A stretch of DNA of 64,000 nt from Diploptera punctata (taxonomy: Eukaryota; Arthropoda; Insecta; Blattodea; Blaberidae), in the NCBI GenBank assembly GCA_030220185.1, contig JASPKZ010002337.1:2203501-2267500 (forward strand), written 5' to 3'. Made by a program: the position numbers and the translations under genes. How positions within the stretch are numbered: the stretch's first letter is position 1; each line of letters begins with the position of its first letter. Of the stretch, positions 1-64,000 are shown piece after piece. A model generated the notes under the pieces. It was not told the DNA's origin. It worked only from the letters and a program-made list of their open reading frames with translations, and ran no database searches.

Positions 1-489
1 TATGTTTTAATATTTCAATAACAATAAAGTGTAACATTAAAAACTTTAATACACATGTACAAATCACACTTTTTCAAGAATTCACTAATTAATCATATAC
101 TAAGTAATGAGCAGTAAAAAAAACTTATTTTTGCTTAATTCAACGATAAGTTTATGTCAACATCATCACAATGAAATCAAACTATGCAGACGCTAACGTA
201 AGCATTTTACAATATGTAAATCTAAGCTTCCCATTTGTACAATATACTTTTTTCTATCCATAAATGTTAAATTACTGATAATTCACTTCTTGGAATTTCC
301 TAATCGTCAATTGAAAATCAAAAATACATTTATTAATAAATAAGTATTAATACATATTTCTAGTTTAATGATTTTATAAATACATATAGTATTCATAATA
401 TTTTTGTCTATCTGCAAACCCCCAAATACCTATTAATGCAACATTTTGTATAGACCTATAATTATTCATCTAGTAAGTTTTATTTTATT

Positions 490-1000
490 TTATTCTATTC
501 CAAATTATCTTCTACCCTATGTCAGAGACTGTCAAACTTTACCATCTTTCAGAAACAAATTGCAAATAAAATTAACAGGAACATCGCACTAATATTACTT
601 TTTTAATAATTTATATTTTTTCATTATGTAATAAACATAATATTAAGATTTATCAATTTTTACCTAATGTTATATATAAAAGTGATAGATTAATTCATTA
701 CAGTTGATTACTTTCTTTGTATTTTTTTCTTTTCTTTTCATGTATATTAGATATGAGCTGTTATTCCTTTATGTAGACATTCTTTCATTAGTTATAATTT
801 TATTCGTATTTTAATTTTATTCTATTTTAGACATTATTTTCATTATTGTTCAGTTTGACCAGATAATTGTTAAATGTGTAATATATTTGTAATTTTTGTA
901 TTTAAATATAACATAGGCCTATATTTGTCCTGGTGAGTGGAAAAGAAGGCCACATGGCCTTAACTCCACCAGGCTAAATAAATACATATTTTATTAGTGT
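490..1000 (+). mobile_element. RT-D LINE 3' end
   Basis: Begins in a decayed ORF2 C terminus readable as LPYVRDCQTLPSFRNKL, typical of the tail of Jockey/CR1-like ORF2 proteins. It continues through an AT-rich 3' UTR to GAGTGGAAAAGAAGGCCAC and GGCTAAATAAA. 5'-truncated and non-functional. Confidence 0.65.
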
Positions 1001-1183
1001 TAGCTAACATTAGACCACATCCGCATTATTTTGTTTAATCTATTTCCATAACATAAAACTGTAATAAGTATATATATTTTTTATTATTTTATTATTCGCT
1101 GGTTGAGTAGAAGAGAAGGCCATATTGCCTTAACTCTGCCATCTTATATAAAGCTTTCCAGCTTGAATAAAGCTTTATTATTA

Positions 1184-1190
<7 letters not shown>
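1001..1190 (+). mobile_element. RT-D related LINE tail
   Basis: Same organisation as 13900-14023 plus 14773-14820: a TTAGACCACATCCG block, then GGTTGAGTAGAAGAGAAGG and a stretch ending AATAAAGC. It runs straight into an ATT microsatellite that probably grew from its tail. Confidence 0.55.
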
Positions 1191-1231
<41 letters not shown>

Positions 1232-1250
1232 GTTGTTGTTGTTATTATTA

Positions 1251-1288
<38 letters not shown>

Positions 1289-1449
1289 TTCATTATTATT
1301 ATTGTTATTGTTGTTATTATTATAATTATTGTTATTAATGTTATTATTATCATTATTATTGTTATTATTATTATTATTATTGTTATAATTATTGTTATTG
1401 TTAGTAATGTTATTATTATCATTATTATCATCATCATCATTATTATTAC

Positions 1450-1512
<63 letters not shown>
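1165..1512. repeat. Long ATT/TTA microsatellite
   Basis: About 350 bp of ATT-type trinucleotide repeat with GTT, GTA and CAT interruptions. It generates artificial poly-Ile, poly-Asn and poly-Leu frames on both strands, none of which is a gene. Confidence 0.95.
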
Positions 1513-1583
1513 CGACCTTTTCGGAGATGGCGGGAGACCGTAACGGGCCACTGGGCCTAATACTTGAAAGGACGATGATTATC
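1513..1583 (+). mobile_element. RT-B LINE 3' terminal fragment
   Basis: Resembles the 3' end near 14709-14760: GAGACCGTAACGGGCCACTG then GGCCTAATACTTGAAAGGA. It directly precedes a longer RT-B copy. Confidence 0.5.
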
Positions 1584-2598
1584 ATGATTTTGAAAAAGCA
1601 TTCGACACAGTCAAGAGATCAAAACTCTTAAATATATTGGAAGACAGAAATATACCAAATTTACTTCGGCAGAACATACAAAATATTTACAAAGACAACA
1701 CCATAAAGATTAAATTAAATAACAGATTTTCTGAAGAAGGAATTATAAATCGTGGTGTGAGACAAGGCTGCCCCCTATCCCCAATACTCTTTGCAATTTA
1801 TATCAATGAAGTAATATGTGCTGGAACAAAAAATTAAATTTGGAATAAGAATATCAGAAAATAGAAAATTAAACACCCTATTGTTTGCAGATGACCAAAT
1901 AATAATAGCAAATTCCGAAGATAATCTACAGAAAGGTCTGTATGAACTTAACAAAATTACAGAAGAATATGGTTTGAAGATATCTACAGAAAAAAAAACA
2001 AAATTATGGCATTCAAGGTGTAGATCCTGTCAGAAGTAAAATTGTACTGAACAATAAAATTTTGGAGCAGGTGAATAATTTTACATATCTAGGATTCAAT
2101 ATCTCATATGAAGAAGAAAAGGATGTAAATGCAAAAATATCTAAATTTTTAAGAATTTTAGGGTTAATAAATTCTATCTTCAAGCCACAGTTAGTCCAAA
2201 AGCATTCAAGACTGAAAGTGTATAAAACACTGGCTCTTTCAACTGTTTTGTATGGTAGCGAAGTATGGACGTTGAAACAGAAGGATATATAGAGACTTAG
2301 ATCTGCTGAAATGAGATATCTTCGGAGGACTGCAGGATACACACTACTAGATCACAAAAAAAATGAAGACATCTTAGAAGAATTACACATGGAATCTTTA
2401 GAAAACAAAATTTCTGATTATAAGTCAAGATGGATACATGTTCATCGAATGAAAGATCACAGAATACCCAAACAAATGTTAAGATATCAACCTGCAGGAA
2501 GAAAAAGACCAGGACATCCACTCAAAAGACTTTTGCATGGTGTTTCTCTTGAGGCCGAAACAGGTCAACAAATGGCCTAAATTTGTGAATGTACTATG

Positions 2599-2600
<2 letters not shown>
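1584..2600 (+). pseudogene. RT-B LINE reverse transcriptase remnant
   Basis: Conceptual translation gives recognisable reverse-transcriptase blocks: DFEKAFDTVKRSKLL, GVRQGCPLSPILFAIYINE, LLFADDQIIIANSEDN. The ORF2 C terminus follows (SEVWTLKQKD, EMRYLRRTAGYTLLDHKK). Stops and frameshifts near 1836, 2030 and 2290 split the frame. The copy lacks the endonuclease and N terminus and ends in an ATT repeat at about 2600-2650. Dead, 5'-truncated non-LTR element, one of the more complete RT regions in the window. Confidence 0.8.

Positions 2601-2650
<50 letters not shown>
2599..2650. repeat. ATT microsatellite at LINE tail
   Basis: Pure ATT repeat at the 3' end of the RT-B copy; probably derived from its tail. 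Confidence 0.9.
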
Positions 2651-2651
<1 letters not shown>

Positions 2652-3282
2652 ATCCTTTCATTTTCTATCTAGTTACTAAACATGTGATATAGGGTACTAT
2701 CTACACCAATCTTTAAAATAGTGTTGTTGTCGCTGTACAACATATTCCAGTACCGAATTTTATTACAATATGATGTATGCATCTACTTCAGATGTTCCTA
2801 AACAAAATTATGTAAACGAATGAACTGTTTGAAAAAAAATGTTGTGTTGAGTACAATGAATATATAAAAAAATCAATAAAAAAATCCCAATGACTGTTTT
2901 CTCCCTTTCCTTGCAATGTAAAAAAATACAGACGCATTTTTCCTCTTTTAATTTTAAACAGAGAAACATAGTATTTAGTTAGTTGCATCGTATTATCCGC
3001 TAGGAATATTCAATAAAAATCATAGCTTAATGTTTTAAAACAAATTGATAGACAAGCTGTTAATACTTTTAAAATTCATGGTAAATAATGTTAAATTCTT
3101 AAAATTCGTACATTATATTTCAGTCGCCCACAACTAAAACTAGTTGGTACAATTTTTTTTTTTTAATTTTACCTTTTAGACAAGCTGTTGTATATCACAA
3201 AATAAAATAAAACAATAATAAACCATTTAACAACTCAATTAATTAATGTAAGTTCAACACATGCATGAAGATAACATATGGG
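2651..3282. other. AT-rich intergenic sequence
   Basis: No coding signal or repeat family that I can name; only short chance frames. Confidence 0.5.
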
Positions 3283-3509
3283 GGATTCAGAGCAAAAGTG
3301 GACCAAATCCATATTGTACTCTTTTGAGAAAAAATATAAAAATTTAAAGTTATATATTTTATTGTAGATGAATTTTTTTTACAGTGAAAAAGAACAAATA
3401 TAATAATTGGTTCACAACTGGTCTGAAAAATTGCAGACATTTTCAACCCAAATTCACATAAAACTAGGGTTTTCAATTCTTGGACTTGGTCCACTTTAGC
3501 TCCGAATCC
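3283..3509. mobile_element. Short inverted-repeat element (MITE-like)
   Basis: The left end GGATTCAGAGCAAAAGTGGA is mirrored at the right end as the complement of GGATTCGGAGCTAAAGTGGA. Arms are about 28 bp with a few mismatches, enclosing about 170 bp of noncoding AT-rich DNA. The target duplication is unclear. It lies about 390 bp beyond the 3' end of gene 1. Confidence 0.65.
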
Positions 3510-3898
3510 ATCTTATTATTTACGAAAAACTTTGCAGATCTAAAATAAAAGTGTATAATACCAATTATTTAAAATTGCAATGTTAGAAGGAAGAGTCTCT
3601 TCTTATAAAAAAGTAATAAATACTTTAAATATGATCCAATATTTAAAAAATGATAATTAATTATAACAAAATTTAAATTAAAAAATAGATATCCAAAACT
3701 CGAATTGCAGCACAATAACATGGACAAATATATAAACATTTTTTATACAGTAAACAAAAATAGTGTAGAAAAAGTTGTAAATTTTACTGATTTTGTGAAC
3801 ACACAATAATCTAGCTTTTACCTTTCGTTTACACGTGTAGAAGTCTTCTTAACTGTTTCTGAAAGCTGTTTAATAAACATTTTACAGTGATTTAAATG

Positions 3899-6800
3899 TT
3901 AAGAGTTAATCAACTCATCGTTGATATTACTTTGTCGGTTCTTAGTGCCGGAAGCATCTATCTTACCACCAGTGAGGAATGTAGGTTCTGAGTAAGAAGA
4001 AACTCCTTGGATAGAAACTGCTGAATTAGAGTCTGAAGATGTTTTATGCAGTAGTTTATCAGAAACAGCTGCAGGTAGTTTTGCATGTATTGGGAGAGTA
4101 TTACCAATGTTGTAAGAAGAAGTGTCTTGGATAGATATGGCTGGATTGGAATCATAAGGTGATTTAACTACTCTAATATCATGTTCGACTGCGTGTGGGG
4201 AAGAATAAGTATAATCTATATACGTTGGTTGTGTAAGAGAATGCGGGATAGGGAAGTTTATGTGCGGAACGTAACGTGGAATGTGGTACGGGGGAATACC
4301 AGGGTAACGCTGATAAATGGGAGGATAGTGCTGATGAATGTCAGGATAGAATGGAAATGTTTCTGGAAATCTAGGAGGTAATATAGGTGAGTCTTCGTGA
4401 GGTAGTGGAGGAAGTAAGACAGATGGAAATCCAGGAGGTAATATAGGTAAGTCTTCGTGAGGTAGTGGAGGAAGAAGGACAGGTGGAAATCTAGAAGGGA
4501 AGTCTGTTTTTCTTCTGTGAGGTAGCGAGGGAAAATAGGTACTGTGTTCTAACTGTCCAGGATAATAATGACCTTGGGAGTTAAGATAATGTTTCATTGC
4601 AGCTGCCAATGTTTCGGTTACTGCAGGTTCAAAAATGGGAAGTTCGCTTAATGGAACATCAGGGTAAATGTTGAATATAGATTGCACTGGTTTTGTAAGA
4701 TGATCAGATGGTACATACATATCATTAGGTATTTCATTTGGATATTGATTTTCATCTTCTGGAGGGATGTATTGTGGGTTCTTCGTGCCATTAATTTCAC
4801 TTTCTTTAGAATTTAGTACGTTAGAAATAAATCTACAAATCATGGCCGGTTGTATAATCGGATGTCCCTTGTCCCAACGACTTTCACGAGCACCGATAAT
4901 CGGATGTTCCTTGTCCCAACGACTTTCACGAGCACCGCATGGACCTACACACACTGGTTGAACATCATCAGCATTTCTTGGCACATCATTCTCCCAATTC
5001 ACTGACGTTTCAACTTCACCGTATATATTTGGTTTTGAAGAATCAAATGGCATATCATTAATTGATCCTCCGGTTTTGCTATTGTCGACATTCGCTGACT
5101 TCAGGTTATCAGTAGAAGTTGCTGATCTAGACAAGACTTCATCTGGTTGGTGACTGTTAGAACCGTTATTTATGATTGATGAATTGTCACTTTCGGTCGT
5201 CATACTGCTTGTAGAATCAGAAGATGCAGATCCTATTTCAGTGTCCATTGTATTATTAGCAGACTTCTCATTCCAAACACTAGATTCTGATTTTTCAGAT
5301 TTAGTTTCTTGATCAGATATCCAGTTTGAAGGATCTAAATTTTTCTCACTTAATTTCCAGCTTTCTTTGCCTTGCGAAGTACTGTTCTTCATTGATTGCA
5401 TTTTACTTTCCATGTTGTCATGCGATGATGATTTGAATCCCCAGTTATTATTACTTGATTTAAAATCATTCTTTTGTTCTTGTGACGTAGACATAATTTT
5501 CTTTGAATGAGTTTCATCTTTCATTTGAAGCGAAGATGTTTCTTTTTCGCTGACACTAGATACTTTATTTTCATTGCTCTGCATATTTTTCTTCACTCTC
5601 TTGTGTTCCACTAAACTTGAAGCATCATAAAGCTTGCCTTTCGTTCCATCTTCATCAGGAATGATGTTTTCTGCTAAATGACTATCCCATGATCGCGGTC
5701 TTCTGATCGTCGGAATCGTACTTGCCTAAGAAAAACAATAATTTTATAACTCCAAATATAAATTCTAAAACTATATATATGTTTTAAGAATATATTTTTA
5801 TCTTTAGAGCTTAAAATATTATAAACGCCACGAATATTAATTCTGATATACAAAATAAAATTTTAAGATTGCGTTATATTCAAACTGTCAAACTATAACA
5901 TCCTTCAAAAACAAACTAAACAATTATTTAATAACAAACTAACTTATACACCTCACTGATAGTATTCTTTTAACAATTATTAAATTTAATTATTTATGAA
6001 AATAATATTAACAAATATTTTCATTTGTTATGTTTTAAATATTATAATCGTGAAATTAGTTTTCTATATATTATTATTTTTCTTTGTTTTTTATATACAT
6101 TAGACAGGGACAATTGAATATGTCTTGTTTGTATACATTTTATTATTAGTTTTAGCCTTAATTTTAACTAACATTAACTGGTTGCAATATAGATCGTAAT
6201 ATAATAGATATTATCTTTTTGATCAAATTTTTATTTAGTATTTAATATTGAGATTGTTATATTCTGATGTAATATATGTTTGTCCGGGTGAGTGGAAGAG
6301 AAGGCCACATGGCCTTAACTACATCAGGCTAAATAAATCTAATCTAATCTAATATTCGGAAGAAAACTGACTATTCTATTTAATTAAATTATAAAAATCT
6401 ATATTATTTAGAATAAAAATAATAGAAAAAGCATAGTAAAGCCAAAGTATATATGTTTAAAACTTAATTCCTATACACAAATTTTTATTGGAAAACTACA
6501 AAAAGATATTGTAATATGTTCATGTGCTATTAAAGATATTTCAGATAAAGGTAAATTTGAATCGATAATAAAAATTCTAACTCATTTTCCAAATTTTGAA
6601 GGAAAATCCTTGTAAAATTATTAATTTGTGAAATAAAATCCAATTAATATAAATTCAATCAGTTATTTGAAAAGATCACGCTTCCACAGTTTTAAATTTT
6701 ACAGGATAAATTAAAAAAACTGAATAATATTTAATGAGTAAGAGATATGAATATTTTCCTCTACATTTATTCCGAACATTCTGTTTTATATAGGTTTGAA

Positions 6801-7358
6801 AAAATCGCTTTTTCACAACGAATTAACTACTCTGTTTAGAGAACAAGTTTGTAAAATAAAAAAATGGAAAATATAGATAAGGCCTATCTGGATGGTTCAA
6901 AGCACAAGCAGATCAAATATGTTGAACATATGGAAACTCCTAACTTATCACTTTAAAGATTTAATTCCTTTTACATTTATTTTCTGTTATTTAGAGAACC
7001 AAAATGGATGTGCGGTTAATGTAATAATATTTGAGAAGAAAGTAGTTTGAAGTTTACCACGTCATGTCCGACGAAACAAGACGTTTAAAAATAACAGATT
7101 CAGTTAATATAAAATATGTCAATTTATTTTGGAACTAGCATGTAATTTACGTAAAAAATCAATACAAATTTTAAAATATAAAAATCATTAACATTCTATT
7201 AAATGAAAATTACAAGAAATGAATTTAAATACTAAAATGTTTAATAATAAATACGTTTTTTAACAAAATGTGAAATAACTTACATCTGACGAATGATATA
7301 TGGTGAATAAGATGGTAGAAATGATCATTAACACTGACGTTGTTCTTAGACCAACCAT
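3899..7358 (-). CDS. Secreted Ser/Asn/Pro-rich protein, two exons (gene 1)
   Basis: Joined CDS: exon 1 7284-7358 (25 codons) and exon 2 3899-5725 (608 codons plus TAA), giving 633 aa. Exon 1 starts at an ATG and encodes a hydrophobic signal peptide (MVGLRTTSVLMIISTI...). It ends at a consensus GTAAGT donor. The intron ends in a T-rich tract plus TTAG just above 5725, and the join is phase 0. The mature protein has a Ser/Asn/Lys/Glu-rich part (about residues 60-220), a 14-residue tandem duplication GARESRWDK.HPII (about 288-316), and a Pro/Leu block with a 20-residue duplication built on LLPPLPHED (about 436-476). A degenerate C-terminal repeat is built on DSN.A.SIQ..SSY. Cysteines are scarce and no enzyme domain is recognisable. 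A GTG at 5611 opens a shorter reading of the same frame, but it is internal. Layout resembles the gene at 33500-39889. Exported low-complexity protein is well supported; its role is unknown. Confidence 0.85.
5726..7283 (-). other. Gene 1 intron with an antisense LINE tail
   Basis: Single intron between the signal-peptide exon and the main exon, donor GTAAGT at 7283-7278 and acceptor AG at 5727-5726. It contains an RT-D LINE 3' tail on the plus strand at about 5870-6345. The remaining AT-rich sequence (about 6350-7280) holds nothing else I recognise. Confidence 0.8.
5870..6345 (+). mobile_element. RT-D LINE 3' end fragment
   Basis: Matches the 3' end at 490-1000: a decayed coding tail, an AT-rich stretch, then the terminal signature GAGTGGAAGAGAAGGCCAC followed by GGCTAAATAAA. 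It ends in short TCTAA repeats. Heavily 5'-truncated, lying antisense inside the gene 1 intron. Confidence 0.6.
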
Positions 7359-7392
7359 TTTGTGGATTGCTTTACTTTGTCCGGAAAGGACA

Positions 7393-7399
7393 TTTTATA
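7393..7399 (-). promoter_or_regulatory. Possible TATA box of gene 1
   Basis: TATAAAA reads on the minus strand about 35 bp upstream of the gene 1 ATG. It would imply a very short 5' leader. The gene at 60741-61910 has a TATA-like motif at nearly the same spacing. Motif only; no transcript evidence. Confidence 0.3.
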
Positions 7400-7631
7400 T
7401 TATTTTCATCGTTAGATGACCTAATATTGCAAGACAGGTAAAGATCGCTAAGTCAGCTTTTGTATTAAGCAACGGATTAATTTCGTTGCAACAGTTCCAT
7501 TACAACACTGTGTTATAGTAATACAATTCTTCAAATATTTACATCTGATAACGTGTTCTCAAATTTGCTTTTTTTTTTCTCTCAATATTTCAACAAAATA
7601 AAATTCGGTTACCTATTCAATTCCTCCTATT

Positions 7632-7847
7632 TTGTCGTCACACCAAAATATATCAAAATCGGGAAATTTCCACAAACACTTTTATTACTTTTATTTAACA
7701 GGTTTCACAATGTTTAACAACATCTTCCTGCGCCCAATTAATCTACTGCCATTCCCTCAATATCTATTTGTCATTCCAATCTCCACAGTCCAATCCTTTT
7801 CCCCTCATGCTGCTCAGAACACCATCAATCCACGTTATTTTTGGCCG
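7632..7847. other. Unassigned AT-rich DNA upstream of gene 1
   Basis: No feature recognised; precedes a TTC repeat. Confidence 0.4.
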
Positions 7848-7879
7848 TTCTTCTTCTTCTTCTTCTTCTTCTTCTTCTA
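7848..7879. repeat. TTC microsatellite
   Basis: About ten TTC units immediately 5' of a SINE-A copy. Confidence 0.9.
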
Positions 7880-8238
7880 CTAAGTGGCATCCAGGTAGCG
7901 TGCTGCCTTGTCACGCAGCGGACCCGGGTTCGATCCCCGGCCGGGGTAGTTTTTCTGGGTGAGGTTTTGTCGGGGTTTTTCCTCGCCTGTAAGACAAATA
8001 TCAGAAAAACTTTTATGGCCCAAACGGTCCCCGAAATCATATGGCCATCATCGTCACCATCATCATTATCATTATCATAATCATCATCATCATCATCATC
8101 ACCATCCTTCATCGGTGTGGAAAGCAACGCGAAGCTACCACACCTACAATTCCCTAGTAAAGCTGCAAAGCATAGCATGAAAATGCTATGACTGCAGTCA
8201 AGGACCTGCCTTCGGGCAGAATTACTATGGATGGAATT
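7880..8238 (+). mobile_element. SINE-A (tRNA-derived) copy
   Basis: The head carries a Pol III B-box-like GGGTTCGATCCCCGG. The body follows: TTTTCTGGGTGAGG, CAT-rich microsatellite, TGTGGAAAGCAACGCGAAGC, CCCTAGTAAAGCTGCAAAGC and terminal GGCAGAATTACTATGGATGG. The first bases of the head differ from other copies. Confidence 0.85.
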
Positions 8239-8239
8239 G

Positions 8240-8530
8240 GTATCCATTCTAGTATTCATCTTGGGAATCTATGTTCTGTCATTATTTTTACATGATCATA
8301 CCATTTTAATTCTTTGTTTTTATGAAATCCACAAATGAATTTTGAACATTCAACTTTTGTTTAATCACACTGTTTCTTATGTTAATTCTTCTATAAATTC
8401 CAGCTGAACGCCTCCAAAAATCCATTTCTACAGAATTTAATTTACTATTCTTCTAGATTTTAAGTTCCATGTTTTTGCACCGTATGCCATTGTATTCCTT
8501 ATTATTGTATCAAAAATGTTTGTTTTTGTT
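8240..8530 (-). pseudogene. LINE ORF2 C-terminal remnant
   Basis: Minus-strand translation with small frame corrections reads MAYGAKTWNLKSRRIVN and later YGHVKIMTEHRFP, the conserved C-terminal region of RT-B-like elements. Broken by stops. Confidence 0.6.
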
Positions 8531-8658
8531 TTCATTCAATCATTTTGAAAACTTTCTTCATCATTGAGAATTTTCTCCAACCAATATTAATAATTAACTT
8601 GAGTTTTAAAAAATACATAAATTACTAAGGACTTATAGATTATCAGTTTGTAACAAAC

Positions 8659-9935
8659 AACAGTACCTGATATCTCAGTCGTCCTCAATAATTTGCAGTG
8701 TTGTTTTATAGGAGGCCTTTCGATAACTTATGTATCATCTTCTGCTTTCATTTTGGTACTGACTGTCGTTGGTAATTATTTTGTACAGAGGGTTTATGCT
8801 GGGTATGTTCTTGTTGAGCAGGTGTTTATTTGTGGTTTCCTTGATGATTTCTAATTCTTCGAGAACATTGATTTTCGATACATCGTTTTCTCTATGCAGG
8901 ATCGATAATACATTGTCTATTGTGTTGAATTGATGTCCTGATAGACAATGTATTATCGATCCTATATAGAGAAAACGAGGTATCGATAATCAACGTTCTC
9001 GAAGAATTAGAAATCATCAAGGAAACCACAAATAAACACCTGCTGAACAAGAACATACCCAGCATAAACCCTCTGTACAAAATAATTACCAACAAAAGTC
9101 AGTACCAAAATGAAAGCAGAAGATGATACATGAGTTATCGAAAGGCCTTCTTAGATTAGTAATGGATAGAATATTATCTTAGCGAGTAAATATAGATTAT
9201 AGCTTGGTAGGATTAGTCAACTTAAATGAAAATAGGAACCATATTTTGTCAGGAATAGTAATGAAGAATGCACTAATTTAACCCTTAACTTACAATGTAT
9301 CTTATAAGAAACATTGATTTAATTTATTTATTATTGTTTATTAAATAGTAAAAATAAAACAAATTATCATAAATTACCTAAGACTGTGTCAAATAACGTT
9401 AAAAATACAGCAATAACTTACTTTTACATGATTTTGTTTTCTTTGCGGTCCGAAACACTTGAATAACGGGGATGAGAAAATATTGTTTCGCCAATTTAAG
9501 GGTTAAGTAAGTGCTTATAGGAACAATGTCAAGCAACTGTAAATATTAATCATAACTTGTTAGTGCCAAGAGGAACCATAACTTGCTTAAGTATAATTAA
9601 CAGAGAGCATTGTTTGAAATGCAAATAACAACCATAACCAAATAGAACAATTTAGCGTCACAACTCAAAATTATATTTTAAGGAATCGAAAATAGAAAAA
9701 TAATAACTTCACACTTTAGAACTAGTAAAGAACACTATAAATTCATAGTCAGGAATATCTGCACACATAAAATGATAGAGATGATTTAATATTGCTAAAC
9801 CAAAGCATGTAGTACTGCAGAAAACTGTAGTGGAGCATGCTGTCATATGAAGACTCTTAAAAAAAAAAGAAAAAAAAACCTCCTATAAAACAACACTGCA
9901 AATTATTGAGGACGACTGAGATATCAGGTACTGTT
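8659..9935. mobile_element. Palindromic Penelope-like remnant
   Basis: An ungapped 208-bp arm (8713-8920) is repeated in reverse complement at 8941-9148 with only nine mismatches, around a 20-bp loop. A further 52 bp of left arm (8659-8710) has its complement at 9884-9935, displaced by about 730 bp of inserted DNA (9149-9878). Arm translation reads LEELEIIKETTNKHLLNKN and PSINPLYKI, resembling the C-terminal GIY-YIG end of Penelope-like elements; that assignment is inference. Confidence 0.7.
9149..9878. other. Insert interrupting a palindrome arm
   Basis: About 730 bp of AT-rich noncoding sequence ending in an A-rich run, separating two parts of the right palindrome arm. CCT stands at both junctions and could be a 3-bp target duplication. 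No coding frame of note. Confidence 0.5.
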
Positions 9936-10289
9936 TTACAATTATTAAAACTTGAACACAGTAACCTCAACGGAGTTTCATAATGTATTTTAAAAACATT
10001 GTAATAAACATTCACAAATTTTCCTTAATTCAAGTTCTCCATCGATCTCTGTCCTCTGTGCCTTCATCCGTTACACCAAATTCCCTCGAATTATGAATGT
10101 TTTAATTTTAGAACTTATATTCTGATCCCATAAAACGCCACTTAGTTTCGTTATTGCAGATTTTATTAGTATTTTTTTTAGTTTTGTTAAAGTATAAACA
10201 TATAATTGCAACAATGAGTATGCAGATACACTAACTAGGCAAGTCAATATCCTGGATTATTAGCAGCATTGAAATAAAACCAGGACTAA
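9936..10289. other. AT-rich DNA with a tiny LINE relic
   Basis: About 10020-10085 on the minus strand reads TDEGTEDRDRWRT, a fragment of a LINE ORF2 tail. Otherwise nothing recognised. Confidence 0.35.
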
Positions 10290-10515
10290 CTCACTCATTG
10301 GCACTATCCAACCCATAGGTTCATGGCCGCGCGGATATTAGCTCTCCATACATCCCAGTAACACCCATTGCCGGGTTTCATGACGGTTGTATTATTACGG
10401 TGTAAGGTCGTCACTTTTTCACCCAAGGTATTGCTCGTCTGACTTATTGCCTTCCACATTTCGAGTAAACCTTTCGGCAGCAATGCTACCGTCGGCATAG
10501 GTCTCTGGGTCATTT
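10290..10515 (-). mobile_element. RT-A LINE, 3' tip joined to a 5'-type segment
   Basis: The RT-A 3' terminus (complement of CATGAACCTATGGG and TGCCAATGAG) is joined directly to the segment containing GGGTTTCATGACGGTTG and GGCAGCAATGCTACCG. The same segment occurs in plus orientation at 22549-22825 and 41697-41925. This looks like an internally deleted LINE. Confidence 0.55.
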
Positions 10516-10569
10516 AAGCACCACCACAAGGTGAGAAGCACAAAGGAATACTATTTCATATTAGAGTAT

Positions 10570-10955
10570 ACCTCATACTATCGAACCCGGAGATTCATGA
10601 CAGCCCTGATTTTTGGTCTCCATATATCCCTATCGTCCACCGCTGTGGTCTCGAGGTAGCGTGCTGCCTTGTCACGCAGCCGGCCCGGGTTCGATCCCCG
10701 GTCGGGGCAGTTTTTCTGAGTGAGGTTTTTATCGGGGTTTTTCTTCACCTGTAAGACAAATGTCAGGAAAACTTTAAGGCCCAAACTGTCCCCGAAATCA
10801 TATGGCCATCATCATCATCCTTATCATCATCATCCTTCACCGATGTGGAAAGCAACGGGAAGCTACAACACCTACAATTCCCTAGTAAAGCTGCCTTCGG
10901 GCGGAATTACTATGGATGGATATCCCTATCCTGAACTAATGTTTTCCAATAAAAA
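10570..10955 (-). mobile_element. RT-A LINE 3' fragment split by a SINE
   Basis: RT-A 3' end sequence runs to ATATCCCTATC, is interrupted by a SINE-A copy, then resumes as ATATCCCTATCCTGAACTAA. Confidence 0.65.
10635..10919 (+). mobile_element. SINE-A copy with 11-bp target duplication
   Basis: Flanked by exact direct repeats ATATCCCTATC at 10624-10634 and 10920-10930. The element starts GTCCACCGCTGTGGTCTCGA and ends ATTACTATGGATGG, defining the SINE-A termini. Part of the 3' body is missing after GTAAAGCTGC. Confidence 0.9.
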
Positions 10956-11142
10956 GTGTGCCTATATGGGCATTGAGGAAAAATAGTTACAATGATTTAA
11001 GATACATATAAAAAATAAAAATATATAAACAATGAATATGAATTTTCCTTAAATTGTCTTTTTTGTACGTATGTCACGTTATTGCAGGGAACTTAAACAT
11101 TACTTTTGATTTTTTCCCCCCAAGATTATCTAAAAATTATCG

Positions 11143-12317
11143 TAAGTAATGTCACGAGTGATTTCCAAATTATCGATAAATTAATGAGTTACCAAACGAA
11201 TTTGGAAATCAAGAGTGACATTTGTTAGAATTATTCAACGAATAAAATTAAGCTGTTTACTCACAAATCATTATTTAAATATAGTTATTTTAAAATATTT
11301 ATATATTTAATTTTTTTGTCTAGTGCCATCAGGTTGTCTTTTATCACATTTCTGGTTTTCTCCCCTGGAATTGGCGGAATTGTAATATATTTCTTAGGTT
11401 GGAGCACCTGGAAGGCGGAGTTACTTTACCCCGATGATATGATGGGTTGTAAATGATAATGAAGTGCCAGGAGAGTTCTTAACCTAAATTCCAGACCATG
11501 GGCAACCACAGCAATAATTCCCTTTAAGGAAAAATGCATATGGTTTGACCTCATGAACTGTAGTCGAAAACGCTGACTAGCCCATGAGGCTGGTCATATA
11601 TTTAATGTAAACGGCGATGTTTGAAAATAGAGGAGTAACGTTTGTTATGTTTCATTTGTTCATCGACTGCAACCAGATCATATTTTAAAAATTTAAATAA
11701 ATATTGTTGTATTGTTGCTTAGATCAGTTGGAACACAATTCATAATTTGTTAACATGTCTGAAGAAGGTACAGTGTTTTATTTTTATTTAATTAATACAG
11801 ATCATATTATTTATTGCCAAATAGGATCGCAATATTGTAAGAAAAAATTAAACACGTCAAACTGTATAGTATAACCAACATTATAGATTAATTAATTTCT
11901 GATGTCCTACGATGTAAATATGACAATTATATTTTTCTGGAAAGTAAATACCTGGGAAATAATAAATTTAGGAAAGTGCAAACAGTGGTTTCTTTTTATT
12001 GTGATATAATCAATTGCTAGATTTTTTTTAAATTATATCACGCAAGCGGTACCTGGTTACATTCGTGCACTATATACAATCTGAGAGCCAACATGCATTC
12101 TGAGATCCTTAAATCTTAATATATAAATTGCTACATTCAACGTATTTCTTAGAGAGTCTGTCACTGCAAAATAATGCTCTGACCTGTTCAGAGTATCAAA
12201 AAGGAGGAGCTTTCTTTAATATGATAACTTAAGTTGATAAATATCAAGGTGAAACACGACTGTGATTAGTTGTAAAACAAAATTAATTGAAACGTGATTG
12301 GTTATTGACTCCCATTT
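11143..12317 (+). mobile_element. G-element copy 1, host of SINE-F
   Basis: Repeated in opposite orientation at 44265-45530 and 63143-63860, and in the same orientation at 54888-55723. Markers are TTTGGAAATCAAGAGTGACA, AACGAATAAAATTAAGCTGT, GTAAACGGCGATGTTTGAAA and GAGGAGCTTTCTTTAAT. A SINE-F copy interrupts it. This copy shares a central segment (about 11870-12030) with the 63-kb copy that the 44-, 45- and 55-kb copies lack. No coding capacity. Confidence 0.7.
11312..11595 (-). mobile_element. SINE-F copy with 11-bp target duplication
   Basis: Exact direct repeats ATATATTTAAT at 11301-11311 and 11596-11606 flank it. On the minus strand it starts TGACCAGCCTCATGGGCTAG, tRNA-like, and ends near CTGATGGCACTAGACAAAA. 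Related copies occur at 31700-32725 and at the window end. Confidence 0.85.
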
Positions 12318-12589
12318 GGTTTTTAGAATCCAAGGTGTATATTTAGACACCTAAAATAGTGTTAAATAATGTAGACTTTTATAAATGACTTAAAACCATT
12401 AGCATTAACAGCAAAATTGATGTGAGAGTTATGAAAATGTATATAACAAATAGAATTAATTAACTACAGTAAATATATCAACCACTAAATAAAATTATTG
12501 CCAAGTTTTTACATTATTTTGATGCTGAGATAAAATTTGTAAGATCTTGCAAAGCTCAGCTGGGACGAAGTATGTAAATTTCAATCAGA
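12318..12589. other. AT-rich spacer
   Basis: Between a G-element and an RT-A copy; no feature recognised. Confidence 0.4.
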
Positions 12590-13474
12590 CAATTTTATTT
12601 AATTTTGTACTAGAGCATGCCATCAAATCATTATAGAGGATGAAGAAGGCCTACAACTCAATGTTATTAATAAGCTGTTAGTTTATGCTGATGATGTTGG
12701 GCGATAGCGAGGAGATACTAAAGGCCAATACGCACACACTACTGATTAACACTAAGAAATTGGGACTGGAAGTAAATATCAATAAAACTAAATATATGGT
12801 CACACATAGAAATAATTATATAATGGAAATGGAAAGCTAATGACAAATGAGGGAAATTTTGAGGAAGTGGCTGAATTCAAATACCTAGGAATAATAACCA
12901 CAAACAGGAATCTGTTGCACAAAGAAATTAAACATAGGCTCAATTCTGGAATGCGTGCTATTATGCATTACAGAGACCCTTGACGTCCCAACTCCTTTCA
13001 AAAAACGTTAAACTGAAAATATATAAAATTATTATTCTACCAGTTATATTATATGGATGCGAAACATGGACTCTTACTTTAAGGGAGGAAAGGAGATTAC
13101 GAGTATTTGAGAACAAAGTTCTTAGAAAAATGTTTGGACCAAAGAGAGATGAACAGACAGGTGAATGGAGAAGACTGCATAACAGTGAGTTACATGGTAT
13201 TTATAGGAAGTCAGATATAATAAGAACAGTTAAGTCTCGTAGACTGCGATGGGCAGGACATGTGGCACGACGTGCATGGAAGCTTCCTGTAGGAAAACCA
13301 GAGGCAAAACGCCCAGTTGGTAGACCAAGAATGAGGTGGGAGAATAACATTAACTATGATTTGAGGGAAGTAGATTATACAGGGAATGATTGGAAAACAT
13401 TGGCTCAGGACAGGGATGTCCGTGCGGCCATGAACCTATGGGTTCGATAGTGCCAGTGAGTTGAGTTGAGTTGA
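12590..13474 (+). pseudogene. RT-A LINE reverse transcriptase 3' remnant
   Basis: Reads NFVLEHAIKSL and KLLVYADD (RT catalytic YADD), then after frameshifts an intact 156-codon C-terminal stretch from about 12980. That stretch contains LYGCETWTLTLREERRLRVF, FGPKRDEQTGEWRRL and RRLRWAGHVARR. It ends at CGATAGTGCCAGTGAG plus TTGAG repeats. Many truncated copies of the same tail occur here. Frameshifts near the YADD motif make it dead. Confidence 0.8.
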
Positions 13475-13899
13475 ACCTCAACGATGGCTTTATCATGCAT
13501 TTTAAAAGTATTGGTACATACAACTTATTTGTGTTTAGATTTAAACTCATGTGTTTGGTCACGAAGAGTGAAATTACTTTTTTTTTATTTTAAAGTCCAT
13601 AACAATGGATTAAAAAAAACCCTTTCAAACAAATATACTGAAAAAAATAACATTTCCCCTGAAAACCTGAGTAATTAGAATAAACAAATATTTTTTGTAT
13701 AGTTATCTTTGCTGTAATATCAAAATATATGTTGTACCTTTTATCGTTTACCCAGCCATCTTAAGTTCTACACAATGAAAGTACTATCTGCATAACAATT
13801 ACTCGTATATTCAGCATTTTGTATATATCCATAAATATTCATCTATATTATAGGAAGCTGCTCTTGCTTTATTTTATTTTATTTCTATTCCATGTTTTG

Positions 13900-14820
13900 T
13901 TAGTGTTACCGTAACTAATATTAGACCACATCCGAATTGTGCTTTGTTTAGACTATATTTTAAAATGTTGTTAAAATATAAGTATTTAATTTTTGCATGA
14001 TTTCATTATTTACTGGTTGAGTGGGTTTCGTATTTGCACTTGAGACTTCTGAATAACTTTTTTTTTTAATTGGGTGGGTTATACAGAAGTCAGAGGATCA
14101 TTTACAAAGAGCCATTTACACACTGAATCAATTAGGACTCTATTGTAATCTTAAAGTTTCAACCTCGAAAAACTAAAATTATGGCTTTTCATGGCAAAAG
14201 TGCCAGTCAGAGCAAAAATAGTAATCAATAATGAAATAATAAAACAGGTAGCACATTTTACCTATCTTGGTTCAGATATAACATATAGCTATGATTGGGA
14301 TATACACAATAAATTAAACTGATATCAAATGATGTGTGGCACCATAAGAAGAACTCTCGGAAAGACTCGAAGAGAAACTCAACTCAGATTTTATAAAATT
14401 ATGGCTGTTCCTGTTCTTTTATATGGATCTGAATCTTAGGTGCTTACAAAAAATATATCTCACACATTCAGGCTACTGAAATGATATTTTTAAGATCCGT
14501 AAAAGGATGTACACGCATGGATAGATTACATAATGAATCAATAAGAAATGAACTGGAGATATTTTCAATACTCGACAAACTGGAAGAGCACAAACGCCGA
14601 TGGAAAGAACATTTAGACAGAATGGACAATACAAGATTACCCAAAACGATCAACACCTACAAACCGCATGGAAAAAGATCTTTGGAACGGTCAAGGAAAC
14701 GATGGACTTGAGACCGGAACAGGTCGCATTGACCTAATCCTGGAAAGGAAGAAGAAGAAGACTGGTTGAGTGAAAGAGAAGGCCTTATGGCCTTAACTCT
14801 GTCAGCTTAAATAAAGCATT
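13900..14820 (+). mobile_element. RT-D related tail split by an RT-B LINE
   Basis: RT-D related sequence runs to ACTGGTTGAGTG at 14012-14023, is interrupted, and resumes with the same 12 bp at 14761-14772, ending TTAAATAAAGC and an ATT repeat. Confidence 0.7.
14024..14760 (+). mobile_element. RT-B LINE copy with 12-bp target duplication
   Basis: Flanked by exact ACTGGTTGAGTG repeats. Contains a decayed ORF2 C terminus (HKRRWKEHLDRMDNTRLPK, HGKRSLERSRKRWT) and ends in GAA repeats. 5'-truncated and broken by stops. Confidence 0.85.
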
Positions 14821-14873
14821 ATTATTATTGTTATTATTTATTATTACTATTATTATTATTATTATTATTATTC
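14820..14873. repeat. ATT microsatellite
   Basis: ATT/GTT repeat at the tail of the RT-D related fragment. Confidence 0.85.
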
Positions 14874-15407
14874 CGAATATGGTCTACATGACCCCCAAGG
14901 TGTCCATATCAGCATAAAGGAAAATGAATAGCATTGTATCAGCTGTCGAAAACTCATTTGATGATAAATAAAAAAAATGACACGTGGTCTACGAGACAAA
15001 AAAATGGGAATCTCTGGTTTACATCCTGCATATGTCCTTATAACGTGTCTGCCCTCTAAATTTCGTCACATTATGGAACTGTTTTAAGATCCTATTAACA
15101 ATATGTGCAATCCACCTTATCTCAAAATAATGGAGACTGAATTATCACACGAAATTTAGTAAAATAAATATTTAACTTGAAGAAGGCGGTTCGACAGTCA
15201 TGAACTATAAGGCAACTCTTCACGACTGTTTTACTATTATAAAAATATTGAGAAGTAAAAAGAAAATAATAATCAGCTGTTATATGTGTAGACGTTCATT
15301 GTGATGCAATTATTGTTCAGCATATTTTGTCTCATATTAAAGGGAGTGGATTGTGAGGGCTGTAAAAAATTAATTCATAATCAAAAACTTATATTTCTGA
15401 TTATAAT
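14874..15407. other. Unassigned AT-rich DNA
   Basis: No coding signal or repeat family recognised. Confidence 0.4.
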
Positions 15408-15409
15408 TA

Positions 15410-16332
15410 GAGGAAGTTCGTGTAATGTGGACTCTTCGGTTTGAGTGGATCCTGTTAATATCTTCTTTAATTGGTGCTATCCTAGAACAGAGAATGTTTT
15501 AACTTCTTTCCCTCATCAACTCATCGACGTGTTCAAGGTCAGTTTCTTTTATTCTTTGTGTGAAGAAGGGTTTATTTGTGATATTTATGAAAATTATGAC
15601 TTTAAAGTTATTCAAGCTACGAATTAATTCTTAATTTCTGCTACTGAATATTACAAATATTGAAAAAAAAAAACACCTAAATATATCATGTAGATGCTGT
15701 ATTAATATACCGACGGGTTTGGTTTGATATTATGTGACATGGCGGCTGTGTAAAATAATTAAACATAACAAAGGAATTCCGTTAATATGGACCCTCCACG
15801 AGGCAGTTAAAGTAGACCTGGGTCCACTTTACACGAATATGTATATTTTATCAATGAGGATGCTATATGTAAAACCATGATCTTAATTAATTTCATTAAA
15901 TATCCTTGTAATTTTACAAAACCCAAAGACCGTCACTTACTGCAGTAGAATGACATGTGAATGTTATAATCAACAATAATTTTTCAAAACGTAAAAAAAA
16001 TATCAACACTTTTTAATTAAGATCAGACGTATTTTTTTCAGATTAATCTGTGCCTGTCTGCATGAATTATTAGAGCAAATAAACTTAAAAATAGACTAAA
16101 AGCTAAGGGAGACTCTGGGGTCCACTTTACCCGAATATGGAGGTTAAAGTGGACCTTTCTTGTAATGTAAAAAAAGTTTATAAATGATGAAGATGTTTCC
16201 ATATTTGAATAAAATAACAATTTTATTTAATAGTTATAACACTAATGATAATCACATGATCATAATTCAAATCCCTTAATTAAAAGAAGAAAAACAAATT
16301 CAAAATAGGGGTCCACATTACCGAAGTTCCTC
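15410..16332. mobile_element. TA-flanked inverted-repeat DNA element
   Basis: Left end GAGGAAGTTCGTGTAATGTG and right end complementary to GAGGAACTTCGGTAATGTGG, each bordered by TA (15408-15409 and 16333-16334). About 923 bp. The interior repeats GTCCACTTTAC.CGAATATG twice (about 15825 and 16110). No transposase frame. The TA duplication suggests Tc1/mariner-type mobilisation. Confidence 0.7.
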
Positions 16333-16433
16333 TATTACCTGACATAACTAAAACTGGATATTAATTATGGATAAACTTAGCTTTATATATATGTCATTTT
16401 GTAGATTTTCTCGGATGTAAGTACGATCAAAAT

Positions 16434-16712
16434 GATTCTCTTGGGTTTTCCACGACATGGATTAAAGGTTGGCCTCTGGCCACTGATTCCGACGTTTCGG
16501 CATGATCCCACATGTCATTACCGAGTCACTAGTTTATGTATTATATAGTTGAACACTTCGCAATGAAAATGCAATGTGTTTAATTATATAAGGCTTAAAC
16601 TAGTGTCTCGAACCTATCATCCCTTAAATGACATGCGGTATCATGACGAAACGTCGGAAAGAGTGGTCACAGACAAACCTTGAATCCATGATACGGAAAA
16701 CTCAAGAAAACC
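16434..16712. repeat. Long imperfect palindrome (foldback)
   Basis: Arms of roughly 105-120 bp share TTCCGACGTTTCG and CACTAGTTTA in inverted orientation. The palindrome continues inward through TATATAGTTGAACAC and its partner GTGTTTAATTATATA. No coding capacity. Confidence 0.75.
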
Positions 16713-17110
16713 AACTCAATCATATATATTTGTAAATATCTTAAAATAATTCAGCTTATATTATTTATTTTAATAATTTCAGTTTCGCCAACCCATATAT
16801 AATTTAATATTTTAAATTTGGCCATTTCATACCTATTCGTTTTTTATTTAAATGTTGCTACCACATACATATTTCTTTTCAAAAATATTGTAAGGTTCTC
16901 TATCGCATATCTACATTGAGAATCAGTTTTATCATCTAAAATAAGTAAGAAAATGAAAAGTAATCAACACACAGGCCTATTCTGGTAGTTTTTAGCGAAT
17001 TCCGAAGGATTGGGCTATTGAGGTTGTTCTCATGAAAACATTTTTCAAAAATGTTTACATATCTTCAACGATCCTATCTAGTAGACACCGAAAATGACCA
17101 TGACCAAAAT
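16713..17110. other. AT-rich spacer
   Basis: Nothing recognised. Confidence 0.4.
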
Positions 17111-17118
17111 TTATTTGT

Positions 17119-17265
17119 AAGTCCTTGCTTCTAATCCCGAGGGTCGCGGGTCCAAATCCACCAGGTTCGATGGATTTTTAGGATGGAAAAATCCAAGGGA
17201 CAAGTTCTCTGGGAGGGACTTAATCTGTGGATCCTGGTTCTGTAGCTTGGTTAATAAACTCCTAT
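17119..17265 (+). mobile_element. SINE-C 5' fragment
   Basis: Shares CCGAGGGTCGCGGGT, GGATTTTTAGGATGGAAAAA and GGGACAAGTTCTC with the full SINE-C at 25486-25859. Confidence 0.65.
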
Positions 17266-17269
17266 TACC

Positions 17270-17271
<2 letters not shown>

Positions 17272-17300
<29 letters not shown>
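17272..17300. repeat. TA microsatellite
   Basis: About 14 TA units, immediately before an RT-C fragment. Confidence 0.9.
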
Positions 17301-17304
<4 letters not shown>

Positions 17305-17752
17305 GCTAGTGAAACTTGGGTCCCAAAAGAAACAATAAAACAGAAATTATTAATTTTTGAAAGGAAAATTCTAAGACGAATATTTGGACCGAATAGAGGA
17401 AGTGATAACTGTTGGAGAATCAAAACAAATAACGAACTAAACAAATTAATCAAAAATCAGAATATAGTAAACCATATAAGATCACTCAGAATTGGTTGGC
17501 TGATACATTTAATAAGAATGGATTAGCAGAGATTTCTTAAGGAACTCTACAAATGGAAAACTATAAGAGGCAGAGCAGTTGCAGTTGGAAGACCCAAGAT
17601 AAGATGGGAGGATGGCACAATGAACGATCTAAAGAAAATAAAAGTGACTAATTTGAATATGGCAAGAGACAGATTGGCATGGAGGATTGTTGAGAAGGCC
17701 AAAACGTTCACCTTTGAAGTTGTCGCGACTTAAGATGATGATGATGATGATG
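17301..17752 (+). pseudogene. RT-C LINE ORF2 C-terminal remnant
   Basis: Reads ASETWVPKETIKQKLLIF, RRIFGPNRGSDNCWR and later RPKIRWEDGTMNDLKK, ending in GAT repeats. One in-frame stop follows IRMD. A sister copy lies at 57195-57650; both lie 3' of TA repeats. Confidence 0.75.
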
Positions 17753-17957
17753 ATCTTTTAAAAATATAATTAACTTAAAAAATATATATGTATATGCTCA
17801 ATCTTCACAATTCCATCATTAAAGAATGAGTTTTTCAACGGATACAATGAAAATTTCGTCGCCTTATTACGGTATAATTTTCTGTTTAACTAGTAACACA
17901 GAAAAAATGCATAGTGTCATGGTATTAGCTAGTTTATGTATATATTTCATGGAGTAA

Positions 17958-18792
17958 TCTAATATATAAAAATGAATGTTTATTTGTTCGTATTTTATGC
18001 GCTGCCATACTGTTCATCCGATTGCGATGGGGCTTTTTGCAAAATGTTTAGGAGATTCCCAGGATGAACATAGGCTATAAGAGAGTCGTGATACTCAACT
18101 CCTACACCCTTAAAAATCACCCTTTGCAGTGGAAAACGTGAAAAAGGTACTTTTTTGACGCTTAAATGGCTTACGCTGCCTAAACCATAACAAATGCACA
18201 CAATTAATGTACACAGAATGGAATATTAAAAAAATCTAGAAAAAAGTCCCCGACAGCATATGCTTATCTTTTACGGATACCGTTCACCCCATTGCGATGG
18301 GGCTTTTTGCAAAATGTTGCATTGAAAAACGTGAAAAAAAGTCCCTTTTTTGACGCTTAAATGACTTACGCTGCCTAAACCATAACAAATGCACACAATT
18401 AATGTACATAGAATGGAATACCTAAAAAATCTACAAAAAAGTCCGCGACAGCATATGTTTATCTTTTACTGATAACTCACAATAACAATTTATATCTTTC
18501 AACTCACTGATGCCAAGAAGTTCGGAATGACTAGATTCCCGGGCATGCTTAGCAGCGCACAGCGGGTATTATTTTACGGATAACTTTCAATAACCATTTT
18601 TGTCTTTGAGCTCTTTTATGCCAAGAAGATAGGGATAAGTAGATTCCCAGGAAACGCCAGGTAATCAGCACGGGGTATCTCAAATTAATTGCGATATAAA
18701 TTTATAATTAATTTTCTTCCTACTTATTCAACTAAACATGAAAACACATTTCATTTATTTAAGCGTAGTAACGAGCGCCGGATATTAGCTAG
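17958..18792. mobile_element. Helitron-like non-autonomous element
   Basis: Starts TCTAATATATAAAAATGAAT after an A and ends GCGCCGGATATTAGCTAG before a T, matching the Helitron pattern of 5' TC, 3' CTRR and insertion between A and T. The interior contains an approximately 240-bp direct duplication (about 18010-18240 and 18285-18450) sharing GCGATGGGGCTTTTTGCAAA and ACGCTGCCTAAACCATAACA. No Rep/helicase coding. A second CTAG end (TATTAGCTAGT) occurs just upstream at 17922-17932. Confidence 0.6.
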
Positions 18793-18793
18793 T

Positions 18794-19420
18794 ATTAGAT
18801 AAAAACCCGGCCTCTGGTGTCAAATTGTGAAAAATCATAAAATTAAAAAGTTGAAAAAAAGTAAATAAATGACATATAATAAAATTGTTGTTTCGCTTCG
18901 TTAATTGTGAAACATTTTGTAATGCATAAAAACTCAGTATTCTGCTACAAAAAGTAGGTTGTTCCACTCACACAGGTAATAGCAGGTTAATAAACTTAAA
19001 AGTATTCGATTAAAAAATCAGAACATATTTTAGACGAATAAGCAAATGCCAATGTGGCTAACATGTCGGTATTTCATGTAGGAAGTAGAAATTTGCTGAT
19101 GATGCTTAGTGTCAGACAAAATAATATGTGTACATTATTCGAATGGTGACCAAATGTCTCAATACAAAAACAAAATATTCTTATTTTTCGCATACATTAT
19201 TCAATTTTCATATTTTTTTTTTTGTGTTTTTTGATAAAATAAAATTTCGAATACTTTATTTCTTATTTAAAGACGCCCCTAACATCAAAGGTCATATAAC
19301 ATCTATTTATTTTTATTTTATATTTTAATGTTATTAAGAAATGGCGACTGTACCATACCCGAGCGGTTAAAAAAATCATGCCTTGGTGTAAGGCAGGGGA
19401 TCTGCGCTTGTAGGAGACCC
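18794..19420. other. AT-rich spacer
   Basis: Nothing recognised beyond chance frames. Confidence 0.4.
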
Positions 19421-20028
19421 ACAACTAACTCACTGCCGCTATTGAAATCGTAGGTTCACGGTCGCGCGGACGTAAACTCTCCATATATCGCTATCCTGAG
19501 TTAATGTTTTCCGATCAACCCTTGTATAATCTGCTTCCTTCAAACCATGATTAGTTATTCTCCCACCTCATTCTTGCCCTGTCTACTGGACGCTTTCCTC
19601 CTGGCTTTCATACAGTGAGTTTCCATGCCCGTCTTCCACTCCCCATTCGTGCCACACGTCCAGTCCATCGCAATCCACGAGACGTAATTGTTCTTATTAC
19701 CTGGTTTTCTATAGAGATCATGAAGCTCTTTGTTGTGTAATCTTCTCCATACGCCTGTATGTTCATCTCTTTTGGTTCAAAAATGTTCCTAAGAACTTTA
19801 TTCTCAAATAGTTGAAATATTTTCTCCTCCTTCAAAGTAAGAGTCCATATAATATAGGAACTAGGAGAATAACAATTTTATATAAATCCAGTTTAACGTT
19901 TTTTGAAAGAAGTTGGGACAACGAGAGTCCCAGTTATGCATAATACCATGCATTTCCTGAAATAAGCCTTTGTTTAATTTATAACTGCATCTAAATCTTG
20001 CTTGTAATTATTGTTCCTAGGTATATGA

Positions 20029-20327
20029 GGGGGCACGCCGTAGCGTTAGTGGTTAAGGCACTGCGCTACAAGCCGGAAGGTCGAGGAGTGGGGTCAGGAT
20101 TTTTAAACTGACCCAAACCTTCTGGCGGCACTATGGCCCTAGGATCGACTCAGCCTCTAACGGAAATGAGTACCAGACGCTTGTTCTGGGGGTAAAGGCG
20201 ACCGTCACGCAGGGCTGACAACCCGGCTGACACCAAGTGCCGATTGTCTAGAAAAAGTGGGAGTCTTAACATCCTACTGCCCCAAGGGCCTCCTGAGGCC
20301 TGTAGTGGGATCACTTTACTTTACTTT
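20029..20327 (+). mobile_element. SINE-B (tRNA-derived) copy
   Basis: The tRNA-like head GTAGCGTTAGTGGTTAAGGC leads into a conserved body: ACCAGACGCTTGTTCTGGGG, GCCGATTGTCTAGAAAAAGT, CCTGTAGTGGGATCACTTT. Other copies on the minus strand lie at 30853-31079, 53459-53757 and 55450-55650. Confidence 0.85.
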
Positions 20328-20429
20328 TAGGTAGGCCTATGTGAATTATTCATCCACTTCTTCAAAACTTCCTTCATTTGTCATTAACTGTTCATTTCCA
20401 TTATACAATGTATTTCTATGTGTGATCAT

Positions 20430-21354
20430 TAGAGGGCGGATTTCTGCATATTTGCATGTTTTATTCCTTCAAAGATAAACATATGCATGGTAGAGGAAAA
20501 TGGGTTTCATGTCATTTGGAATCATTTGGCAAAATTTTATAGTGCATATAAATGCATATTCACAGGATTAGCGCATATTTCACTAATATGTGCATATGGG
20601 TGCATATATTATACTTTTTTCTCTATTCAATATTAAAATATTAGTTTGTAACCCCATAAAATGACAAGTTTCTGCTTTATTGTCATGTTTTTGCAAATTA
20701 AGACAATTTTGTTTTCATAGAAAGCCAGCATCCCTATTTCGCATTTTCACACAACAGTGTGAATAAAGCAATCTGGCCTAAAACATGTCCTGAAGGGAAG
20801 GTTTCAGAAGAGATGAACGTGCTTGCCAAAAATGGACAGTTTATTGGTGGTAATTTCCTTGTTTTCGTTTTCAACTAGCGATATTCTTTGAAGTTTTAAC
20901 ATCAACTTTATTGAGACTGTCGGCATACACGACAAAGACACAAAATATACTTTCATGTGTGCAAAATATACTTCATTTCACACAAAGGAAGCCTGTTGTA
21001 CATTATTGACCACGGTGACAAACAAATCGGGAATCGAAGTTTAAATTATTTTCTCAAATACCATTTTGTGAGTGTTAATGGACCAAGACAAGTGTTTTCA
21101 TATTATAGACAAGATTAATGAGAATGCCACTATAAAATACAATTATTAACTTCATTTAGGAGCGGAAAAGTAAAAATATTACAATTGTTGCTTCATAAAA
21201 AATAAATAAAATATGAGAAAATTGTGTATTTTACTATAAGAAAAAAATTAATTTTGTGCATATTTTTTAATTTTATGAGCATATTTTCAATTTTTTTGCT
21301 GCATAGTTGGATGCATATATTTATGGTTTTTAGTGCATATAAATCCGCCCTCTA
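20430..21354. mobile_element. hAT-like DNA transposon, non-autonomous
   Basis: Exact 8-bp direct repeats GTGATCAT at 20422-20429 and 21355-21362 flank terminal inverted repeats TAGAGGGCGGATTT. An 8-bp duplication with short TAGAG-type termini is typical of hAT. About 925 bp; the interior is AT-rich with subterminal TGCATAT-like repeats and no transposase frame. Confidence 0.8.
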
Positions 21355-21779
21355 GTGATCATATATGTATTTTGTTTTATTAATGTTTACTTCCAGCCCC
21401 AATTTCTTAGTGTTACTCAAGAGAATGTACATGTTGGCCCTTAGTATCTCCTCTCTATCGCCTAATAGTACTGTATCATCATCAGCATAAACCAACAACT
21501 TATCAGGTTATCACCATTGAGTTGTAGATTCATTCATCCACTAAAGATATGATGGGATGTTGTAGTACAAAATTGACTAGTAGAGGAGATAATGCATCTC
21601 CTTACTTTAACCCATTGTGAATTTCAAAAGTATCTGAAACTGTTTTTCTACACGCACCTTACTTTAGAAACATTCAAATAAGGCTAACTAGATTTTTCTC
21701 CAGAAGGATACAATATAACCTCTCCCTCTCATTGAGTCGTATGCATAGTATGAGTCCTCATAGTGAGTCAAATCTGCTC

Positions 21780-21905
21780 ATGGAAATTCTATCTAAATGG
21801 GATCTGTGTCCACGTAGAGCGTGAGAAATTTGGGTAGCTACAATAAGTAAAACTCGAGGTTAAGGAAAACAGTTATACGGCTGGAGGATATCACATGCCG
21901 ACCTC
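21780..21905 (+). mobile_element. SINE-E fragment
   Basis: Contains CTACAATAAGTAAAACTCGA and ACGGCTGGAGGATATCACAT, matching the full SINE-E at 41107-41455. Confidence 0.5.
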
Positions 21906-22548
21906 ATCAACCATTAACTAACTCAATGGCTCTATCGAACCCGTAGGTTCATAGCCGCGCCGACATAAGCTCTCCATACATCCCTATCCTGAGCTATTTT
22001 TTCCAATCATTCCCTGTATAATCTACTTCCCTCATATCATGGATGTTATTCTCCCACCTCATTCTTGGTCTACCAAATGGGCTTTTTCACTCAGGTTTTC
22101 CTACAAGAAGCTTCCATGCACCTCCTTCATCCCCCATGCGTGCCACATGTCCTCCCCATCGCAGCCTACGAGACATAACTGTTATTACATCTGGCTTCCT
22201 ATACATATCATAGGTATAGTTCACTATTATGTAGATTTCTCCATTCACCTGTCTGTTTATCTCTTTTTGGCTCAAAAATGTTCGTAAGAACTTTTTTCTC
22301 AAATACTCGTAATTTCCTTTCCTCCCTTAAAGTAAGAGTTCATGTTTCGCACCCATATAATATAACTGGGAGAATAACTGTTAATATATATATTCAGTTT
22401 AACGTTTTTTTAAGGAGTTGGAAAGACAAGAGTCCTGTAATGCATAATAGCATGAATTTCCAAAATTGAGCTTACCGCTATGTTTAATTTCTTTGTGCAT
22501 CTCATACCTATTTGTAATTATGGTTTCTAGATACTTAAAATCACCCTC
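21906..22548 (-). pseudogene. RT-A LINE 3' remnant
   Basis: The complement of the RT-A tail starts at 21906. The minus strand reads SRRLRWGGHVARMGDEG and KKFLRTFLSQKEINRQVNGE with frame breaks. Confidence 0.75.
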
Positions 22549-22950
22549 CATGGTATCTTTACCTTGTCGTGGTGGAGTGGCTTGTGTGTTTTAATAATCC
22601 CGAGAGCCATGTCGGCAGTAGTATTGCTGCTGATAGGGTTACCTATGCCGGACTGGTCGAAGGTGATAAGCCAAACGAAAAATGTGCCTTGGTCGAAAGA
22701 GTGACGATCTTTCACCATAAAAATACAACCGTCAAGAAATGCAGACATGGGTTCCACTGGGGTAAAATTTTCCGGAGGTCAAATAGTTCCCCAATTGGTT
22801 CTCCGGGAGGGGACTACTTCAGGGAACCCATACCATAAACATTTGGACCAAGGAGCGATGAAGAGACAGATGAATGGAGAAGACTACATAAAAGTGAACT
22901 ACGTGATCTTTATAGGAAGCCAAATATAATAAAAACAGTTAAGTCTCGTT
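22549..22950 (+). mobile_element. RT-A 5'-type segment fused to 3' region
   Basis: ATGGTATCTTTACCTTGTCG begins a segment shared with 41697-41925 and (inverted) 10345-10515. At about 22836 it jumps into the RT-A C-terminal region (FGPRSDEETDEWRRLHK-like) without the intervening RT. Confidence 0.6.
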
Positions 22951-24433
22951 TAGGACTGGAAGTAAATATCAATAAAACTAAATATATGGTCACACGTAGA
23001 AATACATGATATTATGGAAATGGACAGTTAATGACAAATGAGGGAAATTTTGAGGAAGTTGCTGAAACAAATACCTAGGAACAATAATCACAAATAGGAA
23101 TGAGATGCACAAAGAAATTAAACAGGCTCAATTCTGGAAATGCGTGCTATTATGCACTGCAGAGACTTTTGATGTCCCAATTCCTTTCAAAAAACGTTAA
23201 ACTGAAAATATATAAAACTATTATTCTACCAGTTATATTATATAATTCAAACAATATTATATGCTGATGATCAAATAATATTATCAGATTCCGAAGATAG
23301 CTTACAAATAGCAGCATATCAATTATTCAAAATTGCCAGCAAATATAATATGAAAATTTCCACATCAAAATCCAAAACAATGGCAATGTGTGGAAAAAAC
23401 ATACAACGGGTGAAAATTGAGATTGATGGAAAAATTATAGAACAAGTGTCAGATTTCTCTTACTTAGGAAGTGTATTTGCAGAGTATAAGAGTGACATTG
23501 ATTCAAAATTACAAAAATATAATAAAATGAATGGGGTAATACGAAGACATTTTGGTAAACAGATGAGGACAGAGACAAAACTAAGATTACATAACGTCAC
23601 ATCAAAAGCTGCTCTAAAATACGGAAGTGAAATTTGGATTTTAAATAAAAGAAACTCTCATAAACTTCAAGTAAGCCAAATGCGCTTCTTACGATCATTG
23701 TTAGGAGTTAATAGACTGGATCACCAAAGGAACACTACTATCAGAGGAAAACTTGGAGTAGCAAGTTTAAATGAAGATATCCAAAAATACCAACAAGAAT
23801 GGAAAAATCATCTGAGAAGAATGGCAAGAAATAGACTTCCAAAATTGGCATTCCAATATACCCCAACTGGACATAGGGACCAAGGAAGACCAAAACATCG
23901 GTGGAAAGATCAAGACCATCTTCGCTAGGTTTACCGTACAGGCCACATGGCCTAAAACGAATTTGTTCATGATGATGATGATTATATTATATGGGTGCGA
24001 AACATGGACTCTTACTTTAAGGGAGGAAATGAGATTACGAGTTTTTGAGAATAAAGTTCTTAGCAAATTTTTTGGACCAAAGAGAGATGAACAGACAGGT
24101 GAATGGAGAAGACTACTTAACAATGAACTACATGGTCTTTATAGGAAGCCAGATATAATAAGAACAGTTAAATCTCGTAGACTGCGATGGGCAGGACAAG
24201 TTGCGCGTATGGGGAATGAAAGACGTGCATGGAAGCTTCTAGTAGGAAAGCCAGAGGGAAAACGCCCAGTTGGTAGACCAAGAATGAGGGTGGGAGAACA
24301 ACATTAACTATGATCTGAGGGAAGTAGATTATACAGGGAATGATTGGAAAACATTAGCTCAGGATAGGGATGTATGGAGAGCTTATGTCCGCGCGGCCAT
24401 GAACCTACGGGTTCGATAGTGCCAGTGAGTAAG
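22951..24433 (+). pseudogene. RT-A LINE remnant split by RT-B
   Basis: RT-A sequence from GGACTGGAAGTAAATATCAA to TTATATTATAT (23233-23243) is interrupted by RT-B. It resumes with the same 11 bp at 23982-23992 and continues with GCETWTLTLREEMRLRVF, FGPKRDEQTGEWRRL and RRLRWAGQVARMG. It ends in AGTA repeats at 24433. Confidence 0.8.
23244..23981 (+). pseudogene. RT-B LINE copy with 11-bp target duplication
   Basis: A 192-codon open stretch (23350-23928) reads SKSKTMAMCGKNIQRVKIE, YGSEIWILNKRNSHK and RLPKLAFQYTPTGHRDQG. It is preceded by LYADDQIILSDSEDSLQ and followed by GAT repeats. Flanked by TTATATTATAT on both sides. 5'-truncated inside the RT domain. Confidence 0.85.
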
Positions 24434-24690
24434 TAAGACACCGATGGGCAGGACATGTGGCACGACTGGGGAATGAAAGACGTGTATGGTAGCTTCTTGT
24501 AGGAAAATCATAGAGAAAACGCCCAGTTGTTAGATCAAGAATGAGGCGGGAGAATAAAATTAACTATGATTTGAGGGATGTAGATTATACAGGGAATGAT
24601 TGGAAATAATTAGCTCAGGATAGGGATGTATAGAGAGCTTATGTCCGCGCGGCCATGAACCTATGGGTTCGATAGTGCCACTGAGTTAGT
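24434..24690 (+). mobile_element. RT-A LINE tail inserted behind another RT-A
   Basis: Begins directly after the AGTAAGTAAG tail of the preceding copy and repeats the RT-A C terminus and 3' UTR, ending CCACTGAGTTAGTTAG. Confidence 0.75.
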
Positions 24691-24744
24691 TAGATACTTG
24701 AAATCAGCCACTTCTTCAAAATGTTCTTCGTTTGTCATAGCTTC

Positions 24745-24830
24745 ATCAGTTGATTAAATGATCGTCCATATCTGTGATTAACATGTGTGGATTTGAGGTC
24801 AGCAGCCAGATGGTTAACCAATTAATGACA
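24745..24830 (+). mobile_element. SINE-E 3' fragment
   Basis: Contains CTGTGATTAACATGTGTGGA and TGAGGTCAGCAGCCAGATGG, as in SINE-E. Confidence 0.55.
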
Positions 24831-24834
24831 TATT

Positions 24835-25018
24835 AGACCTGTCAAGCCATGGAATTTGATGGAATGGGTTCTGGTAATAAAATCCCAACGTAGCATTTGC
24901 CTCGACAACTGAAGAAAACCAGGAAAAATACCCAGTTAAGTTGACCGACACCAATATTTGAACCCAGAACCTCCCGAATACGAGTCTGAAACGGATTGTC
25001 TTAAACAAGTCGCTCGGA
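24835..25018 (-). mobile_element. tRNA-headed SINE fragment (unnamed type)
   Basis: The minus strand has a B-box-like GGTTCTGGGTTCAAATATTG near its 5' end and a non-coding body. Confidence 0.4.
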
Positions 25019-25123
25019 TAGAATATTTAATTTGCTGTATATAATTATTCACCTGAAGGCGGCTGAATAACATACCGTTAATCCCGTAGAAAAATAAAAT
25101 AAAAAAACCAAAAATGTTTAACG

Positions 25124-25447
25124 GCTCCATGGCGCAAGCGGTTAGACGCTCGCCTCTCACCGCTGGGGTCCCGACGTCAAGTCTCGGTCACTCCATGTGG
25201 GTTTCGTGGTGGACGAACGGAGCTTGGAACAGGTTTTTCTCGGGGTTTCTCCCGTTTTCCCCTGCCACAATTTCATTCCACCATTTTTCCACACTCATCC
25301 ATTTCATTTCATTTCGTTCATCTGCCTCGTAATGGTGGGCCAGGCGTTGTCGGCCGGCACCCTTGTCATTCACAGACCTCTATATAGGGGCTTAATTTCA
25401 CCTCATCCCTCGATCCGATCCTGGGTTGGATACGAGTTGAAGATATT
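25124..25447 (+). mobile_element. SINE-D (tRNA-derived) copy
   Basis: The head ATGGCGCAAGCGGTTAGACG followed by GTCAAGTCTCGGTCACTCC resembles a tRNA A/B-box pair. The body runs to TGGGTTGGATACGAGTTGAA and ends in an ATTT repeat (25448-25467). The single copy seen, so SINE status rests on structure. Confidence 0.65.
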
Positions 25448-25485
25448 TATTTATTTATTTATTTATTCACCTATTAATACAGGTG

Positions 25486-25859
25486 TCGCCCGCGATGGTC
25501 TAGTGATTATGTTCCTTGCCTTTCATTCCGAGGGTTGCGGGTTCAAACCCGGCCAGCATGGATGGATTTTTAGGATTGAAAAATCTAAGGGACAAGTTCT
25601 CCGGGAGGTGCTTTAAGCCATCTAAAAGAACCTCAAGTCTGAATAAAAATACCTCTGAGTATAATATAACCGATTTTCATCCATCCGAGTAATATCTTAG
25701 TTTCCTACTAGATATCTCCTCAAGGCGATAGACTAACCACATGTCCTTCTCTGATATACGTAAGGTAATAATCGTAAATAAATTAATTTGGTCTGAAACT
25801 TTCCACTTGGGATCCATCCATGTCCCGACATGGGGCGGAGGACAATAAATTGATCAATC
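25486..25859 (+). mobile_element. SINE-C (tRNA-derived) copy with target duplication
   Basis: Direct repeats AATACAGGTG at 25476-25485 and 25860-25869. The head CGCGATGGTCTAGTGATTAT with GCGGGTTCAAACCCGG is tRNA-like. The body contains GGGACAAGTTCTCCGGGAGG. Other copies are at 17119, 51765 and 59652. Confidence 0.85.
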
Positions 25860-25949
25860 AATACAGGTGACTACGGAGGACCAATGGTTGATGTTTCTTT
25901 GGGCTCCTAAACATCAAAGGCCATTAGCACCCTAACAGAATTCTAATTA

Positions 25950-27060
25950 ACTAACCAATTAACTCACTGGCAATATCGAACCCCGAGATTCATCTCCTCG
26001 CGGATATATGCTCTCCATACATCCCTATCCTTAGCTAATGATTTCCATACATTTCCTCCATAAATAACATCCTTCAAATAATGATTAATATTATTCTCCC
26101 ACCTCATTCTTGGTATACCTACTGGGTGCTTTGTCTCTGGTTTTCCAACAAAAATTTTCCATGTCCCTCTTTCATTCCCAATGCGTGCCTTATGTCCTTA
26201 AATAACATGTTCAATTCTTAATCCGGTAATATTTACTTATTTTCTTCATTTCCCACCGCAATCTACAAGACATAATAGTTCTTATTACATTTGGTTTCCC
26301 GTAACGATCATCTAGTTATGACTTCTCCATACTCGTATGCGCCTGTCTGTTTGTCTCTCTTTAGTTCAAACATTCTCCTAAGAAGTTTATTCTCAAATAC
26401 TCTTAACACTTTCTACTCCCTTAAAGTAAGAGACCAAGTTTTACATCCATATAACATAATTGGAAGAATAATAGTACAATTACGCGGAAGAGACACCTAT
26501 TCTTCAAGACCCATCTCCGGGGTAACAAGGAGAAAATCCTCAACGGTCAATAGAGCGGAAGAGGTGCCCCTTCTGTTGGGGTTAATACAAGAGACGGCTT
26601 GATATCGAGTAGTAGATTGGCAGCCCCATCAGATATCTTACCCTGCGTGACTCCAGTAACGTCTCCAGAGGACATCAATATTTATACTTTCAAGTCTCAT
26701 GTAGAAAATGCCGGCAGATATACGAAGAGAAATATGTTCAAACTATTATATAGAATTACACAATACAGAAATGAATGGATGGACCACATCAATAGAATGG
26801 ATCACAATAGAATTCCGGAACGAACTCTTCATTACAAATCACTAGGACGAAGAAATGTTGGAAGACCCAGTAAAAGATGGATAGACCAATTCTAACATGA
26901 GATCGAAACAGACCTTAAGGTCTAATCCTTGATGCTGATGATGATGATAGTTTTATATATTTTTAGTTTAACATTATTTTTAAAAAGTCGGACTGACAAG
27001 AGACTATGTAATAAATAATAGTACGCATTTCCAGTGTTAACTTAATCCAAAATTCAGAAA
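25950..27060 (-). pseudogene. RT-A LINE 3' remnant interrupted by RT-B
   Basis: The complement of the RT-A 3' end starts at about 25950 and runs to about 26478; the remainder continues at 26950-27060. An RT-B derived insert lies between. Confidence 0.65.
26480..26948 (+). mobile_element. RT-B LINE fragment with unusual leader
   Basis: The second half reads TQYRNEWMDHINRMDHNRIP and RNVGRPSKRWIDQF, followed by GAT repeats. The first about 200 bp (26490-26690) is GC-richer and unlike other RT-B tails. It may be a 5' UTR joined to the 3' end by internal deletion. Confidence 0.6.
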
Positions 27061-27099
27061 ATGAAAATAATAATATTGATAACAATAATAAATCTTTAT

Positions 27100-27365
27100 T
27101 AGGAATTTCTCTACAATACTGTAGTTATCCTACAACCCATTGTAAACTTTACTCCTCCATAAATCCCTATTCTCTCCATCACTCTCTGTTAATCCTCTCG
27201 ACACCATAACCTATGGACGCCATAAACCCACTGTTCTTTTGGTGTCCCCTTTCTTCTGTCGCCCTCCGCTTCAAAATTTAATTTCATCTTAGGTATCCTG
27301 TCACCTGACATCCTCATTAGGTGGCCAAATCATTTCAGTCTTCTTTCTTCAATAACTGATAGTAA
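27100..27365 (-). pseudogene. LINE ORF2 C-terminal remnant
   Basis: The minus strand reads ERRLKWFGHLMRMSGDRIPK and EGDRRKGTPKEQWVYG, the conserved C-terminal block of non-LTR ORF2 proteins. Confidence 0.65.
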
Positions 27366-27794
27366 TAATTATAATAAAAACTTTTTTTTTTCAAAATTCT
27401 TACATGACTAGGGATTTAGTTTAATACATATACAGTATTTATAATATAAAATTATTTATGTATATAAATAGGCGAATACAAAACAGTTAAGTACCATTTT
27501 CCCCTGGGTTTGTCAACCTTTTTTTTTTCTGTTCAGTAGCTATTGACGAGGTTTAGTGTTATCAATAAAAAATTTGGATATTGTTATTTCTGCTAATTTA
27601 AACAAGGCAGTATTGTTAAGGAAAATCTCCATGGTGCAAGAATTAAATTTCTTGTAGAGGAAGCATGTCATGTACAAAGGTCATGGACAAAAAAAAAATC
27701 TGTCGTTTTTAACTGCAGGACACTAAAATCCAGCGCCAAATCTCCAGTTTAAACTATAGGGGAAAATGTGTTAATCACAGAGTTAGACGATCGT
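27366..27794. other. AT-rich spacer
   Basis: Nothing recognised. Confidence 0.4.
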
Positions 27795-27935
27795 CCTGCC
27801 AGTGTAGGGATGGCATGTGATGCGCATGTCGGGTCCACCAGCCGTTGTAGCTGGTTTTCTCAACATGGAGCAGCTTCTTATTGTAGCTACTCAAATTCCT
27901 CACGATGCTGGCTGCTAATTTACAATACTCTCATC
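27795..27935 (-). mobile_element. Diverged SINE-E fragment
   Basis: The complement contains GAGTAGCTACAATAAGAAGC and ACCAGCTACAACGGCTGGTG, similar to the middle of SINE-E. Confidence 0.45.
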
Positions 27936-28029
27936 CCCATTATCAGTTACACTCCAACATAAACAGACATATTTTGTGAGGTATAAACATTTCTGATTCA
28001 ATTATGATGATGGTCGAATTTTGACCACT

Positions 28030-28577
28030 TGGCGAATACTAGTAAATATACAGTTATCTTCTTCTTCATCCAACCAAGTCTTAGGCCTATAGGCCTGTTA
28101 CCATCTCACTGATGAATTTTATGTCCAGCATTTTCCTTGGACGGCCAGAGATTTCTTCCCTGTTGGACAATAACAAAGCAAGGGCTCGGTAACTATCTGA
28201 GCTCATTCGTCGCAAATTATTCATCCAGTTGTTCTGGTATTTATATATGTATTCAATTACCTGCTCTAAACGTAGTTACTTCAAGACATCATCTTTGCGT
28301 TTGTGATCCCATTTGGTATATCCCGCTGAATATCTCAAGAACGTCATTTCACTAGAAGTTATCCTGCTCTCTTCTCCTTTCCGTAAAGTCCATGCCTCAC
28401 TGCCGTAGCAAAGTGCAGGTCTTACAAAGGGTTTGTATAACCGTATTCTGGTATCTGTCTGGACTAGTAAAGGTTTCATTACTGAATTTATTATTCCCAT
28501 GGTTTTATTAAAATTAATAATTTTATTTGATATGTCTACTTCATCCAAATATGTTAATGTACATCCAAGATAACTGA
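28030..28577 (-). pseudogene. RT-B LINE ORF2 C-terminal remnant
   Basis: The minus strand reads YLGCTLTYLDEVDISNK, YGSEAWTLRKGEESRI and YTKWDHKRKDDVLK, with a stop after it. Confidence 0.75.
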
Positions 28578-29040
28578 CTAATTTACTGGCACATCGAATC
28601 CATAGGTTCATGGCAGCGAGGACATAAGCTTTCTATACATCCCTATCCTGAGTTAATGTTTTCCAATCATCCCCTGTATAATCTACTTCCCTCAAATCAT
28701 AGTTAATCTCCCACCTCATTCTTGGTCTACCAACTGGGCCTTTTCCCTCTGGTTTTCCTACAAGAAGCTTCCAAGCTTCCATGCACGTCTTTCATTTCCC
28801 ATTCGTGCCACATGTCCTGCCATCGCAGTCTATGAGACTTAACTGTTCTTGTTATATCTGGCTTCCTATAAAGACCATGTAGTTCACTGTTATGAAGTCT
28901 TCTCCATTCACCTGTCTGCTCATCTCTCATTGGTCCAAAAATTGTCCTAAGAACTTTATTCTCAAATACTCGTAATCTCCTTTCCTCCCTTAAAGTAAGA
29001 GTTCATGTTTCGCATCCGTATAATATAGCTGCTGTATCCA
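28578..29040 (-). pseudogene. RT-A LINE 3' remnant
   Basis: The RT-A tail complement starts at 28578. The minus strand reads RDEQTGEWRRLHNSELHGLY and RKPDITRTVKSHRLRWQ. Confidence 0.75.
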
Positions 29041-29364
29041 AGATAGGTAAATTAATTTACTCTTTCCAGTATTCTTGAATCTATACATGTTCTACGTATA
29101 GGTCATTTTCCTTGAAAAGCAATTATCCTACATTTGTTTTCTTTGTATTGACTTTCATATTATATTTTATGACTATTTTGTTAAAATAATATACGGATAA
29201 AGTTATAAAAATCCAAATTAATTATTATTTTAACTGTAGGCCTTCCGGAATTAATTCCAACATCAGAAAAAAATTGTTAATGTACTTGAAATCTGTTCAC
29301 TATTAGTTCAGGTGGGCTTATAGTTATTTTAAAAAAAGTAACAAGCTGAGCAACATGGTACCTT

Positions 29365-30350
29365 AAACTAACTAACTCATTGGCTCTATCGAACCCGTAG
29401 GTTCTTGGCTGCGCGCACATAAGCTCTCCATACATCCCAATCCTGAGCTAATGTTTTCCAATTATAGATAATGTTATAATCCCACCTCATTCTTGGTCTA
29501 CCAACTTGGCATTTTCCTTCTGGTTTTCCTACAAGAAAGATGCTACCATACAGGTACTAATTTTATAATTAACATTTTATGATAGATGGAATGAGGAGAA
29601 GTATGGAAGCTAGAGATTTGAGGGAAGAGGATGCTTTAAACAGGAACATCTGGAGGCAAATCACTTTGCGTTGAAGGAGAAATACTGTGGCTCTATCGAA
29701 CCCGTAGGTTCTTGGCTGCGTGCACATAAGCTCTCCATACATCCCAATCCTGAGCTAATATTTTCCAATTATGGATGTTATAATCCCACCTCATTCTGGG
29801 TCTACCAACTTGGCATTTTCTTTCTGGTTTTCCTACAAGGAAGATGCTACCATACAGGTACTAATTTTATAATTAACATTTTATGATAGATGGAATGAGG
29901 AGAAGTATGGATCCTAGAGATTTGAGGGAAGCGGATGCTTTAAACAGGAACATCTGGAGATAAATCACTTTGGGTTGAAGGAGAAATACTGTGTTGTGGA
30001 ATATTCCTAATAAAAAACGCATTGGCTCTATCGAACCCGTAGGTTCTTGGCTGCGTGCACATAAGCTCTCCATACATCCCAATCCTGAGGTAATATTGTC
30101 CAATTATGGATGTTATAATCCCACATCATTCTTGGTCTACCAACTTGGCATTTTCCTTCTGGTTTTCCTACAAGGAAGATGCTACCATACAGGTACATAT
30201 TTTATAATTAACATTTTATGATAGATGGAATGAGAAGTATGGAAGCTAGAGATTTGAGGGAAGAGCATGCTTTAAACAGGAACATCTGGAGACAAATCAC
30301 TTTGGGTTGAAGGAGAAATACTGTGTTGTGGAATATTCCTAATAAAAAAA
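29365..30350. repeat. Tandem triplication of a chimeric LINE-tail unit
   Basis: Three head-to-tail units starting GGCTCTATCGAACCCGTAGG at 29382, 29689 and 30024 (spacings 307 and 335 bp). Each combines an RT-A 3' tail on the minus strand with a plus-strand LINE coding scrap (MRRSMEARDLREEDALNRN). The units are nearly identical, so the amplification is recent. Confidence 0.85.
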
Positions 30351-30852
30351 AGTTGTTACTGGTCTCAACGGAATTGTATCATGAAGTTTAATAGTATGTA
30401 CACTATGTAGCTAATCTTAAATTAAATAGAGGTTCTCATAATTGTTCAATAAGTAACATATTTCTCTAAAGATGAACATATTAAGTTTCTGCTAATGGTG
30501 CTGAGATTTTTTAGTAATACTGAATTGGTATGATTCTTAAAAAGGGTATAAATTAGAGGAAAAAGAAGTGGATACGGAAAAGGAAAAAAAAAACATGAAT
30601 GTAAATAAATAATAATACAAAAAAAATTATGAAGCAATAAAATCAAAACGAATACAATAAAAATATATACAATTTTATTTCATTCTAATAGGTATACAAT
30701 TTTCAAGGAATCCGTTACAAACAAACAATTTCAGATGTGATTACTTTTTTTTAATAAATATTGAACTTATTCTAGGCACAAAAACCAAGATATTTGAAAC
30801 AATCTTAACCTGAATTTTATATATTTAAGCCTAACATAAAAAAGACAAATGA
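30351..30852. other. AT-rich spacer
   Basis: Nothing recognised. Confidence 0.4.
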
Positions 30853-31079
30853 TCCCACTACAGTCCTTTAGGAGGCCTTAGTGGAATCGGAGATTAAGAC
30901 TCCCACTTTTCTAGACAATCGGCAAGAGATATCAGCCGGGGTTGTTAGAGGGTGAGTGGACCCAGCTACATTGTGCCGCCAGAACGTTTAAGCCAGTTTA
31001 AAAATACTGATCTCATCGTTACTCGAACCCGAGACCTTCCGGCTTATAGTTTATTGCCTTAACCAACTACGCTAAGGCA
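30853..31079 (-). mobile_element. SINE-B copy, partial
   Basis: The complement carries CGTAGTTGGTTAAGGC-like head bases and AAAAGTGGGAGTCTTAATCT. The mid-body is shortened. Confidence 0.75.
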
Positions 31080-31180
31080 TGCAAAGAAAAAACATTAATA
31101 TATATAAAATATCCCAAATTATTTTCTCATAAATTTACAATTAAAATTATTTCTCTTATATTTGAAGAGAAAAATTATAC

Positions 31181-31253
31181 GCTCAGACCGGGACTTGAAC
31201 CCGGGACCCTTGGTTCTCTAGACCAAGTGCTCTACCAACTGAGCTACCTGAGC
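31181..31253 (-). tRNA. tRNA-like gene, copy 1
   Basis: A 73-nt sequence folds with a 7-bp acceptor (GCTCAGG with TCTGAGC, one G-U), a 4-bp D stem, and a 5-bp T stem with loop TTCAAGT. A box TAGCTCAGTTGG and B box GGTTCAAGTCC are consensus. A T5 run lies about seven bases past the 3' end, as for Pol III termination. The anticodon arm is odd: stem CTTGG/CCAAG leaves a 9-nt loop. Shifting the stem by one gives anticodon AGA, but there is no long variable arm as required for tRNA-Ser. Either a non-canonical tRNA gene or a tRNA-derived pseudogene. Confidence 0.6.
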
Positions 31254-31473
31254 AAGTACCGATCTAAACGCAAATCTTTCTCTATATACATTGTAATTCC
31301 CATCCACCAAATGCTGTGAAGCCATGCTTCTATCTTGCAAATGGCGGCTCCTTTATTAAGAAGACATATTTGGGAATTATACATTACAGCCAGTACGGCT
31401 TTTTCCAAGTTTTTATTATTGATTTCGTACATCTCAATGATGGATAAATCATATTTGAAGAGAAAAATTATAC

Positions 31474-31546
31474 GCTCAGACCGGGACTTGAACCCGGGAC
31501 CCTTGGTTCTCTAGACCAAGTGCTCTACCAACTGAGCTACCTGAGC
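31474..31546 (-). tRNA. tRNA-like gene, copy 2
   Basis: Identical to the copy 293 bp upstream, including the T5 run. It has the same expanded anticodon loop. Confidence 0.6.
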
Positions 31547-31699
31547 AAGTACCGATCTAAACGCAAATCTTTCTCTATATACATTGTAATTCCCATCCAC
31601 CAAATGAATATTATCATTTCTTTATATAAAGTAATTGAAAATGTAAAAAAAAAGTTTTTTTTAAAATAATATTCATTTCTATAAACAATTTAAATAGTT

Positions 31700-32725
31700 T
31701 TTACTAATGCCACCAGGTTGTCTTTATGGCATTTCTGATATCATCCCCTGGCATTGGCGAAATTGTACCCAATTATTAAGTTTGGGACGCCTGTAAAGGC
31801 GGAGTTACCCCCGATGATATGATAGGTGATGAATGATAATGAAACACCAGGAGAGCCCTTAAGGGAGGTGATGGGTGAAATTTTCGACATTTTCGGTCAA
31901 ATTTAGCATTTTTTTGTTTTTTTAATTAAAAAAGCTATGTAACTTAAAGTGTAAGTTTGTGAAGTTTCAGTGTCCTATGGCGCTTGTAAGTCTCCCTAAT
32001 GACTGTAGGAGGGCATGTGTGCTACATTCTAATTTAACTGCATGTAAACCTTCAAATTGGCTTTTCCACACTTATATTTTCATTGCATTTCAATACATTC
32101 AAATCAAAATAGCATTGACAAATTTAATGATAGAAGCACGAAATTTTCACTGCATATCCCACATGCTATGACTAATAATTCTATGCATACATTTTGAAAC
32201 AATGTTGATAGTTTTTTAAATAAAAAATAAAATGTGTGTAGTAATTTTAAAAAATAAATTTTCATATGCAGAGGATGTATATATATTTTTACTTCCTTTA
32301 TTACAATTATATAGAAAAGTTAATGCACAGTGTTGTTTTAAATAAGTCAGTGGTCGTGTAGAAAAAAATAAAAAATTTTACTAAAAAAATTATGATACTA
32401 ATTACAAATTTTAATATGCGAATTTTTAAATGGATTTTCTTCAATAACTTAAAAACTTTTAAGCCTACAAGGATGAAACTTCAGTAAAATATTACCTATT
32501 ATGGCATGAATGTGTGTATACAAAATCAAGTATGTAGCTTGCAAAATGTATAACATAGAAATTTCACCTGTCACCCCCCTTAAGCCTACATTTAATGTTA
32601 ATGCAGATCATGGGATGTCATAGGAATAATTCCCTTTAAAAAATCATATTGTCTGATAGGGAATCGAACCGGACCCATGAAATGCAGTAAAAAGCTCTGA
32701 CCATTAGCCCATCTGGCTGATCCTT
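31700..32725 (-). mobile_element. SINE-F copy split by a TTAA element
   Basis: SINE-F body at 31700-31858 and head at 32584-32725 (GGAATCGAACCGGACCC as a complemented B box) are separated by the 31863-32579 insertion. Confidence 0.8.
31863..32579. mobile_element. TTAA-flanked inverted-repeat transposon
   Basis: Bordered by TTAA on both sides (31859-31862 and 32580-32583). The 21-bp termini match in inverted orientation with three mismatches: GGGAGGTGATGGGTGAAAT on the left against GGGGGGTGACAGGTGAAAT on the right. About 717 bp, AT-rich, no transposase. TTAA targeting with GGG/CCC termini fits a piggyBac-type non-autonomous element. Confidence 0.8.
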
Positions 32726-33499
32726 ATTTAAATATCGTTTAATATATTTTGCTATTTTTAAATCATCTAACTACACTATTCCCTCCCCCTATAGAGAAAA
32801 CTATCAAACCGTTACATAATTTCCACTGATTTGTGTTTTAACAGAAAACTATGTAACAAAATCTAACTCCCTAGCACTACCAAACCCGAAGGTTCGCGGC
32901 CGTATGTAACAACATGTATATTAAATAAAATTCAACCCAGTACCATTCATATAACTGATAAATTATATAGTACATGCAAACCATTCATAGTCTACATACA
33001 ATAAATACACTCATCCCTATAAATCTTGTCATACGACCCGTGAACTAGGTCTTACGAAAACATTTGATTGGATTCTCCTCATACAAAAGGTACAGGGAAA
33101 AAACCAAAGTAAGGCACTTTCCTATAAAACTTAGAAGACGGATTTTTAATCATAAATCGTGCCTACTTCTTTATCAGTATGCCAAACTTTGAAGAAAAAT
33201 AAACCCATAATTAAACTATTTCACATATATAGAAAATATAGTCCTTTCCATGAAGAATTTAATGACACCTCAAACTCCTTTTTGACTTACCTAGTTATTT
33301 CCCTGTACCCTAAATAGTTTTAATTTGAATGCTATGACGTTGTTTGACCTTCAAACTGGTAGCACAATTAGAAAAAATGACACACGTTCCCGATCATAAA
33401 ACATAATGTTCCTAATTTTTCAGGAAATGATTTAGATTACGGCAGAAATATGAATTAAGTTTCTCACATTTAACTTATTTCAACGATAGAAGCACTTTA
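32726..33499. other. Spacer downstream of gene 2
   Basis: Contains a short RT-A 3' tip at about 32865-32910 (CCAAACCCGAAGGTTCGCGG, minus). The rest may include the gene 2 3' UTR; no strong AATAAA was found near the stop. Confidence 0.4.
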
Positions 33500-36400
33500 T
33501 CACATGCCTACATCATGCACTGACCTCGGTTCAATATTCCGCTGTATATGTTCGTTCTGCCCGTCTGTAAATTGTTCTTCATCGTACATTTCTCTTAAGT
33601 TAGAACGAGGATGTGAACCTGGCGGATACATTAGCGGATACGGTTGCAGAAAAAAGGGCGTAGGAACTGCGACAACTTTCACTTTAGAGTTGCTGTCACC
33701 AAAACTGTTGAATTCTTCAGAAGGCGGCATGTTGGTTTGTTCAATTTCTACCGGCGGCGGTAATACAATGGTAGGCATTTCTGCAAATACACTATTAGGT
33801 ATAAATGGATATGGATTGTAGGTAGGCGATTTGATTTTTGGCACTCTAGCTTTTCCCTGGGCAATTAATTCATTCTGATTGATGACATCAATATCGGTAC
33901 TTTTACGCGCAGATGAAACGTGGGATGTTCTAATTTTCTCACCAGAGATATCTTCATTCTTCTTCAAACACGGCTCGTTCTTAGAGGCACTGTTCTCCAT
34001 GGAAGTACTGGAATCATTTCCACCGATGACTGGAGAATTTCTTGGATCTTCTTGCAGATTGACAATATTTTTTGCATTACTTTGTTCGTAAGAATTTGAA
34101 ATCTTGTCTTTCATCATTGCAGGACTTTCTGAATTCTTATTTCCAAAAGAAAATTTATTTTTCCCTTGGCTGGAAAATCCACTTTTTTTATTTGTTTCTT
34201 CTTCCCACGAAGTTTTTGAAGCTTTTTCGGCATTTCCTTTATTAGATTTTTCTGTTTCTTTTGTGTTTGATTTTATATTGGAATTATCATCCATGAATCC
34301 CACGTCTTTACTTGTAGAATCTCTAAAAATGTCCATATCCTCACTTATTATAGATCCAGAATTCCATTTAGAAACTGTTTTTGAAGTCTCTTCATGACTA
34401 GATGAGACTTCTAATGGAAAATTAGAAGTTGAAATGGATTTATCAGATGTTTTATATGATATATTTTTTGTCTGGCTATCTGAAACGAGGGAAGTTTTAG
34501 AATTTGAAACGTCAGCGTCAGAATGGTAAACTGGAATGCTTGGAATTTGCTGAGTCCTGTAATTTGAGTTAACATTCTCGTAAGCGCTATTGACTTGGTG
34601 ACCCTGAGTTTTATCTGCAACAGCTGATTCTTTGTTGGCAAAACGTTGTATAGCATCATCGTATGAATCTAATAATTGATCTTGTTCATTTTGAATTTGT
34701 TCAGTTAGATTATCATTTAGAGGCTGGTTATTTACATTTTTATTAGAAAACGAAATATCCTGTTCTTTAGCATTCATTGATCTCGGTGATTGAGAAATAT
34801 CGATATCAATGTTTATATTAACATCACTTCGATTCGATCTCGGTTCTTCATTTCTCTTACCCTTATTATTATCAACTTCAATATAGTCCATGCTTCTATT
34901 GCTGTCCTTTATTAATTCTGGCGTTTTATTGGTAAGTTTATCATCTTCTGACTTGGTGCCAGCAGACTCGTATGCAGTAGCTTCAGCTTTCCTTTCATAT
35001 GCAATACTATCAGCCGACTGTCCTTCATTCACATTTTCCTTTTCTTCGAGTAACTTATTTCCATGTTTATATGTAGAAGCCATAACAGAATATATATCAT
35101 GTTTAATTTCAGGCACCATACCAGGATCCACATCATGTGTATTTGTAAACGCCATAACAGAATCCATATCATGTTTAACTGCAGGCGCCAAAACAGGATC
35201 CACATAGATGTCGTTTAAGTAATCAAGATGGGGTGAAATAAGATTGTCACCATCATCGCTAACTGTTGACCCATTTTCATTCACAATATTTATTTCTCCC
35301 ATTAAAGAATTTGTTTTAATTCCATTGCTTGTCGTTGTTTCTTCTAATCCCAACGTGTTTAAGTCTATATTTCTCGCAACAATTGCAGTGATAGGAAATG
35401 CAGTGACGATTTCCTCAGTATACGGCAATTTAGATTCAGATTCGACTGTACTTCCTCTTACTGGAAAATTTGAAGACGGTTCTTTAGAATTATTCGAATT
35501 ATAAATAGGAGAAATAGCTGAAAATGCGGTGTTTTCAACATCTCTCCCAACATCACTGATTACACTATAACCTTTATTATTTGTTACGGTATCTCCTGTT
35601 GAATTGGAATTCCCTTCAGCAGAATAGCTTACACGTTCATTTCTAGATTTCCTTGTTGGTGTGAAGTTCAATGAACCATTTTCCGCATCAGAATTACTAG
35701 ACTGTCGAGCGACATCATATATAGACTGAGATTTTCTTTCGTCATCAGGAAGTGTATTTTCAGGATAGAAAGTCCGATTCTTCGAAATAGTACTTGACAA
35801 CTTATATTGAGAATTGATATTTTGGTTGTCTGCTACGTATTGTTGCATAATTTTGTGCCTCGCTGCATTAATTCTCACAATCCGATCATTAATTTCATTC
35901 TTCTCCTGTATTTTTCTTGGTGTCGTATTTACCTCAGCAACATCCTCTTGATCTTCTCTTCCGTGGGAATTTTTTGCATATCCATATATTTTGTTCTTAT
36001 TGTGCAACAGGTGTTTTCTAATACTGCTGGGATAGTAAGGACGTGTGTAGCGCAGAGGATACCGGTGTGAGGGAGATATGTATGGTGGCCTATGTGAATA
36101 ATATGGAAGTCTATGGCGAGGCATGTCATTCTCGCGCATGCGCAAGTGTTGCATATTACCAGGATAATATGGAATAGCTTCCTGATATTGTAAGATAGGC
36201 TCCCTCTGATTTGAAACTGTACCTGGATATCCCCTGACTGGAATACCCTGCCTTGAAACATCTACGTCTTTCATCGTATTAAAGGTTCTGATTGGAAATT
36301 CCCTTCCTTTTCCACTACCTGTTAAAGGCAACGTTATTCCATCTGGCCGAGAATGTTTATCTGTGACTGTAAACAATAGTGAAGACGATGGTCTTGAAAG

Positions 36401-39400
36401 AGAATTTCCTCTGTTTCTCCCGTTGAACGGTGCACTAAATTGTCTGTCAACATTTGAAGATATAACCGGGATGTAACGATGTTGGATATTCTGAGAGAAA
36501 TAAGGTGGAAATATTTCCGGAAATGTGATATTTATGGACTGCTGTGGAGTCGGGATCATTTGATGTATTGGTGCACGTACAAATGTATCCGGAATATACT
36601 CATGTGGGAGTTGCTGGCCTCTTATGATAATTATGCCCTCCTGTTTAGTCGTTTGATTCTGATGTTTGACTAATGAATCTGAAAATATATATGGATTTAA
36701 TTCTTTTGAGAGCGATACCTGACCTTGTTGTGGACTAGATAATTGTTTTAACATTAGCTGCTGAGCTGAAAGTGCATCCGCAGATCCTATTACGAGTATA
36801 TTCTGTGCAGTCGAATCGTTTTTTAATTGATTAAACAGTCTTGAAAATGTATACGTTGATATTGGATCTCGGTTCAAATTGCTTGAACTTACAGGTACAC
36901 TCTGATTTTCTCTGTCAATTTCTTTATTTAAAATAGTAACTTCTTTCGTTATATTTTGTGGAGTGTGCTGAGTAGGACGAATGTCATGAGCATCGTCACC
37001 GGGAGGAAGCTTGGGCAACGGCTGTTGATGAGTGTTCAATGAATATGGTTCGAGAAAATGCTGTTTAGCTTTATATTGCTTTATCATTTCATCTAACATT
37101 TTACGCAGTGATTGTATATCATTCTCTTCATTTGTATTTTTCTGATGATCGAATGTTTCTTCTTCTGTTTCAATTTCTTCACTGGTGTCTTCTTCTTCCT
37201 CTAAACTTCTAATTGCTTCCCATTTTTTTTGTGAACCTGTTGATTCTCTTGACGAATTCGGTGTCGTTTTTCTGCCCAGTGAACTTGTATCCGAGATATT
37301 GGAAATGGGTAACGTTTCCAAATCTCTGGATCTTGGTTCTGGTTCGACTTGCTGTACTTTTGATTTCGGGTAAATCTGAATAAAAACAACTTGTTCTCCT
37401 TCCTTCAAACTGGTAGCTTCCCCATCGGCGGATTCATCTACATCACATGTTACATGCACATCCGTTAAATCTCCATCATAAGCACATACCGAAGGATTTG
37501 GACTCTTCCCAGTCCTAAAATATTTTACAATATGAAATGGAATATGAACAGAATCACTTGTAGATTGGACTTCATGGTTCGTTGGGTAGTAAGGATGACA
37601 ACATACCGGTTTAACAAAACTATGATTATGAATTAGTATTGGTTTTCTAAATTTATCTGTATGAATTATTTCATACTCCTCGGCGAAGTTCTTTTTATAA
37701 CATCCATGTATGTTATTGACAAAAGGAGAGGGAGAAATTAAGGGAAAAGTATTAGTGCCCTGATAATCTGCTGTTTCTAGTTGATGTCTAAATTGCGGCA
37801 AATCAAGTGTGCTTGGTTCATATGAAGGATTGCTGAGATTAGGATCGTTTGTTAAATCAGGAGATAACATACGATGGTTTGGTAAATCATCAGGAAATAT
37901 CACAGGACCATCAGGGGTAAGGTGAACTTTAGGTAACTGCAGTTGTACTCTAACTGGATTGTAAGACTTCGGTATTCCCGTCATTGCACTTCCATTTGGT
38001 ATCGTATAATCAGCAGGATCGGTACCAGTTTCCCATTCATTATGTTTATTTTTTGATTCTTCTAAATCTTCTGGAGGAAGATTCCTCAATGTTATTCCGC
38101 TAGGTGATTTGCTTTGTTTTCCTTTCGCTTGTACTTGCAGTGTTTGTAAAGGTGCCGTTTTTTGAGACTGTTCAGTATTATAAACAGAAGGGAAAACAGC
38201 TGGATATACTACTGGTAAGTCATAAACTGGAGTCTGTTGAGCAGGTTGAACGGGTGCATGTCGATAAGCATTCAGTGAATAAGTTGGTTGAGTGGATCGA
38301 AGAAACAGTAGTGCCTGAATGAAAGAACTGTATGCATTTTGTGCTTGTTGTTGTTGACTACCTAGATTGACTGATGTCTGAGTTGGGTATGCTGCAGAAG
38401 GATTCAATTTACCATCTTGAGAATATGAAGACATTTTAATGGATTGGAGCTGATTTTGAGCTCCTAACTGAATATGTGCATTAGGGTAATTATTAACTGG
38501 ATAATAGGGAGGAATTATTCTAGGTTCGATGTGATCTTTAAGACATGACGGAAAGAAAGTGCGGATTAAACGATTACATAATTTATCTGGGACATAGGTA
38601 GGAATTTGAATGAAATGGGGCTGCCTTTGAGCAGTATGTGGAATTTGTGGATTAAATAAATTATTTGGATAATAGGAAGGATCTGTAATGGAACCTGGCT
38701 GAACTTGTAGAAGAAAATTATTAACTGGATAAAAAGAAGTACTTTTATTGGGTTGGGGATGGCTTTGAGTACCTAACTGAGAGGTGGTATTCAGAATTTT
38801 TGGAAATAGTTTATCTGGAAAATTGGGAGGACGTTTATTGACTGGACCATTTTTAACTTGTGGATGATGTAATTTATGTGAATGAAAGGGAAGATACGTA
38901 TTGGTTAGTTTTTGTTCCTGGTCACGTGGAGGCGGAATGGGATAACATGGAATCACTGGATAAAAATGATTTTTATTGGGTTGGGGATGATTTTGAGTAC
39001 CTAACTGAGAGGTAGTATTCTGAATCTTTGGAAATAGCTTATCTGGAATATTGGGAGGAAGTTTATAGACTGGACCATTTTCAACTTGCGGATGATATAA
39101 TTTATGTGAATGAAAGGGAGGATATGTATTGGTTAGTTTTTGTTCCTGGTCGCGTGGAGGCAGAATGGGATAACATGGAATCACTGGATAAAAGGGATTT
39201 TTATTGGGTTGGGGATGATTTTGAGTACCTAACTGAGAGGTAGTATTCGGAATCTTTGGAAATCGTTTATCTGGAAAATTGGGAGGATGATTATAGACTG
39301 GACCATTTTCAACTTGTGGATGATGTAATTTATGTAAACGAAATTGGGGGTTCGTATTGGTTAGTTTTTGGTCCTGGTCACGTGGAGGCGGAATGGCATA

Positions 39401-39889
39401 ATATGGAACCACTGTATGAATGTATCGTGCTTTGCCTGAAGGCAGATTTAGATGATTATCAACTGCTTGGTTTGAAGAACGTAACTGAGATGAAAATTCG
39501 GTTTCCAAAACTACGGAAGGTTCTTGAGTCTTGTTAGAAGGCGAATTATCAGTGTTATTAACATTCTCCCATTGGTTGCTATTACAACTATTCAGTCGAT
39601 CACAATTAACGCTTATTGATGATTCAGATTTTTTCATTCGGCTCAAAGGCTGATTTCCATAATTTCCCTCACTTTCAATAGTTTTAAACCGATCACTTGA
39701 AAAGGTTTCGTTCGTTTGAACATTTTCATACGTTTGAGTAACGTCGCCTGGTTTCAAAGTTGTTCCTTTTTTACCCAAAAATTCATCACTTTCTTCACTC
39801 TTCATAGAATCCACTGCCTGACAACTTATATTTTCTAAACAGTTAATGATGGACACTAAAACGCACAAATATCTGTAAACACAACGCAT
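33500..39889 (-). CDS. Giant secreted low-complexity protein (gene 2)
   Basis: One uninterrupted 2129-codon frame from ATG to TGA. Residues 1-23 form a signal peptide (MRCVYRYLCVLVSIINC...). Residues about 157-385 hold three copies of a 76-residue repeat containing PPRDQEQKLTNT, FPDKLFPKI and NTTSQLGTQ; two adjacent copies are spaced exactly 228 bp at DNA level. A Gln-rich stretch lies near 516. A more ordered segment at about 730-860 contains most of the cysteines (near 730, 763, 801, 815). An acidic Glu-rich run (about 892-910) and a probable helical segment follow. A Tyr/Pro/Arg block sits at about 1257-1293, a 22-residue duplication (KHD.DSVMA) near 1580-1610, and Ser/Asn/Lys/Glu-rich sequence to about 2000 before a Pro-rich C terminus. 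Survival of so long a frame in AT-rich DNA argues for selection. No family recognised; structural, mucin-like or silk-like roles are guesses. Confidence 0.85.
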   Translation of the reverse strand: MRCVYRYLCVLVSIINCLENISCQAVDSMKSEESDEFLGKKGTTLKPGDVTQTYENVQTNETFSSDRFKTIESEGNYGNQPLSRMKKSESSISVNCDRLNSCNSNQWENVNNTDNSPSNKTQEPSVVLETEFSSQLRSSNQAVDNHLNLPSGKARYIHTVVPYYAIPPPRDQDQKLTNTNPQFRLHKLHHPQVENGPVYNHPPNFPDKRFPKIPNTTSQLGTQNHPQPNKNPFYPVIPCYPILPPRDQEQKLTNTYPPFHSHKLYHPQVENGPVYKLPPNIPDKLFPKIQNTTSQLGTQNHPQPNKNHFYPVIPCYPIPPPRDQEQKLTNTYLPFHSHKLHHPQVKNGPVNKRPPNFPDKLFPKILNTTSQLGTQSHPQPNKSTSFYPVNNFLLQVQPGSITDPSYYPNNLFNPQIPHTAQRQPHFIQIPTYVPDKLCNRLIRTFFPSCLKDHIEPRIIPPYYPVNNYPNAHIQLGAQNQLQSIKMSSYSQDGKLNPSAAYPTQTSVNLGSQQQQAQNAYSSFIQALLFLRSTQPTYSLNAYRHAPVQPAQQTPVYDLPVVYPAVFPSVYNTEQSQKTAPLQTLQVQAKGKQSKSPSGITLRNLPPEDLEESKNKHNEWETGTDPADYTIPNGSAMTGIPKSYNPVRVQLQLPKVHLTPDGPVIFPDDLPNHRMLSPDLTNDPNLSNPSYEPSTLDLPQFRHQLETADYQGTNTFPLISPSPFVNNIHGCYKKNFAEEYEIIHTDKFRKPILIHNHSFVKPVCCHPYYPTNHEVQSTSDSVHIPFHIVKYFRTGKSPNPSVCAYDGDLTDVHVTCDVDESADGEATSLKEGEQVVFIQIYPKSKVQQVEPEPRSRDLETLPISNISDTSSLGRKTTPNSSRESTGSQKKWEAIRSLEEEEDTSEEIETEEETFDHQKNTNEENDIQSLRKMLDEMIKQYKAKQHFLEPYSLNTHQQPLPKLPPGDDAHDIRPTQHTPQNITKEVTILNKEIDRENQSVPVSSSNLNRDPISTYTFSRLFNQLKNDSTAQNILVIGSADALSAQQLMLKQLSSPQQGQVSLSKELNPYIFSDSLVKHQNQTTKQEGIIIIRGQQLPHEYIPDTFVRAPIHQMIPTPQQSINITFPEIFPPYFSQNIQHRYIPVISSNVDRQFSAPFNGRNRGNSLSRPSSSLLFTVTDKHSRPDGITLPLTGSGKGREFPIRTFNTMKDVDVSRQGIPVRGYPGTVSNQREPILQYQEAIPYYPGNMQHLRMRENDMPRHRLPYYSHRPPYISPSHRYPLRYTRPYYPSSIRKHLLHNKNKIYGYAKNSHGREDQEDVAEVNTTPRKIQEKNEINDRIVRINAARHKIMQQYVADNQNINSQYKLSSTISKNRTFYPENTLPDDERKSQSIYDVARQSSNSDAENGSLNFTPTRKSRNERVSYSAEGNSNSTGDTVTNNKGYSVISDVGRDVENTAFSAISPIYNSNNSKEPSSNFPVRGSTVESESKLPYTEEIVTAFPITAIVARNIDLNTLGLEETTTSNGIKTNSLMGEINIVNENGSTVSDDGDNLISPHLDYLNDIYVDPVLAPAVKHDMDSVMAFTNTHDVDPGMVPEIKHDIYSVMASTYKHGNKLLEEKENVNEGQSADSIAYERKAEATAYESAGTKSEDDKLTNKTPELIKDSNRSMDYIEVDNNKGKRNEEPRSNRSDVNINIDIDISQSPRSMNAKEQDISFSNKNVNNQPLNDNLTEQIQNEQDQLLDSYDDAIQRFANKESAVADKTQGHQVNSAYENVNSNYRTQQIPSIPVYHSDADVSNSKTSLVSDSQTKNISYKTSDKSISTSNFPLEVSSSHEETSKTVSKWNSGSIISEDMDIFRDSTSKDVGFMDDNSNIKSNTKETEKSNKGNAEKASKTSWEEETNKKSGFSSQGKNKFSFGNKNSESPAMMKDKISNSYEQSNAKNIVNLQEDPRNSPVIGGNDSSTSMENSASKNEPCLKKNEDISGEKIRTSHVSSARKSTDIDVINQNELIAQGKARVPKIKSPTYNPYPFIPNSVFAEMPTIVLPPPVEIEQTNMPPSEEFNSFGDSNSKVKVVAVPTPFFLQPYPLMYPPGSHPRSNLREMYDEEQFTDGQNEHIQRNIEPRSVHDVGM

Positions 39890-40167
39890 TTTGATAAATA
39901 CGTAATATTTAACACTGACGATAGATACTTTTAATAAGAACTGATTTTCACTGACTAAATAATTTGATGAGTTGGGGCTGTCTTTATTACATTTGATATA
40001 AAGCTGAGATCAGCAAAAATATTAGCTTCCTCTTCTAACAGCGACAATGGCCACAGAATCATGATGCAGCAGAAATTGAAAAATTGTGAATACAGGAACT
40101 ATTTTGTGTTCTTATTTTCAAGAAATTGAGGTTAAATAATTACTTCACGATATTGCATACACAAAAT
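39890..40167 (-). other. Upstream region of gene 2
   Basis: Likely promoter area. A weak TATA-like TTTATATC sits about 108 bp before the ATG, with TCAGT initiator-like motifs downstream of it. Not decisive. Confidence 0.3.
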
Positions 40168-40570
40168 TTAATTAGGACTATAGCAACGTGAGCAATTTAA
40201 TTTCATCAAAGTAATACTACACAGTCCAGGACAGAGAAAGTTGTCCCAGCTTAAAATGCTTGTCTAAAATTGATTTTAGGAGAAAATGTTTTTGTATCTT
40301 CTCTATATATTTTTTTTTTACTTTAAAGTAAGATTTCTTCATTTTATATTTATTTTATTTTAATAGTAAATATCAAACTTCACTGTGAAAAATTCAAAAT
40401 AGAGGCCACTAGAGAAGTTCAAAAATGTTAGTTTGAGGTTGACTCCCACCAACAAAGGTACGATTTTGCTGGTTAACGAAGACAATCATACTTGTCTGAA
40501 TTGATTTTTGTATGCCGAATTTGGTTTTGAAAAGAAAAAAACTGCCAATGGTTATAGCGTTAACTGATGT
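40168..40570. repeat. Direct repeat copy 1 (long-TIR element relic)
   Basis: Shares GGACTATAGCAACGTGAGCA, GCTGGTTAACGAAGACAATC and GATTTTTGTATGCCGA with 40915-41655. The second half also matches the long inverted arms at 58275-60370. Confidence 0.75.
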
Positions 40571-40584
40571 ATATATTGATGGTT

Positions 40585-40910
40585 CACCGTTGTGGTCTCG
40601 AGCTAGCGTGCTACCTTGTCACGCAGCGGGCCCGGGTTCGATTCCCGGTCGGGACAGACCCTTGGGTGAGGTTATCTTCGGGGTTTTTCCTGTAAGACAA
40701 ATGTCAGGAAGCTTAGGGCTCAACGGTCCACGAAAATCATCCGGCCATCATCATCATCCTCATCAGTATCATCATCATCATGTCACCGGTGTGGAAAGAA
40801 ACGGGAAGCTACCACGCCTACAATTCCCTAGTAAAGCTGCAAAGCATAGCATGAAAATGCTACGATTGCAGTGAAAGACCTGCCCTCGGGCAGAATTACT
40901 ATAAAATGGA
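40585..40910 (+). mobile_element. SINE-A copy
   Basis: Starts near CACCGTTGTGGTCTCGAGC, with GGGTTCGATTCCCGG, a CAT-rich segment and the terminal CCTGCCCTCGGGCAGAATTA. Lies between the two direct repeats. Confidence 0.85.
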
Positions 40911-40914
40911 ATAT

Positions 40915-41655
40915 CTAATTAGGACTATAGCAACGTGAGCATTTTAAAATCATCAAAATAATACTATACAGTTCAGGACAGAGAAACTTACCCCACCTTA
41001 AAATGCTTGTCTGAAATGTATTTCAGGAGAAAATGTTTTGTGTCATCTCTATTTTTTACTTTAAATTAAGATTTATTTATTCTATACTTATTTTATTTTA
41101 TTTTAAATGTCCCGTGCCATAGCCTAGTGGTTAAGGCAAGAAGCATTGGCGCAGAGATATGGGACTTGCGCTGATTCGAGTCCCCATGGGGAAAGAAATT
41201 TTCTCATGGAATTTCGGCCAGTATGGGACCGGTGCCCGCCCAGCATCGTGTGGCATTTGGGTACCTACAATAAGTAGCGACAAGGTTGAGAAAACTAGCT
41301 ATAACGGCTGGGGTACTCGACATGCTGACCACATGTCACATTTACTGGCTAGATTATCGTCTACCTCTGTGATTAACACATGTGGATGTGAGGCCAGCAG
41401 CCGGATGGTAGGCCAAGGGCCTTCTAGGCTTGTTGCGCTTGGAGTTTTTTTATTGTTTTATTTTAATAGTATGTACCTAACTTCACTGCGAAAAATTTAA
41501 AATTGAGGCCACAAGAGAGGTGTATAAATTTTGGATTTAGGTTAACTCCCACCCGCAAAAGGTACGAGTTTGCTGGTTAACGAAGACAATCTTAATTTTC
41601 TTAATTGATTTTTGTATGCCGAGTTTGGTTCCGAAAAGAAAAAAAAACTGCGAAT
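40915..41655. repeat. Direct repeat copy 2, interrupted by SINE-E
   Basis: Same order of sequence as 40168-40570, with SINE-E inserted inside the T-rich centre. Confidence 0.75.
41107..41455 (+). mobile_element. SINE-E (tRNA-derived) copy with 11-bp target duplication
   Basis: Exact TTTTATTTTAA repeats at 41096-41106 and 41456-41466. The head CCATAGCCTAGTGGTTAAGG with GATTCGAGTCCCCAT is tRNA-like. The body contains GAGAAAACTAGCTATAACGG. Confidence 0.85.
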
Positions 41656-41696
41656 GGTTAGAGCGTTATATATAGGGCATATTGTTATGGTCAGAT

Positions 41697-42492
41697 TCCC
41701 TCCATAGTATCTTTACCTTGTCGTGTTGGAGTGGCTTGCATGCTTAAATGATCCCAAGAGATATATGGCGGTAGCATCGCTGCCGAAAGGTTTACCTATT
41801 TCGGACAGATCGAAAGTGATAAGTTACTCAAAAAATGTATCTTGGTCGAAAGATTGATGATTTTCACCGTAAAAATGCAACCGTCAAGAAGCGCGAGGAT
41901 GGGTTCCACTGGGGTAAATTCATAAATAAATTAAACATAGGTTCAATTCATGAAATGCATGTTATTATGCAACACAGTGACTCTTGTCGTATCAACTTCT
42001 CTAAAAAAACGATAAAATGAAAATGTATAAAACTGTTATTCTCCCATATATAGTATACAGATGCGAAACATGGACTCTTACTTTAAGCGAGGAGAAAATA
42101 TTACGAGCATTTGAGAATAAAGTTCTTAGGAAAATGTGTGTACCAAAGGAGATGAAGGGACAGGCGAATGGAGGAGACAGCATAACAGTGAGCTACATGA
42201 TCTTCATAGGATACGAGATATAATATAAACAGTTAAGTCTCGTAGACTGGGATGGGCAGAACATGTGGTACGAATGGGGAATTAAAAGAGGAACGTGGAA
42301 ACGTTTTGTGGTAAAACCAGAGGGAAAGCGCCCACTTGGCAGCCAAAAATAAGGTGGTAGAACAACATTAACCGTGATTTGAGGGAAGTAGATTATGCAG
42401 AGATAATTGCAAAACATTAATTCAGCATAGGAACGTATGGAGAGCTTATGTCCGCACAGCCATGAACCTATGGGATCGATAGTACCAGTTAG
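41697..42492 (+). mobile_element. Internally deleted RT-A LINE
   Basis: The 5'-type segment (ATAGTATCTTTACCTTGTCG to GGTTCCACTGGGGTAAAT) is joined at about 41925 to the RT-A 3' part (CETWTLTLSEEKILRAFENK) and ends GGGATCGATAGTACCAG. The RT domain is missing. Confidence 0.65.
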
Positions 42493-42627
42493 TTGGTCCG
42501 ATTCGGCGTCTAGTAAGTTGGAGCGATCAATATTTGTAATTTTTTTCAATTTATTTTATGGGGAATAACATCAATTTATTTTGGAATTTAGTAATAAAAC
42601 AAGCAACCCTTCACCTAGTATATTAAT

Positions 42628-43010
42628 GAATTATAAATGGTAGTGCCTATTATTACTTATGGATCCGAAACGTGGACAGTGACAACACAACAATCTGCCA
42701 GAATACAGGCTGCTGAAATGAGATTCCTCAGACCAATAGCAGGATATCAAAGAACAGACAAAAAACATAACACAGAAATAAGACAACAACTAAAAGTAGA
42801 GGAATTAAACACAACAATAGTGGAAAGAACACTTGGCAAGGATGACTGAGAATAGAATACCAAAAGCAGCATACAGCTATTCACCACGAGGAAGAAGAAG
42901 TTTGGGAAGACCAAAGAAAAGATAGAAACAGCAGCAATTTGGAGCCGGAACAGGCTAGTAAATAAGCCTAAACCGTGAAGAAGAAGAAGAAGAAGAAGAA
43001 AGAAGAAGAT
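42628..43010 (+). pseudogene. RT-B LINE ORF2 C-terminal remnant
   Basis: Reads ITYGSETWTVTTQQSARIQA and EMRFLRPIAGYQRTDKKHN, then SLGRPKKR-like sequence, with a frame break after 42849. Ends in GAA repeats at 42977-43010. Confidence 0.75.
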
Positions 43011-43078
43011 AAATGGTAAGCGAAGTGGAAGACGGAGAACTGGAAGGCAGAATTTGAGATGGGTGGATTGATGGAGTA

Positions 43079-44040
43079 TTATCGCCTCACTATGATGGTT
43101 GTCCAGCGATTCGCCTTGTTTCCCCGCAGCTGTTATGTATAATTAAATACAAAATGATGCCGACTACAGCCTCTATAATAATTCCGCATGTTAATCAAGT
43201 AAATATCAATAAAACTAAATATAAGGTCACAAATAAAAATACATTATATAATGGAAATGGATAGCTAACGACAAATGAGGGAAATTTTGAACAATGGCTG
43301 AATTCAAATACCTAGGAACAATAATCACAAACAGGAATGAGATGCACAAGGAAATTAAACATAGGCTCAATTCTGGAAATGCGTGTTATTATGCATTACA
43401 GAGACTATTGATTTCCCAACTCCTTTCAAAAAATGTTTAACTGAAAATATATAAAACTATTATTCAACCAGTTATATTTTATGGAAAATATATAAAACTA
43501 TTATTCAACCAGTTATATTATATGGATGCGAAACATGGACTCTTACTTTAAGGGAGGAAAGGAGATTACGAGTATTTGAGAATAAAGTTCTTAGGAAAAT
43601 TTTTGGACCAAAGAGAGATGGACAGGTGAATGGAGAAGACTGCATAACAGTGAATTACATGGTCTTTATAGGAACATTATATTATATAATGAGAACAGTT
43701 AAGTCTCGTAGACTGCGATGGGCAGGACATGTGGCATGAATTGGGAATGAAAGACGTGCATGGAAGCTTCTTGTAGGAAAACCAGAGGGAAAACGCCCAG
43801 TTGGTAGACCAAGAATGAGGTGGGAGAATAACATTAACTATGATTTGAGGGAAGTAGATTATACAGGGGATGATTGGAAAACATTGGCTCAGAATAGGGA
43901 TATATGGAGAGCTTATGTTCGCGCAGCCATGAACCTACGGGTTCGATAGTGCCAGTGAGTTAGTTAGTTAATCATTCTCAAGCATTGTAGCACGGCACCC
44001 GCTTTTATATAAACGGACAACCATCATAGTGAGGCGATAA
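43079..44040. mobile_element. TA-flanked inverted-repeat element hosting RT-A
   Basis: 26-bp termini match perfectly in inverted orientation (left begins TTATCGCCTCACTATGATGG; right end 44015-44040), bordered by TA at 43077-43078 and 44041-44042. Without the nested LINE (about 43194-43975) the element would be about 180 bp. Confidence 0.85.
43194..43975 (+). pseudogene. RT-A LINE 3' remnant
   Basis: Carries GCETWTLTLREERRLRVF, FGPKRDG and RLRWAGHVA with frame breaks, a local duplication of TATTCAACCAGTTATAT near 43460-43520, and an AGTT tail. GTTAATCA stands at both junctions. Confidence 0.8.
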
Positions 44041-44264
44041 TACTTACAAAATGTAAAACTCAGAATCGGTGGACGGTTTTCAGAGATAGAGAAGCCTGAA
44101 GAAAAAAAAAAATATCTGAAAAAATCAATGATCCACCCATGGTTGTTGTGCCAATGATGATGATGACTTCTTAAAATAATTTAATCCACATTTTGAGAAT
44201 TTTTAATCCATATGTGTGTACAAATTTAACATTTTTTTTTATTGCATGTAAATGTTAGCCCTGA

Positions 44265-44920
44265 CTATTTAACTCATGTCCCAAATGGGAGTCAAAGACC
44301 AATCATGCTTCAATGAATTTTGTTTTACAACTAATGACAGTCGTGTTTCACTCATTCTTTATCGAATTTTCTTTTTCGCCTCCTGCTTTTGTGATAAAGA
44401 AAGCTCCTCTATTTTAATACTATAAACAGGTCAGAGCATTATTTTGAAGTGATTGACTCTCCAACAAATACGTTGAATATAGCAAATAATGAATAGATTC
44501 CTTCGAATTACACATTTGATAATTGTGTGTTCAGTAATTGTGTTTTTAAATAATGATTTTACCGAGTTGTTTACTAAAAAAACAAATTAACACCCTATAC
44601 TGTTGGTTATGATATACAGTTTGATGTGTTTCATTTTTTCTCCATTAGGGTGCATTCTTAAAATACTGCGATCCTATTTGACAATAAATAATATAATCAA
44701 GTTGCAGTGAATAAACAATTCAACATAACCACACATTTCTGATTTGTTTTCATACAACGCCGTTTACATAAAATATATAAATATTTTAAAATAACTATAT
44801 TTAAAGGATTTTTTAGTAAACAGCTTAATTTTATTCGTTAAATAGTCCTAACAAATGTCACTCTTGATTTCCAAATCCTCTGGACAAGTTTGAAATCACC
44901 CGTGACATTACTTATGACTA
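44265..44920 (-). mobile_element. G-element copy 2
   Basis: Starts GACTATTTAACTCATG and ends ...TGACATTACTTATG. Immediately followed by another copy in the same orientation. Confidence 0.75.
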
Positions 44921-45530
44921 TTTAACTCATGCAACAAATGCTAGTCAATGACCAATCACGTTTCAATGAATTTTGTTTTACAACCAATGACAGTCGTGTT
45001 TCACCTCGCTCTTTATCGATTTCTCTTTATCAGCTCCTGCTTTTGTGATAAAGAAAGCTCCTCCTTTTTAATGTTCTGAACAGGACAGAACATTATTTTT
45101 CTCCAACAAATACATTGAATATAGCAAATAATGAACAGATTCCTTGATTTTACTAAAAAATAAATGAATAACCCGTAATGTTGATTATGGTATATAGTTT
45201 GATGTGTTTCATTATTTCTCCACTTGGGTACATTCTTAAAATATTGCGATCTTATTTGGCAATAAATAATATGATCTAGCTTGAATGAACATAACCTCAC
45301 ATTTCTGATTTGTTTTCAAACATCGCCGTTTACATTAAATATATAAATATTTTAAAATAACTATAGATAAATAATGATTTATGAGTAAATAGCTTAATTT
45401 TATTCGTTAAATAGTCCTAACAAATGCCACTCTTGATTTCCAAATTATCTTGGTAAATTCACGACTCACTTCGTGAGTCGTGAATTTATCGATAATTTGG
45501 AAATCACTCGTGACATTACTTATGATAATA
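44921..45530 (-). mobile_element. G-element copy 3 with terminal hairpin
   Basis: Head-to-tail with copy 2. Its far end carries a perfect 15-bp stem AAATTCACGACTCAC with loop TTC (about 45455-45487), nested in a longer imperfect palindrome. Confidence 0.75.
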
Positions 45531-45750
45531 TAGGAGATTTTAGTGAGGAACAGGGTGAAATATTTCACCAGGATATAAAAAAACATGGAAATGAGGTATC
45601 AAGGGAATGTTAACATAATGTCTGGCTATTGCTGGATGTTAAAAAGGGACTGTTCTGAACATGCGAGAAGGTCAAAGAGGAGATAGTTTTAAATGCAATT
45701 TTGGGGTAAGGTTATGAATGTGCGAATTATTAATTATTATTGTTAAGTAA

Positions 45751-46047
45751 GTCCACCGCTGTGGTCTCGAGGTAACATGCTGCCTTGACACGCAACGAGC
45801 CCGGGTTCGATCCCCGGTCGGGGCAGTTTTTCTGGGTGAGGTTTTTATCGGGGTTTTTCCTCATCTATAACCAAATGTCAGGAAAACTTTACGGCTCAAA
45901 AGGTCTCCGAAATCATCATCCTTAACTGGTGTAGAAAGCAACGGGAAGCTACCACACCTACAATTCCCTAGTAAAGCTGCAAGCATAGCATGAATATGCT
46001 ATGATTGCAGTGAAGGACTTGCCTTCGGGCAGAATTACTATGGGTGG
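45751..46047 (+). mobile_element. SINE-A copy with target duplication
   Basis: ATTGTTAAGTAA (45739-45750) and ATTGTTATGTAA (46048-46059) flank it, one mismatch. Full-length, starting GTCCACCGCTGTGGTCTCGA. Confidence 0.85.
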
Positions 46048-46059
46048 ATTGTTATGTAA

Positions 46060-46790
46060 TGATTAATTAGTGGCAAATAAATTCTGGCCTAGTTCTTCAC
46101 ACAAAATTCTTGTTGAAAACATTTTTTTATTACGTTTCACGAAGCTTAATTTCATTTCTAGTTATTCATAAATACTTTGAAAACCTGACATGATTGGAGA
46201 AAATGCAGATCATTTTCGAATTCAGTCCGTTTAGAATCACCTATCAGATTAAAAGAAAAAAGTTTTTAAATTCAGAACGGTGTTATCTAAAAGTTTAAAT
46301 AAGTGAAAGTATACATCATTCACATATTCAAAAGAAATTCGGATGTTCTTATGTCAAGGCATGATATTGGATGTACCGAATTGTATGTCAAGTGTCCATT
46401 TCAAGGATCAATAAGTATTGTTTCAACTTTAAGTATCCTATGCCAAGGCCAGCAACCTTGTAACCAACAAGTGAAAAAAATTACTTTCAAATATTCTTAG
46501 TCGAAAGTAAATACAATAGGTAAACAATATGACATAATAATATGATATAATTAATATTCTGACAGCCTGTGAATATTCGAACGGAGAACATATGACTGTT
46601 AGCGGCATGTTGGCCAATGTGATAATTAAGGTTCGGAAGTTGAGGACCTATAAAATACTTTGAAAGTACCTAAAAATATCCTAAAAATACCTAAAAACTG
46701 AAAAATTCGTAAAAACGCAATAAAAATTAGATAATTTTGGTTTCAACTTCATTTTAATGAATATGATATTAGTATATTACGATGCGAGGT
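46060..46790. other. AT-rich spacer
   Basis: Contains a run of CCTAAAAATA-like repeats near 46670; otherwise nothing recognised. Confidence 0.4.
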
Positions 46791-46794
46791 TGGG

Positions 46795-46888
46795 AAGTGG
46801 TTTTTACAGAATCGAGGAAAAATGTTTAAAAACCGAGTGATAGCCAGGTTTTTAATTTCCGAGATTCTGTAAAACACTTCGCAAACGT
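46795..46888. repeat. Hairpin with about 40-bp arms
   Basis: GAAGTGGTTTTTACAGAATC and the complement of GATTCTGTAAAACACTTC form imperfect arms, with a short A-rich loop region. Confidence 0.65.
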
Positions 46889-47254
46889 GCGTTGTACATT
46901 ATTTTTTGGGCGATGGTGTTTTCAAAATAATAAATAATAGTAAAATAATAACATCTTTGTTGGAAATATTTGCGTTCATCATAAACAACTGACTAACGTT
47001 AACAGTGTGGGCAATGTTTATTAGTTGAAACAACAGGAGGACTTGAGAACAATTTTGATAAAATGGCCGCACGTGCCGTATTAATTGTTTTATATTGTTT
47101 CAAATAAAGTTCAGTTAATTTAAAATGCAGTGATTTGTTTCGTATAGTATATTAAAACTACCTTTTGGATATTTTTTGTATAAACATTACATAGAATACA
47201 TAGAGGGCAGTGGTTTTACTTCCCGCACGTGGGTGTAAATGTAATATTACAGTA
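46889..47254. other. AT-rich spacer
   Basis: Nothing recognised. Confidence 0.4.
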
Positions 47255-47355
47255 TAGTTATTTAGGTTGGCAACCCCAAAATGCAGGAAGTTGAAGTTTC
47301 AGTCATCGTCGCCATTGCTGTAAGTACGACAAAACGCACTATCGCACAAAAAATA
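47255..47355. repeat. Interspersed repeat copy 1
   Basis: Shares GGTTGGCAA.CCCAAAAT and GTAAGTACGA with 49320-49425; role unknown. Confidence 0.6.
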
Positions 47356-47369
47356 TATTTCATCATCAT

Positions 47370-47625
47370 CCTGCCAGGTATTAGTCCTAGAAGAACTGTT
47401 ACGGCCTGAGAAAGCAGTTTTCGTGCCATCTTTTCATAGGTCGACCAAGTGACCGTTTCCCATTTGGACAGTAGTTCATTATTGCCTTGGGGATCCTGAA
47501 TCTAGCCATTCTTGAGACATGTTCCTTCCAGTTTAGCTGATATCTGGAGATGTAGTCCAGTATTAGTGACACATTAAGTTCTTGAAGGATTTCTACATTT
47601 AAAAAAATATATTTAAAAAGCACAA
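47370..47625 (-). pseudogene. RT-B LINE ORF2 C-terminal remnant
   Basis: The minus strand reads YQLNWKEHVSRMARFRIPK and NGKRSLGRPMKRWHEN. Confidence 0.75.
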
Positions 47626-47629
47626 AGTT

Positions 47630-48186
47630 CTAGTGAAATGCAACATACATTGCGAAAAAAAATGATTACTGAAAATGCATCTTCTTTCATACTTTTTTTT
47701 TTAATTCAACATAGATTGAAAATGCAATTATGTTTTCATTAAAGAGAAATATCTTGGATAATTTACGTAGAATGGACGATTTTTCCCACCTAGAATGAAT
47801 TCAGCGAACCCGCAATGGATATTAGGCGATCAGTAGGCTGGTTAAAAATAAAAGGATATCTTGTGAGGATTTAATAATTTATCTTGGAACAAAAATATTT
47901 GCAATGTGAAACTATTTGGAAAGTAAAACTAGATAGTGTTTTTAAAATAAGTTGGATTTCAGATTAGACTCTGCGGATTCTAAAATTATAAAAATGGTAT
48001 AAATGTAGTCATGAGAAGGTAAAGTGCAAAAAAAAAGCCGTTAAGACTTAAAATTAAAGCTTAAAAAAGGATCAATATGCTAAAAAAGTCGAAAAGGGAC
48101 AAAAATGCGAATAAAACACACCATTTTCCGGCTACAATGGTCCAAAATGTATATATATTAAGTGGGGCCTCGTCTTCTGATATAAA
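47630..48186. other. AT-rich spacer
   Basis: Nothing recognised. Confidence 0.4.
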
Positions 48187-48339
48187 ATGAAAAAAGGATT
48201 TTTTCATCAACTTCCGAGCCCTAGTAATAATACATGTTTACTCAAATATCAGAGGATTCTATCTCAGGAGTCCACCTACATTAGTGGGCAAGATAGGATG
48301 AAAAAAATTGGGGAGTTAGTACATCTGAATAGTTTAGCT

Positions 48340-49072
48340 TTCACTTGTTTGTTATCAATAAAATTGAATATGGTCACACATAGAAATACATTATATACTG
48401 TAAATGGACAGCTAATGACAAATGAGGGAAATTTTGAGGAAGTGGCTGAATTCAAATACTTAGAAATGATAATTACAAATAGGAATGAGATGCACAAAGA
48501 TTGTTAAACATAGGCTCAATTCTGGAAATGCGTGCTGTTATGCATTGCAGAGACTTTTGATGTCCCAACTCCTTTCAAAAAACGTTAAACTGAAAATATA
48601 TAAAACTATTATTCTATCAGTTATATTATATGGGTGCGAAACATGGACTCTTACTTTAAGGGAGGAAAGAAGATTACGGGTATTTGAGAATAAAGTACTT
48701 ACGAACATTTTCGGACCAAAGAGAGATGAACAGACAGGGAATGGAGAAGACTACATAAGAATGAATTACATGGTCTCTTTATAAGAAGCCAGACATAATA
48801 AGAACAGTTAAGTCTCGTAGACTGCGATGGGCAGGACATGTTGCGCGTATGGGGAATGAAAGACGTGCATGGAAGCTTCTTGTAGGAAAGCCAGAGGGAA
48901 AACGCCCAGTTGGTAGACCAATGATGAGGTGGGAGAATAACATTAACTATGATTTGAGGGAAGTAGATTATAAGGGAATGATTGAAAAGCATTAGCTCAG
49001 GATAGGGATGTGTGGAGAGCTTATGTCCGCGCGGCCATGAACCTACGGGTTCAATAGTGCCAGTGAGTAAGT
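48340..49072 (+). pseudogene. RT-A LINE 3' remnant
   Basis: From NGQLMTNEGNFEEVAEFKYL through GCETWTLTLREERRLRVF and RLRWAGHVARMGNERRAW, with frame breaks, to the CAGTGAGTAAGTAAG tail. Confidence 0.8.
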
Positions 49073-49322
49073 AAGTCTTGTAGACTGCGATAGGATATGC
49101 GGCACGTATGGGGAACGAAAGACGTGCATGGAAACTTGTAGGAAAACCAGAGGGAAAACGCCCAGTTGGTAGACCAAGAATGAGGTGGGAGAATAACATT
49201 AACTATGATTTGAGGGAAGTAGATTATACAGGGAATGATTTGAAATCATTGGCTCAGGATATGGATGTATGGAGAGCTTATGTCCGCGCGGCCTTGAACC
49301 TACGGGTTCGGTAGTAAGTAAG
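49073..49322 (+). mobile_element. RT-A LINE tail inserted behind another RT-A
   Basis: Starts in the tail repeat of the previous copy (TCTTGTAGACTGCGAT) and repeats the last 250 bp, ending GGTAGTAAGTAAG. Confidence 0.75.
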
Positions 49323-49425
49323 AATAGGTTGGCAATCCCAAAATTTAGGAAATTGAACTTTCAATCATGGTCGCCATTCCTGTAAGTACGATAGAATGCA
49401 CTATCGTGCAAAAAAAAAATATTGA
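49320..49425. repeat. Interspersed repeat copy 2
   Basis: Second copy of the 47255-47355 repeat. The A-rich end runs on. Confidence 0.6.
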
Positions 49426-49929
49426 TGATGTAAATTGAAAAATATTCCTGCTGACTTTAACATGTTACTATAAAACCAGCGATGCACAGACATGCGTAAA
49501 TCAGCTTAATTTTTCAGTAATGCTTGGTGTCGCCATATTGCTGATTTGGCTACGGCAAAATACAAGAAAATATATTCCGCATATTTCCAAGTCATTGCAT
49601 TGCAAAACAAGAAAAAATATTTCCTAAGTATGTCCTCATTCAGAGCTGAAAATTCAGACATTTTAAGCATTTATATTTGAAAGTTTTTTTTTTTTTTTAC
49701 TTACTTTACCCATTCTTTAACTTTTATTTTTGTAGGTACTTACTTGTCCCCTGGGCCTTGTACGGACACCACCTGTCGGGGGAGGATTTTCAACTCTAGG
49801 TCACATACATAACTTTTTTTAACCAAAAACATGGAGGGCCTCCCTGGGATAAGTGTTCAGTTGTACCCCAAGACCACCTCAAAGACAACTCTATCATTTA
49901 AGACATGTATTCAATCTATTATATAGTGT

Positions 49930-50080
49930 TCTGGCCTAGGGCAGGTCTTTCACTGCAATCATAGCATTCCCATGCTATACTTTGCAGCTTTACTAGGGAA
50001 TTATAGGTGTGGTAGCTTCCCGTTGCTTTCCACACAGTGGATAATGATGAAGGCCAGATGATGTTCGGGGACAACAAAGT
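49930..50080 (-). mobile_element. SINE-A 3' half
   Basis: The complement of the SINE-A 3' body (GGGCAGGTCTTTCACTGCAA onward) breaks off after GATGTTCGGGG and is followed directly by a full copy. Confidence 0.8.
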
Positions 50081-50088
50081 GTTCTGCC

Positions 50089-50378
50089 CAAGGGCAGGTC
50101 TTTCACTGCAATAATAGCATTTTTCATACTATGCTTTGCAGCTTTACTAGAGAATTATAGATGTGGTAGCTTCCAGTTGCTTTCAACATCGTGGATGATG
50201 ATGATGGTCAGATGATGTTCGGGAATATTTTGGGCCTCAAAGCTACCTGACGTTTATCTTACAAGTGGGGGAAACCCCGCGAAAAAACCTCGCCCAGGAA
50301 TCTTTTCCCGACCAGGGATCGAACCCGGGCTCGCTGCGTGACAAGGCAGCACGCTATCTCGAGACCACAGCGGTGGAC
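50089..50378 (-). mobile_element. SINE-A copy
   Basis: Near full length, ending at the head complement GAGACCACAGCGGTGGAC with a recognisable B box. Confidence 0.85.
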
Positions 50379-50454
50379 AAATTCGTACTAAGCATCGTAA
50401 ATTTAATTGAGGATTAAGATGGTCAAGTTATGTTAATCTTAACCATAGGGAACC

Positions 50455-50622
50455 CCTTAATAGGTAGACCAAGAATATGGTGGGAGAATAATATTAACCT
50501 GATTTGAAGGAGGTAAATTATACAGAGATAGTTGAAAAAAGCAAGGTTAGGGAAGTACGGAGAGTTTAGATCCGCGCAGCCATCAACCTACGGGTTCGAT
50601 AGTGCCATTGATTTAGTTAATT
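50455..50622 (+). mobile_element. RT-A LINE tail fragment
   Basis: Last about 170 bp of RT-A, ending CTACGGGTTCGATAGTGCCA and a TTAG tail. Confidence 0.75.
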
Positions 50623-50634
50623 GTTATATTTTGT

Positions 50635-51650
50635 ATAAATAATTATATAAGTACATTTTTATATCCGTCTTCCTCAATTAGAATTGATTTTTGTTCAAAA
50701 AACTTCGTTAATTATTAAAATCATGAAGGCCTTTCAAAACATATTTCATCTTCGGTATCCTATTTGTGAGCTAGTTATCATTATCAAATAGCATGTCGAA
50801 GATGAAACATGTTTTGAAAATCCTTCAAGATTTTAGAATATTTAGAATTTAGAATATATTTATTTAGCCTGGTGGAGTTAAGGCCATGTGGCCTTCTCTT
50901 CCACTCACCAGGAGAAACATATGTTACATATGAATACAAAAAAAATACAATAATAGTCATATTAAACAATTAATTATCTGTCAAATTGAATAATAATGAA
51001 AATAATGTATAATAATACAATGAAATTAAATACAATTAAAATTAAATTAATAATATAATGGATACAGAAAGGAATAACAGCTCGAATCTACTATACATAA
51101 AAAGAAAAGAAAGAAAAAATGCAAAGAAAATAATAAACTGCAATGAATTAATCTATGCTTTTTATACAAGGCATTAGGTAAATATATTAACGAATCTTAA
51201 ATCCATGTTTATTAAATAATGAAAAAACGCATTATTAATTTTTAAAAACTAATATTAGTGAGTTGTTTCTCTTAGTAATTTTATTTTCAATTTGTTTCTG
51301 AAAGATGGTAAAGTGTGGCAGTCTCTGACATAGGGTGGAAGGGAATTCCATCTTCTAGCAAGAGAAATTGTAAAAGATTTCGAATAATAGGTAGTATTAT
51401 GAGGGATATAAAGGACACTTGCGTTCAAGGGATCGGGTACCTAATTTATGTATATGAGAGAGTCTAGTGAAGCGGTGTGATAAATATGGATGGTTCTACG
51501 ATCTTGTAGACGAAGTCATGACAATTGTTCCAGGGATCGTGTAACGTGATCAAATTTACGTAAATAATTAACGAAGTTATTTTAATAAATAAATACGGTA
51601 AGTTTTTTGAACAAAAACCAATGCTAATTGAGGAAGTTGGATGTAAAAAA
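50635..51650. mobile_element. Palindromic unit split by a LINE
   Basis: Inner arms 50714-50767 and 50787-50840 are inverted copies (TTTCATCTTCG shared) around a 19-bp loop. Outer arms 50635-50713 and 51561-51650 are also inverted (TTTTTTGAACAAAAA, CTAATTGAGGAAG). RT-D occupies the gap in the right arm. Sequence resembles 8713-8740, suggesting the same Penelope-like origin. Confidence 0.65.
50850..51560 (-). pseudogene. RT-D LINE 3' remnant
   Basis: The minus strand reads SLARRWNSLPPYVRDCHTL then PSFRNKLKIKL, and ends in the GAGTGGAAGAGAAGGCCAC and GGCTAAATAAA signature. Confidence 0.75.
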
Positions 51651-51764
51651 ATAATAATACTTATTATTTATAAAAAAATTAATACATAACCTCAATTGTG
51701 ATAATAATGAATGTAAAAAATTGATAATTAAGTGGTGTTATCTGTATGTCTACAACGGCATAAC

Positions 51765-52141
51765 AGTCCAATGTTGGGCCTCAGCTCTCCTTTGATAGGA
51801 GTTACTAGACCAAGCTAATTTAGTTATGCTTATTTTCCTAAGATGTCATGAATGGCATGCGGTCAACATACCGACCCAATGAGACATCTATTAGGTAACT
51901 AAGGTATTATTAGGATGAAGGAGGTCGGTAAATTTTATTTAGATGTATTTTTATTCAGACTTAAGAATCTTTTACGAGCCTGAAAATCTTCAGACTCGAG
52001 ACCCACGGCTTAAACTCCTTCCCGGAGAACTTGCTTCTTGGATTTTTCCATCCTAACAATTAATCGATCCCGACCGGGTTGGAACCAGCGACCCTCGTGA
52101 CCAGAGGCAATGAACATAACCACTAGTCCACCGCGGCCGAC
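51765..52141 (-). mobile_element. SINE-C copy
   Basis: The complement carries the tRNA-like head (GGTGGACTAGTGGTTATGTT) and the GGAAAAATCCAAGAAGCAAG body, plus a 3' extension containing GCATGCGGTCAACATACCGA. Confidence 0.75.
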
Positions 52142-52284
52142 AATAAAGTGGTGTTAAATTATTTTATTTAACGAAGCTCTTTAGCAGCTAAAATCATTAG
52201 CGTCATAATTAAAATCTGGGCCTGAAAGGGCCCATAAATTTTATTCAGAGGCTCTTTTTTCAGGCTTGGGTTTCTTACAGCTTT

Positions 52285-53190
52285 ATTTGATTTATTTATT
52301 TATTTTACCTGATGGAGTTAAGGCCGCAAGGTCTTCTCTTCCACATCATCAGGGTTAAATTGTACGTACAATAATAATTATGATAAATGATACATAATAG
52401 ATTATAAACGTCAGAAATGAGGTTTCTGAGGAGTGTGGCTGGCTATACAATAATAGATCGAAGGCGAAGTGAGGGTATACAAAGAGAACTGAATATATTC
52501 AAACTATTAGATAGAATTACACAATATAGAGATGAATGGATAACAATAGAATTCCGAAACAGATTCTTGATTACAAACCACTAGGATGAAGAAATGTTGG
52601 AAGGACCCAGTAAAAGATGGACAGACCAATTCTAACATGAGATCGGAACAGACCAGCAGGTCTAATCCTTGATGCTGATGGTAATGATACATAATAGATA
52701 ATTATAAATTACACAATATAAAGTTGACAAGGGAAAGAAAGAAAGAAAAATAAATAATAATAATAATAATAACCTATAATTATATTAAGTAAATGGCTTG
52801 GTAAAGAAATTTAAAATATAAAGGAATAATAAAAGTATACATATAACATGGTTATATATTATATTGTCTAAGGAAATATGAAGTGAATTTCTTTTTAAGC
52901 TGTTTTTGAGTCGGACAGTCCTTAATATACGAGGGGAGGGAATTCCAGAGTCGGGTGGCTGAAACAAGGAAGGATGAGGAATAGTGAGATGTTCGATGTA
53001 GAGGAACAGCTAGAATTAAATTTTCTCTCGATCGTGTGTTTAAGTTATGGTGGGAAGATACTGAATGAAAGCGAGTAGAAATATAAAGGAGTGCTGAGGT
53101 GGACAAAGTGTAGTATAAGAAGCAAATGTATCTTTCGTCTGTCTTCCAATCGGAGCCAAGACAACATTTCAAATACTGGAGCTTTAGTTC
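52285..53190 (-). pseudogene. RT-D type LINE ORF2 C terminus, split by RT-B
   Basis: The minus strand reads HHNLNTRSRENLILAVPLHR then SATRLWNSLPSYIKDCPTQK, followed by AT-rich 3' UTR and the AAGAGAAGACCTTGCGGCC terminus. RT-B is inserted in the 3' UTR. Confidence 0.8.
52403..52682 (+). mobile_element. RT-B LINE fragment with 17-bp target duplication
   Basis: Exact AATGATACATAATAGAT at 52386-52402 and 52683-52699. The interior reads EMRFLRSVAGYTIIDRRRSE and ends in GATGCTGATG. Confidence 0.9.
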
Positions 53191-53444
53191 CCTTCCGAAA
53201 AAAGCAGGTTCATGATTTTCACTGTCACAAAGAATCCATCACCACTGACATGTTTGAACCCGCGAACTTTGATACTGGAGGCGAACATAGTTATCAATAA
53301 TCCATCTAAAGTGATGACTTATAGGCGAGGAAAAAAAAAACTCCTAGGAAACTTGTCCCAACCGGGGATCGAATCAGGGCCTGTTCAATCCGATACGACA
53401 GCGGTGGGGAATTGAAAACCCAAGCCCATAAGTTATTCTAATCT
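53191..53444 (-). mobile_element. Degenerate tRNA-like SINE relic
   Basis: AACCGGGGATCGAATCAGGG is a complemented B-box-like stretch, with CGACAGCGGTGG resembling the SINE-A head. The rest is too decayed to assign. Confidence 0.35.
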
Positions 53445-53458
53445 AATTTAATACGTTC

Positions 53459-53757
53459 TTTAAGAGTTCCCACAACAGGCCCGGAGGCCCTTGGGGTAGT
53501 AGGAGGTTAAGGCTCCCACTTTTTCTAGACAATCGGCACTTTACGTCAGCCGGGTTGTGAGCCCTTCGTGACGGCCGCCTTTACCCCCAGAACAAGCGTC
53601 TGGTACTCATTTCAGTTAGAGGCTGAGTCGACCCCAGGGTCATAGTGCCGCCAGAGGGTTTGGGTCAGTTTAAAAATCCTGACCCCAACGGGACTTGAAC
53701 CCTCGACCCTCTGGCTTATAGCTCAGTGCCTTAACCACTACGCTACGGCGTGCCCCC
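53459..53757 (-). mobile_element. SINE-B copy with 14-bp target duplication
   Basis: Exact AATTTAATACGTTC at 53445-53458 and 53758-53771. Full-length, ending at the head complement CTACGGCGTGCCCCC. Confidence 0.9.
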
Positions 53758-53935
53758 AATTTAATACGTTCATAATGCCTATTTCTCAGAGACATTTAGA
53801 AGGTTGGAGATTAGTCATGGTTTTGTAAAAATGTAATACTATATTCACTTTTTTTAATAATGATATTTATTATAGGCTACTGTACAAGATTCATAATGAA
53901 ATTCCCGAAATGTTTATCAATAAATCTCAACAATA

Positions 53936-54345
53936 TATGGACGGCGTTATGCATCAACCGGCTATGCGCCATTATGTAAGTTTCGGGAGAAAAACGCATT
54001 TAAAGTTTTCTTTATTTATTTATTTATTGTAGCGCCAAACTAACAATACTCAGTTATGCATCAACAATCTAAAGAACGGAAACATTTGACGCTTATCTGC
54101 ATGATGCAAAACTTGGATTAGCATTTATGAAGATCTAGTTTCATAGCCGTTTGTTGCAAAATACAGAATCTCTAATAGGACTGAATAACGTTTACATTTT
54201 TCTTTAGCCTAATAATAAGGCTATATTTAAATATTTGGCGCTAAATGTGCGCATACGCTTACTTCATGAGCTGGTGCAACAGATAGCTTCTAAATCTCAA
54301 TTTTTTAAATGGCGCTTCTCCGGTTGATGCATAACATCGTCCATA
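53936..54345. mobile_element. TA-flanked inverted-repeat MITE
   Basis: TATGGACGGCGTTATGCATC on the left pairs with the complement of GATGCATAACATCGTCCATA on the right, extending to a shared GCGCCATT. Arms are about 36 bp, with TA on both borders. About 410 bp, noncoding. Confidence 0.75.
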
Positions 54346-54389
54346 TAATCATATGAGCTCTTCAGTAATGTCCAGTTTTTGTGCTTTTA

Positions 54390-54716
54390 AACATAAATGT
54401 GTTTCATGGTACTGGTTTTTATAGGAAGCCAGATGTAATAAGAACAGTTAAGTCTCGTAGACTGCGATGGACGGGACATGTGGCACGAATGCGGAATGAA
54501 AGGCATGCATGGAAGCTTCTTGTAGGAAAACTAGAGGGAAAACGCCGAAGAATGAGGTGGGAGAATAACGTTACTCAAGATTTGAGGGTGATAGATTATA
54601 AGAGAATGATTGGAAAACATTAACTGAGAATAGGGATATATAGAGAGCTTATGTCTGCGCGGCTTGAACCTACGGATTCGATAGTGCCAGTAAGTTAGTT
54701 AGTTACTTAGTTATGT
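54390..54716 (+). pseudogene. RT-A LINE 3' remnant
   Basis: Reads FYRKPDVIRTVKSRRLRWTG and HVARMRNERHAWKLLVGK, then the 3' UTR and AGTT tail. Confidence 0.75.
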
Positions 54717-54799
54717 ACATCAAGTATATATCTGTTAAGGGGGGAAAATGAACCATGTCCTGAAATGCACATTTCCCTGCCATACGTTAGCATGTAGTC

Positions 54800-54885
54800 C
54801 ATATATAACTGGCAAATCGCATGGTCTTGTGGTCAGAGCTTCTGAGTACAAGGTTCTATCCTAGCTCAGACCATGAGAATTTTTC
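54800..54885 (+). mobile_element. tRNA-like SINE head fragment
   Basis: ATGGTCTTGTGGTCAGAGCT followed by AAGGTTCTATCCTAGCTC looks like a degenerate A/B-box pair. Confidence 0.35.
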
Positions 54886-54887
54886 AT

Positions 54888-55723
54888 TAGTAATGCCACG
54901 AATGGAATTGGAAATCAAGAGTGGCATTTGTTAGGACTATTTAACGAATAAAATTAAGCTGTTTACTCACAAAGCATTATTTAAATATTGTTATTTTAAA
55001 ATAATTATATATTTAAGGTAAACGGCGATGTTTGAAAACAAATGATAAGTGTTTGGTTATGTTTAATTTGTTCATCACTGCAACTTGATCTTACTATTTG
55101 TTGCCAAATAGGATCGCAATATTGTAAAAACGCACCCGAGTGGAGAAAAAATTAAACACATAAAACTGTATATTATACCCAACATTATAGTTTATTAATT
55201 ATTTTTTTCGGAAACAAGTTAGTAAAATCTGTATTTAAAAACACAATTATTGAACACATAATTATCAAATGTGTAGTTCGAAGGAATCTGTTCATTATTT
55301 GCTATATTCAACGTATTTATTAGAGAGTCAGTCACTGCAAAATAATGCTCTGACCTGTTCAGAATATTAAAAAGGAGAAGCTTTCTTTAATTTGGTAATC
55401 AAAATTCGATACTTATCGAGGTGAAACACGACTGTGATTAGTTGTAAAAGTAAAAGTGATCCCACTACAAGCCTCAGGAGGCCCCTGGGGTAGTAGGAGG
55501 TTAAGGGTCCCACTTTTTCTTGACAATCGGCAATTGATGTCAGCCGGATTGTCAGCCCTGCGTGAAGGCCTCCTTTACCCCCAGAACAAGCGTCTGGTAC
55601 TCATTCCCGTTTGAGGCTGAGTCGACTGCAGGGTGTTAGTCCGCCAGAAGGGATTGGTTGTAAAACAAAATTAATTGAAACGTGATTGTCATTGACTCCC
55701 ATTTGAGGCATGAGTTAAATAGT
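54888..55723 (+). mobile_element. G-element copy 4, hosting SINE-B
   Basis: Same orientation as copy 1. Ends GAGGCATGAGTTAAATAGTC, the inverse of GACTATTTAAC near its start. Confidence 0.75.
55450..55650 (-). mobile_element. SINE-B, 5'-truncated
   Basis: GATTAGTTGTAAAA (55436-55449) and GATTGGTTGTAAAA (55651-55664) flank it, one mismatch. The tRNA-like head is missing. Confidence 0.8.
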
Positions 55724-55835
55724 CGTTCAAAGAAATTATTCCTGTGTTCCCCCATGGTCTGGAATTTTAAGTTTATATTTAAGGAATCTCCTGTGCCTGT
55801 CAACATTTCTAAAATGAATTATAAATCACAGTTGA

Positions 55836-56232
55836 GGTTACTTACTTACTTACTCACTGGCACTATCGAACCCGTAGGTTCATGGCCGCGCGGACATAAG
55901 CTCTCCATACATCCCTATCCTGAGCTAATGCTTTCCAATCATTCCCTGTATAATCTACTTCCCTCAAACCATAGTTAATGTTATTTTCCCACCTCATTCT
56001 TGGTCTACCAACTGGGCGTTTTCCCTCTGACTTTCCTACAAGAAGCTTCCATGCACGTCTTTCATTCCCCATACGCGCAACATCGCAGTCTACGAGACTT
56101 AACTGTTCTTATTATATCTGGCTTCCTATAAAGACCATGTAGTTCATTGTTATGTAGTCTTCTCCATTCAGCTGTCTGTTCATCTCTCTTTGGTCCAAAA
56201 ATTTTCCTAAGAACTTTATTCTCAAATACTTG
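55836..56232 (-). pseudogene. RT-A LINE 3' remnant
   Basis: The minus strand reads GNERRAWKLLVGKSEGKRP and ALAQDRDVWRAYVRAAMNLR. Tail of TTAC repeats at the left end. Confidence 0.8.
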
Positions 56233-56271
56233 AGGTTATGTAGTAAAATGTAAAATATTAAAATAAGTGCC

Positions 56272-56418
56272 GGATATATCAGTCGTCCTTAACTACGTAG
56301 AGTACCAAACGACATGCCGAAGATGGAAAAAGTTCTGAAAGACCTATGTGGTTTTAATTAATTTACAAAGTTTTATAATCATAAATCAATTTTATTTGAG
56401 GACGACTGATATATCAGG
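56272..56418. repeat. Short palindromic unit related to 8659-9935
   Basis: GGATATATCAGTCGTCCT and its complement AGGACGACTGATATATC bound about 105 bp containing CATGCCGAAGATGGAAAA. Confidence 0.6.
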
Positions 56419-56429
56419 TACTTATATTA

Positions 56430-57108
56430 ATATTCTAACATTTCCCCTGCGCCTTTCGCTATCATTTATCACCATCACATCATCGGGGTAATGTTACTCT
56501 GCCTTCCATGCGCCCCAACCTTAGAAGTGGTCTCAAATTTTAATGCCAAGAGAGAAATGTCGTATGACGACCTGGTGACATTGAACAAATATATATATAT
56601 ATAAACTCTCGAAAATCAATGAGAATGCTGTTTTCTTAAATTATGAATATGTGGACAGTGTCCATTTTTTTTTTACTGAAGGTCTCATATAAGCCAATGA
56701 ACACTTATTAAATGAAACAAAATACATAATCGGAAAACCATAAAAATAAGTCATGTAATAAAAATTAATTTATATACAAGGAAACTCTGTAACTGAATAC
56801 AAATTAATAGATTTTACATAGATCCGAGCTTGTCATTTGTTAATCAGTACAAATGGTGTTTATATTAAAATAGTTTTACAAAACATACATAGAATTTTTA
56901 ATAGCTTAACAAAATATTGTATCGAAAATCTACAATGTAACATTGAACTAAAACAATATAAAATAGCACATATTAACATAAAAAACATGATAAATTGTTT
57001 ATTTCAGTTCTCCTTCACACATACTCATCAAAATTCCGTCACACAGGAACTGGGTATACTAAGCGATTGCCCTAGGAAATCGAAAAAATGGTCAGATCTT
57101 GCTAGTTT

Positions 57109-57112
<4 letters not shown>
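56430..57112. other. AT-rich spacer
   Basis: Start contains a short SINE-F-like scrap (GGGGTAATGTTACTCTGCC, about 56460-56530). Otherwise nothing. Confidence 0.35.

Positions 57113-57143
<31 letters not shown>
57113..57143. repeat. TA microsatellite
   Basis: About 14 TA units 5' of the second RT-C copy. Confidence 0.9.
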
Positions 57144-57147
<4 letters not shown>

Positions 57148-57194
57148 AATTATATCTTATGGCACAGATTTTTGGAAAATTGTACAAGAAGTTA

Positions 57195-57650
57195 CAACAA
57201 GTAATGAATTTTAAGCAAAAATAAGGTTATACAAAACACTCATTAGACCAGTGGTTACATATGCAAGTGAAACTTGAGTCCTAAAAGAAACAATAAAACA
57301 CAAATTATTAATTTCTGAGAGAAAAAACTTTAAGAAAATTTGGACCAAATAGAGAAACTGATAGCCGTTGGTAAATCAAAACAAATAACGAACTAAACAA
57401 ATCAATCGAAAATCAGAATATAGTCAATCATATAAGAGACTTGTCAAGAAGCTCTATAAATGGAAACCTATAGGAGGCAGAGCAGTTGCAAGACCGAAGA
57501 TCACATGGGAGGATGACACAATGAACGATCTAAAGAAAATGGAAGTGACTAATTTGAATATGGCAAGAGACAGATTGGCATGGAGGAGGATTGTTGAAAA
57601 GGCCAAGACTTTCACTTTTGAAGTTGTCGCGCCTTAGGATGATGATAATG
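57195..57650 (+). pseudogene. RT-C LINE ORF2 C-terminal remnant
   Basis: Reads IRLYKTLIRPVVTYASE, VLKETIKHKLLISERK and WEDDTMNDLKKMEVTNLNM, ending in GATGATAATGATGA. Stops and a frameshift present. Confidence 0.75.
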
Positions 57651-58180
57651 ATGAATGAATTTTAAATATTTTGGAACACAGATTTCTAGCTCTAGTAGTT
57701 TTATTGATGAAGTAAGAACTCAGATTTTCAGAACACCGAGAATGTCAGGATATGAGATGTTACATGGAAAAACAAATACTTAAACACTAAAAGCAAAACA
57801 AAAGTTTATAAAACATGTGTACGACCAATAATGACATAAGGTGCGGATACAATAACAGATATTAAGCAATCGAAACAACTTATGAAAACAGCAGAAATTA
57901 ATACTTCAAAAGTCTTAGTAAATAAAACAAGACTTGACAAAGAGTCAGGAACCAAAATATGAGGGAGGAATGCAATATCATAGATGTTGAGCATTTATTA
58001 CAACAAGAAAAAGGGGATGCAATGCACACGTGGACAGAGCTGACGATACGAGGCTTATTAAAGCAGCAAGAACCTACGTCCTAGAGGAAAAGAGAAGTAG
58101 GCAGACTCTTCAAGAGATGAAATGAGATGTAATCATCACTAACATAGTGTGTGTAAATAAAAAGGCATATGATTACAGAA
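57651..58180 (+). pseudogene. Further LINE ORF2 remnant
   Basis: Reads FKYFGTQISSSSSFIDEVRT, CVRPIMTYGADTITDIKQ and KVLVNKTRLDKES. This is the conserved C-terminal layout of RTE-like ORF2 proteins, different from RT-A to RT-D here. Confidence 0.65.
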
Positions 58181-58699
58181 AAGAATAAGAAGAAAGTATA
58201 TATTTTACATTTCAACAAAACAGACATGGGAGCTGGTTGATCAATTTTAATTTTTTGTTTGTTTTTGTTATTATTATTTCGGGTTTCAGATAAGTCCCTA
58301 TTTCTAATGTTCGGATTTCGCTGATTTTTGAAGAGTACCTTCCTCACTTTATTTTAAAAGCATATACTGAGTTTCGTTGGGAAAAATCTAAAATTGTTAC
58401 CGCAAGAGCGGTTTTTAAATTTTCGTTTGAGGTGACTTTCTACTTCTAATGATCAGATTTTCTGGTTAACGAACTCGACCTTACTTTTTTAATCGATTGC
58501 TAATATGCCAAATTTGGTTCAGAAAATGCAAAAAAAACCGATAACGGAGGTGAAGTGGTATATTGAGACATGTTGATCATTTTTAGAAAGGTACCAATGT
58601 CGGAAATGATGCGTTTTCACACTATGAGCAGTTAATGTCTCAAGAGTTCCGTTAGTTGGATTTCAAGACTCAATAATTGACAATACTGTCACAGTCTCA

Positions 58700-59060
58700 T
58701 CAAGTTTTCAAAATATATACCTCCCATCTAATTGTAGAGCATACATCGGCGACGTAGTGATTGGCGCACACGTTCAAATACGCCTGCCTCATTTGAATTA
58801 TTTCTGCAGCGTGGATTCGAGCTTTAAGATCCATATGTGACTCTAATGGAGTCTGATAAACAGACTGTTTCATGTCGCCCCACAAAAAGTAGTCGAGAGG
58901 ATTAAGATCAGGTGATCTCGGAGGCCATGGGACTGGTCCCCCTCGACCTGGATACGTGGTAATGTCTCCTCATATTGGTATCGAAGTGAGCTGGAGCTCC
59001 GTCATCTAGCAGCCACATTACGCTGTGAAGCCACGTATCACAGGTTCCGTACATGTGAGG
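58700..59060 (-). pseudogene. Mariner/Tc1-type transposase remnant
   Basis: The minus strand reads LLDDGAPAHF (second catalytic Asp region), then after a frameshift PWPPRSPDLNPLDYFLWGDM and the tail QMRQAYLNVCANHYVADVC. These are hallmark blocks of IS630/Tc1/mariner DDE transposases. The N-terminal DNA-binding part and first catalytic Asp are absent, so the copy is inactive. Confidence 0.8.
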
Positions 59061-59234
59061 TGTTGTCAAGTAATAAGTTTTCAAATCTTTCGAACTAACG
59101 CTAGTCTTGAGACATAATTAATTAGCCATAGTGTGAAAACGCATCATTTCCGGACATTGGTACCTTATGAAAAATTATGAACATATATCAATATCCTAAC
59201 TCGCCTCCGTTGTCGGTGTCTTTTGGCAACATCC

Positions 59235-59236
<2 letters not shown>

Positions 59237-59295
<59 letters not shown>
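59237..59295. repeat. TA microsatellite
   Basis: About 29 TA units adjoining a SINE-A 3' end; shorter TA sequence lies on the other side of the SINE. Confidence 0.95.
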
Positions 59296-59297
<2 letters not shown>

Positions 59298-59586
59298 ATT
59301 CTGCCCGAGGATAGGATTTTCACTGCAATCATAGCATTTCGACGCTATGTTTTGCAGCTTTACTAGGGAATTATAGGTGTGGTAACTTCCCGTTGCTTTC
59401 CACACCGGTGAAGGGTGATTATGATAATGATAAGGATGATATGATGGCCGGATGATTTTCGGGGACCATTGGGCCCCAAACTTCCTGACATTTGTCTTAC
59501 AGGTGAGGAAAAACCCCGAGAAAACCTCACCACGGAGCCTTTCCCGACCGGGAATCGAACCTACCTCGAGACCATAGCGGTGGACA
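59296..59586 (-). mobile_element. SINE-A copy with deleted head centre
   Basis: The complement of the SINE-A body is intact, but between GGGAATCGAACC and CTCGAGACCATAGCGGTGG the tRNA-like head lacks its central part. Confidence 0.8.
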
Positions 59587-59651
59587 ATATATATACATAT
59601 TGTGCGTGTGTGTTTTAATTGTTTTTCGGAACCAAACTCGGCGTTAGCAAT

Positions 59652-59979
59652 TTTACTTACTTAATGGCTTTAGGACCCTTTTGAGAGTAGCAATAGCCTC
59701 TCCTTCGTTAGGAGTTTCTAGCTAAGCTAATTTAGTTACGCTTATATTCCTACATACGTCATGAATGGCATATGGTCAACATACCGAACCAAGTAGACAT
59801 CTAATAGGCATCTAGGATATTACTTGGATGATGGATGTCGGTAAATTTTGCATAGAAGTCTCTTTTTTCGGGCTTAAGCCTGAAAATTTTCAGACTCGGG
59901 ACCCATGTCTTGAAGTCCCTTCCGGAGGACTTGTTCCTTGGATTTTTCCAACCTAAAAAACCCATCGACCCGTCCAGCA
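59652..59979 (-). mobile_element. SINE-C copy, head truncated, with target duplication
   Basis: TTAGCAAT at 59644-59651 and 59980-59987. The body matches 51765-52141 (GGCATATGGTCAACATACCG). Confidence 0.75.
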
Positions 59980-60370
59980 TTAGCAATCAATTACAAAAAA
60001 AAAAAAGTAAGGTCAAGTTCGTTAACCATCTAAACAGATCATTAGAATTGGGGGTTAACATGAAGCGAAGATTTAATAATCGCTCAAACGGCCGCAATTT
60101 TCGATTTTTCGCAACGAAACTCGGATTGTGCCATTCAAATAAAACGGAAAAATATATATATATTTTTAAATCAGCGAAATCCGATCATTACGAGTAGGGT
60201 TTTACCTGAAACTCGTATTTTAAAAATCACTCTAGCGGCCGCCTTGATTATTTTTCTAGCAACGCAACTGAATACATAAGATTTAATCAACAAAAAAATA
60301 ATATATTATGTAAACCAGCAAAATCGGATCTTAAATTCGACTTTGTGAGGAATTTTCTTAGTTTACGCAA

Positions 60371-60586
60371 TTTCTGCGTGACGGACTTCATACTTACAGA
60401 CCTAATATAAAAAATCAAATTATTCTACTTCTTACCATAACATTTCCGCCCTTAAAAGATAGAATATGTGAACGAAATCTAAATAAAATGAAGCATTTTT
60501 TTTTTCTCCAGACCAAGTATTTAACACTTTTTTTCATTTAAGTTATTGATCATCATAACTGATATTTTGAAACACTCTATAACCAA

Positions 60587-60623
<37 letters not shown>

Positions 60624-60740
60624 TATATTTTTTTTTTCTGATCTTGATATAGGCCTATATCTTTTTAAACTGCACTTTGCATTAACTTCTAAATACTTAG
60701 AAACTTCACTTAAACATACATACCAAAAATATATTGTTTT
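60371..60740. other. Spacer downstream of gene 3 with AAT repeat
   Basis: Contains an AAT microsatellite at about 60586-60625. It probably includes the gene 3 3' UTR near 60740. Confidence 0.5.
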
Positions 60741-61910
60741 TTATTTGAATATATTCAACCGTAACTGTCCTTCAGCGTTCACTGGAGACCTAGCAAAAAT
60801 GTCATGAATATCTGCAGAATCATTATGCGAATCTTCTTTCTCTATCTCCTTCAAAGTTTCCAAATTCATAGTCATTGGCATTTCGCTAGCTGGTATAAAT
60901 TCTCTGGCTACACTATGGTCCACTTCTTTGTCTATGGCTTCAAGATTTTCATTTCCATCTGATGACATAATGAATTCCAACTGTTTGGCTCTCTTCCCCG
61001 GATACTGCAAATCAGGAGACGTTATATCCTCCATGAGATGTTCTTCAGGATTGTCGTGGAAATACGCGAAGTGCTTCATATTATTCTGCGTGTGCACCAA
61101 TGGAAGAGGATGCTCTATTCTTGTATAGCTCTTCGTAACAGGGTTATGTTGGTGAGTTTCCATTTCGATGTTTTTTGAAATATCTTCCACAAGAGATGGC
61201 ATAGGAGTATTTTCTTGAATCGATCCTTGATGACTTGAAGTAAAAGGATCTGCGTTATCTTCATGATGATCATGATGAAGGTGATGATGTGGATTCTGGT
61301 ATTTGCTCTTGCAGTAGGGACATGCTTCACTAAGCGGAATTAAGCGTTCGTGCTCTTCGTTTACAGTTTGTGGTATATCAGAATCTTCATTGTTGTAATG
61401 TACTACGCTGAGATCATTCCTGAATTTCGGGACATATCTTATTACGACTCTTTCACCATCCACCATCCCATCCAGAGAATTCTCTCTTTTTGTAAGAGGC
61501 CCATTCATTTTCCTGGATTGTCTTTTAAACGCTTCATTTTGCAAATAGTTATCCCCGTACTTAGCATTATCGTTTCCATAGATACGATACCTCTGCTTCT
61601 TCATTTTGTGATCGTGATTCTTCGGGAATTTCATCCTTTGTCTTGATACCTGGTAGAGTGGAATATCGGTAAAATCACGGAAGTTTTCACCGGATCGTAT
61701 AAATTGTTGATAGCGATCATCAGGGAATCCAGATCTTCCAACTCTAGGTCGTTCTGTATATCTTTGTATTTTAGGCAGTTCTCTCTTCCTTAGTAATGGT
61801 CTCATGTAGTAGTCACCGCTTGTATAACCGTGTGGAATCCCAGATGACTGGTCCAAGAGGCACACGATAACGCAGGCGAAGATAACTGTAACCAAATTTA
61901 TCCCCTTCAT
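60741..61910 (-). CDS. Secreted His-rich, dibasic-site protein (gene 3)
   Basis: Single-exon 389-codon frame. The first in-frame ATG is at 61910; the frame extends nine codons further upstream only through a GTG. Residues 1-24 form a classical signal peptide (MKGINLVTVIFACVIVCLLD...). The mature part is basic near its N terminus, with dibasic sites RKRELPK (about residue 41) and LTKREN (about 140), plus PGKRAKQ near 305. A CPYC motif at about 196 is followed by a His cluster (about 204-216), which could bind metal. The C-terminal third is acidic. AATAAA overlaps the stop region. It may be a processed secreted precursor or an extracellular structural protein; neither is proven. It lies on the same strand as the other two host genes. 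Confidence 0.8.
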   Translation of the reverse strand: MKGINLVTVIFACVIVCLLDQSSGIPHGYTSGDYYMRPLLRKRELPKIQRYTERPRVGRSGFPDDRYQQFIRSGENFRDFTDIPLYQVSRQRMKFPKNHDHKMKKQRYRIYGNDNAKYGDNYLQNEAFKRQSRKMNGPLTKRENSLDGMVDGERVVIRYVPKFRNDLSVVHYNNEDSDIPQTVNEEHERLIPLSEACPYCKSKYQNPHHHLHHDHHEDNADPFTSSHQGSIQENTPMPSLVEDISKNIEMETHQHNPVTKSYTRIEHPLPLVHTQNNMKHFAYFHDNPEEHLMEDITSPDLQYPGKRAKQLEFIMSSDGNENLEAIDKEVDHSVAREFIPASEMPMTMNLETLKEIEKEDSHNDSADIHDIFARSPVNAEGQLRLNIFK

Positions 61911-61945
61911 GATAGAAACTAAAGATTCGACCCTCACGTTTCACA

Positions 61946-61953
61946 TATTTATA
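61946..61953 (-). promoter_or_regulatory. Possible TATA box of gene 3
   Basis: TATAAATA reads on the minus strand about 36 bp upstream of the ATG at 61910, predicting a 5' leader of roughly 10-15 nt. It supports the ATG at 61910 over the upstream GTG at 61937. Confidence 0.4.
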
Positions 61954-62229
61954 TTTTATGATATTTTCAAGATGTCCCTGAAGAAGTGCGCTGAATCGAC
62001 AAGTTTGTGTTGCATGCTAATTTAGAGGTCATTTTTCTATAATGTTTAGTAAAATATACAGAATTTGAAAACATTTTTCTACCCTTGAAAGCCTGAGTTC
62101 ATATTTACGTAAACAAAAGTACAAAGAAGATCTATGTATGAATGATATTTCAAGTAAAAGTAATATTGCATTTTCTTCTCCTTCTTGTAAGCCCATGATT
62201 CCCCTTAACAGAGATTTAGGCGCTCTCCT
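61954..62229. other. Spacer upstream of gene 3
   Basis: Likely promoter region; nothing beyond the TATA-like motif was recognised. Confidence 0.4.
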
Positions 62230-62565
62230 CCTATAGGGAAGAATTTGAACCATAATAATTTAGTTACACTTGTTTTCGTATAGATGTCCTTTGAGTGGTC
62301 CGTGGTCAGCGTTCCGGTCGGACAGGCTCCTGGTTGAGGTTTTTTTCGGGTTTTTTTCCTCATCTGTAAGACAATGTCCGGAAGCTTAGGGCTCAACGGT
62401 CCCCGAAAATCATCCGGCCATCATCATCATCCTTACCATTATCACCATCCTCCTTCGTCGGTGTGGAAAGCAACGGGAAGCTACCACACCTATAATTCCC
62501 TAGTAAAGCTGCAAAGCATAGCATGAAAATGCCTGCCCTCGGGCAGAATTACTATGGATGGATCC
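62230..62565 (+). mobile_element. Chimeric SINE: SINE-C-like scrap plus SINE-A body
   Basis: ATAATTTAGTTACACTTGTT and TGGTCAGCGTTCCGGTCGG resemble the SINE-C 3' extension. From GGTTGAGGTTTTTTTCGGG the sequence is SINE-A to GGCAGAATTACTATGGATGG. The tRNA head of SINE-A is absent. Confidence 0.7.
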
Positions 62566-63142
62566 TTCTAATATAGCGACTTGATCCGCAAATAAAGAAA
62601 TTTTTAACCGAGAATACAGGAACTATGTATTCATATTTTAACCCGCGAATAATGAAAATGCGAATAACGAAACCGTAAATAAGGAGTCTTTACTGTATAT
62701 GTTAATTACGTAGTGCATACTCTATGTTGGCTGCACTGGAACACATCTTTATTGTTGCATAGACTATTCATTAAAGTTAACATGGCTGTCACGTCTTCAT
62801 GCTACGTATGTAGTTAAATATATCATAGAAAAAACATAGTGATATAATTGTTAGAACAAAAATTTAAAATCGTTGTAAATGGTGGAAAATAATTTGAAAA
62901 ATGAAATCCTAAGAATAAAATTTGACAGAAGTTTATGGAGGTATTACAAAAGTCGCGTCACAGGTTGTACAGTTTAGCCAAATTCGAATATAAAGTTAAC
63001 CTTAAAATCAGTGTACGACAGCAAACCAAAGAGTTAAAGATCGGATTGCGAAAATATGTACCATATTATCATAACAAGTTTACTGTTGTGGCGGCTTCTG
63101 TTGGCTATACTGTTTTTAGTCTCTCTATCAAGCCTGTATTGT
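62566..63142. other. AT-rich spacer
   Basis: Nothing recognised beyond chance frames. Confidence 0.4.
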
Positions 63143-63860
63143 TGACTATTTAAATCATGCCCCAAATGGGAGTCAATGACCAATCACGTTTCAATGATTT
63201 CTCTTTAACAACCAATCAGATTCGTGTTTCACGAAATATTTATCAGTGTTATAATTACCATATTAAAGAAAGCTCCTCCTTTTTAATATTCTGAACAGGT
63301 CTGACCATTATTTTGCAGTGACTGAGCCTGTGAAAAATACGGCTACCAGATTGTATATATAGTGCATGAATGTCAACACATGCCGCATGCGGGAGTTAAT
63401 ATAAAAACATTTGTAGCAATTGATTATACCACCAAAAAAGAAACCACTGTTTGCACTTTCTTAAATGTATTTTTTCCCAGGTAACAATCCAGAAAAATAT
63501 AATTGTCATATTTACATCATACGAAATCAGAAATGAATTAATATACAGTTTGATGTGTTTCATTTTTTCTCCACTAGAGAGCATTCTTACAATATTGCGT
63601 TCCTTTGACAATAAATAGTATGATCTGGTTGCAGTGATAAACAAAAGAAGCAGATGAAGCGTACCTATCGTTTCTCATTTGTTTTCAAACATCGCCGTTT
63701 ACATTACATATATAAATATGTTAAAATAAATATAGTTAAATAATGATTTGTGAGTAAACAGCTTAATTTTATTCGTTAAATAGTCCTAACAAATGCCACT
63801 CACTTCGTGAGTCGTGAATTTATCGATAATTTGGAAATCACTCGTGGCATTACTTATGAA
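63143..63860 (-). mobile_element. G-element copy 5
   Basis: Starts GACTATTTAAATCATG and ends after CTCACTTCGTGAGTCGTGAA (half of the terminal hairpin) and GGCATTACTTATG. Includes the central segment shared only with copy 1. Confidence 0.75.
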
Positions 63861-63969
63861 AATACTTTTAGATAACAACAACAAGAATTATGTTATCAGT
63901 AGCTAATAATAGAAAACAAAATAATAAGAACCCAGAAGTTAAATTTCTACTTAGGCTGCTTGTTGTGTC

Positions 63970-64000
63970 TAATGCCACAAATTGTCTTTTGTGACATTTC
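63970..64000 (-). mobile_element. Start of a SINE-F copy at the window edge
   Basis: TAATGCCACAAATTGTCTTT matches the SINE-F 3' end complement; cut by the window boundary. Confidence 0.5.

Follow-up and report, generated by a model that had tools for sequence, protein, structure and literature searches.

A 2129-codon open frame of Diploptera punctata and its shorter segmental paralogue: a candidate secreted structural protein with shared ends and a variable core

The window, that is, the whole 64-kb stretch of DNA analysed here, contains an open frame (P0001, hereafter P1) that runs from ATG to TGA over 2129 codons at positions 33500-39889 of the minus strand. These are exactly the coordinates given by the initial annotation, which had not named the strand. 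The stop-to-stop open stretch covers 33503-40009, or 2169 codons. When the bases of the window were shuffled 20 times, the maximum length of an open frame was 125 codons on average and at most 165. This excludes chance as the origin of a frame of such length, as had been argued for its 6.4 kb from the outset. A codon score was trained on 1,022 codons from two other frames of the 64-kb window (P0002, its predicted first exon included, and P0003) and applied to segments of 100 codons, leaving out the last 29 codons of P1: the true frame ranked first among the six frames in 21 of 21 segments. Six of these, starting at aa 1, 201, 301, 401, 701 and 1001, scored only 0.04 to 0.12 and thus did not exceed the intergenic 95% level (0.12). 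G is scarce at codon position 2 (0.117 versus 0.242 at position 1). The strong donor word [CA]AGGTRAG, the one donor word counted to the exclusion of weaker ones, is absent from the frame. Together with the lead of the true frame in every segment, this supports, short of proof, the intronless structure that had been proposed. Two acceptor-like words lie within the frame.

The predicted protein opens with a hydrophobic, signal-like stretch (MRCVYRYLCVLVSIINCLENISCQA), in agreement with the earlier claim of secretion. Judged by eye, the signal peptide would span about aa 1-24 (39818-39889; this and all following features of the gene lie on the minus strand), with a hydrophobic core and cleavage between SCQA and VD. 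An AF2 model of the paralogue described below (P1b), whose first 38 residues are those of P1, has a low-confidence helix at aa 2-27. The start is followed by a Ser/Asn-rich part and by three Pro-rich repeats, encoded by three tandem 228-nt copies at 38734-39417 (39190-39417, 38962-39189 and 38734-38961, in order of translation). Compared with the copy taken as reference, the other two show 91% and 88% identity; these are the 76-residue tandem repeats noticed initially. Then come a C-x2-LI-x3-F...C motif at aa 438-449 (38543-38578), found once in P1 and twice in P1b, and a segment with five Cys at aa 730-815 (37445-37702). The protein had been credited with one Cys-bearing segment, which matches this last feature, but Cys residues also occur in several other segments (aa 96, 102, 239, 315, 438, 449 and 1974, and four more within the signal region). 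Beyond the five-Cys stretch, acidic and Ser/Asn-rich parts lead to a second, shorter tandem array with periods of 36 and 72 nt, or 12 and 24 aa (35062-35205), and to a Pro-rich end. The low-complexity modules are rich in Pro, Tyr, Ser, Asn and Gln, and this composition suggests long disordered tracts, a point on which the initial annotation is matched by inference from composition only; the protein is probably mostly unstructured. AF2, run without an alignment, gave a mean pLDDT of 34 for aa 590-900 of P1 and of 38.5 for P1b, both uninformative.

Searches with P1 returned no family in Pfam-A at E up to 1, no match in NCBIfam or the PDB, and none in PHROGs at E up to 0.1. In a database of 5.8 billion proteins, the full-length query drew 4604 candidates without a match at E up to 1, and aa 600-1199 drew 5712 without one at E up to 10. 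Six P1 peptide patterns gave one pattern match among IMG/VR viral contigs and 15 among prokaryote genome contigs, none of which was confirmed. The collections searched hold few insect sequences, so that the missing matches say little about insects; within that scope, they concur with the initial annotation, in which no family had been recognised. We consider it very likely that P1 is a genuine insect gene and that its product, a secreted protein of very large size, belongs to no known family.

A relative was found in the host genome itself. The assembly (3.12 Gb, 10,165 contigs) was queried with P1 and, in turn, with P1b. At E up to 0.001, P1 had four hits, which fall into two loci (16 of 16 candidates were scored), and P1b had five hits, confined to these two loci as well (11 of 11 were scored). 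The second locus, P1b on contig C3006, is one intact frame of 523 codons with the ATG context of P1. Residues 1-149 (95%) and 1935-2129 (83%) of P1 are common to both, and no counterpart was found in P1b, by genome search and alignment, for about 1,500 residues of the P1 core (about aa 452-1940; 34070-38536). Neutral decay, raised at the outset as the contrary case, was looked at in this paralogue only, where the 523-aa frame is intact. Likewise, the repeat-number variation suggested for study was compared with the paralogue only: P1b has one repeat, P1 three. Compared over 162 nt, the repeat of P1b is 12.3-14.8% different from those of P1, and the P1 repeats differ among themselves by 8.6-11.7% over the same length, which fits an expansion of the repeat in P1 after the split.

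Blastn hits of at least 300 nt delineate a collinear segment of about 20 kb in the window (27630-48036), paired with about 13 kb of C3006 (1518237-1505343). Because the DNA is collinear on both flanks, P1b is a segmental duplication, and we rejected its origin as a retrocopy of a spliced transcript. Each locus was found once, on different contigs, as would be the case for alternative haplotypes of one gene. However, the collinear part is limited to about 20 kb of the 64, divergence amounts to 8-9%, and a search of 180 kb of C3006 yielded nothing related to P0002 or P0003 at E up to 0.001, all of which makes two haplotypes very unlikely. A second question is raised by the fact that P1b, although devoid of about 1,500 core residues, is still in frame: the core of P1 might be mostly removed by splicing or protein processing, so that the two ends would form the mature product and P1b would be the minimal gene. 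We regard this as unlikely, given that the flanks shared by P1b point to a segmental copy rather than to a retrocopy of spliced RNA, that the P1 frame is free of the [CA]AGGTRAG donor, and that the true frame scores best throughout, core included.

Finally, a long intronless frame in a region where reverse-transcriptase fragments are present, with a paralogue whose surroundings are rich in reverse-transcriptase frames, could be the remnant of a mobile element or of an integrated virus, left open by accident. Yet two loci were detected rather than many copies, the frame is kept in both, and neither the six peptide patterns in IMG/VR nor the searches of PHROGs and Pfam disclosed viral or reverse-transcriptase homology. 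We therefore disfavour a transposon or virus origin, which appears hardly credible.

Substitutions between P1 and P1b affect 78 of 897 nt in the upstream flank and 88 of 1108 nt in the distal downstream flank, 8-9% overall. Divergence is only 2-5% in the N-terminal end, the C-terminal end and the approximately 780 nt that follow the stop. The conserved N-terminal part (aa 1-150; 39440-39889) has 17 differences in 450 nt and no indel, the conserved C-terminal part (aa 1970-2129; 33500-33982) has 23 in 471 nt, and the stretch after the stop (32717-33499), which is probably the 3'UTR, has 19 in its first 781 aligned nt. Directly before the ATG, 3 of 120 nt are substituted and none of the last 82, which make up a 5' leader (39890-39971) identical in P1b and ending in CAAA-ATG. 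A promoter-proximal stretch of low divergence (39972-40160) precedes it, with 4 differences per 150 nt in each of two bins over 40160-39857. A TATA-like word at about 40003 is changed in P1b, and we do not claim it as a TATA box. The word ATTAAA at 32743, near the end of the 3' low-divergence stretch, is changed in P1b as well, so that it is not claimed as a poly(A) word of P1.

Of the 27 indels in noncoding DNA, 24 have a length that is not divisible by three, against neither of the two in the coding ends (12 nt at the margin of the aligned stretch, and 6 nt, both in the C-terminal part). A 39-nt gap comes after the N-terminal part. The alignment is poor around the core boundaries; on the right side, gaps of 16 and 5 nt are in frame only jointly (21 nt).

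The comparison of synonymous and nonsynonymous changes that had been proposed with orthologues was made with the paralogue only. Nei-Gojobori dN/dS between P1 and P1b is 0.59 for aa 1-150 and 0.78 for aa 1965-2129 (147 codons compared), values below 1, but not significantly so: the shared ends have 10 changes per 188 synonymous sites versus 26 per 703 nonsynonymous sites (Fisher p = 0.30). Between the P1 repeats, dN/dS ranges from 0.54 to 0.94; a dS of 0.86 for aa 150-460 was left unused, the alignment being poor there. Relative to the flanks (166/2005), nonsynonymous sites are less diverged (26/703, p = 2.4e-5), as is the 3' stretch (p = 1.7e-9), and synonymous sites are not significantly so (10/188, p = 0.20). 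With a dN/dS that does not fall significantly below 1 in the ends, gene conversion by itself could account for their likeness. This likeness is not specific to amino acids; the ends and the UTR-like flanks are alike as blocks, via selection, gene conversion or both.

A near-neutral dN/dS, a labile core and the failure to find relatives are also compatible with rapidly evolving secreted proteins. P1 might be a fast-evolving protein that acts in reproduction or defence (seminal fluid, spermatophore, saliva) rather than a structural polymer. This is possible, if rather doubtful: the leader, the N-terminus and the 3' stretch are alike between P1 and P1b, and the size of the protein and its tandem Pro/Tyr modules would better suit a structural role.

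Which known structural proteins, then, does P1 resemble? Rebers-Riddiford cuticle proteins and peritrophin-type chitin-binding proteins are secreted and have Pro/Tyr-rich parts. Neither the Rebers-Riddiford chitin-binding domain nor the six-Cys chitin-binding domain of the peritrophin type was found in P1 with Pfam-A at E up to 1. Pfam also holds spidroin models, and under the same conditions no N- or C-terminal spidroin domain was detected. Another comparison is with Brownie, an eggshell-building gene of Blattella germanica, which is described (PMC2792769) as encoding an orphan secreted protein with a signal peptide and a tandem repeat, much as predicted for P1. The likeness is one of description, and Brownie differs from P1 in having 112 aa, a 14-aa repeat and one intron (PMC2792769).

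The layout of spidroin genes offers a parallel. In black widow, MaSp1 and MaSp2 are each one enormous exon with a conserved N-terminal region; about 300 bp upstream can be aligned, the first 150 bp or so being constrained, the 3'UTR is constrained too, and the repeat core is divergent (PMC1885213). For MiSp copies, the authors of PMC5348893 favour concerted evolution of the ends, with repeat regions that are dramatically different. The giant exon of these genes is accompanied by ends, near-upstream sequence and 3'UTR conserved between paralogues and by a variable repeat core (PMC1885213, PMC5348893); P1 and P1b share these last features, their 3'UTR being a probable one. P1, as read from its sequence, would be a single giant exon, one open frame devoid of the strong donor, and it shares with P1b its ends and flanking sequence and not its core. 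In contrast with spidroins and silk fibroins, it has no Gly/Ala-rich repeats (Gly 3.7%, Ala 3.5%). With this different composition and no domain match, P1 is not filed as a spidroin.

It is on the match of gene layout that we take P1 for a secreted structural protein working in a similar way. More precisely, we give an even chance to P1 being a functional, probably single-exon insect gene whose product would be a structural component of an extracellular matrix, an egg case or a gland secretion. The ends and UTRs of P1 and P1b would then serve both genes as one cassette for secretion, assembly and co-expression, its likeness being maintained by selection, gene conversion or both. The disordered core would supply bulk, spacing or cross-linking residues, and may tolerate large in-frame gains and losses. 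The length of the frame, its codon signal, the signal-like start, the CAAA-ATG context, the repeats, the intact paralogue with its low divergence in ends, leader and 3' stretch, the frame-keeping indels of the coding ends and the spidroin parallel speak for this reading as a whole. Against it stand the near-neutral dN/dS, the six weak codon segments out of 21, a composition that is not silk-like, the uninformative AF2 models, the gaps of 16 and 5 nt, and the TATA-like and ATTAAA words changed in P1b.

More tentatively, and with confidence well below even, P1 and P1b could represent a class of extracellular polymer not yet described in insects. It would be a family of two genes with a conserved cassette of ends, leader and 3' stretch, which would act in assembly and co-expression and be kept alike by gene conversion or selection. 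Its disordered core would be free to expand or to disappear (2129 versus 523 residues), and the family would have converged on the organisation of silk genes from an unrelated protein. If both genes are expressed, they would constitute a natural experiment in which ends and control regions that are almost alike are placed on two very different cores, so that the role of the ends in secretion, assembly and expression could be separated from that of the core. Insects would also gain a case of gene evolution in the manner of silk genes outside silk itself.

The orphan frames P0002 and P0003 lie in the window on the same strand as P1 and have signal-like starts. They were rejected as sequence paralogues of P1, with BLASTP E-values of only 0.067 and 3.6, and once all three frames were masked, the window gave no P1 match at E up to 1. 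P0002 resembles P1, by eye, in the style of its acidic and Pro-rich parts, and P0003 has a relative in an ENA contig, with 43% identity over 96%.

Several repeats of the window match two stretches of C3006, the contig of the same assembly that bears P1b (the paralogue of P1), in parallel, at approximately 1464-1480 kb and 1548-1566 kb, and the spacing of the paired matches is mostly about 84 kb. This suggests that the P1b locus is surrounded by a large internal duplication on that contig.

In the segment duplicated between the window and C3006, a stretch of about 436 bp (31162-31597) is missing from the C3006 copy. Two tRNA-Ser(AGA) genes, whose flanks are copied, sit in and beside this stretch; in the sequence L013, ARAGORN detected no tRNA. 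The span of the duplicated segment also contains three tandem copies of a repeat of about 304 bp (29381-30325).

A two-exon gene on the minus strand (7358-7284 and 5725-3899) is predicted to encode a secreted, disordered orphan protein of 633 aa, for which a Pfam search returned no family above its cut-off. The first exon is signal-like and its 3' end reads GAT/GTAAGT; the predicted intron is phase-0, with the acceptor TTTTTCTTAG.

P0003, a signal-bearing orphan protein (60741-61940, minus strand), has a 394-aa relative, 43% identical, encoded in an ENA contig. Features common to both are the blocks KRENSLD and KQLEFIMSSDG, the motif CPYCK and a stretch rich in His.

Finally, a reverse transcriptase fragment lies at 23206-23925 on the plus strand (Pfam RVT_1, E = 3.5e-8), and other frames of the window carry words similar to those of this fragment.
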